Assembly (NCBI GenBank): GCA_017435865.1
Contig: JAFSEF010000054.1
Coordinates: 1-49,938 of the forward strand
Length of the DNA stretch: 49,938 nt
Source: Clostridia bacterium
GTDB lineage: Bacteria; Bacillota; Clostridia; Oscillospirales; Acutalibacteraceae
Reading direction: 5' to 3'
Shown here: one piece after another, positions 1 to 49,938 of the stretch
Layout of the letters: every line of letters begins with the position of its first letter
Numbering within the stretch: position 1 is the first letter of the stretch
Position numbers and translations under genes: made by a program
The notes under the pieces: model-generated
Database searches by the model: none
Seen by the model: only the letters and a program-made list of their open reading frames with translations
Told to the model about the DNA's origin: nothing

Positions 1-862
1 GACCTCCTGGGGGCTTGGGCTTGCATGGTGTGGGGTGTGAGGGGGATCCTGGGCAGGGGGGATCACATGCCGGTTTTGTAGGCTTTTCAGGGCGGCTGGG
101 ATCGCAATCCGGCTTGGTAGGCTTTTCAGGGCGCGTACAATCCGGCTCTGTTGCCGGGGGTGTTGTTTCTTCTGAAGAGGGTTCTGTGGTGGCGGAAGTT
201 TCGGTTTCTTCACTTTCAACCCACCAATAAAAATCGCAGAAAAGCTGTGTGTACTGATATTCATTACCTACACTTGTATCAAGATAAACGGTAATGATGT
301 AATCAAGAGTCTCCGTGGTGCCGACCTCAGAAGAAATCTCAGTATCAACACTTGCTGGCATATCTTTCATCAGGCCATCATAAAGCGCAGCCTTGTTTTC
401 TCCGAGCTGTACCTTGCATTTAAGCACCTCTGCCAGCTTTTCATAACCGGGAAGAATCTCCGTACGGAACTGCACAATAATTGTACCCTGATACGAAACG
501 TCAAGTTTATAAACTGCCTTTTTCTGATCGCCGGGGAACATATTCACAACATAAAATGGCACCCGCTCCTCCGGATTGCTTTTGTACAGAGCCAGGGATA
601 CATCTTCAGTAGAAGCAGAAACATTCTGTTTGAGGAGAATCGGAGCGCCAACATTGAGAAGATTGAGATTCTGACTCACATGACTGGACTTTGAAACAGT
701 TTGACTGATCGGTGTGATGTAATTATCCGGAGAAATCGATGCAGAACTTTCATTGTTTTTTGCGCCTACAATAAGTACACCTGCCAATGCAAGCATATTG
801 ATAACAAGTAAAATGGTCAGAATGATGATTATTTTTTTCAATCTTTTCTTTTCCATTGTCAT
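1..862 (-). CDS. Membrane-anchored surface protein, TasA/CalY-like, truncated by the window edge
   Basis: The reading frame starts at ATG 862 (GGAGG at 870-874, 7-8 nt upstream) and stays open to the left edge, so the C-terminus is missing. Residues 8-30 are a hydrophobic signal/anchor segment (IIIILTILLVINMLALAGVL). A roughly 180-residue domain follows; its end (TVYLDTSVGNEYQ then LFCDFYWWVE) resembles the last strands of TasA/CalY-type, SipW-dependent surface proteins (V-x-L-x-x-x-x-GNEYQ). After it come a Ser/Thr/Glu-rich stretch and a Pro/Lys/Cys-rich tail with PEKPTKPDCDP-like repeats, which looks like a wall-spanning or cross-linked region. No signal peptidase or partner gene is visible. 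The family call is an inference from the short motif; the surface location is well supported. Confidence 0.6.
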   Translation of the reverse strand, partial: MTMEKKRLKKIIIILTILLVINMLALAGVLIVGAKNNESSASISPDNYITPISQTVSKSSHVSQNLNLLNVGAPILLKQNVSASTEDVSLALYKSNPEERVPFYVVNMFPGDQKKAVYKLDVSYQGTIIVQFRTEILPGYEKLAEVLKCKVQLGENKAALYDGLMKDMPASVDTEISSEVGTTETLDYIITVYLDTSVGNEYQYTQLFCDFYWWVESEETETSATTEPSSEETTPPATEPDCTRPEKPTKPDCDPSRPEKPTKPACDPPCPGSPSHPTPCKPKPPGG

Positions 863-880
863 GTCACGCACCTCCTATAG

Positions 881-886
881 ATTATA
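881..886 (-). promoter_or_regulatory. Extended -10 promoter of the surface-protein gene
   Basis: On the minus strand TGA-TATAAT lies just upstream of the GGAGG ribosome site of the gene starting at 862. No good -35 hexamer is seen at 17 nt. The rest of 863-1068 is AT-rich and shows no gene. Confidence 0.45.
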
Positions 887-1068
887 TCACATATGATTGT
901 CTAATTTTTGGCACAATAATGCAAATACTGTTTATAATATAAACCTATTATAATCAACAGCATTTCTGTTTTCAATAGTTTGTTGGTAATTTTGTGAAAT
1001 ATTCCAAAAAAAGCATTGTTTGTTTGTTGAGTTCTTATAAAATAACACAATATCGCCTGTTCTTTTTT

Positions 1069-2865
1069 TTAAATACTGAAAATATTATGCGCCAGCTCGT
1101 CTGCAATCGACTTTGTCGGTACTGGATAATAGAAATCAAAATCAGCAGCTCTGCGGTTGTCAACTCCTACCCAAACCGTTTTTACATTGTCTGTGCGGAT
1201 GATCTGACGAAGCGTGTCGAGCTCGTCGGGAATCAGCTCGTTTGCGGTTACAATCAGAATATTTCCTGCATCGAGCAGAATGTTTGCTACCTCGCCGAGT
1301 CTGCGGATGTGCTCGTTTCTTTCCTCGGGGCTGTTCATGGAATCATCGGACTTGATGTCGGAATTGACACCGTACAGCACATTTCCGATACCGAGGTAAT
1401 ACGCGATTTTGCCGTGCTCAAGAAGCTTCTTTTCGAGTTTTCTTGCAATTTCCTTTTTGTCGATCTGAATGTTACCCGTCAGAATAATCAGCTGTGCCTG
1501 CTGTCTGTAATATCCTTCGCGTTCGTGCGGAGTCATGCTGCTCTGAATCCATTTGATGTTGCGGCGGATGAGCTTCTTTTCGAGTTCTTGGTCTTCTTCT
1601 ACATCCGTAATAATGCCGCCGCCTGCAATTTCGTAATCGTCTACGATGACAAAACGGGAAGTGTCTGCACATTGCCCCGAAAGGTCAAAGGCAAGCGGTC
1701 TTTCAAAATGAAGTAAGCACTGTGCCACTTCGTGACGGTCCACGGTTTGCTTGTCGCTGTTTTCAAGGGTCGAGGCATTGAGCACGCCGAGGATTTTTTC
1801 AACCCTCATACCCACAGCTGCAGAGCCGATTTTTACTTTATATACCTTTTCGGTGTCAAGCGGCTCTTTACCGAGCCAGAAAATGCTTGTCTTAACAAGA
1901 CTGCCTGTTCTCGGCGGCTGTTCACCGATCTTGCAGCAAAGTTCACCGCGCTTTGCATAAATCTGTTCGGTCATGCAAAAACCTGTTGCCTTGCCGGTGG
2001 AAACGCTTGTCTGCACGGGCTCGTTGAATCCTTCAATGGAATGTACTTTCGTCTTTTTTCCCGACGGAAGGAACATCACTTCGTCACCGATTTGCAGCTT
2101 GCCTGCACTTACCGTGCCTGCAATAATTCGTCTTTCGTCACGGCTGTTGGTGAATTTGTAAACATCCTGTACCCACATACGGAACGCATGGTTGTCACCG
2201 TCTGCAATTTCCTTAAAAGCATCCAGTGCTTCAAGTACGGTAATGCCGTCATACCACGGCAGTTCCTTGGATTTGGATGCTATGTTGTAGCCTTCGACTG
2301 CAGAAATCGGAATAAAGTGCTGCGGAACGATTTCGACATTCTTCAAAAATTCGCTGTATTCGCTGACGATGTTTTCATATACATTTTGGCGGTCTTTCGC
2401 AGGCACAAGATCGAGCTTGTTGACAAGCACGACCACCTGACGGATGCCGAGCATCGACAGCATATAGCCGTGTCTGCGTGAGTTTTCCATGATGCCCTCG
2501 TGTGCGTCAATGACAAGCAGTGCAGCTTCGGCACGCGATGCACCCGTGATCATGTTCTTTAAAAATTCAATGTGACCCGGTGCATCAATGATGATGTATT
2601 TTCTTTTTTCGGTCTTGAAGAAGCAACGGGCGGTATCAATGGTGATACCCTGTGCACGTTCGTCTTTGAGTGCATCCAGAAGAAAGGCATATTCAAAGGG
2701 CTTGTCGGTTCTTCTGCAAAGAGCCTTGATCTGATCGAGTTTGCCTTGCGGCAAGGAATTGGTGTCCGCAAGCAGTCTGCCGATGACCGTGCTTTTGCCG
2801 TGGTCAACATGGCCGACGATGACAATGTTCATTTCTTTGTTGTCAAACACATTACATGTATCCAT
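1069..2865 (-). CDS. cysN: Sulfate adenylyltransferase GTPase subunit CysN with a degenerate C-terminal APS-kinase domain
   Basis: CysN drives ATP sulfurylase: GTP hydrolysis by this subunit powers formation of APS from sulfate and ATP by CysD. The G-domain motifs are clear: GHVDHGKST (G1, about residues 18-26), DAPGH (G3), NKLD (G4) and SA (G5), followed by EF-Tu-like beta-barrel domains. The last 150 residues align with APS kinase ([20 protein letters not shown] matches the DRxENIRRVxEVAKLMxDAG region), but the P-loop GLSGSGKST is replaced by [10 protein letters not shown] and LLDGDN by YLGIGN, so kinase activity is probably lost. The start overlaps the end of cysD by 14 nt; an internal ATG ([14 protein letters not shown]) is an alternative start. 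Working APS kinase is supplied by the cysC-cysQ fusion upstream. Confidence 0.92.
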
Positions 2866-3736
2866 CTTTGCGAAGTTCCTCCAATCCGCCGCCGTCTTCT
2901 TTGTCCTGTTCTCTGCCGGAACGCTCGGCTATATTTGCAAATTTACCTGTTTTGAGTTCTTCAATGATTTCGTCAATGTTTTCAGCGTCTGATTCCACGG
3001 GACTTGTGCACGGCCAGCAACCCAAAGAGCGGTAACGCTTGCCGTCACCCTGATTGAAATACAACGGCACTACGGGTACATTTTCTCTGCGGATGTATTC
3101 CCACACATCAAGCTCCGTCCAGTCCAAAAGCGGATGAATACGGATATGCGTGCCGGGCTTGAAATCGGTTTTATACTGACCCCAGAATTCGGGCGGCTGA
3201 TCGCCGATATCCCAGTCATTGTTCTTGTCACGGGGGGAGAAATAACGTTCTTTTGAACGGCTGCCTTCTTCGTCGGCACGGATGCCGAGAATAACACCTG
3301 TGTAAGGCTCGGTGTTTTCGTCGCGTTCATACAATCCCGTTTCATGGTTCATTCTGTAACGCGGCCATTCACCCGAAAGGGTGCAACGCAATGCCTCTGT
3401 TTTTAAGTTTTTGCAGCATTCGATTCTTGTGCAGTTGCCGTCGGGGAAGGTCTTTTTCTGTTCAAGTGCATCCGCATTTTCACCGTATACCATGTCAAGC
3501 TTCCATTCACGGGCAAGACGGTCGCGGTATTCGATCATTTCGGGAATTTTGTAGTGCGTGTCGATGTGCACAAGCGGAAACGGTACATGACCAAAAAAGG
3601 CTTTTCTTGCAAGGGCAAGCAAAACCGTGGAATCCTTTCCGATGGACCACAGCATGCAAAGATTGCCGAAGCGGTTGTAGGCTTCACGCAGAATATGAAT
3701 GCTCTTGCTCTCTAAATTATCAAGATGCGTCATCAT
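2852..3736 (-). CDS. cysD: Sulfate adenylyltransferase small subunit CysD
   Basis: CysD is the catalytic ATP sulfurylase subunit of the PP-loop family. Seen here are [27 protein letters not shown] (PP-loop SIGKDST), [21 protein letters not shown], the long [14 protein letters not shown] segment and RSLGCWPCT near the C-terminus, all typical of CysD. The ATG at 3736 (or 3733) is chosen because GAGGAAAG sits just upstream and overlaps the stop of the cysC-cysQ gene; a longer open frame up to 3838 lies inside that gene. About 294 residues, normal for the family. It is translationally coupled to cysN by the 14-nt overlap. Its product APS goes to the CysC domain encoded by the first gene of the operon. 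Confidence 0.94.
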
Positions 3737-3746
3737 TTGTCTTTCC

Positions 3747-5126
3747 TCATTCCAGTGTATTTTCGGGTCGGTTGAGAATATAAAACCCCTTGTCGTTGAG
3801 GGTGTTTTCGCGGTTGTAAAGCAGCGGTGTGTGGTCAAGTTGTCTTAAAACGCCGCCTGCCTGTTCAACAATGCAATGCATTGCACAGGTGTCCCATTCG
3901 CTTGTTAGTCCCGTACGGTAATAAATATCTGCTTTCCCCTCGGCAATCAGGCAGCCCTTTAAGGACGAGCCTGCACTGACGGATTTTTCGATTCTGTCTT
4001 TGTTGTTGTCAAGCATTTTTGCAAGTCTTTCGTCCGCATGTGAACGGCTTGCCATTACGATAAAGCCGTCTGTTTTGTCGGACACAAAAATGCGGTTGCT
4101 TTCATCGAAATATTTCTTTTTGTCACTTGATTGTGAGAATGCACCGCAACCGACACCGGCATACCATAATGTATTTGTAACCGGTGCATACACGACACCC
4201 AAAATCGGTTTTCCGTATGCACAAAGACCGATGTTGACGGTGAATTCTCCGTTGCGTTTGACAAATTCCTTGGTGCCGTCCAACGGATCAACCACAAAGC
4301 AGAACGGATTTTTTCTTCGTTCACCCGTGTCCTTGGTTTCTTCCGACAAAACGGAAATAGCGGGGTAGTGAGAGGTCAGAAAGTCCACAATCACTTTGTT
4401 TGAACGCAGATCAGCCAGTGTTAAAGGAGATTTGTCTTCCTTTGTCTGCACGGCAAAATCGGAGTTGTAAACGTCAAGTATCTCTTCGCCTGCTTTTATG
4501 CTCACATCACAAAGCTCTGCACACATTGTGCCGAGTTGCTCAAACAGTACAAGCAGATCACAAAGCTGCGTTGCGGCTTCGTCGGGTGTGCACGAAAGTG
4601 TGTCGATTTGCAAAAACGGTTCTGTCGGTGCTTCATAGGGGGATGAAATGCCCGTAAAGTCTTTTATTTCACCTGCAATCGCCTTTTTGTACAGTCCTTT
4701 TGTGTCACGGCGGATGCATTCTGCGACAGAAGTATCAATGAATATTTCAAAGAAGGCAACGTCCATTTTTTTTGCTGCCTGTTTTGCGGTTTCGCGGTCT
4801 TTTGCAAAGGGCGAAATCGCACTCACAAAGCACACGCAACCGCTGTGTGCAAAAAGAGCCGCAACATGGGAAATCCTGCGGATATTTTCCGTTCTGTCGG
4901 CATCCGAAAAGCCGAGATCTGCATTGAGTCCCAGTCTTAAATTATCGCCGTCCAGCAAATAACAGCGATAGCCCTTTTCGGTCAGCATTTTTTCTGCTTT
5001 CACTGCAATCGTGCTTTTTCCCGAGCCCGAAAGTCCCGTCAGCCACACGACCGCACCCTTTGTTCCGAACCTCTGTTCACGGTCTTGCTTTGAAACAAGA
5101 TTATTCTGTCTGAAGATGTTTTGCAT
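3747..5126 (-). CDS. cysC-cysQ: Fused APS kinase (CysC) and PAP phosphatase (CysQ)
   Basis: One 459-residue chain joins two enzymes. Residues about 20-195 are APS kinase: P-loop GLSGSGKST (31-39), [34 protein letters not shown] and [22 protein letters not shown]. Residues about 205-455 are a 3'(2'),5'-bisphosphate nucleotidase of the inositol-monophosphatase fold: [12 protein letters not shown] (metal-binding Asp residues) and [16 protein letters not shown]. The first half makes PAPS from APS; the second removes PAP, the inhibitory by-product of sulfotransferases. Both active sites look intact. It is the first gene of the cys operon, 10 nt before cysD. A fusion of PAPS synthesis with PAP disposal fits a pathway whose end user is a sulfotransferase, as encoded next door. 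Confidence 0.93.
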
Positions 5127-5157
5127 GGTCGCACCTTCTTCATTCCATATTTATTAA

Positions 5158-5186
5158 AATATATAACAATTAAAATGGGAAGTCAA
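5158..5186 (-). promoter_or_regulatory. Promoter of the cysCQ-cysD-cysN operon
   Basis: Minus strand: TTGACT (5181-5186), 17-nt spacer, TATATT (5158-5163), about 32 nt before the start codon of the fusion gene. It is divergent from the sulfotransferase promoter 30 bp away, so both transcription units could share one regulator. Confidence 0.7.
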
Positions 5187-5215
5187 TAATAAACCCAAAA
5201 ACTTGTCTTTTTCTG

Positions 5216-5244
5216 TTGCATATTTCTTGTGAGAATGGTATAAT
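5216..5244 (+). promoter_or_regulatory. Promoter of the sulfotransferase gene
   Basis: TTGCAT (5216-5221), 17-nt spacer, TATAAT (5239-5244) with an extended -10 TGG just before it. It lies in the shared divergent region with the cys operon promoter. Confidence 0.75.
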
Positions 5245-5270
5245 CCATCCGAAAGGATGTGGAGATTATG

Positions 5271-5984
5271 ATGGTTACAGTTATCGGCAGAGGTCATTCG
5301 GGCACTCGTGCCGTTTCCAATACACTCGCAGAAAGCGGATTTTTCATGGGAGAGCCTTTAAACGGCTCATGGGACCTTGTTCCGCCCGAAAAAATGTATG
5401 AAGCTTGTGCTGTGTTCGGCGATTATGTCAAATACGAAGGCGATCTGAAATGGGATTTTTCCAAGGTGCTTTCCATGGAACCCACCGCCGAATTCAAAAC
5501 GCTCATTGAAGAATACCTGCACTCTGTTCTGAACAGCGATGCTCCCGACAAAGGCTGGAAGATTCCCGAAACCACCCTTTGCTATCCGTGGATCGTGAAA
5601 ATGTTCCCCGAAATGCACTACATCCATTGGGTGCGTGATCCGCGTGACTGCATCTTAGGCGGTCATGTAACGGACGATATGGCGCAGTTCCACATCGAAA
5701 TGCCTGCAACCGACGACGTCCGTGAACAGCGAGCACTGTCGTGGAAATATCAGAGAGAACTGATGAATGCCACCCCCGACCCGAAGCACATTATCCGTCT
5801 TCGTTTTGAAGACATGGTCTTTAATCAGGATGAAACACTCGAACAGTTGGGTGCTTTCCTCGGCAGAAAAATGGCAAAGATCCCCATGCGCCCCGACTCC
5901 GTCGGCAGATATAAAACCGCCGAAGGCAAGGTCATGTACGACTTCTTCCTCGACGACCTCAAGGAATGCGGCTACGAAATCTGA
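5271..5984 (+). CDS. PAPS-dependent sulfotransferase
   Basis: A soluble, single-domain sulfotransferase of about 237 residues. The N-terminal MVTVIGRGHSGTRAV contains the 5'-phosphosulfate loop (GRGHSGTR), and WVRDPRDCILGG near residue 118 is the 3'-phosphate-binding motif. ALSWKYQRELM and IRLRFEDMVFNQDETLEQLGAFL are typical later helices. No signal peptide or membrane segment is seen, so it probably acts in the cytoplasm on a small molecule or a glycan precursor; the acceptor is unknown. The start is ATG 5271 (GGAG 6 nt upstream); ATG 5268 or GTG 5259 are possible. It is divergent from the PAPS-making, PAP-removing cys operon, which strongly suggests they work together. Confidence 0.88.
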   Translation: MVTVIGRGHSGTRAVSNTLAESGFFMGEPLNGSWDLVPPEKMYEACAVFGDYVKYEGDLKWDFSKVLSMEPTAEFKTLIEEYLHSVLNSDAPDKGWKIPETTLCYPWIVKMFPEMHYIHWVRDPRDCILGGHVTDDMAQFHIEMPATDDVREQRALSWKYQRELMNATPDPKHIIRLRFEDMVFNQDETLEQLGAFLGRKMAKIPMRPDSVGRYKTAEGKVMYDFFLDDLKECGYEI

Positions 5985-5991
5985 ATACGAT

Positions 5992-6030
5992 AACGGCAGT
6001 ACCTTTTGTTTCGGTACTGCCGTTTTTTTT
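5992..6030 (+). terminator. Strong rho-independent terminator of the sulfotransferase gene
   Basis: A 12-bp perfect stem, AACGGCAGTACC (5992-6003) with GGTACTGCCGTT (6013-6024), is followed by a run of T to 6030. It also lies close to the end of the converging HAAS operon. Confidence 0.9.
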
Positions 6031-6057
6031 GATCATGTACTTTTGGCGTGCTGTAGT

Positions 6058-6456
6058 TTAAGCACTGACTTGTTGCATAACGGAAAAAAATCTCACACAA
6101 GCAATTTCTGTGAAATATCCGTGTGTTTCGTTATGTGCATCAACTGCAACAAATATCATTATACCAAGATAAATTACTATGACAGCAATAACAGCCGCAA
6201 TGATGACCTTGCGTATGTTGATTGCTTTTTTTATATTGCTCGGTTCTGCATCGGACAGATAGGCTTTGGCAATTTCTTCGGGTGTGCCGAAACGTCTGTA
6301 AATATCGTCGATGCTTTCAATTGCAAATTCTTCCGAAAATTCAAAAACCGCTGTGCGGATATCTTCCAGAATTACATCTTTGTCTGCTTTTTTGCAGTGC
6401 AGATACGATTTTACCTGTGATAAATATTTTTCGATATCTTTATTGATTTTCGTCAT
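6058..6456 (-). CDS. HAAS-domain membrane protein, paralogue 8 (last of the array)
   Basis: 132 residues. The cytoplasmic domain (about 1-80) carries the array signature KDIEKYLSQVKSYLHCKKADK, FGTPEEIAKAYLSDAEP and IKKAINIRKV. One membrane helix follows (IIAAVIAVIVIYLGIMIFVA), then a D-A-H motif and a short outer tail ending FFSVMQQVSA. Domains of this type (HAAS/DUF1700-like) usually pair with PadR regulators, as here at the head of the operon. It is nearly identical in its first 80 residues to the paralogues at 7404 and 7867, showing recent duplication. The exact function is unknown; sensing or partnering with PadR is an inference. Confidence 0.75.
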   Translation of the reverse strand: MTKINKDIEKYLSQVKSYLHCKKADKDVILEDIRTAVFEFSEEFAIESIDDIYRRFGTPEEIAKAYLSDAEPSNIKKAINIRKVIIAAVIAVIVIYLGIMIFVAVDAHNETHGYFTEIACVRFFSVMQQVSA

Positions 6457-6510
6457 TCCCGTTTTACCTCCCTTTAGATGTTGTTACAGAGCTATTTTGC
6501 TTGGTCAAAA

Positions 6511-6909
6511 TTAATATATCAAACCGTCAATAACCTTGGTTGTACCTTCTATGACCGTTTCCGAATAATACGCGATATCCGAATCGATCTGTCTTTTGAC
6601 CTCAAAGCACAGCAAGACGAACAGAACGGCAAGCAACAGTCCGACAAGGGCAAGTGTCATTCTGCGAAACAGGATCTTCTTTTTAATACTCTTGATGTCA
6701 TTTTCGGGCATAAAAGATCTTGCCAATTCTTCGGGCGTACCGAAATGCTTACGGATCATATTTATATCGGTGACATGATTGCTTTGGGCATAGTCAAAAA
6801 CGGACGAGCGTATATCCGCCAACGTTTGCTTTTTTATTTTTCCGTTACAAACGAGATTTTTTCTGACGTCTGCGAGGTATGAATTGATCTCATCGTCCAA
6901 AGATTTCAT
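6511..6909 (-). CDS. HAAS-domain membrane protein, paralogue 7
   Basis: 132 residues from ATG 6909 (MKSLDDEINSYLADVRKNL); the open frame extends further upstream, but that part overlaps the preceding gene and lacks the domain. The start lies 4 nt after the stop of paralogue 6. The conserved core is present as FGTPEELARSFM and IKKKILFRRM, followed by a membrane helix (LALVGLLLAVLFVLLCFEV). It is one of the most diverged copies: the core reads PENDIKS in place of LSDAEP-IKK, and the outer tail lacks the D-S-H motif. The tail ends GTTKVIDGLIY. Confidence 0.7.
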   Translation of the reverse strand: MKSLDDEINSYLADVRKNLVCNGKIKKQTLADIRSSVFDYAQSNHVTDINMIRKHFGTPEELARSFMPENDIKSIKKKILFRRMTLALVGLLLAVLFVLLCFEVKRQIDSDIAYYSETVIEGTTKVIDGLIY

Positions 6910-6913
6910 TGTT

Positions 6914-7312
6914 TTATTCCCAACTTTCGTAATATGATACCGCTTCGCCGTTCGTGTATTCAAAACGAAGAATATTCTTTTTTGATTCATCGGCAATCAG
7001 GCACGATATAAGATAACTGAACACCACAAGCACAACGGCAATGATTGCCGCCGAAACAAGAATTCTGCGAACGCTCACTGCGTTTTTGATTGTTTGTGGC
7101 TCGGCATCCGCAAGATGCATCTGTGCGATCTCCTGCGGTGAGCCGAAACGGGAGACGATCTGTGAAATATCTCCGATCCCGTTGCTTTCGGCATAGTCGT
7201 ATACTTCATTTTCAAGATCGGCCATGATCTGTTTTTTCAATTTTCCTGCGCATACGAGATTTTTGCCGACGTCGGATATGTATTTTTCGATATCTTTATT
7301 GATTGCACGCAT
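6914..7312 (-). CDS. HAAS-domain membrane protein, paralogue 6
   Basis: 132 residues: MRAINKDIEKYISDVGKNL, FGSPQEIAQMHLADAEP, IKNAVSVRRI, then a membrane helix (LVSAAIIAVVLVVFSYLISCL) and an acidic/aromatic tail (FEYTNGEAVSYYESWE). The ribosome site (GGGAGG-like, plus-strand cctccc at 7324) lies in an upstream spacer that is shared, with small changes, by most copies. Together with paralogue 7 it forms a more diverged pair inside the array. Confidence 0.72.
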   Translation of the reverse strand: MRAINKDIEKYISDVGKNLVCAGKLKKQIMADLENEVYDYAESNGIGDISQIVSRFGSPQEIAQMHLADAEPQTIKNAVSVRRILVSAAIIAVVLVVFSYLISCLIADESKKNILRFEYTNGEAVSYYESWE

Positions 7313-7403
7313 CCACGGTTTACCTCCCTGTCAAGTATCCGTGTAATTTCTGATGTAAATCTGTAATAGTTTCCTTCATTTGACATTTGCGACAGTGTAG
7401 TTA

Positions 7404-7841
7404 TCACTTCGATAGGTCCGTCGGGGAAATATGCACCATTTGTGTTGGTTCTGCCGACGATGCTATTGAAACATCTATAACAACATCACTGTTATAATAA
7501 TAAGCTACATTTTGTCTATGACTATCGAAAAGTGCAATAGCAAAAGTTATAGCCAACATGGCAAGTGCAATTGCAACAGCCGCAATGATGACCTTGCGTA
7601 TGTTGATTGCTTTTTTAATATTGTTCGGTTCTGCATCGGACAGATAGGCTTTTGCAATTTCCTCAGGGGTGCCGAAACGGTTGTAAATATCTTCAATGTT
7701 TACAGTTTCCGAATCTTCCGCAAATTCAAAAACCGCAGTGCTGATATCTGCAAGAATCGTAGTTTTGTCTGCTTTTTTGCAGTGCAGATACGATTTTACC
7801 TGTGATAAGTATTTTTCGATATCTTTGTTGATTGCACGCAT
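7404..7841 (-). CDS. HAAS-domain membrane protein, paralogue 5
   Basis: 145 residues, the longest of the array. Residues 1-80 are almost the same as in paralogues 4 and 8 (KYLSQVKSYLHCKKADKTTIL, FGTPEEIAKAYLSDAEP, IKKAINIRKV). The membrane helix IIAAVAIALAMLAITFAIALF is followed by D-S-H and a 40-residue outer tail (YYYNSDVVIDVSIAS through HISPTDLSK) that has no match among its sisters. The contrast of an almost frozen inner domain with a divergent outer tail is the most notable feature. Confidence 0.75.
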   Translation of the reverse strand: MRAINKDIEKYLSQVKSYLHCKKADKTTILADISTAVFEFAEDSETVNIEDIYNRFGTPEEIAKAYLSDAEPNNIKKAINIRKVIIAAVAIALAMLAITFAIALFDSHRQNVAYYYNSDVVIDVSIASSAEPTQMVHISPTDLSK

Positions 7842-7866
7842 CCCCGGTTTTCCTCCTTGTCAGATA

Positions 7867-8262
7867 TCAGTACAAGTCCTGTTGCAAGTCTGTCACTTCT
7901 TCAATAGCTCCGTGTTCATAATAAATGATTTCGTTGCTGTGGCTGTCAATGATTGTAATTAAGAAAGTGAGTGCCAACATAGAAAGAGCAATTACAACGG
8001 CTATAACAAACACTTTGCGTATGTTGACCGCTTTTTTTATATTGTTTGGTTCTGCATCTGACAGGTAGGCTTTGGCAATTTCCTCGGGTGTGCCGAAACG
8101 GTTGTAAATATCTTCAATGCTTACAGTTGCCGAATCTTCCGCAAATTCAAAAACCGCTGTGCGGATATCTGCAAGAATCGCAGTTTTGTCTGCCTTTTTG
8201 CAGTGCAGATACGATTTTACCTGTGATAAGTATTTTTCGATATCTTTATTGATTTCGGTCAT
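7867..8262 (-). CDS. HAAS-domain membrane protein, paralogue 4
   Basis: 131 residues with MTEINKDIEKYLSQVKSYL, the C-x-KKADK motif, FGTPEEIAKAYLSDAEP, IKKAVNIRKV and the helix FVIAVVIALSMLALTFLITII ending in D-S-H. The tail is short and acidic (EIIYYEHGAIEEVTDLQQDLY). The spacer before its start (plus-strand tttatgttttgcctccctgt) is identical to that before paralogue 2, so the duplicated unit includes the ribosome binding site. Confidence 0.75.
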   Translation of the reverse strand: MTEINKDIEKYLSQVKSYLHCKKADKTAILADIRTAVFEFAEDSATVSIEDIYNRFGTPEEIAKAYLSDAEPNNIKKAVNIRKVFVIAVVIALSMLALTFLITIIDSHSNEIIYYEHGAIEEVTDLQQDLY

Positions 8263-8280
8263 TTATGTTTTGCCTCCCTG

Positions 8281-8703
8281 TCAGGAATTATTGAAATCTG
8301 TTCCTGTAACCCTATAATCATCTATATAATATGTTCCTTCTTCTGCTATTGTAACCGTATATGTTCCGTGACTGTCACCATGTAAATCTAAAAAAACTGC
8401 GATGACAAAACCGGTAAAAACTAAAAGTGCTGCAACAACCGCCGCAATCACTACCTTACGGATGTTGATTGCGTTTGTGATTTTTTTCGGGTCAGCATCG
8501 GTCAGGTAGTTTTTGGCAATTTCTTCGGGTTTGCCGAAACGCTTATAAATATCGTCTATGCTTTGTATGTCGGAATTTTCCGCAAACTCAGAAATTGCCT
8601 GTCGGATATCTTCAAGAATTACCGCTTTATCCGATTTTTTACAGGGAAGATATGCTTTCACCTGTGATAAATATTTTTCAATATCTTTACCGATCGCGGT
8701 CAT
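8281..8703 (-). CDS. HAAS-domain membrane protein, paralogue 3
   Basis: 140 residues. The core is slightly diverged: KDIEKYLSQVKAYLPCKKSDK, FGKPEEIAKNYLTDADP and ITNAINIRKV. The membrane helix VIAAVVAALLVFTGFVIAVF ends in D-L-H, followed by a 35-residue outer tail (GTYTVTIAEEGTYYIDDYRV) rich in Thr and Tyr. A good ribosome site (GGGAGG) precedes the ATG. Confidence 0.73.
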   Translation of the reverse strand: MTAIGKDIEKYLSQVKAYLPCKKSDKAVILEDIRQAISEFAENSDIQSIDDIYKRFGKPEEIAKNYLTDADPKKITNAINIRKVVIAAVVAALLVFTGFVIAVFLDLHGDSHGTYTVTIAEEGTYYIDDYRVTGTDFNNS

Positions 8704-8736
8704 TGTCGTTTCCCTCCCTGTCGGTTGTCAGCCATC

Positions 8737-9144
8737 TTATTTTTCCGCATAGACGTCTGCCATATCAATAAAGGTTACACCCTCTTCAATTTCTATATGC
8801 AACGTACCGTTTCTGTCCTTGTGAGAATCAATGAAAATGCAGGTCAAAAATACGGTAAAGATCAAAACAACGGAAACGATCGCCGCAAACAACATTTTGC
8901 GTATGCTGATCGCTTTTTTTATATTCTGCGGTTCGGTGTCGGCAACGTAGGCTTTTGCAATTTCTTCGGGCGTGCCGAAACGCTCGTATATCACATCCAT
9001 TGAAGTCACGTCGTTGTTTTCCGTAAATTCAAAAACGGCTTCGCGGATGTCTGCCAATACCGTCTTTTTATTCTTTTTCAAACAAAAAAGGTGCGTGCCG
9101 ACTTCGGATATATATTTTTCAATATCCTTTTTGATTTCTGTCAT
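8737..9144 (-). CDS. HAAS-domain membrane protein, paralogue 2
   Basis: 135 residues: MTEIKKDIEKYISEVGTHLFC, FGTPEEIAKAYVADTEP, IKKAISIRKM, the helix LFAAIVSVVLIFTVFLTCIFI, then D-S-H and an acidic tail (LHIEIEEGVTFIDMADVYAEK). The ribosome site is GGGAGGC, 9-10 nt before ATG, in the duplicated spacer shared with paralogue 4. Confidence 0.73.
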   Translation of the reverse strand: MTEIKKDIEKYISEVGTHLFCLKKNKKTVLADIREAVFEFTENNDVTSMDVIYERFGTPEEIAKAYVADTEPQNIKKAISIRKMLFAAIVSVVLIFTVFLTCIFIDSHKDRNGTLHIEIEEGVTFIDMADVYAEK

Positions 9145-9206
9145 TTATGTTTTGCCTCCCTGTCAGGTATCAGTGTGGATTCCGCTGAAATTGTGTAAAA
9201 TCTTTC

Positions 9207-9602
9207 TTAATCTGATATTTGCGGCAGTGTGGTTATTACCTCAATAGGTGTATCGGTAAAATATGCTGCGTTTGCATTATGACTGTCTACAATTGCGATT
9301 ATAAATGTGATTGCCAACATAGCAAGTACGATAGCAACAGCCGCAACCAACAGTTTTCTGATGTTAATTGCTTTTTTTATATTTTGCGGTTCTGCATCGG
9401 CAATATATGCCTTTGCAATTTCTTCGGGCGTGCCGAAGTGTGCATATATTTCATTTATATCTGTAATTCTTTTATTTTCAGCATAAGTCAGGACTTCATT
9501 TTTGATGTCTGCTAATATTTGCTTTTTCTGTTTACGTGAGCAGAAGAGGTTATTGCCTACATCGGAAATATATGTTTTTATTTCTTTTTCCGTTAAAATC
9601 AT
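9207..9602 (-). CDS. HAAS-domain membrane protein, paralogue 1, coupled to padR
   Basis: 131 residues. The start overlaps the padR stop by 4 nt (ATGA), so the two are translationally coupled, the usual PadR-HAAS arrangement. The core (MILTEKEIKTYISDVGNNLFC, FGTPEEIAKAYIADAEP, IKKAINIRKL) is followed by a helix (LVAAVAIVLAMLAITFIIAIV), D-S-H and a short tail ending IEVITTLPQISD. It is likely the ancestral partner from which the other seven copies arose by tandem duplication; that order of events is an inference. Confidence 0.76.
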   Translation of the reverse strand: MILTEKEIKTYISDVGNNLFCSRKQKKQILADIKNEVLTYAENKRITDINEIYAHFGTPEEIAKAYIADAEPQNIKKAINIRKLLVAAVAIVLAMLAITFIIAIVDSHNANAAYFTDTPIEVITTLPQISD

Positions 9603-9943
9603 TCTTTACCCTCGTCTCTGTCAAGTATCATTGCAATTCCGGTTGCAATTTCGTCATAGTCCTGTTTCATTTGCGCAAGATACTCTCTGCCTGCATCTTC
9701 AAGATGATAGTATTTTCTTGTTCTTCGCTTGCCCACAAGCTTTGAATATGTAGAAAGATAGCCTGTGTCAACCAATTTATATAATATAAGGTAAAGCGTG
9801 CCTTCAAGCATCGTGAATCTGCCGCCGCTTTTTTCGTCCATTAACTGCGTGATCTGATAGCCGTACAGATCTTCTTTGCTCAGAAGATGCAGTGCAAGGA
9901 GTTCTGCACAGCCTCTTTTAAAATTTTCCCGATTTTGACTCAA
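9599..9943 (-). CDS. PadR-family transcriptional regulator
   Basis: 114 residues with the PadR winged-helix pattern: GCAELLALHLLSKEDLYGYQI, then FTMLEGTLYLILYKLVDTGYL and the wing KRRTRKYYHLEDAGREYL. PadR proteins bind DNA as dimers and commonly repress their own operon. The start is TTG 9943, preceded by GGGGTG at 7 nt; no ATG fits. It is the first gene of the operon with eight HAAS-domain membrane proteins, the first overlapping it by 4 nt, so the membrane proteins probably convey a signal to it or share its regulation. Confidence 0.85.
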   Translation of the reverse strand: MSQNRENFKRGCAELLALHLLSKEDLYGYQITQLMDEKSGGRFTMLEGTLYLILYKLVDTGYLSTYSKLVGKRRTRKYYHLEDAGREYLAQMKQDYDEIATGIAMILDRDEGKE

Positions 9944-9983
9944 AAAATATCACCCCATATACAAGTGTTCTTTATGTGGGAAA

Positions 9984-10012
9984 ATTATAGCATATTTTAT
10001 AAAATAAGTAAA
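9984..10012 (-). promoter_or_regulatory. Promoter of the padR-HAAS operon
   Basis: Minus strand: TTTACT (10007-10012), 17-nt spacer, TATAAT (9984-9989) with extended -10 TGC. A weak -35 with a strong extended -10 suits a regulated promoter. Confidence 0.6.
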
Positions 10013-10046
10013 TAAAAGAAAGTATTTTTCCTATGATCTGAGAAGT

Positions 10047-10092
10047 GCAAATCTACTATAGCATAAATAATATTGTTTGTAAATAGATTTGC
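10047..10092. repeat. Inverted repeat GCAAATCTA / TAGATTTGC in the divergent region
   Basis: Nine-bp arms at 10047-10055 and 10084-10092 flank an AT-rich loop between the padR promoter and the promoter at 10106. It may be an operator or a cruciform site; function not shown. Confidence 0.4.
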
Positions 10093-10105
10093 TGTAAATA
10101 TATAC

Positions 10106-10134
10106 TTGACAAAATACATTGAATATGTTATTGT
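10106..10134 (+). promoter_or_regulatory. Promoter of the secreted-protein gene, with an ACAT-N5-ATGT palindrome in the spacer
   Basis: TTGACA (10106-10111), 17-nt spacer, TATTGT (10129-10134). The spacer contains ACATTGAATATGT (10116-10128), an ATGT/ACAT-type dyad of the kind bound by PadR proteins; control by the adjacent PadR is speculative. Confidence 0.65.
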
Positions 10135-10169
10135 AAGTTTATAATCCCACAAAGAAAGAGGTGAGTCCG

Positions 10170-10214
10170 ATGGTTTATTCGTCAAAAAACGCAAAAACCA
10201 ACCAGAAAATATGA
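10170..10214 (+). CDS. Possible 14-codon leader peptide
   Basis: ATG 10170 follows a good ribosome site (AGAGGTG, 10157-10163) and encodes MVYSSKNAKTNQKI before a TGA at 10212-10214. It sits between the promoter at 10106 and the true start of the secreted protein at 10247. It could tune translation of the downstream gene or be fortuitous; no stop-controlled hairpin is seen. Confidence 0.3.
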   Translation: MVYSSKNAKTNQKI

Positions 10215-10246
10215 AAATATCAAAACAAGACAAAGGAGATATCACT

Positions 10247-12475
10247 ATGCGAAAAATCAATAAATCATTGGCTGTTCTTCTTTCCGTTCTCATGCTGGCA
10301 AGTTTTTTGCCGATCTTCGCTTCGGCAGCAATAGCTTTGACACCTGCCAAATGCGTACTTCTTGAAGCCCCGAAACTTTCTTACAAAGGCGGCGAAGCAT
10401 CCTCCGATCTCGTAGTTCCCGGCGGCACGTCACACGCAGACCTCACGGTCGTTGGTGGCAGAGTCTCTTATGAAGGCACGGAAATTGAAGGAAAATTCTT
10501 GTTTCAGTCAAGTGTAACCGGCAGTCCTTCCACTGTAGCACTTTCGGTCGGTGAGATAACGGTGAGACTTTATTTCCATCCCACGGACACTGTAAATTTC
10601 AGCAGAGGTCAGTGGCGTTCCACGGATTCTGCTCCGTTGGAAGGCTGGCCTAAACTTACGGTTGACGGTCTCGATGCGACGATCGTCACGCCTCCCGCTG
10701 TCAGCAGCGATCTTCTTGCAGGCTATAAACTCAACACGCTTACTCTTTCCGGTGGTCTTGTAAAAGATGCCGAGGGCAATGATGTTACATCGTTGGGTAA
10801 ATGGACTTTTGTCAACGCTACAACAATTCCCACGGAAAGCGGTCCGCAGGAGATTCAGTGGAAAGCAACCGGCTATGACGTACTCAAAACAACGGTAAAC
10901 GTCAATGTCACAACGATAAAAACAACGCTTGTTGAAAATCCCGTTCCCTCTATGACCAGAACGAGTGCATTTCTGTTTGATTCACCCGATGACATCTTTA
11001 TAAAAGCCGGATCGGGTAAGGTTATCGATGCAGACGGCAATGATATTACGGCAATCGGTACATGGACAGCAGTTGCAAACATGACCGACACGGTCATCAT
11101 GAAGGATACCGAAGTGGACGTCGTGTGGTCGTGCAAAGGTTACGAGGACGCATACGGCAAGATGACGGTTTTGGTCGGCACGCAATACAGCTCCAACCTG
11201 AAGATTACAAAATTTCCCGAATTCAAAATAACATCAGATTTAGGCTTTATCTACATACCCAACAAAACTGTTGCAGATTATGCATCTATTACGTCCGGTG
11301 AAATGGTTGATGAAAACGGCAACATCGTTGAGGGTACATGGGGATATTATGTAAACGGACATCCGACAGACTCGTTGCCTGAAAATATTTCTGTCGGTCC
11401 GACAACATACCTCTTGATATCTACATTTGTTCCCAATGATACAACCTTACCTAAGATTACACATCTTATTAAAAGCCAATCCTTTACCGTCAGCAAAGCT
11501 GAATTTGAACTGAGCGAAGACTTTGAGATCGTTCTGAATTACGGAGCATATTTCGACCAAAATCTTGATTCCGACAAAGAACTGCGATTCAGCACGATCG
11601 GAACCGTTCCCGAGGATGCAGGTATTAAAAATGTTTTCTGGTCAAGAACCGTTTTCGATCCCCAGACGGCTGACTACGGAACGGTTACATACGTTACTGC
11701 AAAAATAACCCCCGCGAGCGGCTACTACAAAGAAAAGGAAGTCAGCATTCCCGTCAGAATTCAGAATTTCATTCACGACAATGCATACCTGTGGTACATT
11801 GATCAATCCAATCTTTCTTTTACAAGCACCCCGACCGAAATGTACGACGGTATAAGAAAATATAAAATCAACTTCCCGAATAAAAGACTGAAGGGCACTG
11901 TTGACCTGATCGTAAACGATGAAGTGGTCGTTTCTGTATCTCCCGATGAAAACGGTCGGTTCTATGCGGAAGGGCAGTGGTTGGCTCCTGCAAGCGGTGA
12001 CTATTCCTATAAATTCGAATACAAACCCACCGATGAAGACACCGCCACGGTAATGAATCCCACAGTTGAAGGCACTTTCAACATGGATATCCGTCCTTAT
12101 CACACAATGACCGTCATTGTGGGCGAACAGACGTTTACCTATACCGAAAGAGTCGGCGAGATCATTTACGTTGATTGGGACAAAACAACAGGCCTCACTG
12201 CAGATGATTTCCGTTCCTGGGTATTCACTGATGCAGAAGGCAATGCATACACACCCGTCGCCGTTAAAGAAGGCACCGATCTCACGCAGACGGCGAATAT
12301 CCATATCAAAATGGGCGACTGTGACTTCACCGCCACTATGAAAGACACGTCGATCATCGGCGGAGATTCGGTCGAAAGTATCTTTGATAAGATCTGCTCT
12401 TTCTTCCGGATGATCATTGATTGGTTTACCGGTATTTTCAATCAGATCAAAGAATTATTTGCAGAAAAAGTATAA
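10247..12475 (+). CDS. Large secreted protein with repeated Ig-like domains and a C-terminal amphipathic helix
   Basis: 742 residues from ATG 10247 (AAGGAG 7 nt upstream), giving a classic signal peptide (KINKSLAVLLSVLMLASFLP, then FASA). The body is a series of beta-rich, Ig-like segments of about 100 residues with recurring phrases such as DAEGNDVTSLGKWTFV, DADGNDITAIGTWTAV and DENGNIVEGTWGYYV, suggesting three or more related repeats. The last 30 residues (VESIFDKICSFFRMIIDWF and on) form an amphipathic, aromatic-rich helix and no sortase motif is seen, so attachment could be by this helix. No catalytic signature is recognised; adhesion or a structural surface role is a guess. It stands alone between its own promoter and terminator. 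Confidence 0.75.
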   Translation: MRKINKSLAVLLSVLMLASFLPIFASAAIALTPAKCVLLEAPKLSYKGGEASSDLVVPGGTSHADLTVVGGRVSYEGTEIEGKFLFQSSVTGSPSTVALSVGEITVRLYFHPTDTVNFSRGQWRSTDSAPLEGWPKLTVDGLDATIVTPPAVSSDLLAGYKLNTLTLSGGLVKDAEGNDVTSLGKWTFVNATTIPTESGPQEIQWKATGYDVLKTTVNVNVTTIKTTLVENPVPSMTRTSAFLFDSPDDIFIKAGSGKVIDADGNDITAIGTWTAVANMTDTVIMKDTEVDVVWSCKGYEDAYGKMTVLVGTQYSSNLKITKFPEFKITSDLGFIYIPNKTVADYASITSGEMVDENGNIVEGTWGYYVNGHPTDSLPENISVGPTTYLLISTFVPNDTTLPKITHLIKSQSFTVSKAEFELSEDFEIVLNYGAYFDQNLDSDKELRFSTIGTVPEDAGIKNVFWSRTVFDPQTADYGTVTYVTAKITPASGYYKEKEVSIPVRIQNFIHDNAYLWYIDQSNLSFTSTPTEMYDGIRKYKINFPNKRLKGTVDLIVNDEVVVSVSPDENGRFYAEGQWLAPASGDYSYKFEYKPTDEDTATVMNPTVEGTFNMDIRPYHTMTVIVGEQTFTYTERVGEIIYVDWDKTTGLTADDFRSWVFTDAEGNAYTPVAVKEGTDLTQTANIHIKMGDCDFTATMKDTSIIGGDSVESIFDKICSFFRMIIDWFTGIFNQIKELFAEKV

Positions 12476-12487
12476 CAACATTACATG

Positions 12488-12518
12488 CGAACGACCTGTC
12501 GAAATGACAGGTCGTTCG
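12488..12518. terminator. Bidirectional terminator between the secreted protein and the catabolic operon
   Basis: A perfect 13-bp stem CGAACGACCTGTC (12488-12500) / GACAGGTCGTTCG (12506-12518) with a 5-nt loop, followed by a T-rich run. It lies between two converging units. Confidence 0.85.
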
Positions 12519-12535
12519 TGTTTGTTTGTATTCTT

Positions 12536-13624
12536 TTATTTGATGATATTGACCGAGCCGTGGAAGGCGGGCAGTGCGTGCGGACGGACGAGTTCACCGC
12601 CGGATTCGTAGGAATCAATGGCTGCGAAGATGTATTCCATCGTGGCAAGAGCATCTCTGCCGCTGGCTCTCAGGTGTTCTTTGTCGACCTTGTTGGTAAC
12701 GTCTTCGAGGAACGCATGAATGCGGATGGGGAAGGTTGCGCCGAAGTCCGTAACACCCGTGTTGGTGATGACAGGTTCTTTGTCTTTCTGCCATACGGTC
12801 AGCTTTTCCACGCAGTTTTCAATGCAGAAAGTGCCCTTTGTGCCGGCAAGCTCATAGCTCCACCAGCCGCCGAGACCGAAGTGTGCGTCACCGCGCTGTG
12901 AAAGCAGATAACCCACACAGCCGTTCTGGAACTGCATGTGGATGCTCTGAATGGAGAGCATCATGTCGCCGCCCTGTCTTCTTGCACCGGGCTTATCCAT
13001 GAATGCCTGAATGTATTTCACATCACCGCTGAAATGACGCATGACCGAGAACGGATGGGTCAGGAATGCCTTTGCATGGGAATAGGGATACTGCCAACGG
13101 GAGGTCGGATCAATGTTGGGAACATCCACGGTGCTGCCGTTAAAGCCGACCTTGGTCAGTGCATACACCTGCTCACCGATCTGACCGTCTGCAATCAGCT
13201 TGTCAGCCATGAACGCAGGTTCGGAGAAATAGTGGTTGAGGTTGCAGCCGAGATACAGATCCTGCTGACAGGCGAAACGCACCATTTCACGTGCTTCTTC
13301 AATGTCGTTGGAGATGGGCTTTTCGGTTAAAACGTGCTTGCCTGCTGCAAGGGCTTCCATAACGGGAACATAGTGCCACGAGCCGTTTTCAATACCCGAT
13401 GTGGTAACATCCACGATGTCGAGTTCGGGATGTGCATTGAGCATTTCCTTGACGGTGTAAAACTTTTCAACACCGAATTTTTCAGCCGCTTCGTCGGCTC
13501 TTTCTTTTCTGAGATCGCAAACGCAGACAAGCTCTGCAAGTTCGTCTGCCTTATAAGCATTGCAATGCGTATGACCGATGCCGCCCATACCGACGACGCC
13601 GACCTTCAAAGGAGAATTAGCCAT
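12536..13624 (-). CDS. Gfo/Idh/MocA-family oxidoreductase A
   Basis: 362 residues from ATG 13624 (AAAGGA 8 nt upstream). The N-terminal Rossmann fold has GVVGMGGIGHTHCNAY, an acidic residue after the second strand (VCDLRKERADE), and the conserved EKP motif (LTEKPISNDIEEA) with the catalytic lysine. The C-terminal half has the family's beta-sheet substrate domain (HPFSVMRHFSGDVKY, containing a likely active-site His). Such enzymes oxidise or isomerise sugars and inositols with NAD(P). It is the last gene of a four-gene operon, after a second paralogue, so the two may oxidise and re-reduce one substrate. The substrate is unknown. Confidence 0.86.
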   Translation of the reverse strand: MANSPLKVGVVGMGGIGHTHCNAYKADELAELVCVCDLRKERADEAAEKFGVEKFYTVKEMLNAHPELDIVDVTTSGIENGSWHYVPVMEALAAGKHVLTEKPISNDIEEAREMVRFACQQDLYLGCNLNHYFSEPAFMADKLIADGQIGEQVYALTKVGFNGSTVDVPNIDPTSRWQYPYSHAKAFLTHPFSVMRHFSGDVKYIQAFMDKPGARRQGGDMMLSIQSIHMQFQNGCVGYLLSQRGDAHFGLGGWWSYELAGTKGTFCIENCVEKLTVWQKDKEPVITNTGVTDFGATFPIRIHAFLEDVTNKVDKEHLRASGRDALATMEYIFAAIDSYESGGELVRPHALPAFHGSVNIIK

Positions 13625-13651
13625 AATCAATTTCCTTTCTGATATTATAAA

Positions 13652-14662
13652 TTATTCGGTAATGTCTTTAACCTGAATGACTGCACCGTTGTTTTCAATC
13701 GAACGGATTGCGGCATGAATGACACGCGATGCTTCCAGACCTTCTTTGCCGCTGCCGTCGATTTCTTCGGGCTTGCAGCCTGCATCGACCTGACGGACAA
13801 AGGAATGGATTCTGTCCTTGAATGTGTCATAGAACCCTTGGAAACCGTCAAACACGGGATTTGTGTACACTTCTTTTAAGTACGTTTCAGCAGGGTAGAG
13901 CACTGCTTCTCTCCACATATCCTCAAACACGAATCTGCCGTCCGTGCCTGCCACCTCACAGCGTTCCATCGGATGTCCTCTGCGGATATCATAGGAGCTG
14001 GTCAGATGTCCGACCGCACCGTTTTCAAAGCGCATATTGGTGCTCTGTGTGGAGTAAATATCTCTGCCGCTTGCCTTCATTGCAAAGCAGGAAACCTCTT
14101 TGACAGGACCGCAGAAGTATTGCATGATGTTGACCGAATGGGGATTGAGTGCTTTTAAGTGATAATACACCGAATCCAACGGCATGAATTTGCCGATCCA
14201 AAGTGCCATGTTGCAGAACAGCAATTCGCCGATTCTGCCGTCTTCCTGCCACTTCTTTGCCTGTCTTGCGGCAGGTGTGAAGCGGTGGTTCATGTCAATG
14301 CCGTAGCAAAGTCCTTTTGCAGCTGCGGTGTCCACCATTTCCTGTGCAAGCTTGATGCTGTTGGAAATGGGTTTTTCACCAAGCACATGGCAGCCGTGTT
14401 CAAACGCTTGCATGGTGGGTTCATAGTGATCGCTTGAATACTCATAACCGCCTGTTGTGACCGAGCAGATATCGGGTTTGAGTTCACGGAGCATTTCTTC
14501 CGCACTCAAAAAGTAGGGAACACCGTACTTTTCACCTGCGGCTTTGGCTCGTTCGGGAATTTTGTCGCACACACCGACAAGCTGTGCGAGATCGGTTTGT
14601 GTATAAGCCGTGGCATGGTTGTTACCGATGGGGCCCATGCCGATAACACAAGTTCTTTGCAT
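13652..14662 (-). CDS. Gfo/Idh/MocA-family oxidoreductase B
   Basis: 336 residues: TCVIGMGPIGNNHATAY Rossmann motif, VCDKIPERA, GEKPISNSIKLAQEM with the conserved Lys, and NPHSVNIMQYFCGPVKEV in the substrate domain. It is related to but clearly distinct from oxidoreductase A downstream (27-nt gap). It follows the sulfatase-superfamily gene by 12 nt. The pair of dehydrogenases with an isomerase suggests remodelling of an unusual or sulfated/phosphorylated sugar after hydrolysis. Substrate unknown. Confidence 0.86.
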   Translation of the reverse strand: MQRTCVIGMGPIGNNHATAYTQTDLAQLVGVCDKIPERAKAAGEKYGVPYFLSAEEMLRELKPDICSVTTGGYEYSSDHYEPTMQAFEHGCHVLGEKPISNSIKLAQEMVDTAAAKGLCYGIDMNHRFTPAARQAKKWQEDGRIGELLFCNMALWIGKFMPLDSVYYHLKALNPHSVNIMQYFCGPVKEVSCFAMKASGRDIYSTQSTNMRFENGAVGHLTSSYDIRRGHPMERCEVAGTDGRFVFEDMWREAVLYPAETYLKEVYTNPVFDGFQGFYDTFKDRIHSFVRQVDAGCKPEEIDGSGKEGLEASRVIHAAIRSIENNGAVIQVKDITE

Positions 14663-14674
14663 TTTTCTGACCTC

Positions 14675-16048
14675 TTATTCTGTTACACCCATGGCTTCGA
14701 GTTTGTCCTGCAGCTTCTGTGCAGCTTCGGGGTCACCGATGTGCAATGTGTTGTAAGCTTCGTCACTTGATTCAAAGGGTCTGCCGAAGCCGTTCCAGTT
14801 AAGGTTTGTGTACATGGGGTTGGTGTGACCGACTTCTTTTTCACGCTTTGCAATGTGTGCCATCATGCGATCATGCAGGAATTTGACCACTTCGGGATTT
14901 TCCTCTGCCACATTGTGCAATTCACCCGGGTCGTCAATGAGGTTGTAAAGTTCAACGGGAGGCAGGTAATGGAAGTCGGGTTCGAGTGCTTCAATAAGCT
15001 TCCATTCGGGGGTTCTCCAACCGTGCTTACGCATCCATGTGGCTTCCGTGATGTAGAATTCAGGCTGCTGCTTGATGCCTTCCGTGAAGACCTTGGTCAT
15101 ATCTCTGCCGTCAAACTTCACACCGCAGTCTTCAATGCCTGCAACGGCAAGAAGGGTGGGACCAATGTCCTTGGTCTGGGTGATATCGGGAACTCTGCCG
15201 ACATAGGGGAACTTGGGATAACGGAAGCAGAACGGAACGTTCAGGCAGTTATCGTAAATGGAATGATGATCAAAATAGCAATGATGATCTGTGAGCGTTT
15301 CGCCGTGGTCGGAAGTGAACACAACGATGGTATCTTCAGAAAGACCCAGTGTTTCAAGTCTGACAAGAACACGGTTGATACAGCTGTCCATGTAAGCGAC
15401 GGAGCCGTCATACTGGGCTACAATGTATTCGGCATCGGTGCAGCCTTCGGGGAACCAGGACAGGAAATAGTCACGGAAGGGTTTAAAGGAATAACACTCA
15501 CGAAGAGAAGTGTTCTTGGGATCAAATTCGTCGTTTTCATAGAACATTCTGTCGAACGGCTTGGGTGCGTAGTAAGGGGAATGCGGGTCCATGTGACGCA
15601 TGAACAGAAGCCACGGTTGATCTTGTTCGGCCAGTCTGTCAAGCTCGGGCAGAATGACATCGTTGATCTTGTCTGCCTTTTCGGGGTTCCAGTCGGGATA
15701 AGTCAGATAATTGTCAAAGCCTCTGCCGGAATGTCCGCCGATGTATGTAGAGGTATAACCGTACTTTTTAAGAATTTCGGGAAGTGTGGTCACGGCATCG
15801 GTCAGCGGACCTTCGTGACGCAGTGCCACGCAGTCAGTGCTGAAGCAGTCGCAGCCGGTGAGCATGGAAGCATAACCCGGGGTGGTGGGGATGGACGGAC
15901 TGTACATGTTTTCAAACACAACGCCGTCTTCTTCAATGAATCTGTCAATATGGGGTGTTGTCAAACGGTCATAGCCGTACAGACTCATGTGGTCACTTCT
16001 GAGTGAGTCAATGCCGAAGAATAAAATATTCGGGTATTTCTTTGCCAT
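14675..16048 (-). CDS. Sulfatase-superfamily hydrolase lacking the formylglycine cysteine
   Basis: 457 residues of the alkaline-phosphatase/sulfatase fold. The N-terminal metal site is clear (NILFFGIDSLRSDHMSLYGY), as are MDPHSPYYAP, FTSDHGETLTDHH and NVPFCFRYP. In normal sulfatases the segment before LLTG reads C/S-x-P-x-R, with Cys or Ser matured to formylglycine. Here it reads T55-T-P-G-Y before ASMLTG, so Thr55 occupies the nucleophile position and the Arg is Tyr. That is more like Thr-nucleophile phosphodiesterases or phosphotransferases of this superfamily. No signal peptide is seen, so it is cytoplasmic. It is second in the operon; whether it hydrolyses sulfate or phosphate esters is open. 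Confidence 0.82.
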   Translation of the reverse strand: MAKKYPNILFFGIDSLRSDHMSLYGYDRLTTPHIDRFIEEDGVVFENMYSPSIPTTPGYASMLTGCDCFSTDCVALRHEGPLTDAVTTLPEILKKYGYTSTYIGGHSGRGFDNYLTYPDWNPEKADKINDVILPELDRLAEQDQPWLLFMRHMDPHSPYYAPKPFDRMFYENDEFDPKNTSLRECYSFKPFRDYFLSWFPEGCTDAEYIVAQYDGSVAYMDSCINRVLVRLETLGLSEDTIVVFTSDHGETLTDHHCYFDHHSIYDNCLNVPFCFRYPKFPYVGRVPDITQTKDIGPTLLAVAGIEDCGVKFDGRDMTKVFTEGIKQQPEFYITEATWMRKHGWRTPEWKLIEALEPDFHYLPPVELYNLIDDPGELHNVAEENPEVVKFLHDRMMAHIAKREKEVGHTNPMYTNLNWNGFGRPFESSDEAYNTLHIGDPEAAQKLQDKLEAMGVTE

Positions 16049-16071
16049 TATTTTTTCTCCTTATCTCGTAT

Positions 16072-16869
16072 TTATCTTGCACCTAATTTTTTAAGACAAG
16101 CATTCATGTAACCGTAGCTTTCTGCGGCAATTGCCGTCGCATTTGCCATGGTCTGTTCGCCGCCAATGACTTCCAGACAAACCGGACCGTCATATTTTGC
16201 ATCCACCATTGCGGTGAAGTAACCGTAAAGATCAATGTCACCTCTGCCGCAGGCCTGCAGCATGGGTTCTCCGGGGGACGGACCCTCACCCTTGCAGTCG
16301 CGGATGTGAATATGCTTCATGGCATGAATGACTTTCGGCAGTTCGAGTGCGGGATTTTCGCCTGCTCTGTGAATGTGGCTGGGGTCCATGTCAACACCGA
16401 ATCCCTCAAGACCGATTTCTTCGACCATGCGAAGTGTTGTTGCCGTGTCATGTACAGCTGCACCGACATGGGCCTTTACACACAAAGAAACACCGAAGCT
16501 CTTTGCATCTGCTGCGGAAACAGCAATGGCTTCCATTGCTTCCTTGAAGGATTCTTCGTCGCCCGAGCTGCCGCCCGAACCGATGTTTGCAACGGGAATA
16601 CCGAGTTCTGCACAGGCTTCAAAAGCGGTCAGAAGCCGATTTCTGTCTCGCGAGGCAACTTCCGTGGACAGGAAGGGAAGATTGTAATATTCCGAAATGC
16701 TCAGCAGCTCGCTTTTGCGCATTTTCCATTCGCTGAGTTTCAGATGTTCACACATTCCTTCAATGGCGGAAATCTCAACACCGTCGTAACCGCAACGGCT
16801 GATCATTTCAGCGGCTTCACGGAATGTGAATGCTTTAAAAAGAACACTGTTTACACCGAGTTTAATCAA
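16072..16869 (-). CDS. Sugar phosphate isomerase/epimerase (AP-endonuclease 2-like TIM barrel)
   Basis: 265 residues. Typical family features are the N-terminal IKLGVNSVLFKAFTFREAAEMI, GYDGVEISAI, and the metal ligands around VDMDPSHIHRAG, HIHIRDCKG and VCLEVIGGE. It begins at TTG 16869, with AAAGGAAAG upstream; no ATG fits the conserved start. It is the first gene of the operon leading to the sulfatase-like hydrolase (23-nt gap) and two oxidoreductases. Enzymes of this family act on ketoses, inosose and related compounds; the substrate is unknown. Confidence 0.83.
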   Translation of the reverse strand: MIKLGVNSVLFKAFTFREAAEMISRCGYDGVEISAIEGMCEHLKLSEWKMRKSELLSISEYYNLPFLSTEVASRDRNRLLTAFEACAELGIPVANIGSGGSSGDEESFKEAMEAIAVSAADAKSFGVSLCVKAHVGAAVHDTATTLRMVEEIGLEGFGVDMDPSHIHRAGENPALELPKVIHAMKHIHIRDCKGEGPSPGEPMLQACGRGDIDLYGYFTAMVDAKYDGPVCLEVIGGEQTMANATAIAAESYGYMNACLKKLGAR

Positions 16870-16903
16870 AATGTATCACTTTCCTTTCGGTATTGGTGTT
16901 AAT

Positions 16904-16926
16904 TTTGTATGCTATGCACATACAAA
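16904..16926. promoter_or_regulatory. Palindromic operator at the start site of the isomerase operon
   Basis: TTTGTATG (16904-16911), 7-nt centre, CATACAAA (16919-16926). It covers the expected transcription start just downstream of the -10 box, the position of a repressor site. No regulator gene lies next to it. Confidence 0.6.
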
Positions 16927-16929
16927 TTC

Positions 16930-16958
16930 ACTTTAATGCAATTCACTTAAAATGTCAA
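16930..16958 (-). promoter_or_regulatory. Promoter of the isomerase-hydrolase-oxidoreductase operon
   Basis: Minus strand: TTGACA (16953-16958), 17-nt spacer, TAAAGT (16930-16935). The remaining 16960-17110 is AT-rich with no recognisable gene. Confidence 0.7.
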
Positions 16959-17113
16959 CCCTTTTTAATAAATAATTTTAAAAACTTTATATTAAAACAA
17001 TGGTGGATTGCAAATTGTGGTTTTCCGAGGAGTTTTGAGAAGGCAATTGTCCTTGAAGTTTTAAATATTTGTTTTTGCATTATGAACAGTCTCATTCTTG
17101 CCTCTTGTTTAGA

Positions 17114-17142
17114 TTGATTTCAGTGTAATAATATGCTATAAT
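17114..17142 (+). promoter_or_regulatory. Promoter of the type IIG gene
   Basis: TTGATT (17114-17119), 17-nt spacer, TATAAT (17137-17142) with extended -10 TGC. Confidence 0.7.
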
Positions 17143-17185
17143 ACAAAATAACATAAATCTTTTTGTAAAAAAAGGGGATTTTGCT

Positions 17186-19975
17186 ATGCGTGTTGCCCGT
17201 CAGAATGAAGCTGCCAAAGCTTTTGCAGAGTATTGGCAGGAAAGAGGATATGAAAAAGGAGAAAGTCAACCGTTCTGGCTTTCTTTGCTTCGTGATGTAT
17301 ACGGTGTGGAACAACCCGAAAAATATATCACATTTGAAGAACAGGTCAAAATTGATCATACCAGTTTCATTGACGGGATGATTCAGTCTACTCATGTGCT
17401 GATTGAGCAAAAAGGAAAAGGTAAAGATCTTCGTAAGCCAATCAAGCAGTCGGATGGCTCTCTGCTGACACCGTTTCAGCAGGCACAGCGTTATTCTGCC
17501 GTTTTGCCTTATTCGCAAAGACCGCGTTGGATTATCACCTGCAATTTTGAAGAATTTTTGATTTATGACATGGAAAAACCAAATGGTGAACCTGAACAGA
17601 TTTTATTGAAAGATCTTGAAAAAGAATATTACCGTCTTCAATTCATGGTCGATGCGGCAGATGAAAATATAAAACACGAAATGGAGGTTTCCATACAGGC
17701 GGGCAATCTTGTCGGTGTTTTGTATGATGAAATTCTTAAACAGTATATCGACCCGACCAATCCCCGTTCATTGCAAAGTCTGAATATGCTTTGTGTTCGG
17801 CTTGTTTTTTGTTTGTATGCCGAGGATGCCGGTATTTTCGGTCCTCGCAATCTGTTCCATGATTATATCAACTCCTTTGAAGCAAAAGGTCTGCGTCGTG
17901 CCTTGATTGACTTGTTCAAAATGCTCGATACCGACATAAAAGACCGCGACCCGTATGAGAACGGTCTGCTTGCACAATTTCCTTATGTCAACGGTGGTTT
18001 GTTTGCGGATGAAAGCATTGAGATTCCGCAGCTCAATGACCGTGTTCGTGATTTGCTTCTTCGCAAAGCAAGCGAGGATTTTGACTGGTCTTCCATCAGT
18101 CCTACCATTTTCGGTGCTGTTTTTGAAAGCACACTGAACCCCGAAACAAGGCGTTCCGGCGGTATGCACTACACGTCTATTGAAAACATACACAAAGTCA
18201 TTGACCCTCTGTTTTTGGATGACCTGCGTGAAGAGTTTTCCGAAATAAAGGCAATTGCCGTCCGGAAAACAAAGCTTGCCCGTTTGGAGCAGTTCCGCAA
18301 CAAATTGGCTTCCCTTACATTTCTTGACCCTGCCTGCGGGTCGGGCAATTTCCTCACGGAAACTTATATTTCACTGCGCCGTCTTGAAAATGAAGCAATT
18401 GAAGCCGAAACCGATGGACAGATTATGATGAATATGATGAATTGCATCCGTGTGTCTATCGGCCAGTTTTACGGTATTGAAATCAATGATTTTGCCGTAA
18501 CCGTTGCCAAAACCGCTCTGTGGATTGCCGAAAGTCAGATGATGAAAGAAACCGAAAGCATCATTCACATGAATCTTGACTTTTTGCCGCTGAAATCCTA
18601 TGCAAATATCGTTGAGGGCAATGCGCTGCGTATCGATTGGGAAACGGTAGTGCCGAAGAATCAATTGAACTACATCATGGGCAACCCACCGTTTGTGGGG
18701 GCTCGTATGATGGATCAAGGTAGCGAGCAAAAGAGGGATGTACAAACTGTTTTCGGGGATATTAAAGATGTTCAGGACTTGGATTATGTAACATGTTGGT
18801 ATAAAAAAGCGGCAATGTTAGTTCAGAATACCAATATAGAAGTATGCTTTGTTTCCACAAATTCAATCTGTCAGGGTGCACAGACCCCAATCTTATGGAA
18901 TGTGCTTTTAAATGAATATAACATCAAAATCAACTATGCCTATCAAACCTTTAAGTGGAATAGTGAGGCAAAGGATAAAGCAGCAGTATTTTGTGTGATT
19001 GTAGGATTCTCAACATTTCACAGAAAAATCAAGACACTATATTCGGATATTACCGGCGATGGGAGCACACGTGTAAAAAACGTGGACAACATTAATCCTT
19101 ATCTTTTGGATGCCCCGGATTGTTTAATTGTCGCATCAAAGGAGCCGCTTTGTAGTGTTCCTAAAATGAATTTTGGTAATCAACCGCGAGACGGTGGTTT
19201 TCTCGTTATTTCTCCAGATGAATATAATGAACTTCTGCAAAAAGAACCCGAACTAAAACAATGGTTGCGATTGTATATCGGGGCTGAAGAATTCATCAAA
19301 GGCAAGAAAAGATGGTGTCTGTGGTTAAAGAAGGCTTCTCCCAAAGATATTAAGAACAGTCATATTCTCTATGACAAAGTACAAGCAGTGAAGGATTTTC
19401 GCTTAAATTCAAAAGCTAAAACGACAAACGGATATGCCAAAGTGCCGCATTTGTTTGCCCAGATCACGCAGCCTGATGATGTGCCATATTTAATAATTCC
19501 TTCGGTTTCTTCTGAAAGAAGAAAATATGTGCCTATTGGATTTGTGGGCGCAGATATTATTTCATCTAATGCCGTACAAATAATTCCCGATGCAACTCTG
19601 TATCATTTCGGTGTTTTGACCTCCAATGTACATATGGCTTGGATGCGAGCGGTTTGTGGCAGATTGAAAAGCGATTATCGCTATTCCAAGGAAATCGTAT
19701 ATAACACATTCCCTTGGCCCGATCCTACCGATGCTCAAAAAGCCAAGATAGAGCAGACTGCACAGGCTATTCTTGACGCTCGCGCACTTTATCCCGATTG
19801 CTCTTTTGCAGACCTCTACGATGAGGTTGCTATGCCGCCCGAACTCCGTAAAGCACATCAAGCCAACGACCGCGCCGTAATGCAGGCATACGGTTTTGAT
19901 GTAAAGACTATGACGGAAAGCACCTGCGTGGCGGAACTTATGAGAATGTATAAGGAATTAGTTGAATCATGCTGA
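17186..19975 (+). CDS. MmeI-like type IIG restriction-modification enzyme (nuclease, methyltransferase and specificity in one chain)
   Basis: 929 residues. The N-terminal domain has a PD-(D/E)xK-like site (FIDGMIQSTHVLIEQKGKG: Asp, then E-Q-K ten residues on), followed by the helical linker of MmeI-type enzymes. The gamma-class adenine methyltransferase is clear: FLDPACGSGNF (about 379-389, motif I), FYGIEINDFAVTVAKTAL, and NPPF (about 500, motif IV). Residues about 510-840 are the likely target recognition domain, more AT-rich than the rest, as expected of an exchangeable specificity module. The C-terminal helical part (IEQTAQAILDARALYPDCSF) ends at 19975. It would methylate adenine on one strand of its site and cut at a distance. 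Start ATG 17186, AGGGGA upstream. Confidence 0.9.
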   Translation: MRVARQNEAAKAFAEYWQERGYEKGESQPFWLSLLRDVYGVEQPEKYITFEEQVKIDHTSFIDGMIQSTHVLIEQKGKGKDLRKPIKQSDGSLLTPFQQAQRYSAVLPYSQRPRWIITCNFEEFLIYDMEKPNGEPEQILLKDLEKEYYRLQFMVDAADENIKHEMEVSIQAGNLVGVLYDEILKQYIDPTNPRSLQSLNMLCVRLVFCLYAEDAGIFGPRNLFHDYINSFEAKGLRRALIDLFKMLDTDIKDRDPYENGLLAQFPYVNGGLFADESIEIPQLNDRVRDLLLRKASEDFDWSSISPTIFGAVFESTLNPETRRSGGMHYTSIENIHKVIDPLFLDDLREEFSEIKAIAVRKTKLARLEQFRNKLASLTFLDPACGSGNFLTETYISLRRLENEAIEAETDGQIMMNMMNCIRVSIGQFYGIEINDFAVTVAKTALWIAESQMMKETESIIHMNLDFLPLKSYANIVEGNALRIDWETVVPKNQLNYIMGNPPFVGARMMDQGSEQKRDVQTVFGDIKDVQDLDYVTCWYKKAAMLVQNTNIEVCFVSTNSICQGAQTPILWNVLLNEYNIKINYAYQTFKWNSEAKDKAAVFCVIVGFSTFHRKIKTLYSDITGDGSTRVKNVDNINPYLLDAPDCLIVASKEPLCSVPKMNFGNQPRDGGFLVISPDEYNELLQKEPELKQWLRLYIGAEEFIKGKKRWCLWLKKASPKDIKNSHILYDKVQAVKDFRLNSKAKTTNGYAKVPHLFAQITQPDDVPYLIIPSVSSERRKYVPIGFVGADIISSNAVQIIPDATLYHFGVLTSNVHMAWMRAVCGRLKSDYRYSKEIVYNTFPWPDPTDAQKAKIEQTAQAILDARALYPDCSFADLYDEVAMPPELRKAHQANDRAVMQAYGFDVKTMTESTCVAELMRMYKELVESC

Positions 19976-20009
19976 TAAGGTATGTTTTTAGTTTTAATAT
20001 TTAATATAT

Positions 20010-20039
20010 AAGCCGATGTTTAAAAAAGAACATCGGCTT
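20010..20039. terminator. Hairpin after the type IIG gene
   Basis: Stem AAGCCGATGTT (20010-20020) / AACATCGGCTT (20029-20039), 11 bp. There is no T run on the plus side, so termination would be weak or rely on other factors. Confidence 0.5.
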
Positions 20040-20111
20040 AAAAACTGGTAATGATATGGTAAATTCAACAATAATAGTTTAAATAATTTGTGAGAAACTA
20101 ACAAAAAAGTA

Positions 20112-20140
20112 TTGACAATATTGAAGGTGTGTGATAGAAT
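20112..20140 (+). promoter_or_regulatory. Promoter of the small Cys-rich ORF
   Basis: TTGACA (20112-20117), 17-nt spacer, TAGAAT (20135-20140). A good match, showing the small ORF is probably transcribed on its own. Confidence 0.65.
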
Positions 20141-20200
20141 ACAATTGACGTCGAACAAATGTGTGGTTGCAATCAAAAATATATTTTTAGGAGTGATTTT

Positions 20201-20377
20201 TTGAATATAAAAAAGCATACAGTTGTAAGTTATTATTGCAGCAAAAAAGATAAATATGTATTTTGGAGAAAAGAATATGCTTTAGTCCAAGGAATTCCCA
20301 TTTTTTCTGGTATAAAGTGTAGCGGACAATCAGAATGTAAAGAGCAGTCTTGTGAAGTTTTCAGCATGCGTGATTGA
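20201..20377 (+). CDS. Small Cys-rich protein of unknown function
   Basis: 58 residues from TTG 20201, preceded by AGGAGTG at 5 nt; an in-frame ATG at 20159 has no ribosome site. The sequence holds four cysteines (SYYCSKKDKY, GIKCSG, SECKEQSCEVF), which could bind one metal ion, and Lys/Tyr-rich flanks. No family recognised. It lies between the type IIG gene and the type IIG remnant, under its own good promoter. Confidence 0.5.
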   Translation: MNIKKHTVVSYYCSKKDKYVFWRKEYALVQGIPIFSGIKCSGQSECKEQSCEVFSMRD

Positions 20378-20453
20378 TTTATAACAAATCCCCCTTACAA
20401 TGAATTGCAACAACACGGTCTATGCTGTTTTGCATTGTTTTTGTATAGATCGA

Positions 20454-20676
20454 ATCGAGCAGACCGCGCAGGCAATTCTTGATGCTCGTGCGATTTACCC
20501 GGATTGTTCACTTGCCGATTTGTATGACGAATTGACTATGCACGTTGAGCTGCGCAAAGCACATCAGACAAACGACAAGGCCGTCATGCAGGCCTACGGA
20601 TTCAGCTTCAAAATGACCGAATCCGAATGCGTGGCAGAACTTGTGGCTATATAAGGAATTGATTGAAAAGGGCTGA
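20454..20676 (+). pseudogene. Remnant of a second type IIG 3' end
   Basis: This stretch encodes IEQTAQAILDARAIYPDCSL, LADLYDELTM, ELRKAHQTNDKAVMQAYGF and TESECVAELV, clearly homologous to the last 75 residues of the type IIG enzyme at 17186-19975. Nothing of the rest of the gene precedes it. Near the end, 2 nt are missing relative to the intact copy, giving an early TAA (20652-20654); the old ending (YKELIEKG then TGA) continues in another frame. The divergence is large enough that it is the tail of a different, lost type IIG gene rather than a recent duplication. Confidence 0.8.
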
Positions 20677-20683
20677 ATTGATA

Positions 20684-21658
20684 ATGAATTGGAAAAATGA
20701 TTTTATAAGCCTATATACAGCAGGTACGCCAGCCGATTATTGTAATGCTTTGGATTTGAAAAGAAATAATCTTCCAAAAAGGCTGTATCGATACAGACCA
20801 ATTACAGATGCATCTTTAAAATATCGTTTTAACGAAATAGTTAGAGGAGAATTGTGGTTATCTCATCCCAAGGAATTAAATGACCCGTTTGAATGTTGTT
20901 CGCATTTGAGAGTATCTGAACCGGGTTATTATTTTGATGATAAAAAGTTATTTGAAGAAATGGCAAAAGGAATATTTGAACCAAAAGATTTTATTGAAAT
21001 ATTTGAATCTGAAAAATGGTTTGATAGCCTTATAGCATACATATCAGAGAAATCGACCACAGCAGAACGAGTTGAAGCAGCAATAAAGAAAGCAATTATG
21101 AGTGAAATTGAAAGAGTTAATTATCTTTTTAATGCACTGTGCAGACATTTTGTAAGATTTGCAAGCTTTACAACTAATCCATTAAATCTTCCGATGTGGA
21201 ATCATTATACAAATGGTCATAAAGGCATATGCATGGAATATAATACTTTAGATATCCAAAATATATATCAAAAAAATATGTTGTTTCCTGTTTTCTATGT
21301 TGAGAAATTGCCTGACCTTACATCTGAACTTATTAAGAACAGGAAAACTGAGTTTTTGATCTTTGATTATATTGCGATGCACAAGTTAAAAGATTGGGCT
21401 TATGAAGAGGAATGGAGACTAATACATAACGCAGGAGCGTGGTATTCTTGTCTAGAAGATACCCCGGAAGATTTTTATGATAAAGGAAAAGCGATACAAT
21501 TCATAAAGCCTTCAAAAATAATACTTGGAACACAAATTAGCGATGACCACAAATCTGAAATTGTTCAAATGGCAAATAAGGCAAATGTTCCCGTTTTACA
21601 ATCAAAACAAACAGAATATGGATTAAGAATTGCAGATGAATTACCTGAAAAAGATTAG
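20684..21658 (+). CDS. DUF2971-family protein
   Basis: About 324 residues. Typical DUF2971 pattern: RLYRYRPITDASLKYRF, GELWLSHPKELNDPFECCS, FASFTTNPLNLPMWNHYTNG, HKGICMEYN, and KDWAYEEEWRLI. The biochemical role of the family is not established; members recur in defence-type gene neighbourhoods, which agrees with the type IIG gene and remnant just upstream. The start at ATG 20684 (AAGGG 11 nt upstream) is uncertain: TTG 20663, inside the remnant and after AAGGA, is equally possible. The coding sequence is more AT-rich than flanking catabolic genes, suggesting transfer. Confidence 0.82.
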   Translation: MNWKNDFISLYTAGTPADYCNALDLKRNNLPKRLYRYRPITDASLKYRFNEIVRGELWLSHPKELNDPFECCSHLRVSEPGYYFDDKKLFEEMAKGIFEPKDFIEIFESEKWFDSLIAYISEKSTTAERVEAAIKKAIMSEIERVNYLFNALCRHFVRFASFTTNPLNLPMWNHYTNGHKGICMEYNTLDIQNIYQKNMLFPVFYVEKLPDLTSELIKNRKTEFLIFDYIAMHKLKDWAYEEEWRLIHNAGAWYSCLEDTPEDFYDKGKAIQFIKPSKIILGTQISDDHKSEIVQMANKANVPVLQSKQTEYGLRIADELPEKD

Positions 21659-21721
21659 CGCGAAAAAAACGATTCTCCTTTTTGATTTTTAGCAATTTGG
21701 AAAAAATTATAGAATTTTTCT

Positions 21722-21759
21722 AAAAAAGCTTGCCGACTGTTCGGGTCAGCAAGCTTTTT
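21722..21759. terminator. Bidirectional terminator between DUF2971 and the LRR gene
   Basis: AAAAAGCTTGC-CGAC, a 7-nt loop, GTCA-GCAAGCTTTTT, with A run on one side and T run on the other, so it works for both converging units. Confidence 0.85.
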
Positions 21760-21773
21760 CATTTTGCTTAAAT

Positions 21774-22991
21774 TCAGTTAAGTGCCATTCTTTCGGCGCC
21801 GTAGTTTACGGGGATGCTCTTGAAGAACAGCAGATACTCATAAACCGGTCTCCACTGGTCGCCTGTTTCAACATTCTCGAAAGCTGCTTCGTCGTGTGCA
21901 ACATTGAGTTCTGTTATCGCACGCAGCTCTCCGTCCTGTTTGAAGCAGGTGTCCCAGAATGCATGGTGCCCGATGTGTGTAACACTTTCAGGAATGTACA
22001 TATAGGTCATGGACTGGTTGTAGCTGAACGCATCAGAGCCTATGTATTCAAGTCCTTCGGGGAGCGACAGATACACTTCGCCGAGATCCTCACGGCTTGT
22101 GAATTCCGTATTCATGACCGTGCTGTCGGTTTTGTAGGAATAGATGTGCTCCAGAGAAGTCATTTCAAACAGACCGAGTGTGCCGATTTCCTTGAGTCCT
22201 TCGGGAACATACAGCTCCTTGATAAATGCATAGTTGAATGCAAGGTCACCGATCTTTGTAACGGTGGAGGGAAGAACATAGTTGCAAACAGCAAGCTTGT
22301 AGGCATCGTATTCTTCACCTTCGGGTTCATGCCAGTTGTTGTTTTCGTCATACTGGCTGTAGCTGTATTTGTTGCTCAGATAGAAGTCATGGTTGGTCGG
22401 ATAGCAGATGATTTCCGTTACATCCTTGTTATAAAGAACGCCGTCAATGTCGCAGTAATTGGGGTTGTTTTCATCGACTTCGATTCTTTCAAGTGCCCAG
22501 CAGGAATAAAACGAGGTCGCTTCGATTTCGGTAACGGTGGGGCCGATGTTAATGACTTTCAGTTTGTCGTCACAGTTGAACGCATATTCGCGGATGGAGG
22601 TGACGGGCTGTGTTTCGTCTTTCACGAATTTGAAATTTGTGTTTACATCGGGATTTTCGGAATCGTATTCAATGGTCTGATGATAATCGATATCGAGTTC
22701 CGTGATGAATCCCGTGTTGCTGAACTTGGAAAGAATCAAGCCGCCGTCCCAATGGGTTTCATATTCAAGTGTATCCTTTTGCACGGTGCGGATGCTGAAA
22801 TAACATGAACAGGAAACAGCAACTATAATAACAAGTGCAAGCAGAACCTTCTTCAGTCCGTACTGTTTCGGTGTTTTTCCGATGCTCGGTGCAGCAAGTC
22901 CCGGAACCTGATAGGTCCAGATCTCTTCCTCCGGAATGTTCAGAACAATGGGTTCGTTGGGGTTGTTCATTTTCTTTTCTTTTTTACTCAT
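21774..22991 (-). CDS. Membrane-anchored BspA-like leucine-rich repeat protein
   Basis: 405 residues. A cytoplasmic stretch of about 46 residues precedes one membrane helix (VLLALVIIVAVSCSCYFSI), so the LRR part is outside. LRR_5-type repeats are seen as LKVINIGPTVTEIEATSF, NYVLPSTVTKIGDLAF, IKELYVPEGLKEIGTLGLF, LPEGLEYIGSDAF and YIPESVTHIGHHAF. Such repeats mediate binding, for example to host or polymer surfaces. GGAGG lies in the short gap after the transporter gene (15 nt), so the two are co-transcribed; that points to a role in ligand capture for the transporter or simple co-expression. Confidence 0.85.
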   Translation of the reverse strand: MSKKEKKMNNPNEPIVLNIPEEEIWTYQVPGLAAPSIGKTPKQYGLKKVLLALVIIVAVSCSCYFSIRTVQKDTLEYETHWDGGLILSKFSNTGFITELDIDYHQTIEYDSENPDVNTNFKFVKDETQPVTSIREYAFNCDDKLKVINIGPTVTEIEATSFYSCWALERIEVDENNPNYCDIDGVLYNKDVTEIICYPTNHDFYLSNKYSYSQYDENNNWHEPEGEEYDAYKLAVCNYVLPSTVTKIGDLAFNYAFIKELYVPEGLKEIGTLGLFEMTSLEHIYSYKTDSTVMNTEFTSREDLGEVYLSLPEGLEYIGSDAFSYNQSMTYMYIPESVTHIGHHAFWDTCFKQDGELRAITELNVAHDEAAFENVETGDQWRPVYEYLLFFKSIPVNYGAERMALN

Positions 22992-23006
22992 TGTGTCTGC
23001 ACCTCC

Positions 23007-24773
23007 TTAACCGAGATAACTGCCGTCGGTGGAAATACCTTCGGCCTGTGCCTGTTTAGCGGTGACCTCCGCACGTCGTTTGAGCACTTCCATAACCATG
23101 TTCTGTTTGTGACTGTCGTAGTCCCAGAACAGATAGGGGATGGTCATCAGTGCAAAGCCGATTACGTCAACGATCAGCGGAATGGCAATGATGTTTCTTC
23201 TTGCAGAATCCACAAACAGAACGTCCCAGTTGCTGTTGAAGCCGAATCTGAGCAGAAGGAGCGGGATGATCATGCCGACAAAATTGGTAACAGGTCCTGT
23301 GAACCAACCGAAAATACCGGCATAGCTTTCAAGGCGTTCACCTGTTAAGTACATCTGATAGTCACCGATTCTTACGTTCATGTCATGACTTGCGGTCTTT
23401 GGAATGGTGGAGGTCATTTCCATGAAGAACAGAATCGCAATGCAAATTGTACCGCATAGCATCAGGTTTTCACCGCAGAACCAGATGGCGGCTGCAATGG
23501 CAGCATTGCCGAGTGCACGCGAAACCTGATAGAAAATCATGATCTGTTTGTAAGAAAATCTCTTGAGGAAGAACGGTGCACACAGATCGGGCGGTGTTCC
23601 CGCAAACGAAACGAGTGCAACGATCAGGCTGTAAGGAAGACCGCTCAAACGGAATGTGTAGAAATAAAGAATCGTAACAAAAGGCAACATACCGTTTCCG
23701 AGTGAGTCAATAAGACCAACTATGTTGTTGATCAGCAGGTATTTGTTTTTGAGTACACCGAACAAACCGTCCCAGAATTTGATCTGTACCTTCTTTTCAA
23801 GGGGCGGCTGCGGAATTCTTTCTTTAACACGTCCTGCAAGGCACATGGTGATGGTTGCAAAAATAATGAAATAAATGGGTATAACATAGCGATACAGGTT
23901 GATATCTGCCCAGTCATAGCGGAGTTTGCCTATAATAACGGGCAGAATAATAGCAAGAATAGAGTGGAAAATGTGGGAAAGCTTGAGTGGATAGCTTCTG
24001 ATCCAGATTCTTTCCTGCAGATTGGGGCTTATGTTGTTGACGCAAGCACCGAGGCAGTCGCCGAATCCGAATACATTGTAGCAGGCAAACATCAGGTTTG
24101 CGACCCACACACGGGTGGTCACATCAGGAATGTTGTAAACAGGCAGCCAACCGATGAGGATGACCATGATCACCTTGGGAATCACATCACTGTAAAGGGA
24201 ATATTTGTATCTGCCGAACTTCGGAATGAGCTTTTTACGCCAAAACATATTTCTCATGCCGACCCAGCCGGTGTAAAGGAAATGTGTGCCGAAAACTTTG
24301 AAACAAGCGGTTGCATTCATGCCCTCAAGACCGTTGAGGTAGATGATGAATTTGCTTGTTGGGTCAAACAGGGTCGAATAGTCAAATAAAATGCACGATA
24401 TACCGAATGCTGCCATCAGTCCGTACACGATATACAGAATCCGTGATGTCTTTTTGGGCAAAAAACCGAGGTTGTCGCAAACAAACCACCAGATCAGTGC
24501 CGAAACATATCCCAGGGGCATGTTGATGATGCCGATGATGGAAAAGGTCAGATACGGCAGGTTGTAGTGGTGCATAATCAGGAAACAGGAAGACCAGAAT
24601 CCGATATACTCCAATATCTTCATACCTGTGTAGTTGCTGCCGACGGCAAAGAAAATGTCTTTATACTCCTTGTAAGGTACATATTTTCCTTCCGCTGGCG
24701 TGTTCCAATGAGTTTTGAATTCAGTTGCCAATGATTTGACTTTACCGACAATTGCTTCGGTTTTTTCACTCAT
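23007..24773 (-). CDS. GPH/MFS-type membrane transporter
   Basis: About 588 residues with 11-12 hydrophobic helices, for instance ILEYIGFWSSCFLIMHHYNL, LYRYVIPIYFIIFATITMCL and NAAIAAAIWFCGENLMLCG. The general arrangement resembles the glycoside-pentoside-hexuronide (GPH) and MFS_2 proteins, but the family is only broadly assigned. The start at ATG 24773 follows GGAG at 10 nt; a GTG 9 nt earlier is too close to it. It is the first gene of a two-gene unit with the LRR protein and divergent from an oxidoreductase, consistent with uptake of a sugar-like compound. Confidence 0.78.
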   Translation of the reverse strand: MSEKTEAIVGKVKSLATEFKTHWNTPAEGKYVPYKEYKDIFFAVGSNYTGMKILEYIGFWSSCFLIMHHYNLPYLTFSIIGIINMPLGYVSALIWWFVCDNLGFLPKKTSRILYIVYGLMAAFGISCILFDYSTLFDPTSKFIIYLNGLEGMNATACFKVFGTHFLYTGWVGMRNMFWRKKLIPKFGRYKYSLYSDVIPKVIMVILIGWLPVYNIPDVTTRVWVANLMFACYNVFGFGDCLGACVNNISPNLQERIWIRSYPLKLSHIFHSILAIILPVIIGKLRYDWADINLYRYVIPIYFIIFATITMCLAGRVKERIPQPPLEKKVQIKFWDGLFGVLKNKYLLINNIVGLIDSLGNGMLPFVTILYFYTFRLSGLPYSLIVALVSFAGTPPDLCAPFFLKRFSYKQIMIFYQVSRALGNAAIAAAIWFCGENLMLCGTICIAILFFMEMTSTIPKTASHDMNVRIGDYQMYLTGERLESYAGIFGWFTGPVTNFVGMIIPLLLLRFGFNSNWDVLFVDSARRNIIAIPLIVDVIGFALMTIPYLFWDYDSHKQNMVMEVLKRRAEVTAKQAQAEGISTDGSYLG

Positions 24774-24820
24774 AAAGCGCACACTCCTTTTTTTACGGCT
24801 TATAACCGTAGATTTATGCT

Positions 24821-24849
24821 ATTATAACACAAGTTTATTGCAATTTCAA
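24821..24849 (-). promoter_or_regulatory. Promoter of the transporter-LRR unit
   Basis: Minus strand: TTGAAA (24844-24849), 17-nt spacer, TATAAT (24821-24826). The divergent gene at 24918 has a weaker plus-strand candidate nearby (TTGTGT, 16 nt, TATAAG). Confidence 0.65.
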
Positions 24850-24917
24850 CATTGCAAACGAATACAGTTTGTGTTAAATTGTAAATATTGTATAAGTATT
24901 GTTGTGGAGGTAGGAAT

Positions 24918-25970
24918 ATGATTTCACTTGCTGTTCTCGGATTTGCACACGGCCACGTGCACGCATTGCTCTCACAATGGTCCGGGCACCCCGAATATGA
25001 AGTAAATGTCGTTGCCGGCTGGGACAGAAACGAAGAAAGACAAAAGGAAAACTGCGAAAAATACGGTCTTCAGGCCATGACTCAGGAAGAAATTCTGTCC
25101 GATCAGGACATACAGGCGGTGCTTATCTGTGCAGAAACGGCATTTCACTGCGAGCTTGCCGTCAAGGCTGCCGAAGCGAAAAAGAAAATCATTCTTTACA
25201 AACCTATGGCGGTAAAATTACGTGATTCCGAAAAAATTGTCAAGGCCGTTGAGGAAAACGGAGTCGATTTTTCGGCTGCTTTTCAGATGCGTTGTGATCC
25301 GGTTAATCTTGAAATCAAAGAAAAACTCGACAGCGGTGAAATGGGCAAGTGTTTTTATTTCCGCCGCAGACACGGACTTTCAAGCCACCTGTGGGGTGAT
25401 TTTGAAAACTCGTGGCATGTAGACCCTGCTCTCAACCGCGATATTTTTGCCGATGACAGTGCACACCCCGTGGATCTGATTCTGTGGTTGTTCGGCATGC
25501 CGCGTTATGTCAGCTGCGAAATCTCCACCGCAAAGCGTAACTTCATAAAAAACGATACCGCTGTTGCCGTCATGCGATATGACAGCGGACTGCTGTGCGA
25601 AGTGTCCTTCAGTGCTGTTTGTTCTGCAGCCGAAATCACCACCGAAGCCTATTTTGAAGACGGAGCCATGCAGCATTACGGCGGAGACCAGCCTGCCGCT
25701 GCTTCAAATGACAATACCCATCCTGCTGTTCGCTGGTATAAAAATGAAGATAAAAAATGGATCAATTCCGCATTGTCTGTTCCGTCTGCTCAATCCGACC
25801 GCATTGCAGGGCAGGCAAAACCGCTTGCCGAGTTTTTGAACGGAAAACGGCCGCCCGTCTGTACGGCAAGAGAAGCACACGATGCACTCAGAATTGTGCT
25901 TGCGTGTTGCCAATCTTCCATACGGGGCAGCCGCGTGAGTCCCGAAGACCCGTCTTTGTTTTTACTTTAA
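24918..25970 (+). CDS. Gfo/Idh/MocA-family oxidoreductase C
   Basis: 350 residues from ATG 24918 (GGAGG 7 nt upstream). The Rossmann start is unusual: ISLAVLGFAHGHVHALL has G-F-A-H-G-H in place of the usual G-x-G-x-x-G, a form seen in some members. The family motif is ILYKPMAVKLRDSE with the conserved Lys, and DDSAHPVDLILWLFGMP carries the substrate-domain His. It converges on and overlaps by 4 bp the next gene, the phosphodiester glycosidase. The substrate is unknown. Confidence 0.83.
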   Translation: MISLAVLGFAHGHVHALLSQWSGHPEYEVNVVAGWDRNEERQKENCEKYGLQAMTQEEILSDQDIQAVLICAETAFHCELAVKAAEAKKKIILYKPMAVKLRDSEKIVKAVEENGVDFSAAFQMRCDPVNLEIKEKLDSGEMGKCFYFRRRHGLSSHLWGDFENSWHVDPALNRDIFADDSAHPVDLILWLFGMPRYVSCEISTAKRNFIKNDTAVAVMRYDSGLLCEVSFSAVCSAAEITTEAYFEDGAMQHYGGDQPAAASNDNTHPAVRWYKNEDKKWINSALSVPSAQSDRIAGQAKPLAEFLNGKRPPVCTAREAHDALRIVLACCQSSIRGSRVSPEDPSLFLL

Positions 25971-27103
25971 TCTTTTGTTACAAGAATGCAGTTGAATTCC
26001 TCGCGGATGATCTTGTCATTCGGACGAACAAGGTCAGCCGGGTTGGAATGCAAAACAAATTCACCAATTTCTTTTGTATAGCAAACCGAGGAGCCGCCGC
26101 CGTCGAGGTTGACGGCTCTTTTTGCACCGAACTGCTGCATCAGCAGACCCAAATCCACAAGGCTTGCACCGTTGGAATAGTCGGGGATTCTGCCGTCCAC
26201 GACAAGAAGCAGCACCGTTCCGTCATCGCAAAGTCCTGCAGCGGTACGAGGATGTCTTGTGAATGCAAAGGGCTCGAGCGGACCCCATTCAAAGAATTGT
26301 CCGTCCTTGAGAATCATCTGCAGACCGGCTGCTGCCTGTTGCAGGTCGGGTAATAAGTCGGGTTCATTCGCCAAAGTTGTAAGCACGGGTGAGTCGTCTT
26401 TTTTTATACCGATAAAGGCTCTTTTGCTGTCGGCATTGGCAATGCAGTTACCGTCTTTTACACAAAGACCCGAGGGACTGCCGTCTCCGAACATATCAAA
26501 AAAGTCTGCATTGACTGCCGCCACAACATTTTTGCCGTTGTTGACAGCTGACTCAATCATGGCAGGTACGGTTGCACGGATATCCTTTGCCTGCAAGCCG
26601 TCATTGGGTGTACCGATTGCAAGGCTTGCTTTTTTTGTGTCAACGCTGAGCCAGAAGGTGTGTACGGGTGCTGCGTTTTTATCATTATAAAGAATATGAC
26701 GGTAAAGAACCCCGTCGCAGACTTGCTTTTCTTCTCTTTCTTTTTCCGTCAAGCCGTTGTCATAATCATTGAACAATTGCTTTTCATCTGCATAATCGGG
26801 AGTTCCGAATTTGAATTCATGGTAATAGCAATCACCGTCAACGGTGTCATCCCACATTGTCAGCAGCAGCGTTGTATCGGCTTGCGGTTCGGGAATATAG
26901 AAAAAGTGCGTCAGCACATCGTAAGGCTCTTTGTCGTTGAAGCCGTCCTCATAAACGGCATCCCCAATGTGAAGTTTCACATTGAAACATGGATATTCAA
27001 AACGGAAAACAATTTTAATTCTGTCACCGCAACGCAGATGCTCAATGCTGACGATTTCGTCCGCATCATACGCGGTTGCATTCTTTTTCAGATCCTCAAA
27101 CAT
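25967..27103 (-). CDS. NAGPA-type phosphodiester glycosidase
   Basis: 378 residues. The C-terminal two thirds match the phosphodiester glycosidase (NAGPA, uncovering-enzyme) domain: VNADFFDMFGDGSPSGLCVK, HPRTAAGLCDDGTVLLLVVDGR and AVNLDGGGSSVCY. Such enzymes release sugar from sugar-1-phosphodiesters, for example teichoic-acid or phosphoglycan linkages. The first 130 residues form a beta-rich domain (HLRCGDRIKIVFRFEYP) not recognised. No signal peptide, so it probably works inside the cell. Ends tail-to-tail, overlapping oxidoreductase C by 4 bp. Confidence 0.85.
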   Translation of the reverse strand: MFEDLKKNATAYDADEIVSIEHLRCGDRIKIVFRFEYPCFNVKLHIGDAVYEDGFNDKEPYDVLTHFFYIPEPQADTTLLLTMWDDTVDGDCYYHEFKFGTPDYADEKQLFNDYDNGLTEKEREEKQVCDGVLYRHILYNDKNAAPVHTFWLSVDTKKASLAIGTPNDGLQAKDIRATVPAMIESAVNNGKNVVAAVNADFFDMFGDGSPSGLCVKDGNCIANADSKRAFIGIKKDDSPVLTTLANEPDLLPDLQQAAAGLQMILKDGQFFEWGPLEPFAFTRHPRTAAGLCDDGTVLLLVVDGRIPDYSNGASLVDLGLLMQQFGAKRAVNLDGGGSSVCYTKEIGEFVLHSNPADLVRPNDKIIREEFNCILVTKD

Positions 27104-27128
27104 AACTCCAACTCCCGTTTTTTCTTCA

Positions 27129-27157
27129 ATTGTACCACACTGCTTTCAATTTGTCGA
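27129..27157 (-). promoter_or_regulatory. Promoter of the phosphodiester glycosidase gene
   Basis: Minus strand: TCGACA (27152-27157), 17-nt spacer, TACAAT (27129-27134) with extended -10 TGG. Confidence 0.55.
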
Positions 27158-27178
27158 TATGAAATTATCGGCTTTTTG

Positions 27179-27207
27179 TTGACAACGAAGTTTCAGTTTA
27201 GTATCAT
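27179..27207 (+). promoter_or_regulatory. Promoter of the isomerase-DUF6807 unit
   Basis: TTGACA (27179-27184), 17-nt spacer, TATCAT (27202-27207), divergent from the glycosidase promoter. Confidence 0.65.
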
Positions 27208-27228
27208 AAAACCAAAGGAGGGATTCCA

Positions 27229-28050
27229 ATGCGAATCGGTTGTTGTTTATCTCCCAATACATTTATGCCCGAATTTAAAAATTCCGTCCATGCAGATCAG
27301 CTTTTTACGGTGCTGACAGACGGATACAAAAATATTCTCAATATGGGTTTTGACTTTGTTGAAGCCACATCAGGTTCGGTGAATGATTTAAAAGAAAATG
27401 AGCTGCAGGCACTCGCTGAAATGGTGAAGTCTGGTGATTTCGGCATTGAATATATCAACTGCTTCCTGCCGGGACACATCCGCGTGTGTGTGAATCACAA
27501 AGAAGCGAGAGCACATGCCGATAAGACTTTTAAAAATCTTCACACTGTTGGTATCAAGGCCCTTGTGTTTGGTTCGGGCGGTGCACGCAGCTATCCCGAA
27601 GGAATGACTGAAGCAGAGGGAAGAAAGTATTATAAGGATTTTCTGCTTTACTGTGCGGATGTCGGCTCGCAATACGGCATTTTTACCTGCATTGAACCCT
27701 TGCAGAAAACCGAAACCAATCAGGTCAATTTCGTCTCGCAGGCGATTGAGCTTGCCCGTGAATTTAACCATCCTTATCTTCGCATCACCCCCGATGCCTT
27801 CCACATGGCAGTCGGCAACGAGGCTCCGTCCGTGCTGAAAGAAGCGCAACCCTTTATCAATCATATCCATGTGTCGGAAGCACCCGGCAGACTTCGTCCC
27901 GGTGTGCACGGCGGTGAATATCTGAAAAAGGTCGGTGCAGTGCTGAAAGAAATCGGCTATCACGGTGACCTGACCATCGAATGCGGCTACAGTGATTTTA
28001 TTGCGGATATGTCCGCAGGACTTGCATTTTTAAAGGAGAATGTAGTATGA
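27229..28050 (+). CDS. Sugar phosphate isomerase/epimerase
   Basis: 273 residues, AP-endonuclease-like TIM barrel. Visible elements are IGCCLSPNTFMPEF, GFDFVEATSGSV, LVFGSGGARSYPEG, FTCIEPLQKTETNQVN, ITPDAFHMAVG and INHIHVSEAPGR, with Glu/Asp/His metal ligands at the usual positions. AAGGAGGG lies before the ATG. Its stop overlaps the next start (ATGA), so the two genes are coupled. The substrate is unknown; the neighbours suggest carbohydrate catabolism. Confidence 0.84.
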   Translation: MRIGCCLSPNTFMPEFKNSVHADQLFTVLTDGYKNILNMGFDFVEATSGSVNDLKENELQALAEMVKSGDFGIEYINCFLPGHIRVCVNHKEARAHADKTFKNLHTVGIKALVFGSGGARSYPEGMTEAEGRKYYKDFLLYCADVGSQYGIFTCIEPLQKTETNQVNFVSQAIELAREFNHPYLRITPDAFHMAVGNEAPSVLKEAQPFINHIHVSEAPGRLRPGVHGGEYLKKVGAVLKEIGYHGDLTIECGYSDFIADMSAGLAFLKENVV

Positions 28051-28850
28051 GTTTCAAAGTAATCAGCAAGGAAAATGTTTTCGAAGTATATCATAACGAT
28101 TATCTGTTCACAATCTGTGATTACAGTGCGACCTATAAAAGACCCTTCATGGGCCCCGTGAATGCACCCGACGGAGTGTCATTCACCCGCTTTACACCCT
28201 TCCATGAGGAGCATCCGCATCAGCGATCGCTGTTCATCGGTGTGGGTGAGGTCAACGGCGTGGACTTCTGGAATGAATTTGAAGACGACAAAGGTGTTGT
28301 TGTTTTTGACTGCATTGACGAAATCGCCGACGGTGAAACGGCGGTTGTTTCTGTCAACAATGTATGGCAAAAGCCGGACGGCACACCCGTTATCAACGAA
28401 AAACGCAGACTTACCTTCTCCGAAGCCGAAACAGGAGTTTGCGTGGATGTGCAGGTCGTGTTCACCGCCGCTTACGGCGACATCGAATTCGGCCCCACCA
28501 AAGAAGCAGGCCCTCTCGGTATTCGTGTCAATGACTTCATGCGTGCCGACGGGGAAGGCACCTTTACCAATTCCAACGGCGGTGTCAAGGAGGAGGAATG
28601 CTGGGGCAAGGAAGCACTGTGGTGCAATTATTTCGCAAAACTGAACGGCAAAACCTACGGTATTGCCGCCTTTGACCGCAATACGAATGAACGCTTTCCT
28701 ACCACATGGCACATCCGTAACTACGGTTTGATGGCAGCCAATAACCTGTTCTTCAAGGGCGGTCTTTCCATCCCCGCCGACGAAAGCCTGCAGTATGACT
28801 TCACCGTTGTGTTCTGGACAGACAGCATTGATGAATGTGATTATATTTAA
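28047..28850 (+). CDS. DUF6807 (PmoA-like) family protein
   Basis: 267 residues. The pattern KRPFMGPVNAPDGVSFTRF, followed by HPHQRSLFIGVGEVNGVDFW and GIAAFDRNTNERFPTTWHIRNYG, matches the family annotated as DUF6807 or PmoA (a misleading name, not methane oxygenase). Members occur in sugar-degradation clusters beside isomerases and Gfo/Idh/MocA enzymes, and a hydrolase/isomerase-like role is suspected only from context. Coupled to the isomerase by a 4-nt overlap. Confidence 0.8.
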   Translation: MSFKVISKENVFEVYHNDYLFTICDYSATYKRPFMGPVNAPDGVSFTRFTPFHEEHPHQRSLFIGVGEVNGVDFWNEFEDDKGVVVFDCIDEIADGETAVVSVNNVWQKPDGTPVINEKRRLTFSEAETGVCVDVQVVFTAAYGDIEFGPTKEAGPLGIRVNDFMRADGEGTFTNSNGGVKEEECWGKEALWCNYFAKLNGKTYGIAAFDRNTNERFPTTWHIRNYGLMAANNLFFKGGLSIPADESLQYDFTVVFWTDSIDECDYI

Positions 28851-28855
28851 TTTGG

Positions 28856-28891
28856 AAAACCTTTGCTGTGTATTCTCGGCAAAGGTTTTTT
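28856..28891 (+). terminator. Rho-independent terminator after DUF6807
   Basis: Stem AAAACCTTTGC (28856-28866) / GCAAAGGTTTT (28879-28889) followed by T run. Confidence 0.85.
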
Positions 28892-29008
28892 GCATAAAAA
28901 TTACATTTTTTTTTTGAAAAATATTTTATAAGTACGATTTATGGTACTATGCGTGTGTTATAATAACTTAAAATAACTCTCTTTTTATTTAGGAAAGGAT
29001 GGATTTTT

Positions 29009-31003
29009 GTGAAAAACAAAATGGATGAAAATAATATTTCATTGTTTGATTACGTTGATACTCAGGAAAACCATTCGGGTAAACTTGATGTTGTTGAGTT
29101 GGATTATGTAACAACAAAAGCAGTAACATGGCAAGAACTGTTTAGGGGCTATAATAAGATACGAGCAATTACATACTCCTCGAATATAAATTTTATATAC
29201 AAACTCCTTGAAATGTTTGATGAGGCAGAAATTATATTTGGCAATGAAATGGTTATGTCCGGATCTATACAAGAGATTATGGCATATCAAAATCAATTAT
29301 TGTTGAGAATGCGAGAAAATGTTGGCAATTCAAGACAGGAGTTGTTGGAGCGAATAGACAACGGTACGGTTAGTTTTTTTGTCGCTCATAAACAAATGTC
29401 GCATGAGAAAATTTATCTTTTGGAAGCAACGGATGGACGTAAAAGGGTTATTATGGGTTCTGCAAATATGTCCTATAATGCATTTGGTGGATTTCAGCGA
29501 GAGAATATTTGCTATATCGATAATGAAAATGCATATAATTGGTATTTATCATGTTTTGATGATTTAAAAGAAAATAGTACAAATACAATTAGCAAAAAGG
29601 CTTTGATGATTGCTGATACGAGTGAAAATATTGATGCTTTGCCAATTTCAGAATATGTTTATGCAAAAAAGGCATTTATTGTTGAAACAGAAAAAGAGTT
29701 GTTAAGTGAAGTTCAATTTATTTTGGATGTACACAATCTTGCAAAAGAATTAAAGCCGATTATACCGAAAGCTGACAAGAAAAACGGAAAAACTTATTTG
29801 ATGCCAGATGCAATAACAAAAATCAGGCGTCAAAGAATTGAAGAAAATATTAGGGATAAAGAATTGCGTAGTGAATATCCTCATTTGATTGTTGATGCAG
29901 AAAAAATGTGTGTGCTATTAAATGGGGAAAAAGTGAATTTGGAACCAAAAAAAGAGGAAGTTGCCGCTGATGTTGATTTGTTTCTGCGGTATATGGATGG
30001 ATATAGTACGTTTCATGGTAACTTTGCGGAAATGCAGTATAGATATTTTGAATTTGCAAACTGGTTTTTTTGCTCACCGTTTATTGCTGTTATGCGTGAT
30101 ATGGCATCGCGTTATGAGCAAAATAAATTACCGTATCCGGTTTTTGGCTTGGTGTATGGACAAAGCAAAGCAGGAAAAACAAGTTTTCTTGAAACTTTGT
30201 TGAAAATGATGATAGGACAAAAACCAAAATTGGCAGCACCTGATTTTACTCGTTCAAGCATTGAAAACTTGAAAAGAACGGTAAAAGGCGCACCAATTAT
30301 AGTTGATGACTTGACGCAAACAAGATTTAATCAGCATGCAATAGAAACAATTAAAAATGATGACTTCGGCATTAGTGAGCATATTATACATTATCCGGCA
30401 GTTGTTATCAGTGCTAATGAAGATGTTAAAGCTGTTGCCCCTGAAGTTATTCGCCGAACAGTCATCTGTCGTGTTGAAGCCGGGTTGACAAATACAGAAG
30501 TTATGAAAAGCAATGTTGTGCGCTCAATACAACAAAAAATCGGTACGGCATTTTATCGTGAATATTTATCTCGGATGTTGCAAAGATTACCGGAGCTTAT
30601 TGATATTATGAAGGATGAAGCTGCAATAAGCGCACCTGATATATTAGAAGTATCTTCACAAACAATTGTTGAAATCTTCAAAGAGCATCATGTGCAATTG
30701 CCGCAATATGTCAGACATCTTTCCCTTGATGATTATTTCAGTGAGCATGTTACTGGAAAATTTGCAAAAGAAAATATCCGAAATGCATGGAAAACAAGTC
30801 CAAAATCTTTTGTGATTCAAAATAAAACAAATGAATTAAGATACAATGCCGGACAGTCATATGAAGCAGATCGACTGATGAAAGAATTGCCTGAAACATT
30901 GGAGGCACATAAGGTTAGAGAATGGATTGTGATGAATTTGTCGGAAGCAAGAGATTTTTTTGGTATTGACTTTAAAAAATCATTGTTTAAAATAAAGGTG
31001 TAA
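29009..31003 (+). CDS. Fused phospholipase D-like nuclease and SF3/AAA-like ATPase
   Basis: 664 residues in one chain. Residues about 35-190 form a PLD-superfamily domain with one HxK motif (H132-E-K134-I-Y-L-L-E) and G-S-A-N-M-S at about 150; the usual Asp after HxK is Glu, and one HxK per chain implies a dimeric site as in Nuc and BfiI. Residues about 240-320 are a charged helical linker. Residues about 360-520 are a P-loop ATPase: GQSKAGKTS (384-392, Walker A), APIIVDDL (Walker B, 428-435), VVISAN (sensor-like) and VIRRTVICRVEAG (arginine-rich segment), most like superfamily 3 helicase/AAA domains. The last 120 residues are helical. GTG start 29009 after AAAGGA. The gene is AT-rich and stands alone. 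A DNA-targeting defence role is inferred, not shown. Confidence 0.78.
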   Translation: MKNKMDENNISLFDYVDTQENHSGKLDVVELDYVTTKAVTWQELFRGYNKIRAITYSSNINFIYKLLEMFDEAEIIFGNEMVMSGSIQEIMAYQNQLLLRMRENVGNSRQELLERIDNGTVSFFVAHKQMSHEKIYLLEATDGRKRVIMGSANMSYNAFGGFQRENICYIDNENAYNWYLSCFDDLKENSTNTISKKALMIADTSENIDALPISEYVYAKKAFIVETEKELLSEVQFILDVHNLAKELKPIIPKADKKNGKTYLMPDAITKIRRQRIEENIRDKELRSEYPHLIVDAEKMCVLLNGEKVNLEPKKEEVAADVDLFLRYMDGYSTFHGNFAEMQYRYFEFANWFFCSPFIAVMRDMASRYEQNKLPYPVFGLVYGQSKAGKTSFLETLLKMMIGQKPKLAAPDFTRSSIENLKRTVKGAPIIVDDLTQTRFNQHAIETIKNDDFGISEHIIHYPAVVISANEDVKAVAPEVIRRTVICRVEAGLTNTEVMKSNVVRSIQQKIGTAFYREYLSRMLQRLPELIDIMKDEAAISAPDILEVSSQTIVEIFKEHHVQLPQYVRHLSLDDYFSEHVTGKFAKENIRNAWKTSPKSFVIQNKTNELRYNAGQSYEADRLMKELPETLEAHKVREWIVMNLSEARDFFGIDFKKSLFKIKV

Positions 31004-31010
31004 CAAAAAA

Positions 31011-31036
31011 GAAGATCAACAGTTTTGTTGATCTTC
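31011..31036 (-). terminator. Terminator of the DAP dehydrogenase gene
   Basis: Stem GAAGATCAAC / GTTGATCTTC, 10 bp, followed on the minus strand by a T run (plus-strand A run 31005-31010). It lies between converging genes and may slow both. Confidence 0.8.
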
Positions 31037-31047
31037 TCCTGAAAATT

Positions 31048-32031
31048 TTACAGCATTGTGTGTCTGAGCTCATCACCCGACAGGGGGGAATAGTAAGCCG
31101 GGGCAATGTCAAACATGGTCTTGCAGCCGGTCTGCCCTTCCTTGTTCAATCTGTAAACCGTTCTTGCACCTGCAACAAGCACACTCGAGGTGAATTCGGG
31201 GTTGCTGTCAAGGGTGAGCTTGTATTCAATAATATTCTTGTGCTCCTTGTTCAGTCCCGTCACACCGCTGCGGATGACAAAGCCGCCGTGCGGCAGCTCG
31301 CCGTGCTGTGCTTTCATTTCTTCGGCTGTGATGAAGTGCACCGTGGTGTCGTAGGGTTCAAAATAGTTGGGCATGGTCTTGATGGCTGTTTCGATGGCAA
31401 CCTTGTCTGCACCCTCTGCGGCAACAACAAAGCATTCGCGTTTGTGCATCTGTCTTGCCGTCAGGGTCGGCTGTTCACCGCGTCTGACCGTTTCAACGGT
31501 ATCTTCCACGGGAACGGTGTACTGTCTTGCATCAACAACACCTTCAATACGACGGATGGCATCGGAATGACCCTGGCTGACACCTCTGCCCCAGAATGTG
31601 TAATTCTTGCCTTCGGGCTGAATGCAGGATGCATACAGACGATTTACGGAGAACATACCCGGATCCCAGCCTGCGGAAATGAGTGCGGTCTTGCCGCCTG
31701 CAAGTGCTGCTTTGTTGACATTTTCAAAATGTACGGGAATGTTTGCATGGTTGTCAAAGCTGTCCACTACGTTGAAATGCTGTGCATAAAACGGAGTTTG
31801 CTCGGGCAGGTCTGTTGCACTGCCGCCGCACAGAATCAGCACGTCGATTTCATCTTTCATAGTAAGCAGTTTATCTGCATGATAAACGGGAAGACCTTGC
31901 GTACGTACATTGACACTTTCGGGATCTCTTCTTGTAAAAACGGCATTCAGGCACATATCTTCATTTTGTCTGATTGCTGCTTCTACACCTTTGCCGAGAT
32001 TACCATAACCGAATATACCGATATTTATCAT
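31048..32031 (-). CDS. ddh: meso-Diaminopimelate dehydrogenase
   Basis: 327 residues from ATG 32031. It makes meso-diaminopimelate from tetrahydrodipicolinate, NADPH and ammonia for lysine and peptidoglycan. Signatures: INIGIFGYGNLGKGVEAAI (NADP-binding), VFTRRDPESV, DVLILCGGSATDLPEQTP, NVVDSFDNHANIPVHF, ISAGWDPGMFSVNRLY and FWGRGVSQGHSDAIRRI, all highly typical. The longer frame to 32076 has no ribosome site and GGTGAGA precedes the chosen ATG. A well-conserved housekeeping gene with its own promoter and terminator. Confidence 0.95.
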   Translation of the reverse strand: MINIGIFGYGNLGKGVEAAIRQNEDMCLNAVFTRRDPESVNVRTQGLPVYHADKLLTMKDEIDVLILCGGSATDLPEQTPFYAQHFNVVDSFDNHANIPVHFENVNKAALAGGKTALISAGWDPGMFSVNRLYASCIQPEGKNYTFWGRGVSQGHSDAIRRIEGVVDARQYTVPVEDTVETVRRGEQPTLTARQMHKRECFVVAAEGADKVAIETAIKTMPNYFEPYDTTVHFITAEEMKAQHGELPHGGFVIRSGVTGLNKEHKNIIEYKLTLDSNPEFTSSVLVAGARTVYRLNKEGQTGCKTMFDIAPAYYSPLSGDELRHTML

Positions 32032-32064
32032 CATTCTCACCGACTTTATAAAAATTTTAAAAAA

Positions 32065-32093
32065 AGTATAGCACAAAAGTTTTTTTCTGACAA
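32065..32093 (-). promoter_or_regulatory. Promoter of ddh
   Basis: Minus strand: TTGTCA (32088-32093), 17-nt spacer, TATACT (32065-32070). Confidence 0.65.
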
Positions 32094-32163
32094 TACGGAT
32101 TCAGATGTTTTTTTTCTGCACATAAATATTTCGGAAATTTACATAAAAAGGAGACCATATACT

Positions 32164-32724
32164 ATGTCCGTTATCATACGAAAATACAAAAGGGAAGACC
32201 GCGAGGCTTGTCGGAATATCTGTATTCAGACGGCATCCCCTGAACGTGTCAGAACACAATCACAAAGAAAATCGCTTGTAACAGTCTACAGCGATTCGTA
32301 TGTGGATTTTGAAAAGAATATCTGTTTTGTTGCCGAAGATGACGGAAATGTTGTCGGTTACATCTTGTGTGCACCTGATACAAAAGCGTACTGCAAAAAT
32401 GCAATGAAACATCACATCCTGCCTATGATGAAAAACGATCCCGTTACAGCTTTGTTAACAATGGGAGAATTTGCGATCTATAATTTATTAGCAAGACGTC
32501 GCAGTGCTCATATGCACATTGATATTCTTCCGTCACATCAACGCATGGGACTCGGAACACGTTTTGTGAATACATTGCTTGAAGAACTGAGAAATAAATC
32601 TGTCAATGGTTTGTTTCTCATAACCGATACAGGAAACAAAAAAGGACCTCGTTTTTACGAAAAATACGGTTTTACTCTTTCTTATAAAGTATTTTTTGCT
32701 CTTGTGTATACAATTGACTTTTGA
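32164..32724 (+). CDS. GNAT-family acetyltransferase
   Basis: 186 residues from ATG 32164 with AAGGAGA 10 nt upstream. GNAT features are RKYKREDREACRNICIQTA, NVVGYILCAPDTKAY, MHIDILPSHQRMGLGTRFV (acetyl-CoA-binding Q/R-x-x-G-x-G/A) and FYEKYGF. A much longer frame open from 31060 is only the antisense of ddh and is not used. The substrate is unknown. Stands alone, followed by a weak hairpin GGGGCT/AGCCCC (32735-32757). Confidence 0.82.
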   Translation: MSVIIRKYKREDREACRNICIQTASPERVRTQSQRKSLVTVYSDSYVDFEKNICFVAEDDGNVVGYILCAPDTKAYCKNAMKHHILPMMKNDPVTALLTMGEFAIYNLLARRRSAHMHIDILPSHQRMGLGTRFVNTLLEELRNKSVNGLFLITDTGNKKGPRFYEKYGFTLSYKVFFALVYTIDF

Positions 32725-32881
32725 AAATAAAGAAGGGGCTTGTCATCGTGCAGCCCCATTCATTATTTAGAACGTTCAGTTCGAAGCCTGAGAAGCTTTC
32801 ATTCCTGTCATAACACTCGCCGCTGACGGAATCTTTATCAGAAAATACTGAATGAAAAGAACCCTAATTTTAATACAAATG

Positions 32882-32928
32882 CCCCCCTTTTTTAGGGTAG
32901 GGGGTGCATATTTGAGTCAGGGGGTGCA
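32882..32928 (-). terminator. Hairpin and TGCACCCCCT direct repeat after the orphan gene
   Basis: TGCACCCCCT occurs twice on the minus strand (32919-32928 and 32899-32908), directly after the stop of the next gene. The second copy forms a stem with the CCCCCT/AGGGGG-type sequence at 32882-32887. It acts as a possible terminator. The rest of 32725-32880 shows only the hairpin at 32735-32757. Confidence 0.5.
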
Positions 32929-32930
32929 AC

Positions 32931-33470
32931 TCACTTTACTATGCACTGATAAGTATTCCAATCGTAAGTTTCGTATTGCTTTTGCGTTTTTAACAATCTT
33001 GAAAGAAGTCCTTTGGGCTTGCTAATTCGCCTCATTGCTTTTTCAAAGCCTTGTCGGCCAAAGGCATCATCCTCGTCATTCAGATCAAAACAAGCATCCC
33101 CAAGCCACCGTCTGTTTTTGAGGTCATTTGCAATAATTACAACAAAATTGCCGCTTTGAATTTCTTTTATGCGATCCAACAAATCGTCAGCAAGCATTTC
33201 TTCGTTGCAATCAAACATTTCAAAACTATAACTACCAAACCACAGTTCTTCAAAATGAAAGGTGCTATCAACGGCATTGAACTGAAGTTCAATATCGTTT
33301 CTTCCATTATTGCTTCGAATGATCAAAGCAATGACTTTACAAGTTTTTGCATTTTTGGTATAAGGGAACATTGACACATGGTGCCAATATGCTGTTTCAT
33401 TTTCAAATTCGCGCACATCGAAAACAATGTTGTTTTCCGATAACAGAATCTTCACGTCGTTCAATGTCAT
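32931..33470 (-). CDS. Hypothetical protein
   Basis: 179 residues, no signal peptide or membrane segment. It reads MTLNDVKILLSENNIVFDV, then an alternating hydrophobic (beta-rich) middle (KVIALIIRSNNG, IELQFNAV, FHFEELWFGSYSFEMFD) and a basic tail (KPKGLLSRLLKTQKQYETYD). No family recognised. It starts at ATG 33470 after GGTGGTGATT. Its promoter is covered by a row of AACGATT repeats, so it is probably tightly regulated. Confidence 0.65.
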   Translation of the reverse strand: MTLNDVKILLSENNIVFDVREFENETAYWHHVSMFPYTKNAKTCKVIALIIRSNNGRNDIELQFNAVDSTFHFEELWFGSYSFEMFDCNEEMLADDLLDRIKEIQSGNFVVIIANDLKNRRWLGDACFDLNDEDDAFGRQGFEKAMRRISKPKGLLSRLLKTQKQYETYDWNTYQCIVK

Positions 33471-33490
33471 ATAATCACCACCTTGAACAA

Positions 33491-33519
33491 ATTATATCAT
33501 AAAACTTACTGTCTTTCAA
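33491..33519 (-). promoter_or_regulatory. Promoter of the hypothetical gene
   Basis: Minus strand: TTGAAA (33514-33519), 17-nt spacer, TATAAT (33491-33496). The -35 box overlaps the first AACGATT repeat. Confidence 0.7.
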
Positions 33520-33603
33520 CGATTATTGGCTGTAATTCAATGATTACCCCTATAAATCAACGATTATGGTTGTAATTTAACGATTGCTTGTGATTTAACG
33601 ATT
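33518..33603. repeat. Five phased AACGATT repeats
   Basis: Cores at 33518-33524, 33539-33545 (AATGATT), 33559-33565, 33579-33585 and 33597-33603, spaced 21, 20, 20 and 18 nt. The first overlaps the -35 of the hypothetical gene. Spacing near two helical turns suggests cooperative binding on one DNA face by a regulator. Confidence 0.65.
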
Positions 33604-33612
33604 TGAAATGAT

Positions 33613-33772
33613 ATATCGCTGGTGCGATATGATATACGGCGTTGCCGTATGATATACTTGCTATGCAAGCATGATATAATATCCGTTCCTTCATATGCCG
33701 TAGGCATATATCATCCACCGAAGGTGGGTATCATATCGAAGATATATCACCCGTTCCGAGAGGAACGGATAT
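33613..33772. repeat. Chain of seven small hairpins joined by GATATA/TATATC linkers
   Basis: Palindromes: 33613-33630 (ATATCGC/GCGATAT), 33634-33650 (ATACGGC/GCCGTAT), 33657-33669 (CTTGC/GCAAG), 33693-33709 (ATATGCC/GGCATAT), 33715-33727 (CCACC/GGTGG), 33733-33745 (ATATC/GATAT), 33751-33768 (CCGTTCC/GGAACGG). An outer pair ATATCCGTTCC (33679-33689) / GGAACGGATAT (33762-33772) encloses the right half. Linkers read GATATA on the left and TATATC on the right. No protein is coded here. Function unknown. Confidence 0.75.
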
Positions 33773-33777
33773 CATTG

Positions 33778-33812
33778 AAAACACCCTCATTGTATCACAA
33801 TGAGGGTGTTTT
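33778..33812 (-). terminator. Terminator of the tRNA-Ser pair
   Basis: Perfect 15-bp stem AAAACACCCTCATTG (33778-33792) / CAATGAGGGTGTTTT (33798-33812), loop of 5, just after the second tRNA on the minus strand. Confidence 0.8.
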
Positions 33813-33814
33813 CA

Positions 33815-33905
33815 TGGCGGAGAAGAGGAGACTCGAACTCCTGCGCCGGTTACCCGACCTACGCCCTTAGCAGGGGCGCCTCGTCACCAACTTGAGTACT
33901 TCTCC
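33815..33905 (-). tRNA. tRNA-Ser(GCT), CCA encoded
   Basis: Minus strand: acceptor stem GGAGAAG / CTTCTCC, D arm, anticodon loop around TGCTAAG with anticodon GCT, a long variable arm (class II), T arm GGAGTTCGAGTCTCC and encoded CCA at 33815-33817. Reads AGC/AGU codons. Second of two tandem tRNA-Ser genes. Confidence 0.93.
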
Positions 33906-33942
33906 GTATGGTAACAATAAAAGATAAATTCGGTTGTTGAAC

Positions 33943-34031
33943 TGGCGGAGAGAGTGGGATTCGAACCCACGGTACCCGAAAGTACAACGGTTTTCAAGAC
34001 CGTCCCGTTATGACCGCTTCGGTATCTCTCC
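33943..34031 (-). tRNA. tRNA-Ser(TGA), CCA encoded
   Basis: Minus strand: acceptor GGAGAGA / TCTCTCC, anticodon loop CTTGAAAA with anticodon TGA, long variable arm, T arm GTGGGTTCGAATCCCAC and CCA encoded at 33943-33945. First gene of the tandem pair. Confidence 0.94.
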
Positions 34032-34044
34032 TTAAGCAAGAAAA

Positions 34045-34073
34045 ATATTACCACAAACATAACAGAATGTCAA
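34045..34073 (-). promoter_or_regulatory. Promoter of the tRNA-Ser pair
   Basis: Minus strand: TTGACA (34068-34073), 17-nt spacer, TAATAT (34045-34050), 13 nt before the 5' end of the first tRNA. Confidence 0.75.
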
Positions 34074-34163
34074 GAACATTTTTTGTATTTTTTAAAATTC
34101 TGCAGAATTATTGTTTTTGACTTTCATATTCTCATATTTGAACCTTCTTAATTTATGGACGTG

Positions 34164-34454
34164 TCATCTTTTGAAAAAAGAAAACCTGCCTTTGTTTTGA
34201 TTGCGTTCTTCACTTTCAACGCATTCATAATGCACCAGAACCGTTTCTTTGCCGATGATTCTGACACTATTCCACGGAATACAATGATTACAATTCTTTT
34301 TTTTGAAAAATGTAAAGCCCACGGGCTCTACAATCAATGAACAAATCTGTGCTGTTTCGGTTTCGATATTGACATCGCGAATATAGCCGATTCTGTTTCC
34401 GTTGCAAATGTTGATCACTTCTTTTCTGCAGAGTTCTTCCATATTACAAAGCAT
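34164..34454 (-). CDS. YlmC/YmxH-family PRC-barrel protein
   Basis: 96 residues from ATG 34454, GGGGTG 7 nt upstream. MEELCRKEVINICNGNRIGYIRD, then LIVEPVG and IPWNSVRIIGKETVLVHY, match the YlmC/YmxH family, a small PRC-barrel protein of Firmicutes linked to sporulation in some species. A Cys-rich start and a Lys/Arg-rich tail (GRFSFFKR) are present. Confidence 0.83.
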   Translation of the reverse strand: MLCNMEELCRKEVINICNGNRIGYIRDVNIETETAQICSLIVEPVGFTFFKKKNCNHCIPWNSVRIIGKETVLVHYECVESEERNQNKGRFSFFKR

Positions 34455-34498
34455 AAGCAATCACCCCTCTTACAGTATATGTGATATAGCCGTTCTTG

Positions 34499-34527
34499 TT
34501 GCAAAAAGGCAGTTGTTATGTTAAAAT
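34499..34527 (+). promoter_or_regulatory. Promoter of the macro-domain gene
   Basis: TTGCAA (34499-34504), 17-nt spacer, TAAAAT (34522-34527). Confidence 0.6.
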
Positions 34528-34565
34528 AAGAACAGAACCAAATAATTCAAGTCGGAGTGAATTTT

Positions 34566-35627
34566 ATGCCTCTTCAGATTGTTCGTCAGGATATAACAAA
34601 GATGCAAGTAGATGCCATTGTGAATACAACCAATGAGAAAATGGTTGGTTACAGCGGAGTTGATTTTGCTGTACATATGGCAGCAGGCCCGCAATTGCGT
34701 GATGCCTGTGCGAAAGCAGCACCGCTTGGTCTCGGTACAGCCAAAATAACACCGGGATTCAATCTCGATGCAAAATATGTCATTCACACGTCCGGCCCTG
34801 TGTGGGAAGGCGGACTTCGCGGTGAGCAGATTCTGTTGAAATCGTGTTATGTTGAATCTATGAAACTGGCAATCCGTTATGATTGTCACAGCATTGCCTT
34901 TCCTTTGATTTCGGCAGGCACTTACGGGTATCCAAAAGAGCAGGTGTTGTCTTATGCCGTGCAGGTGATTTCCGAATTCCTGTTTGAGCATGAGCTGATG
35001 GTTTATCTTTGTGTCTATGACCGCACATCATATCTGTTCAGCAGACAGTTGTATTCTGAAATCAATGATTTGCTCTGCGAAAATGATATACAACAAAATG
35101 ATGCTCCTTATGCTGCAAATTCGTTTTTAAGTGAGTCGGAAACGAAAGCGGTTTTTGCGGCAAGCTTACCTCGTGAAGAAAGTATTCCGCAGCGAAAGAA
35201 AGTCTCTTTTGATCTTTTTCGCAGAAAGCAACTGCAAAGCAACAGTGCACTCGACAAATCATTGCATGAATATATGCAATCGATGGAAAAAACCTTTGCA
35301 TACAAACTGTTTGATCTCATTGATGAACGCGGTATGACCGATGTGCAGTGTTACAAAAAAGCCAACGTCGACAAAAAGACATTTTCCAAAATCAAGTGCA
35401 ACCCCGACACATACAAGCCTTCAAAGCAGACCGCCGTTGCCTTTGCCATTGCACTGCAGCTGAACCTGGATGAAACGCAGGAGCTGCTTGCCTGTGCAGG
35501 ACTTACACTGTCACGTAGTTTTACTTTTGACAAAATTATCCGTTACTTTATTCAGAAAGAAATCTACGATATTTTTGTCATTAATGAAGCTTTGTTCGAA
35601 TTCGATCAGGTTTTGCTCGGTTGCTGA
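34566..35627 (+). CDS. Macro domain fused to an HTH-like helical domain
   Basis: 353 residues from ATG 34566 (CGGAG 8 nt upstream). Residues 1-165 are a macro domain: MQVDAIVNTTNEKMVGYSGV, AAGPQL, LGTAKITPGFNL, VIHTSGPVW and FPLISAGTYGYP, which bind ADP-ribose or its derivatives. Residues about 165-230 are an acidic then basic linker. The last 120 residues (MTDVQCYKKANVDKKTFSK, KPSKQTAVAFAIALQLNLDE, LLACAGLTLS) resemble an XRE-type helix-turn-helix followed by helices. So the protein could read ADP-ribose signals and bind nucleic acid. A vWA gene follows; the pair may act together. Confidence 0.85.
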   Translation: MPLQIVRQDITKMQVDAIVNTTNEKMVGYSGVDFAVHMAAGPQLRDACAKAAPLGLGTAKITPGFNLDAKYVIHTSGPVWEGGLRGEQILLKSCYVESMKLAIRYDCHSIAFPLISAGTYGYPKEQVLSYAVQVISEFLFEHELMVYLCVYDRTSYLFSRQLYSEINDLLCENDIQQNDAPYAANSFLSESETKAVFAASLPREESIPQRKKVSFDLFRRKQLQSNSALDKSLHEYMQSMEKTFAYKLFDLIDERGMTDVQCYKKANVDKKTFSKIKCNPDTYKPSKQTAVAFAIALQLNLDETQELLACAGLTLSRSFTFDKIIRYFIQKEIYDIFVINEALFEFDQVLLGC

Positions 35628-35672
35628 AAAAGTCTCCCGATAAGCGACCAATCTGAATATTGAAAACGCTAT

Positions 35673-35718
35673 AATGTGGTTGTAAGGTTCACAAAGACCT
35701 GCGACCACATTATTTTTT
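35673..35718 (+). terminator. Terminator between the macro and vWA genes
   Basis: Stem AATGTGGTTG (35673-35682) / CGACCACATT (35702-35711) with an inner AGGT/ACCT pair, then a T run 35713-35718. A TATAAT just at 35670-35675 overlaps the stem and may be the vWA promoter -10, with no good -35. Confidence 0.75.
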
Positions 35719-35734
35719 AAAGGAGACTTTTACT

Positions 35735-36397
35735 ATGGAAACCAAAAACAACATCACCGAGCTTGTATTCATTCTTGATCGCAGCGGTTCTATGGGAGGA
35801 CTGGAAGCCGACACCATCGGCGGATTCAATTCCATGATTGAAAAACAGAGAAAGCAGGAAGGGGAATGCTTTGTATCTACTGTGCTGTTTGACCATGTCA
35901 GTGAAGTGCTGCATGATCGTGTGAAGCTTTCTGAAATTCAACCCATGACTTCTGCCGATTACACTGTACGCGGATCAACAGCTCTTATTGATGCCTTGGG
36001 CGGTGCCATTCATCACATCGGCAACATCCACAAATATGCACGTCCCGAAGACGTGCCTGCCCACACCATGTTTGTTATCACCACTGACGGCATGGAAAAC
36101 GCAAGCCATCACTACACAAGCGAGCAGGTAAAAAATATGATCGAAAAGCAGAAAGCAAAATACGGCTGGGAGTTCATTTTTATCGGTGCAAATATTGATG
36201 CGGTTGAAACGGCAGCCCGATATGGCATCGACAGCTCCCGTGCGGTCAACTACAATGCCGACGGAAAGGGAACGCACATACTGTATGAATCCGTTGCAAA
36301 GGCCGTTTGCAATGTTCGCGCCTGTGCACCGCTTGCCGATGATTGGAGAGCGGATCTTGATGCGGATTATGAGGCAAGATGCACAAGCAGGAATTGA
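35735..36397 (+). CDS. vWA-domain protein
   Basis: 220 residues, a lone von Willebrand A domain with an intact MIDAS: FILDRSGSMGGLE (DxSxS), a Thr in STALIDALGG, and VITTDGMEN (final Asp). Predicted cytoplasmic, with no signal peptide. It binds divalent metal and probably a partner protein, as in TerY-type vWA proteins. AAAGGAGA precedes the ATG. Placed directly after the macro-HTH gene, so a shared stress or defence function is plausible. Confidence 0.85.
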   Translation: METKNNITELVFILDRSGSMGGLEADTIGGFNSMIEKQRKQEGECFVSTVLFDHVSEVLHDRVKLSEIQPMTSADYTVRGSTALIDALGGAIHHIGNIHKYARPEDVPAHTMFVITTDGMENASHHYTSEQVKNMIEKQKAKYGWEFIFIGANIDAVETAARYGIDSSRAVNYNADGKGTHILYESVAKAVCNVRACAPLADDWRADLDADYEARCTSRN

Positions 36398-36407
36398 CAT
36401 TTTTGGA

Positions 36408-36436
36408 TAGCAATACCTGCATGATTATGGTATAAT
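36408..36436 (+). promoter_or_regulatory. Promoter of the PHP gene
   Basis: TAGCAA (36408-36413), 17-nt spacer, TATAAT (36431-36436) with extended -10 TGG. Confidence 0.5.
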
Positions 36437-36486
36437 ATTTCTGTTATGAAATTTATGCCCGAATAATTTGCAAAAGGGGACTTGCT

Positions 36487-37485
36487 ATGAAAAACAATAC
36501 TTATAAATGGTTTGCAGGTGTGCCGCATTGTCATACCGTTGCTTCAGACGGCAAACTGACACTCGAACAAGTGATCGCAAAAGCCAAAAAGAACAAGCTT
36601 GATTTCCTGATGATTACCGACCACAACGAAAATTGCAAAAATGACTTGCCCGTTGTGGAGGGATTGACCCTTATTTACGGTGCAGAGCTTACCAAACACG
36701 GCGGTCATTGCAATATGTGGGGTGTCAAGGACGTTATTGACCTTGAAGATTATAAAACCTGCGAAACTTATGAAGACTTTTTGCGTGTTAAAAATAAAGC
36801 AAAGGAACGAGGTGCGGTCATCTGCATGAATCATCCGCATTGCAAGCAATGTCCGTGGCGTTGGGAGATGAATGCTGCCGATGTGGATGTGCTCGAAGTG
36901 TGGAATGCACCGACCCATTATGACAACCTCGAATGCACCGAATGGTGGCACGAACAACTTCGAGCAGGACACAAGCTGCCCGTTGTCGGCGGCAGTGACT
37001 ATCATCAGGATTATGTTATTACCAACATGATCGCATGGCCTGTTACCTATGTGTATGCAAAGTCCAATTCTGCTGAAGATATCCTTGATGCCATCGTTAA
37101 GGGCCGCACCACCATCAGCTTTGCTCCCGGTACAACTTTTATTGATATCGTCAGCGGGGATGCCATGCTTGGTGATACCGTGAAAATCAATGAAGATACA
37201 TCTGTTACCATCAATGTCAGAAAAATCCGCAGAAATCATACCCTGATCGTCTTTGATGCCGACGGTGAGTGTTTCCGTTACAAAGCCGACAAAACAAGGG
37301 ATTATTCCGTGACCTTACCTGTTAAAAAGGGTGGATTCATTTGTGCACATACCGTCTTTGAGCCCGGGTTCATTTATCACAAATTACACGATTATGCCCT
37401 TGCATCCCGCATTCCCAAACAAAAGGGCATGAAGCTGCCGCCGTTGATTTTTGCACAAAGCGGTGCAATCTATTTTGAGAAATAA
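36487..37485 (+). CDS. CehA/McbA-type PHP metallophosphoesterase
   Basis: 332 residues. The PHP metal motifs are clear: GVPHCHTVASDG, LMITDHNENC, ICMNHPHCKQ and VVGGSDYHQD. A C-terminal beta domain (SVTINVRKIRRNHTLIVFD) follows. PHP proteins are metal-dependent hydrolases acting on phosphoesters; this subgroup (CehA/McbA-like) often lies in sugar or phospho-sugar loci. AAGGGGA precedes the ATG. Followed by a strong terminator. Confidence 0.85.
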   Translation: MKNNTYKWFAGVPHCHTVASDGKLTLEQVIAKAKKNKLDFLMITDHNENCKNDLPVVEGLTLIYGAELTKHGGHCNMWGVKDVIDLEDYKTCETYEDFLRVKNKAKERGAVICMNHPHCKQCPWRWEMNAADVDVLEVWNAPTHYDNLECTEWWHEQLRAGHKLPVVGGSDYHQDYVITNMIAWPVTYVYAKSNSAEDILDAIVKGRTTISFAPGTTFIDIVSGDAMLGDTVKINEDTSVTINVRKIRRNHTLIVFDADGECFRYKADKTRDYSVTLPVKKGGFICAHTVFEPGFIYHKLHDYALASRIPKQKGMKLPPLIFAQSGAIYFEK

Positions 37486-37491
37486 AACAAT

Positions 37492-37540
37492 ACAACGAGC
37501 CACCGAAAACAAAAGTGACGTGGCTCGTTGTTTGTTTTTT
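37492..37540. terminator. Bidirectional terminator between the PHP and GH127-like genes
   Basis: Stem ACAACGAGCCAC (37492-37503) / GTGGCTCGTTGT (37520-37531) followed by TTGTTTTTT. Confidence 0.88.
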
Positions 37541-37546
37541 CTGTAT

Positions 37547-39361
37547 TTACTTTTTCCCGAGGACGGGCATTTCCGTCATGCGAAGTCGGGAGCAACCGTA
37601 GGGCTGCAGCTTGATTCCGGTGACTTCGGAAATCGGGGTTGTGGACTTCGGGGTCTTTCTGCAAACCGTTTTGTAGGCAGGCTTGTGTCCCCATTCAATC
37701 TGTTGCATCGGTGCCGTGATCGTCACGGGCGGTTCTGCCTGTGAGAACGGATATTTTCCGATTCCGTTGAAGGTTACTTCAAACTCCGTTCCTGCAAAGC
37801 CGTAGTTCCACTCTGTTTTCGGAATGAACTGATAATCGCAGTAGGGGAATTTGCGCTCAACACCGAGAAGCTTGTATTCGCGCATTTTCTTTTCATATTC
37901 GATCGGTACGCTGAACAGTAACGAACCCATCTGCAAGGCGAAAAGTCCGTTGGGTCTGTCTTTCAGATACGGTGTTGTTGCGAAAGCAATGTCGATTTCC
38001 GTTTTGCCCTGCTTGACGGCAAAGGTGAGATCTTTGGATTCTGCATTTTCGCCGTTGACTGTTAAATTCTGTGCAAAGGACGGAATGCGAATCACAAAAT
38101 CAAAATCCTTGTCCGATTCAATAGAATAGTGCATTGTGTTTTTGAACGGATAATCGGTTTCAAGACGGATGGTGATGCCGTTGTCGTTCAGAACACAGGG
38201 GAGCATCACGGCATTGATAATCGTGTTGTCCTTGTGCATGAACGGGGATATTGCAAACTTCGGCCAACCCTGATTGAAGTTTGCCGTGCAGCAGCCGAAG
38301 TTCGGTTCAAGTCCGAATAAATGTGCTTCGGGACCGTTGGTGCTGAACGGTGCCATGATCATGGTGCGTTGGCAGGCGACCTGATTGACCATCTGCACAT
38401 ACTGATGTGTCCACATATCCTCAGTCAGCGTGGCAGGCAGTGCGTTGAAAGCAAGCACTTCGAGCCTTTCTGCCCATTTGTTGTCACCCGTTACGGCAAA
38501 CAGGTGTTCGTAAGAGAACATCTGCTCGACAACAGAACAAAGCTCGGTGCCTCTTGCGGGGTCAAGCCCCGAAAGTACTTCGTCTCCCGTGAAGCCTTCA
38601 AAGGCAGTGCCGTTGAATTTGTCAAGAATCGTACGCAGCTTTTCGGCATTGTCGGTGTATTCTTCCCCGAGCAGTTCATGGGAAACTGCTTCACTTTTGA
38701 GCATCATAGTGATGTTTACGATGTGGGTTCTGCGCAGCCACACATGGCTCGGCTTTTCCCAATCCTTTGTTGCGGTGTTGTAATCAAAGCCCTGTGCTTT
38801 AATGATTTTTGCAAGGTCCTTAATCCATTCTTCCTTGTATCTTTCATACAGGAAATTCAACGAAATGAAGGTTTCAAACCATCTGTATTTTGCCCAACCG
38901 AACAGCTTGATTTCTCCGCTTTTAAGCAGGGCATAATAATTCTGCATGGCTCTGTAAATAACCGCGGGAATTCTTTCGTCACCCGAGCAATCATAATAAA
39001 CGGCAAGCGTTTTGCAGATGAGCTGCAGGGCCCATGTGTCATAGGTGGCTCTTTTGCTGTTTTTGCAAGGGCAGATCCAACCGTCATTCTGTTGCTGTGC
39101 GAGAATTGCATCAATGTATTTTTTAACGGTGGCAATCATTTCGTCGTCTTCGAGCTGGTAAGCCAGCGGCACAAAGCCGTCAAGCCAATAGGGAACACGT
39201 TCCCATCCCTCACGGTTGCCGCCGACCCATTTGCTGTCGCGTATGTCGGGCCAGATCTTATGTAAATGACCGCTCAGGCCTTCTGCCTGAATTTCAAGCT
39301 GACGGCGAAGCCAGCCTTCGGGTTTGATCTCGTTGGTTGTGTAAAACTTCCATTTGTTCAT
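37547..39361 (-). CDS. GH127-like beta-L-arabinofuranosidase (DUF1680)
   Basis: 604 residues. Residues 1-370 are an alpha/alpha barrel: GNREGWERVPYWLDGFVPL, AQQQNDGWICPC, HIVNITMMLK and DPARGTELCSVVEQM. The catalytic zinc site of GH127/GH146 enzymes, E-x-C plus a Cys-Cys pair, is present as E273, C275, C357 and C358 (GCCTANFNQGWPKF). A beta-sandwich tail follows. It would remove L-arabinofuranose or a similar sugar from plant glycans, inside the cell because no signal peptide is seen. It overlaps the transporter gene upstream by 4 nt (ATGA), so uptake and cleavage are linked. Confidence 0.87.
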   Translation of the reverse strand: MNKWKFYTTNEIKPEGWLRRQLEIQAEGLSGHLHKIWPDIRDSKWVGGNREGWERVPYWLDGFVPLAYQLEDDEMIATVKKYIDAILAQQQNDGWICPCKNSKRATYDTWALQLICKTLAVYYDCSGDERIPAVIYRAMQNYYALLKSGEIKLFGWAKYRWFETFISLNFLYERYKEEWIKDLAKIIKAQGFDYNTATKDWEKPSHVWLRRTHIVNITMMLKSEAVSHELLGEEYTDNAEKLRTILDKFNGTAFEGFTGDEVLSGLDPARGTELCSVVEQMFSYEHLFAVTGDNKWAERLEVLAFNALPATLTEDMWTHQYVQMVNQVACQRTMIMAPFSTNGPEAHLFGLEPNFGCCTANFNQGWPKFAISPFMHKDNTIINAVMLPCVLNDNGITIRLETDYPFKNTMHYSIESDKDFDFVIRIPSFAQNLTVNGENAESKDLTFAVKQGKTEIDIAFATTPYLKDRPNGLFALQMGSLLFSVPIEYEKKMREYKLLGVERKFPYCDYQFIPKTEWNYGFAGTEFEVTFNGIGKYPFSQAEPPVTITAPMQQIEWGHKPAYKTVCRKTPKSTTPISEVTGIKLQPYGCSRLRMTEMPVLGKK

Positions 39362-40761
39362 AATGCTACCTCACAGTCTGTTGTTTCGTTTGTCTCAATG
39401 TCAAATCCTTTTTTATTCAGGAAGAACAGCGGGATCAGAGCAAATGCACACACGATACCTGCTACAAAGAACATTTCCTTGGACGGCACAATTGTTTGTG
39501 CACCGAATTCGTTCGTATAGGTGGCAGCTGCATTACGGCAAGCCATATCGCCGAGTACGGGACCGACCACCATGGGAATGAGCACCACAAAAATCATGCG
39601 GATACCCTGAAACAGTCCTGCCTTGCCTTCGGGAATAAAATCCTTGACAGCAGCACCCAACAGGATATTGATGATCGAATTGCCGAGCACCACGGGAACC
39701 ACGCAAATAAGAATCAGGTGAATGTTGGTGGAAGTTGACAGCAGAAGCAGTCCCAATGTCATAACTGCCGTGCAGGGTGCAAGGAATATCCCCTTGTTTT
39801 TGGATGACTTTTTCAGCACCGTCACAATGCAGGCAAGAAGCACTGCAATCACGATCACGGCCGTGATGATCACGCTCGGTCTTAAAAGATTTTCCGCACC
39901 GCCGTTTTCGGGTATCACAACATACTGAATGTAAACCAGCAGGTACGGGTAGAACACCTGAAAAGCAACAACGGCAAGGCCGAATGCGGCAAGTGCAAGA
40001 TACAGCCGCGGATTCTCTTTGATGACGGAAGGTCTGAAACCGTAAAATAAGTCAGCCCAATAGCTTGAATTCTTTTCGGTTTTCTGTATCATTCGGGGCG
40101 GGTCTTTGATCAGGAACAGACCTGCCACACCGCAAACCGTTACTGACAGACCGAGTACCATAAAGAATGTCTGATACGAAAGCTTGCCGGCCTGTGCAAA
40201 ACTGCCGATGCCCGTTACTGCAAAGGACGAGATCGTGCCTGTCACCGACAGCAATGTTTCAACAAGTGCACGTTGTCTGGCGGTTGTGATGTCCGTTACC
40301 CATGCCTGAAAAGCGGCATCGTTGCTGGTGGAACCCATAAAGGTCATCACAATATCCATGAGAATCACAAACCACACCGTTGCTGTCAGAATCTTCACTT
40401 CGTCGCTGAGATTGAACAGCAATGCGGTATTTTCTTTTGTTATAAAACCGAACATGGCAGTCACAAGACCCCACAGGATATAACCGACGGAAATGAACAG
40501 CCTGCGGTTTTTGAGTTTGTCACTGAGTGTACCCATCACAAAGGTGGTAAGCACTGCCGCAATTGCAGAAAGGGCAACCATGCGGCTGACTGCCGTTGTC
40601 GGTGCCATTGCACCTGCAATAGCAGTCGCAGATGCGTCACCGTAAACGGAATTATAAATAAATGTGTTGAAATACATGTTTTCGGTGTTCCATGCAATGC
40701 CACCGATAAAACAGAACAGTGTAATTATAAACCAATTTTGCTTACTTAATTTTTCTTTCAT
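39358..40761 (-). CDS. MFS transporter, probably for an oligosaccharide
   Basis: 467 residues with 12 hydrophobic helices and a central basic loop (KDPPRMIQKTEKNSSYW). MKEKLSKQNWFIITLFCFIG starts helix 1; between helices 2 and 3 the sequence GTLSDKLKNRR is the MFS signature. It resembles GPH/MFS sugar carriers of gut Firmicutes. It is first in a two-gene operon with the GH127-like hydrolase, overlapping by 4 nt, behind a promoter with a palindromic operator. The ribosome site is weak (GGAAC). Confidence 0.86.
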   Translation of the reverse strand: MKEKLSKQNWFIITLFCFIGGIAWNTENMYFNTFIYNSVYGDASATAIAGAMAPTTAVSRMVALSAIAAVLTTFVMGTLSDKLKNRRLFISVGYILWGLVTAMFGFITKENTALLFNLSDEVKILTATVWFVILMDIVMTFMGSTSNDAAFQAWVTDITTARQRALVETLLSVTGTISSFAVTGIGSFAQAGKLSYQTFFMVLGLSVTVCGVAGLFLIKDPPRMIQKTEKNSSYWADLFYGFRPSVIKENPRLYLALAAFGLAVVAFQVFYPYLLVYIQYVVIPENGGAENLLRPSVIITAVIVIAVLLACIVTVLKKSSKNKGIFLAPCTAVMTLGLLLLSTSTNIHLILICVVPVVLGNSIINILLGAAVKDFIPEGKAGLFQGIRMIFVVLIPMVVGPVLGDMACRNAAATYTNEFGAQTIVPSKEMFFVAGIVCAFALIPLFFLNKKGFDIETNETTDCEVAL

Positions 40762-40791
40762 AGCAGAGGTTCCGTTTCTTTTTAATATTAA

Positions 40792-40806
40792 CTGTTATGG
40801 TAACAG
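40792..40806. promoter_or_regulatory. Operator palindrome CTGTTA-TGG-TAACAG on the MFS-GH127 promoter
   Basis: Perfect 6-bp arms with a 3-nt centre, overlapping the -10 box. It fits a repressor site of the LacI/GntR sort; no regulator is adjacent. Confidence 0.6.
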
Positions 40807-40825
40807 ATATGAAGTCATTTGTCAA
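40797..40825 (-). promoter_or_regulatory. Promoter of the MFS-GH127 operon
   Basis: Minus strand: TTGACA (40820-40825), 17-nt spacer, TACCAT (40797-40802). Confidence 0.7.
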
Positions 40826-40842
40826 AGCGTACAGCTTTTGTG

Positions 40843-41625
40843 TCAGCACAAAATAGTATTCATTATGTGTACATAATGCGGAAACTCTTCACTTGCATCC
40901 CGCAACTGCGGATGCCAGCGTTTTTCCCATTCAAGACTGTAAAAACCTTCATATCCGTCATTTGCTGTCATGCGGACTATGTTTTCAACACCTATAGTAC
41001 CTTCGCCAAAATTACACAAATCATCATTGATGCTGTCTTTCAGGTGAATGTGACGGATCAGATGCTTTGTATGCTTCCAGAATAAATGCGGATCTTCCCG
41101 CGAGTGCTTGATATCCCATATGATGCCAAAGTTGTCACAGGCAACAAAATCAGCAGTCCGGAGAATACGTTCACTTGTGTTGAAATCACCATGCACTTCA
41201 AGCAAGACTGTAACCTGTTGCATTTGTGCTTCTTGGCATAATATACGTATCCGGCTTGCAATATCTTTCATTTGTGCATTGATATCTTCTTGTGTCAAAG
41301 AGTTGCCGAAAATACGGATATAAGGAATTTTACAAGCCGATGCCTGCCGAACCGTTGCAAGTGCTTCCTGCATATTCACTTGTTGTTTTTCTTTTTCATG
41401 AAATGATGCAGATGCACCAAGGCAACAAAATTCAATTCCGTTATTTTTTGCATTCAAAAGAGTACTTTCTCTGTTTGCAGCGTTTAACTCTTCAATCTTT
41501 TCTGCGTTCAATTCGTTTCTGATGCCGCGGATTTCAATGCCCTGAAAACCGTATTCAACAGCTTTGTCAATGGCCTGTTCAAGAGTCCATTCCGGGCAAC
41601 CCAACGTCGAAAAAGCCAGTTTCAT
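40843..41625 (-). CDS. Sugar phosphate isomerase/epimerase
   Basis: 260 residues, third TIM-barrel isomerase of this family in the window. MKLAFSTLGCPEWTLEQAI, GFQGIEIRGI, VLLEVHGDFNTSE, IIWDIKHSR and HIHLKDSIND hold the typical metal ligands. GGAG lies 8 nt before the ATG. Upstream of and on the same strand as the MFS-GH127 unit but with separate promoters; both may serve one pathway. Confidence 0.82.
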   Translation of the reverse strand: MKLAFSTLGCPEWTLEQAIDKAVEYGFQGIEIRGIRNELNAEKIEELNAANRESTLLNAKNNGIEFCCLGASASFHEKEKQQVNMQEALATVRQASACKIPYIRIFGNSLTQEDINAQMKDIASRIRILCQEAQMQQVTVLLEVHGDFNTSERILRTADFVACDNFGIIWDIKHSREDPHLFWKHTKHLIRHIHLKDSINDDLCNFGEGTIGVENIVRMTANDGYEGFYSLEWEKRWHPQLRDASEEFPHYVHIMNTILC

Positions 41626-41654
41626 TCCGGGATCTCCTTGTTTTTTATGTCAAC

Positions 41655-41683
41655 ATTATACTATTATCAATTACAAAAAACAA
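41655..41683 (-). promoter_or_regulatory. Promoter of the isomerase gene
   Basis: Minus strand: TTGTTT (41678-41683), 17-nt spacer, TATAAT (41655-41660). Confidence 0.55.
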
Positions 41684-41718
41684 TCCTCATTCTTAATAAG
41701 ATTCATTTTTCAATATGA

Positions 41719-41747
41719 TTGAAAATTATAACGGGATGATGTATAAT
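41719..41747 (+). promoter_or_regulatory. Promoter of the YgjP gene
   Basis: TTGAAA (41719-41724), 17-nt spacer, TATAAT (41742-41747). Confidence 0.65.
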
Positions 41748-41776
41748 AACGAATCGTATTGTCAGGAGGGATGTAC

Positions 41777-42340
41777 TTGCCTACGGATAACAAAAACATC
41801 ACAATTATTCGATCGGAGCGAAAAACACTCGCAATTCAAATCAAGAACGGAGAAGTAATAGCCAGGGCTCCCAAAAGAATGAAGGAAAAAGATATTCTTG
41901 CTTTCATTGCATCCAAAGAAACATGGATCAACAGCCATGTTTCTCAACAACTCGCAAAGAAACAGGAATATGAAAAATTGCAACCTTTTACACAGGATGA
42001 ACTCAATGCACTGGCACAAAAAGCAAAGCAGCTCTTGCCTGCAAAAATTGAGTATTATGCAAAGCGAATAGGCGTTTCTTATAATCGCATTACCATCCGA
42101 TGTCATCATACAAGATGGGGAAGTTGTTCGGAAAACGGCAATCTGAACTTCAATTGTCTTCTTATGCTTCTGCCTGATAGAATTATTGACAGTGTGGTTG
42201 TGCATGAACTCTGCCACCGTAAGCATATGAATCATTCAAAGCTCTTTTACGAAGAAATCGCAAAAGTGTTTCCTGATTACAAGGCTTGTCACAAGTGGTT
42301 AAATGAAAACGGTGCAGTATATCTCAGTCGCTTACCTTGA
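41777..42340 (+). CDS. YgjP-like metallopeptidase-domain protein
   Basis: 187 residues. The Zn site is VVHELCHRKHMNHS (HExxH plus a third His), and TRWGSCSENGNLNFN is the family signature. TTG 41777 is the likely start: AGGAGG (41763-41768) is 8 nt upstream, while ATG 41771 is only 2 nt from it. Family members are soluble, SprT-like zinc proteins of unclear substrate. Stands alone. Confidence 0.85.
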   Translation: MPTDNKNITIIRSERKTLAIQIKNGEVIARAPKRMKEKDILAFIASKETWINSHVSQQLAKKQEYEKLQPFTQDELNALAQKAKQLLPAKIEYYAKRIGVSYNRITIRCHHTRWGSCSENGNLNFNCLLMLLPDRIIDSVVVHELCHRKHMNHSKLFYEEIAKVFPDYKACHKWLNENGAVYLSRLP

Positions 42341-42355
42341 TGTCAACAATCGCAC

Positions 42356-42384
42356 TTGCATTGCTGCCTGCAAGGTGATAATAT
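42356..42384 (+). promoter_or_regulatory. Promoter of the MFS gene at 42414
   Basis: TTGCAT (42356-42361), 17-nt spacer, TAATAT (42379-42384). Confidence 0.55.
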
Positions 42385-42413
42385 GTTTAAGCATTACATA
42401 ATAGGAGTAGAAT

Positions 42414-43577
42414 ATGATTGGTCTGTTGATTGTAATATATATTGTCTTCATTTCACTCGGATTGCCTGATTCCATGTTCGGTGTCTCATGGCCTGTTTTA
42501 CATATTGAATTTGGTACTCCGGAAAGCTTTGCTTCACTCTACAGTGTTATAATTGGATTTTGTACGGGTGGCGTCAGTTTTATTGCAGGCAAACTTATAC
42601 GCAGATTTGGAACGGGAAAAGTTACTTTGTTTTCAACGCTTCTGACAGCTCTCGGACTTGTGGGAATCAGTTTTTCACCAAACTTGGTTGTCATGATGAT
42701 TTTTGCGGTTATTATGGGCTACGGTGCAGGTGCTATTGATACGGGGCTCAATAACTATGTGTCCCTTCACTATAAAGCAAAGCATATGAATTGGCTGCAC
42801 TGTTTCTGGGGGCTCGGTGTTACCATCAGTCCTGTGATCATGTCAGCTTTTCTCGGGGAGAATGGTGCATGGCGTAACGGATACAGAGTGGTAGCACTTA
42901 TACAGTTTGCGATTGCAATGATTGTTCTTGCAACCCTGAACAAGTGGAACAGCAATCATGATCAGGATTGCGAAAACAGGGAAACAAAAAAAGAATTGCC
43001 TGAAAAAAGCCTTTTTGATTTACTGAGAATCAAAGGTGTAAAAACAAGTATTCTGTCTCTCGGTCTGTATTGCGGCGGTGAATTTTTAATCGGAACATGG
43101 GGTGCAACTTATGCTGTCAATGTCTTTGCTGTTGCACCCGAAGAAGCTGCAAAATGGGTTTCTCTTTATTATTGCGGTATAATGATCGGCAGAATTATAT
43201 CAGGATTTTTATCTGAAAAACTGTCCGACAATACGCTTATTAAAGGCGGTATGACTCTTGCCGTTGCAGGAATGCTGTTGCTGCTTTTGCCGATCGGTAA
43301 ATATGCTCTTATCGGTTTGCTATTCATCGGCATCGGTTACGGTCCGGTTTTTCCGAGTGTCTTACATGATATTCATTCTCGATTCGGAACGGATTATTCA
43401 GCGGATATAACAGGTTATCATATGGGCGGTGCATATGCCACAGGTTTTGCAGTGCAGCTGCTTTACGGCTTTGTCGCTTCCGCTACCACCTTTACCATTA
43501 CTCCGTTTGTATTGATTGTGTTGGGAATCGGCGTTGTTGCTGCAACGTTCATCACGCTCAGAGTATTGAAAAAATAA
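42414..43577 (+). CDS. MFS transporter
   Basis: 387 residues with 12 hydrophobic helices. The start (MIGLLIVIYIVFISLGLPDSMFG) and GKLIRRFGTGKVTLFSTLL, AGAIDTGLNNYVSLHY, and WLHCFWGLGVTISPVIM resemble the sugar- or small-molecule-exporting MFS group (FucP/YfkF-like). AGGAG precedes the ATG. Substrate unknown. It has its own promoter and a strong terminator. Confidence 0.84.
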   Translation: MIGLLIVIYIVFISLGLPDSMFGVSWPVLHIEFGTPESFASLYSVIIGFCTGGVSFIAGKLIRRFGTGKVTLFSTLLTALGLVGISFSPNLVVMMIFAVIMGYGAGAIDTGLNNYVSLHYKAKHMNWLHCFWGLGVTISPVIMSAFLGENGAWRNGYRVVALIQFAIAMIVLATLNKWNSNHDQDCENRETKKELPEKSLFDLLRIKGVKTSILSLGLYCGGEFLIGTWGATYAVNVFAVAPEEAAKWVSLYYCGIMIGRIISGFLSEKLSDNTLIKGGMTLAVAGMLLLLLPIGKYALIGLLFIGIGYGPVFPSVLHDIHSRFGTDYSADITGYHMGGAYATGFAVQLLYGFVASATTFTITPFVLIVLGIGVVAATFITLRVLKK

Positions 43578-43593
43578 ATCTTTTGTTCCGTTC

Positions 43594-43627
43594 CTGCTTT
43601 TGCATACTTGCAAGAGCAGGTTTTTTG
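43594..43627 (+). terminator. Terminator of the MFS gene
   Basis: Stem CCTGCTTTTGCA (43594-43605) / TGCAAGAGCAGG (43610-43621), loop TACT, T run to 43627. The following 43628-43785 is non-coding with no clear promoter. Confidence 0.88.
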
Positions 43628-43785
43628 TGCTATGCTGTTGTTACGGTGAAAACCGAATTTATTTTTTGGAGAATGCTGTTTGAAAAGAAACAACACCTTG
43701 GAGATTGTAATGTAAACAGGAGGTTTGCAAATACATTCTCAGCAACCCTCTTGTGATTTCGTTATCTGTTACGAAAGGGTAAAAA

Positions 43786-44439
43786 ATGAACAATCTGAAG
43801 ATTCGATTAGAAGAAGAAAAAGACTATAAAGCAGTGGAAGAACTCACCCGTGAGGCCTTCTGGAATGTCTACAAGCCGGGTGCGGATGAACATTATTATG
43901 TACACATGATGCGATCGCACCCCGATTTTATTCCGTCCCTTGCATTCGTTCTTGAAAAAGACGGTGAGATCATCGGCAATATCATGTATACCAAGGCGTG
44001 GCTTGAGGATGAAGACGGAAACAGAAAAGAAATTCTGTCCTTCGGTCCGCTTTGTGTTGCACCTGCCTACCAACGGCAAAAACTCGGCAAACTGCTTATT
44101 GAACATTCTTTTGCGGTTGCAAAAGAAATGGGTTATGATGTCAATATCAATTTCGGTAACCCGGGTAACTATGTGGGCAGGGGATTTGTCAGCTGCAAAA
44201 AGAAGAATGTCAGTTTTATGGCTGACGGCAACTTCCCGACAGCGCTGCTTGTCTGCGAGCTGATTCCCGGTGTTCTTGACGGCAGAAAGTGGATGTATAT
44301 TCCGAGCTCCGCAGCCGATTGCTGTGATGATTCAGCCGCAGTTGAAGCCTTTGATTCACTGTTCCCGACAAAAGAAAAAAAATGGATGCCCAGTCAGGAA
44401 GAATTCTACATTTATAGTCATTCCTCAGTTGTAAGATAA
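43786..44439 (+). CDS. GNAT N-acetyltransferase (YhbS-like)
   Basis: 217 residues. The start LKIRLEEEKDYKAVEELTREAF, FVLEKDGEIIGNIMYTKA, FGPLCVAPAYQRQKLGKLLI (acetyl-CoA motif) and FGNPGNYVGRGFVSC are typical of the YhbS-like subgroup. GAAAGGG lies before the ATG. Substrate unknown. Confidence 0.86.
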   Translation: MNNLKIRLEEEKDYKAVEELTREAFWNVYKPGADEHYYVHMMRSHPDFIPSLAFVLEKDGEIIGNIMYTKAWLEDEDGNRKEILSFGPLCVAPAYQRQKLGKLLIEHSFAVAKEMGYDVNINFGNPGNYVGRGFVSCKKKNVSFMADGNFPTALLVCELIPGVLDGRKWMYIPSSAADCCDDSAAVEAFDSLFPTKEKKWMPSQEEFYIYSHSSVVR

Positions 44440-44446
44440 CAAAAAA

Positions 44447-44486
44447 GCTCTCCGCTTGCTTGTGCAAACGGGGAGCCGATTTTTAT
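44447..44486. terminator. Bidirectional terminator between the GNAT and phosphoesterase genes
   Basis: GCTCTCCG (44447-44454) / CGGGGAGC (44469-44476) with an inner TTGC/GCAA pair; A run before and T run after. Confidence 0.75.
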
Positions 44487-44502
44487 TTATTCATCTTTAA
44501 GA

Positions 44503-45939
44503 TTAAAAGTGTCCGCCGCGGATTGCAACAACGATTTCGTCGATTTTAAGATATATCAAACCGAAAAGTTCAATGATTTTATAAAACATTGTTCTTACGG
44601 TAAGTCTTAATCTGCTGTCCTCAAAGCCTTTGGTTTTCTGAATGGTAATGCTGTCAAGCAGTTCGCTGTTGTCGCCACGGAAGGTTTTGATTGCCATGGT
44701 GTCGGCGGTGAAATCAACTGTGGAATAGGTCGTGACATCGGCATTTTCAAATGCATAAGCCGTGTGCGGCCATTTTTCCATGTCTTCCATGGAACCCTGA
44801 TCGCAGCAAGCGTTTGTGTTGAGATAAATGATGCCGTTGGGGTCGGTGTAGGTTTCACCGCTTTCAGCCTTGCCGACAACAAGGCCGTCACTGATAAAGT
44901 GTGAACGTCCCTGCATATGGGTGTGACCCGTGAACACGATATCAAGGTCATACATTTCAAAAATCGGCTGGAATACCGCATTGAGCAGAATGCCGGTTTC
45001 GGGTTCAAGTGCCGCAATGCCGGGAGCATACAGGCCCTGGTGCATAACGCCGATTCTCCATTTTGCATCGGGGTTGGCTTCTACAGCTTCTGCAGCCATG
45101 GCTCTGTGGTCTGCTGCAGAACCGGAACAAGCGTCAAACATCAGATACAGCACATCACCGTAGCGGAACCAGAAATCTCTGTCAAGACCCGTAAAATACT
45201 TGCCGAAAAATTCGTTGGGCATATGGGTGTAATAGTCATACATCATGCCTTTTTTGTCGTGATTGCCGATGGCAAGTGCCATGGGCAGACTTCTTGTGTA
45301 TTCGGGCATCAGAAGAGTCTGCCATTCATCAGCGGCTTCACCTGTGGATGTGTTGTCGCCGGGGGACAGCAGGAAGCTGATGTCGGGATTCTTTGTGAGT
45401 GCTTCGTCGAGCACACTTTGCCACACATAACCGATTCTGGACTGTTCTTCGGGGTTGTCGTAGGACTGCCCACCAATCTGAATATCACCGATGAGCATCA
45501 TTTTGAAGCTGTCAAAGCATTTTGCTTCATACTTGTAAGCTTCGCTCCAGCTTTCGTCACCGAGCCACTGATAATAGTAGGTCGTATTGGCTTCAATGCC
45601 TGTCATGGTTACGCGGCAAACGAGCTGTTCGTCATTTTCGGCAGGGGTGGTTTCGCCTGTGAATTCAACAAAATCTGTCATGTTGCTTGTTTTTGCAAGT
45701 CTGACTTTCGGCTGTGCTGTGTCTTTGTCGGCATGCCAGCAAAGATTCAGCTGTGTTTCATCTGCACCGACACAAAGTGTGGGCAGGGTGTTTTCATCAC
45801 GCAAATCTGCGTAAACCGCATTCCATTCCTCCTGTGTCAGTGATTTGTTGTCAAATGCTGCAAAGGATGTCACAAAACAGGACTGCAGCAAGAACAAAAC
45901 GGAAAGAATGAGTGCCAATGCTTTTGAACAACGCTTCAT
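44503..45939 (-). CDS. Secreted purple-acid-phosphatase-like metallophosphoesterase
   Basis: 478 residues. Signal peptide: KALALILSVLFLLQSCFVTS then FAAF. A fibronectin-like N-terminal domain (about 45-140, TTYYYQWLGDESWSEAY) precedes the calcineurin-like fold: MLIGDIQIGG, LLSPGDNTSTGEAADEW, AIGNHDKKG, VMHQGLYAPG and VFTGHTHMQGRSH, the five metal motifs. The C-terminal helix (LTVRTMFYKIIELFG) resembles that of the secreted protein at 10247, possibly a shared retention signal. It probably hydrolyses phosphate esters outside the cell. Confidence 0.88.
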   Translation of the reverse strand: MKRCSKALALILSVLFLLQSCFVTSFAAFDNKSLTQEEWNAVYADLRDENTLPTLCVGADETQLNLCWHADKDTAQPKVRLAKTSNMTDFVEFTGETTPAENDEQLVCRVTMTGIEANTTYYYQWLGDESWSEAYKYEAKCFDSFKMMLIGDIQIGGQSYDNPEEQSRIGYVWQSVLDEALTKNPDISFLLSPGDNTSTGEAADEWQTLLMPEYTRSLPMALAIGNHDKKGMMYDYYTHMPNEFFGKYFTGLDRDFWFRYGDVLYLMFDACSGSAADHRAMAAEAVEANPDAKWRIGVMHQGLYAPGIAALEPETGILLNAVFQPIFEMYDLDIVFTGHTHMQGRSHFISDGLVVGKAESGETYTDPNGIIYLNTNACCDQGSMEDMEKWPHTAYAFENADVTTYSTVDFTADTMAIKTFRGDNSELLDSITIQKTKGFEDSRLRLTVRTMFYKIIELFGLIYLKIDEIVVAIRGGHF

Positions 45940-45975
45940 GGGAGTCCCTCCAAATAAATATTCTGTAATGTAATT

Positions 45976-46004
45976 ATTTTACTCCTTGCTTTTTCATTTG
46001 TCAA
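45976..46004 (-). promoter_or_regulatory. Promoter of the phosphoesterase gene
   Basis: Minus strand: TTGACA (45999-46004), 17-nt spacer, TAAAAT (45976-45981). Confidence 0.7.
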
Positions 46005-46052
46005 TAAAACATGCAAATAATTAGTTATTGCAGATCGGAATAACAGAAACGC

Positions 46053-46081
46053 TTGCTTTGAAAGTTGTCGGGTGGTATTAT
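46053..46081 (+). promoter_or_regulatory. Promoter of the MBL gene
   Basis: TTGCTT (46053-46058), 17-nt spacer, TATTAT (46076-46081) with extended -10 TGG. Confidence 0.5.
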
Positions 46082-46114
46082 GAAGATAAGATTCAGAATC
46101 GGAGGAAGTAAGCA

Positions 46115-46930
46115 ATGACCGTTTCGGAAAACAGAATTTATATGCTCAATTCGGTAACGGATACCATCTGTAACAGCTTCATCATCACGACCGATGACGG
46201 TAAACTGATCGTTATTGACGGAGGCTATGAAAGCGAAACTGATAATTTTCTTGCCAATCTCAGGCAGATCGCAGGCACTGCCAAACCACAGATCGATGCA
46301 TGGTTCCTGACCCATCCGCATTCAGATCACGTAAACTGCTTTTTTGAGTGCATGGAGTATCATGCAGATGAGTTGGATGTGAAATGCATTTATTATAATT
46401 TTCCGTCGCGTGGATTTTTTGAGGACAATGACGATTCGGCAATGCAGACCATTGATGATTTTTACCGTGTTCTGCCGTTGGTTGCCGATAGAATGCGTGT
46501 GCTGTGCGGCGGTGATACCCTGCAGATCGGCAATGCAAAGTTTTATATTTTGTATTCGCAGGATTTTGAAATCAAAAACTGCAACAATTCCTCCCTTGTT
46601 TTTCGCATGGAGCTTGGTGGTAAAAGTGTGATGTTCACAGGTGACAGCGAGACACAGGCAGGGGAAAAGATTTTACGTTTGTGGAAGGATTCAGGTCTTC
46701 TTGATTGTGATATCTGTCAGATGTCGCACCATGGACAGAGCGGGCTGCAACGAGAATTCTATGAAGCTGTCAATCCGCAGATTTGTCTTTGGCCGACTCC
46801 GTCGTGGCTCTGGACAAACTGCGACGGAACGGGTCCGTTCAAAACCCTCTTCACTCGCAGCTGGATGGAAGACCTCGGAGTCCATGAGCATTACATCATG
46901 AAAGACGGAAAACAAGTGATCACACTGTAA
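46115..46930 (+). CDS. MBL-fold metallohydrolase (ComEC-like)
   Basis: 271 residues. The metal motif is LTHPHSDHVNC (HxHxDH), followed by FTGDSETQAG and MSHHGQSGLQ; these match the MBL domain of ComEC-like and related soluble hydrolases. GGAGGAAG lies just before the ATG. No signal peptide or membrane segment, so it is a soluble enzyme. The substrate is unknown. Confidence 0.85.
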   Translation: MTVSENRIYMLNSVTDTICNSFIITTDDGKLIVIDGGYESETDNFLANLRQIAGTAKPQIDAWFLTHPHSDHVNCFFECMEYHADELDVKCIYYNFPSRGFFEDNDDSAMQTIDDFYRVLPLVADRMRVLCGGDTLQIGNAKFYILYSQDFEIKNCNNSSLVFRMELGGKSVMFTGDSETQAGEKILRLWKDSGLLDCDICQMSHHGQSGLQREFYEAVNPQICLWPTPSWLWTNCDGTGPFKTLFTRSWMEDLGVHEHYIMKDGKQVITL

Positions 46931-46944
46931 ATTTCATATATTTG

Positions 46945-46973
46945 TTGAAACTTTTGTAAGCTTCTGCTATACT
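46945..46973 (+). promoter_or_regulatory. Promoter of the nucleotidyltransferase gene
   Basis: TTGAAA (46945-46950), 17-nt spacer, TATACT (46968-46973) with extended -10 TGC. Confidence 0.65.
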
Positions 46974-47006
46974 GTGATTATGTCAACGTCTGAAAGGAGT
47001 TATTTT

Positions 47007-47915
47007 ATGAAAAACACAACTCTGGTTATTATGGCAGCAGGCATGGGCAGCCGTTATGGCGGACTCAAGCAGATGGATCCTATCGGGCCGAACGGGGAAG
47101 TCATTCTGGACTATTCCGTGTTCGATGCCATTGAAGCCGGTTTTGACAAGGTTATTTTTGTAATCAAGCATGAAATAGAAGAAGATTTCAAAGCACTCAT
47201 GCAGGGCAAGTATGAAGACAGAATTGAGGTCGGATACGCTTTTCAGCGAATCGATAACATTCCCGACGGATTCACTGTGCCCGAAGGAAGAGTCAAACCC
47301 TGGGGAACAGGTCACGCCGTGCTTTCTTGTGACGGTATGATTGACGGTCCCTTTGCTGTTATCAATGCCGATGATTATTACGGCAAAGAAACTTTCCGTC
47401 TTGTCTGTAATGCACTGAAAAAAGCAGAAAAAGACAGCGAATTCTGTATGGTCGGATTCAAGGTCGAAAACACACTCACCGAAAACGGCCATGTGGCAAG
47501 AGGGGTTTGTCAGACTGATGAAAACGGCTATCTGACCGACATTGTGGAACGCACCAAAATTGCCCGCAAGGACGGCAAGATCTGCTTTACCGAGGATGAC
47601 GGTGCATCATGGACCGAGCTTGCCGAGGGCAGCACCGTTTCCATGAATTGCTGGGGATTCAGCGGCATGATGATGATGGAACTGAAGAGCCGTTTTAAGG
47701 CATTTTTTGAAAAGAATGCCGACAATCTTACAAAGTGTGAATATTTCCTGCCCTTTGTGGTGGATGAACTGCTTAAGGAAGGTAAGGTCACCGTTAAGGT
47801 TATGGACACCACCGAAAAATGGTACGGTGTGACCTATAAGGAAGACAAAGCCGTTGTGATGGCAGCCCTCAGACAAAAGGTCATCGACGGTGTCTATCCC
47901 GAAAAGCTGTGGTAA
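47007..47915 (+). CDS. Sugar-phosphate nucleotidyltransferase-like protein
   Basis: 302 residues from ATG 47007 (GGAG 7 nt upstream). The family signature LVIMAAGMGSRYGGLKQMDP, then PWGTGHAVLSCDGMI and FAVINADDYYG (metal-binding Asp pair) are typical of the NTP_transferase fold of glucose-1-phosphate uridylyl/thymidylyltransferases. The C-terminal half is specific. It would activate a sugar-1-phosphate for glycan synthesis; the sugar is unknown. Confidence 0.86.
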   Translation: MKNTTLVIMAAGMGSRYGGLKQMDPIGPNGEVILDYSVFDAIEAGFDKVIFVIKHEIEEDFKALMQGKYEDRIEVGYAFQRIDNIPDGFTVPEGRVKPWGTGHAVLSCDGMIDGPFAVINADDYYGKETFRLVCNALKKAEKDSEFCMVGFKVENTLTENGHVARGVCQTDENGYLTDIVERTKIARKDGKICFTEDDGASWTELAEGSTVSMNCWGFSGMMMMELKSRFKAFFEKNADNLTKCEYFLPFVVDELLKEGKVTVKVMDTTEKWYGVTYKEDKAVVMAALRQKVIDGVYPEKLW

Positions 47916-47922
47916 AATACAA

Positions 47923-47958
47923 AAATAAGAGGTGCCGCTGTTGCACCTCTTATTTTTT
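47923..47958. terminator. Bidirectional terminator between the nucleotidyltransferase and TIGR01440 genes
   Basis: Stem AAATAAGAGGTGC (47923-47935) / GCACCTCTTATTT (47943-47955) with T run. Confidence 0.88.
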
Positions 47959-47965
47959 TAGTCTG

Positions 47966-48502
47966 TTATTCATCATACACGGCTCTTGCACCGCCGATGA
48001 ATTTAGGTCTTGTTCGGGCGGCAAGCACCATCGCTTCACCGATTCTGTTGTTTTCAAGCCGCAGGGGCACTGCAACCCGTTTCAGGTGCATGCCGATCAT
48101 CGTAAATCCGATATCAAGCCCTGCATCTGCCTTGATTTCTTCAATCACAACGGGATTCTCAAAGCCTGCATATGCCTTGGTGGCAAGCGAACCGCCTGCT
48201 TTTGGCTGCGGAATCACACTGACCTGTTCGGCAAAAGGAACAGCGTTGCGTTCGGTAACGATTGCACGGTTGAGGTGTTCACAGCACTGCACGGCAAGAA
48301 ACAGCCCCTTGCTTTTTGCAAAATCGTGCAGAGCATTAAAGATTTCCTGTGCCGTATCGGGGTTTGAGTTTGTGCCGATGCGTGATCCGACCACCTCGCT
48401 GGTGGAACAGCCGATTACCACAATGCTGCATGCCTGCAGATTTGCTTTTTCGTAAAGCTCCGCAATGGCTGCAGTTGTTTGTTCATAGATTGTTTGCTTC
48501 AT
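47966..48502 (-). CDS. TIGR01440/UPF0340 (YwlG-like) protein
   Basis: 178 residues with the family signature IVVIGCSTSEVVGSRIGTNS, AVQCCEHLNRAIVTE, VPQPKAGGSLAT-like text (IPQPKAGGSLATKAY), and GLDIGFTMIGMHLKRVAVPL. A conserved Firmicutes protein of unknown function. Housekeeping-like, followed by a strong terminator. Confidence 0.92.
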   Translation of the reverse strand: MKQTIYEQTTAAIAELYEKANLQACSIVVIGCSTSEVVGSRIGTNSNPDTAQEIFNALHDFAKSKGLFLAVQCCEHLNRAIVTERNAVPFAEQVSVIPQPKAGGSLATKAYAGFENPVVIEEIKADAGLDIGFTMIGMHLKRVAVPLRLENNRIGEAMVLAARTRPKFIGGARAVYDE

Positions 48503-48565
48503 AAAAACATCTCTTTTACAGTAAAATCAATATGGCTTATTATACTAAACCTCTTTGAAAAATGC

Positions 48566-48593
48566 AACCGCTTCGGCTGAAACCGAAGCGGTT
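48566..48593. terminator. Terminator after the XRE-membrane protein gene
   Basis: Perfect 11-bp stem AACCGCTTCGG (48566-48576) / CCGAAGCGGTT (48583-48593). The T run on the minus side is short, so strength is uncertain. Confidence 0.65.
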
Positions 48594-48596
48594 TTG

Positions 48597-49211
48597 TCAC
48601 GGTTCTTTGCTGATCACTTTTTTCTGCCATGTCCTTTTTCCACACTTCGGACACCGCAGATATCTTGTTCTGCCCATGTGCATGGCAAGGTTGACAGCCT
48701 TAAAGGTCGGCACATAACGGTGTCCGCAGGCCTTGCATTCGTAATAGCCTGCAATCTGTTCGATCTTCAATGCAAAGCCGCAGCCGACAAGGCAGGGAAT
48801 AAAGCCTGCAAAGATGAGCACCGTTCTCTGCCATTCCTCCATCGGCAGAAGGGATGCGATGAAGATCGGCACAAACAAAACAATGAGTGATAAAATACCG
48901 ACCACCCATTCAATGCGAAGTAAATTGCGGTCGCTTTGTTCCTTCTGTTTGATTACTTCAAGCAGGTTTTTTTCTGCTTCTTTGTTGTAGTTGTTCACGG
49001 TAATAACCTCCCCGGATAATAAATCGTTTACGCTGATTTCAAGAATTTCGCAAAGTCCGAGCATAACGGACGAATCGGGCATGGATTTACCCGTTTCCCA
49101 TTTCGACACGGCTCTGTCTGTGATGTTCAGCTTTTCTGCAAGCTGTGCTTGTGTCAGATTTTTCTTTTTTCTGCATTCGGCTATGAATCTGCCGATCTTT
49201 ATCTGATCCAT
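48597..49211 (-). CDS. XRE regulator with two membrane helices and a zinc ribbon
   Basis: 204 residues. Residues 1-65 are an XRE helix-turn-helix (KIGRFIAECRKKKNLTQAQL, ITDRAVSKWETGKSMPD). Two membrane helices follow (WVVGILSLIVLFVPIFIASL and TVLIFAGFIPCLVGCGFAL). A zinc ribbon with two Cys pairs ends the protein (ECKACGHRYVP, RCPKCGKRTW); it is placed on the same side as the HTH. So it is a membrane-tethered DNA-binding protein that may sense a membrane or metal signal. AAAGGAGG precedes the ATG. Confidence 0.88.
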   Translation of the reverse strand: MDQIKIGRFIAECRKKKNLTQAQLAEKLNITDRAVSKWETGKSMPDSSVMLGLCEILEISVNDLLSGEVITVNNYNKEAEKNLLEVIKQKEQSDRNLLRIEWVVGILSLIVLFVPIFIASLLPMEEWQRTVLIFAGFIPCLVGCGFALKIEQIAGYYECKACGHRYVPTFKAVNLAMHMGRTRYLRCPKCGKRTWQKKVISKEP

Positions 49212-49264
49212 GCTGTGCCTCCTTTCGCTTTCAGTTTATATGCCAGACGGCACAAAATAAACAC

Positions 49265-49395
49265 ACCAACGGTTGAACGGGGAGAACTCAAACGTTGGTA
49301 GAGTAAAAAATGAACCGAAAAACGGGGAATTATAACCCGGTTCAAGGCTTTTCAATGTTATAGCCGTCATTTGGTTTAAATCAATCCCCGTTTTT
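49265..49395. other. Structured non-coding segment
   Basis: Nested inverted repeats: ACCAACG (49265-49271)/CGTTGGT (49293-49299); GAACCG (49312-49317)/CGGTTC (49338-49343); AAAAACGGGGA (49318-49328)/TCCCCGTTTTT (49385-49395). The second and third pairs are mutually exclusive, and the last arm ends in T, so an attenuator-like switch is possible. No family recognised. Confidence 0.45.
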
Positions 49396-49442
49396 ATTCA
49401 AAAGAATGTTGGGAATTTTTTTGCATTTCAGTCTTCATTATG

Positions 49443-49471
49443 TTGAATTTTTGTGTGGTATATGATACAAT
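49443..49471 (+). promoter_or_regulatory. Promoter of the last gene
   Basis: TTGAAT (49443-49448), 17-nt spacer, TACAAT (49466-49471). Confidence 0.6.
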
Positions 49472-49493
49472 ATAAATGTGAAGAGGGAGTTGT

Positions 49494-49874
49494 ATGGAGT
49501 ATCAGTACATAGGAAAACTGAATATTGGGCCATTAGAGGACGAGTTTGGTTCTCTGGCAACTGATGAACTTATATTGACGCAAGAGCGAGACGATCATAT
49601 AAAAGACCGTCACCAAGCCGATTATAATCTCTTTCATAAATGTGTGTTTGATGTAATAAGTATTCCGGATTTAATACTTAAGGATGCCAAAAATAAAAAT
49701 ACTGTTATGTATATCAAATACATAGAAGAAACAAATGTCAATATTGTCATACGGCTTTCATTGGAAACAGAAGGTTCGAATTATAAGAATTCAATCATTA
49801 CCTCATATCGAGTGGGTGCTAAGAATTTAAAAAGATTTACAAAAAACAATAAAATACTTTACAAGAAAGAATAA
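49494..49874 (+). CDS. Stand-alone PBECR-like (BECR-fold) nuclease-type protein
   Basis: 126 residues, no signal peptide. The pattern ELILTQERDDHIKDRHQADY, with a later IIRLS-like core and SIITSYRVGAKNLKRFTK, resembles PBECR domains (phage Barnase-EndoU-ColicinE5/D-RelE-like), RNase-fold units usually found at the C-terminus of phage head proteins or polymorphic toxins. Here it is an independent gene with its own promoter and a GGGAG site 4-5 nt before the ATG. No antitoxin gene is seen nearby in the window. Call based on short motifs. Confidence 0.6.
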   Translation: MEYQYIGKLNIGPLEDEFGSLATDELILTQERDDHIKDRHQADYNLFHKCVFDVISIPDLILKDAKNKNTVMYIKYIEETNVNIVIRLSLETEGSNYKNSIITSYRVGAKNLKRFTKNNKILYKKE

Positions 49875-49938
49875 TTGTGATATAATACAATTATACTGAT
49901 ATAAACGATTTGGAAGTAGAGAATGTGCTTCTACGCAC

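Follow-up and report, generated by a model that had tools for sequence, protein, structure and literature searches.

The gene and its protein

The window, by which we mean the whole 49,938-nucleotide stretch of Clostridia bacterium DNA analysed here, comes from a gut bacterium and carries an open reading frame at 29009..31003 of the forward strand. The frame starts with GTG and encodes 664 residues; its coordinates are exact, and they agree with the single chain read from the letters in the initial annotation. On the evidence of the reading frame, Pfam, sequence motifs and hhalign, we describe it as a gene for a putative phospholipase D-like (PLD) nuclease fused to a P-loop ATPase, resembling the haloarchaeal protein AgaP and lacking an Argonaute partner.

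The core of the PLD domain, residues 108–192 (29330..29584), scores above the curated Pfam cut-offs for both PF09565 (RE_NgoFVII, 30.5 bits against 23.8) and PF13091 (PLDc_2, 28.8 bits against 27), as expected from the PLD-like domain proposed at the outset, and both families match all 38 members of alignment A1 (the window protein and 37 close relatives) at E ≤ 0.01. The HxK catalytic motif is H132-K134 (29402..29410), and the second half of the active site is GSAN, residues 150–153 (29456..29467), with 15 residues separating K134 and G150. The P-loop ATPase domain spans approximately residues 320–500 (29966..30508) and presents, in order, Walker A (GQSKAGKT, 384–391; 30158..30181), Walker B (IIVDD, 430–434; 30296..30310), a sensor- or motif C-like asparagine in VISAN (466–470; 30404..30418) and R482-R483 (30452..30457), a candidate arginine finger. 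All the motifs named in the initial annotation, namely H132/K134, GSANMS (150–155), GQSKAGKTS (384–392), VDD (432–434), VISAN (466–470) and RRT (482–484), lie where it had placed them. The remaining C-terminal region (501–664; 30509..31000) matches no family and is common to AgaP, with which hhalign aligns residues 39–664.

Conservation was assessed in alignment A7, comprising 21 bacterial proteins with identity to the window protein down to 19%. Invariant residues include K134, S151, N153, G389, K390, D433, N470 and R483, and H132 is kept in at least 90% of the proteins; one distant member (L073) is without the PLD histidine. That the PLD and ATPase sites have been preserved together over such divergence implies that both sites act.

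The ATPase half is harder to classify. No curated Pfam or NCBIfam family matches it over its cut-off (AAA_24 reaches 14 bits, under a cut-off of 27), and sequence searches of the PDB with the close family and with the AgaPs gave no match. Diverse alignments against the PDB gave a best ATPase match to 5dgk (‘Active helicase’) at a weak E of 0.0064, further weak AAA+/P-loop matches and a few unrelated chains; their PLD matches were mitochondrial cardiolipin hydrolase and, with one alignment only, NucT. AAA+/MCM-like helicases and their kin (5dgk, Msp1, Pch2) match the ATPase core only weakly by profile (E 0.006 to 0.6), which we regard as resemblance and not membership. Phage P4 alpha, an SF3 protein used as a yardstick, gave no real match. 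The initial assignment to an SF3/AAA-like ATPase therefore stands as to its motifs, invariant over the 21 diverged proteins, and is unconfirmed as to SF3 proper; we use ‘AAA+/SF3-like’ as a provisional class. A single methyltransferase match, obtained with the window protein alone against the PDB, was discarded as chance level (E 0.09).

At the N-terminus, the peptide NISLF (residues 9–13; 29033..29047) is a candidate clamp-binding-like motif, the sliding-clamp-binding consensus being QLxLF or QxxLF (PMC4549789, PMC12309361). Residues 10–13 form a conserved island within an otherwise variable tail, with entropies in A1 of 1.25, 1.03, 1.21 and 0.18 bits, versus 2.4–3.7 bits at positions 15–25; in alignment A5, positions 12 and 13 have entropies of 0.61 and 0.50. 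A relaxed motif occurs in 29 of 36 near members, which are not independent of each other, compared with a mean of 2.9 and at most 9 for shuffled tails and 20 of 492 control open reading frames (ORFs). Among the distant set it is no commoner than in shuffles (3 of 14; shuffles mean 1.2, up to 5). The strict motif is present in 4/36 near members, 2/14 distant members and 1/492 control ORFs, and Q..LF within 35 residues in 3/37, 4/13 (distant bacterial) and 1/492, respectively. A looser core, [SNDTEP][LMF]F, is found in 36/37 near and 10/13 distant members and 47/492 control ORFs, and also in both AgaPs, there in a segment that aligns elsewhere. In most of the close clade (21/37), position 1 is N where the consensus has Q. 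These counts are without L039, and the relaxed and strict counts also without L036, both cut by contig ends; starts in the distant set for the Q..LF count were chosen during alignment, those of L080 and L127 being doubtful. Of three full-length relatives fetched later, L117 (genome G813) among them, the two with a readable N-terminus carry QISLF (L127) and QINLF (L128). The peptide is thus a candidate clamp-binding motif, and we hold the idea that it addresses the bacterial protein to the clamp only tentatively, with the odds against it.

Insertion site, distribution and neighbouring genes

The nearest neighbours of the gene are metabolic, encoding a DUF6807 protein and DAP dehydrogenase. In another genome of the same genus (G540) these two genes are adjacent, their proteins being 81% and 86% identical to those of the window, and only 46 bp lie between the aligned flanks; the unaligned stretch of the window, 28829–31022, contains this gene alone. 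The difference between these two genomes fits a gain of the gene in the window, a reading with which its AT-rich composition and patchy spread agree, and loss in G540 is possible instead. With a GC content of 34.1% against 43.9% in the surrounding 18 kb, the gene is as AT-rich as first described. A low GC content does not characterise the family, since gene GC at other loci tends to track the host (for example 67.9% against 71.7% in adjoining DNA at L028).

The initial annotation also held that the gene stands alone, which is true of its immediate surroundings and needs qualifying for the window as a whole: a type IIG restriction enzyme-methyltransferase (17186–19975; PADLOC PDLC03598, 1198 bits) and, after it, a candidate defence gene (PDC-S31/DUF2971; 20663–21658) lie 7–12 kb upstream. 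No cognate methyltransferase gene adjoins the gene in the window. By eye, an operator-like palindrome, AGTAC-N8-GTACT (28931–28948), sits just upstream of a TATAAT (28959–28964); no regulator gene lies beside this palindrome in the window. The TATAAT is not among the predictions of a promoter scan, and no terminator was found.

Relatives are sparse at each taxonomic level searched (E ≤ 0.001). Five of 197 genomes of the order match, four at full length (our own included) and one as a fragment. In the phylum 11 of 348 genomes match, one with the PLD part only (G508) and one with the protein split into two ORFs (G520), and in the class 21 of 391, of which five are full length and sixteen cover merely a PLD or AAA-type stretch. 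Two of these single-domain matches (G625, G928) were set aside as AAA-type proteins of other kinds, which we take from reading them to be MoxR-like and RarA-like. One of the five full-length copies in the class (G813:C20:8729-10753) contains two in-frame TAG codons, reflecting decay or recoded TAG.

Across genome contigs we found at least 39 loci, a lower bound given the pattern-based scan and with many in metagenome bins; most are full length and share 55–70% identity with the window protein, far more than chance. Their labels are Bacillota, Kiritimatiellota, Lentisphaerota and Fibrobacterota. In the tree, Kiritimatiellota/Lentisphaerota and Chitinispirillia copies fall inside starred groups that also contain Bacillota, although such mixed groups do not by themselves prove transfer. 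Plasmid records match in 14 of 72,556 cases (acetic acid bacteria, Arcobacter, Athalassotoga, Thermus and haloarchaea), phage records in none of 50,697, and two pattern-based scans of IMG/VR viral contigs gave no confirmed relative. On a Thermus oshimai plasmid (L052, 5989–9047), an annotated transposase gene lies between the PLD and ATPase parts, and two other copies occur as two ORFs (L044, 8010–10012; L076, 7427–9221), through decay or sequence errors.

The defence link proposed in the initial annotation was supported by a neighbourhood survey of homologues. At E ≤ 1e-15, 156 PADLOC families have a match somewhere among 114 neighbours of the 39 loci, against four for 114 control genes, which came from six carrier genomes and from ten stretches picked arbitrarily in them, and two of those four (mad3, mad8) also match an ordinary ABC-transporter-like protein. 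Related models match one protein, so that family counts overstate protein numbers, but the contrast is large despite this inflation. Type IV mREase is the commonest family among these neighbours (8/114), and the top 25 include type I and type IIG restriction, GajA, PDC-S01, PDC-S11 and PDC-S41. Among a further 47 neighbours of 14 additional loci, 80 families have a match, including the pAgo, MTase_III and Gabija GajB models. The 114 and 47 genes were retained from 192 nearest genes after leaving out those below about 150 residues, apparent shadow ORFs, every gene of L072 and a small number besides. The list is without L045, L027 and L038 (duplicates or near-duplicates), retains both near-identical strains L015 and L033, and has DAP dehydrogenase in place of one shadow ORF of the window. 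As gene calls were mechanical ORFs, the N-termini of neighbours, controls and some family members are uncertain. PADLOC does not recognise the PLD-ATPase protein itself (best E 0.004).

A PLD-helicase type IV enzyme adjoins the gene at L033, and proteins of the same sequence cluster lie near it at L015, L017, L025 and L047; a type I restriction enzyme is near L019, and a DNA-methyltransferase-like gene, named from its first residues, near L128. Pfam also places metabolic proteins among neighbours at other loci. The Athalassotoga plasmid copy has a DNA methyltransferase and helicases close by, the Arcobacter plasmid copy adjoins ParA/ParB genes, and the Acetobacter and Komagataeibacter plasmid copies lie among toxin-antitoxin genes. 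No partner is constant, the commonest neighbour cluster occurring at 5 of 43 clustered loci.

Four loci (L009, L010, L032 and L036) have the same family of AraC-type regulator directly upstream and co-directional, L036 with a WYL regulator as well; transcriptional control of a toxin-like enzyme is possible. At two others (L019, 10085–11497; L030, 5223–6458), an ADP-ribosylglycohydrolase-Macro protein is encoded directly downstream, resembling a DarG-like context of ADP-ribosylation reversal.

Kinship with the haloarchaeal protein AgaP

In a tblastn search with the window protein, the ATPase part matched two plasmids of haloarchaea (E 8e-6), both with a Piwi gene nearby. These matches are AgaP, a PLD protein that serves as effector in the APAP system of haloarchaea, in which it accompanies a long-A prokaryotic Argonaute (PMC11442185). 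As described there, the PLD residues of AgaP are required both for plasmid clearance and for its toxicity when present alone, and Argonaute suppresses this toxicity, whereas immunity to a single-stranded DNA virus depends mainly on Argonaute's own site and is enhanced by AgaP.

Identity between the window protein and AgaP is only about 19–20%, and the relationship is carried by profiles. Aligning the 21 bacterial rows of A7 with seven AgaP rows (A6) gave E 7.7e-41 over window residues 39–664, and comparing the close family (A1) with AgaP of N. pellirubrum gave E 2.3e-12 over residues 322–612, the ATPase and C-terminal parts; both are single-comparison values. We read N. pellirubrum AgaP from its plasmid as an open frame without a stop, of which the record annotates pieces only. 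The residues mutated in PMC11442185 (H105, K107, G157, S158 and N160) are located as expected in this protein, and none of them varies among the seven AgaPs; H105/K107 are the counterparts of the window's HxK motif, and G157/S158/N160 those of its GSAN. The corresponding P-loop is GESNGGKGT, followed by VVVDD.

The expectation that no named system has exactly this architecture accordingly holds only in part: AgaP shares it at full length, and the combination of PLD and ATPase has that precedent, although the main text of PMC11442185 describes the PLD part alone, the words ATPase, Walker and P-loop being absent from it, so that the ATPase half of AgaP is pointed out here. By title and abstract start, we found no other open-access paper describing the architecture, and none that reports the ATPase half of AgaP, the clamp-like tail or a branch of the family in bacteria without Argonaute.

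The system in the window is not an APAP system, because Piwi (PF02171) is absent from the carrier genomes, with 0/11 and 0/15 in two sets that probably share one genome and that include several genomes incomplete or of unstated completeness, our own (G000) being 85% complete. An apparent pAgo at L020, flagged by a PADLOC model, was rejected: it matches a RecG-related PDB entry and neither of two haloarchaeal Argonautes, and its genome is without Piwi. The bacterial genes suggest a widespread, simpler, Argonaute-free form of AgaP-type defence.

Among five further archaeal records, an annotated Piwi adjoins AgaP in three. For the AgaP relative on a Halapricum desulfuricans plasmid (L132, 4890–7160), no Argonaute is annotated within 5 kb, and archaea too may therefore have stand-alone versions. 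In one Natrarchaeobaculum record, helicases and a ribonuclease-H-like protein lie by the AgaP relative, and the latter could be an Argonaute.

Interpretation and comparison with known systems

Homology to AgaP over the full length, the residues kept invariant at the PLD and ATPase sites, the defence-rich neighbours, the empty site in G540 and the spread over phyla together point to a horizontally moving, single-gene AgaP-type defence nuclease that would work without Argonaute; we put the probability of this reading at roughly 0.6. The PLD domain would cut DNA, two chains probably pairing to form a single active site, and the C-terminal AAA+/SF3-like ATPase would probably assemble a ring or filament. 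This assembly would hold the nuclease in check and set it free on DNA whose replication or structure is abnormal, with the loss of plasmids and phage genomes as the outcome. Through its N-terminal peptide the bacterial protein may bind the beta sliding clamp and in this way reach replicating DNA, an access that Argonaute may provide in haloarchaea. Given that Argonaute suppresses the toxicity which AgaP shows on its own, the stand-alone version is presumably self-restrained, the ATPase half and the tail being candidates for that role. DNA cutting, ATP control, oligomerisation and clamp docking by the window protein are all inferred. We also entertain, at well short of even odds, a broader history in which AgaP is a branch of an older, self-sufficient, ATP-controlled PLD family: bacterial members would use a clamp peptide as their label and destroy over-replicating foreign DNA at forks, and haloarchaea would have swapped this label for a guide-loaded Argonaute.

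Restriction offers another framework, in which a PLD endonuclease of the NgoFVII kind has acquired an NTPase and serves as an accessory of the neighbouring mREase_IV, type I and type IIG systems. The Pfam name RE_NgoFVII, the type IV cluster adjoining L033 and recurring at four other loci, the type I enzyme near L019 and the methyltransferases near L128 and on the Athalassotoga plasmid all speak for it, but no partner is constant; nor does the window gene adjoin a methyltransferase, and no known DNA-recognition domain was found by Pfam in the window protein or A1. We consider this unlikely. A role in plasmid or mobile-element maintenance or competition, such as incompatibility or exclusion of rival plasmids, in place of anti-phage activity would suit the ParA/ParB and toxin-antitoxin settings of the Arcobacter and acetic acid bacterial copies and the action of APAP on plasmids (PMC11442185), yet the copy in the window is flanked by metabolic genes and other copies have restriction genes among their neighbours, which makes such a role quite improbable.

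The PLD superfamily includes tyrosyl-DNA phosphodiesterases, and a Tdp1-like housekeeping repair enzyme, removing protein-DNA adducts and tied to the replication clamp, would account for the clamp-like motif and for a weak PF06087 match in 4 of the 38 A1 proteins. A housekeeping enzyme is difficult to reconcile with so patchy a spread (within the order, 4 of 197 genomes have a full-length copy), with presence or absence of the single gene between genomes of one genus, and with the defence context, and we give this reading very little credence. Least credible is a mobile element made of this one gene, which would then encode its transposase or integrase, although the gene does form a single-gene insertion relative to G540 and many transposases have clamp-binding motifs (PMC4549789): its own genome and the three other full-length carriers of the order have a single copy each, and by eye 33 upstream and 18 downstream flanks have no common end sequences, save between the near-identical L015 and L033.

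With this kinship, an orphan bacterial gene family is tied to an experimentally studied relative, and the questions raised by APAP, namely how plasmid is told from chromosome and why Argonaute silences AgaP, become one-gene questions in laboratory bacteria. Should the clamp peptide prove real, the replisome would be the address of this defence nuclease; we found no open-access paper linking anti-phage defence to a clamp-binding motif.

Among known systems, NgoFVII-type PLD endonucleases and PLD-helicase type IV enzymes belong to the same PLD family by Pfam, but the mREase_IV at L033:4495-7659 carries a ResIII-type helicase and DUF3427 where the window protein has its AAA+/SF3-like ATPase. BfiI and Nuc are single-HKD nucleases; the window protein likewise has one HKD half-site per chain, for which a dimer is expected, and to our knowledge neither enzyme has a motor domain. 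AgaP is the closest counterpart, sharing an N-terminal PLD domain with HxK and GSxN and a C-terminal P-loop domain with Walker A and B and the conserved asparagine and arginine. It differs in the spacing of HxK and GSxN, about 50 residues versus 15 in the window protein, in the N-terminal clamp-like peptide found in many bacterial members, and in its operon with a catalytically active long-A Argonaute, the bacterial carriers examined having no Argonaute.
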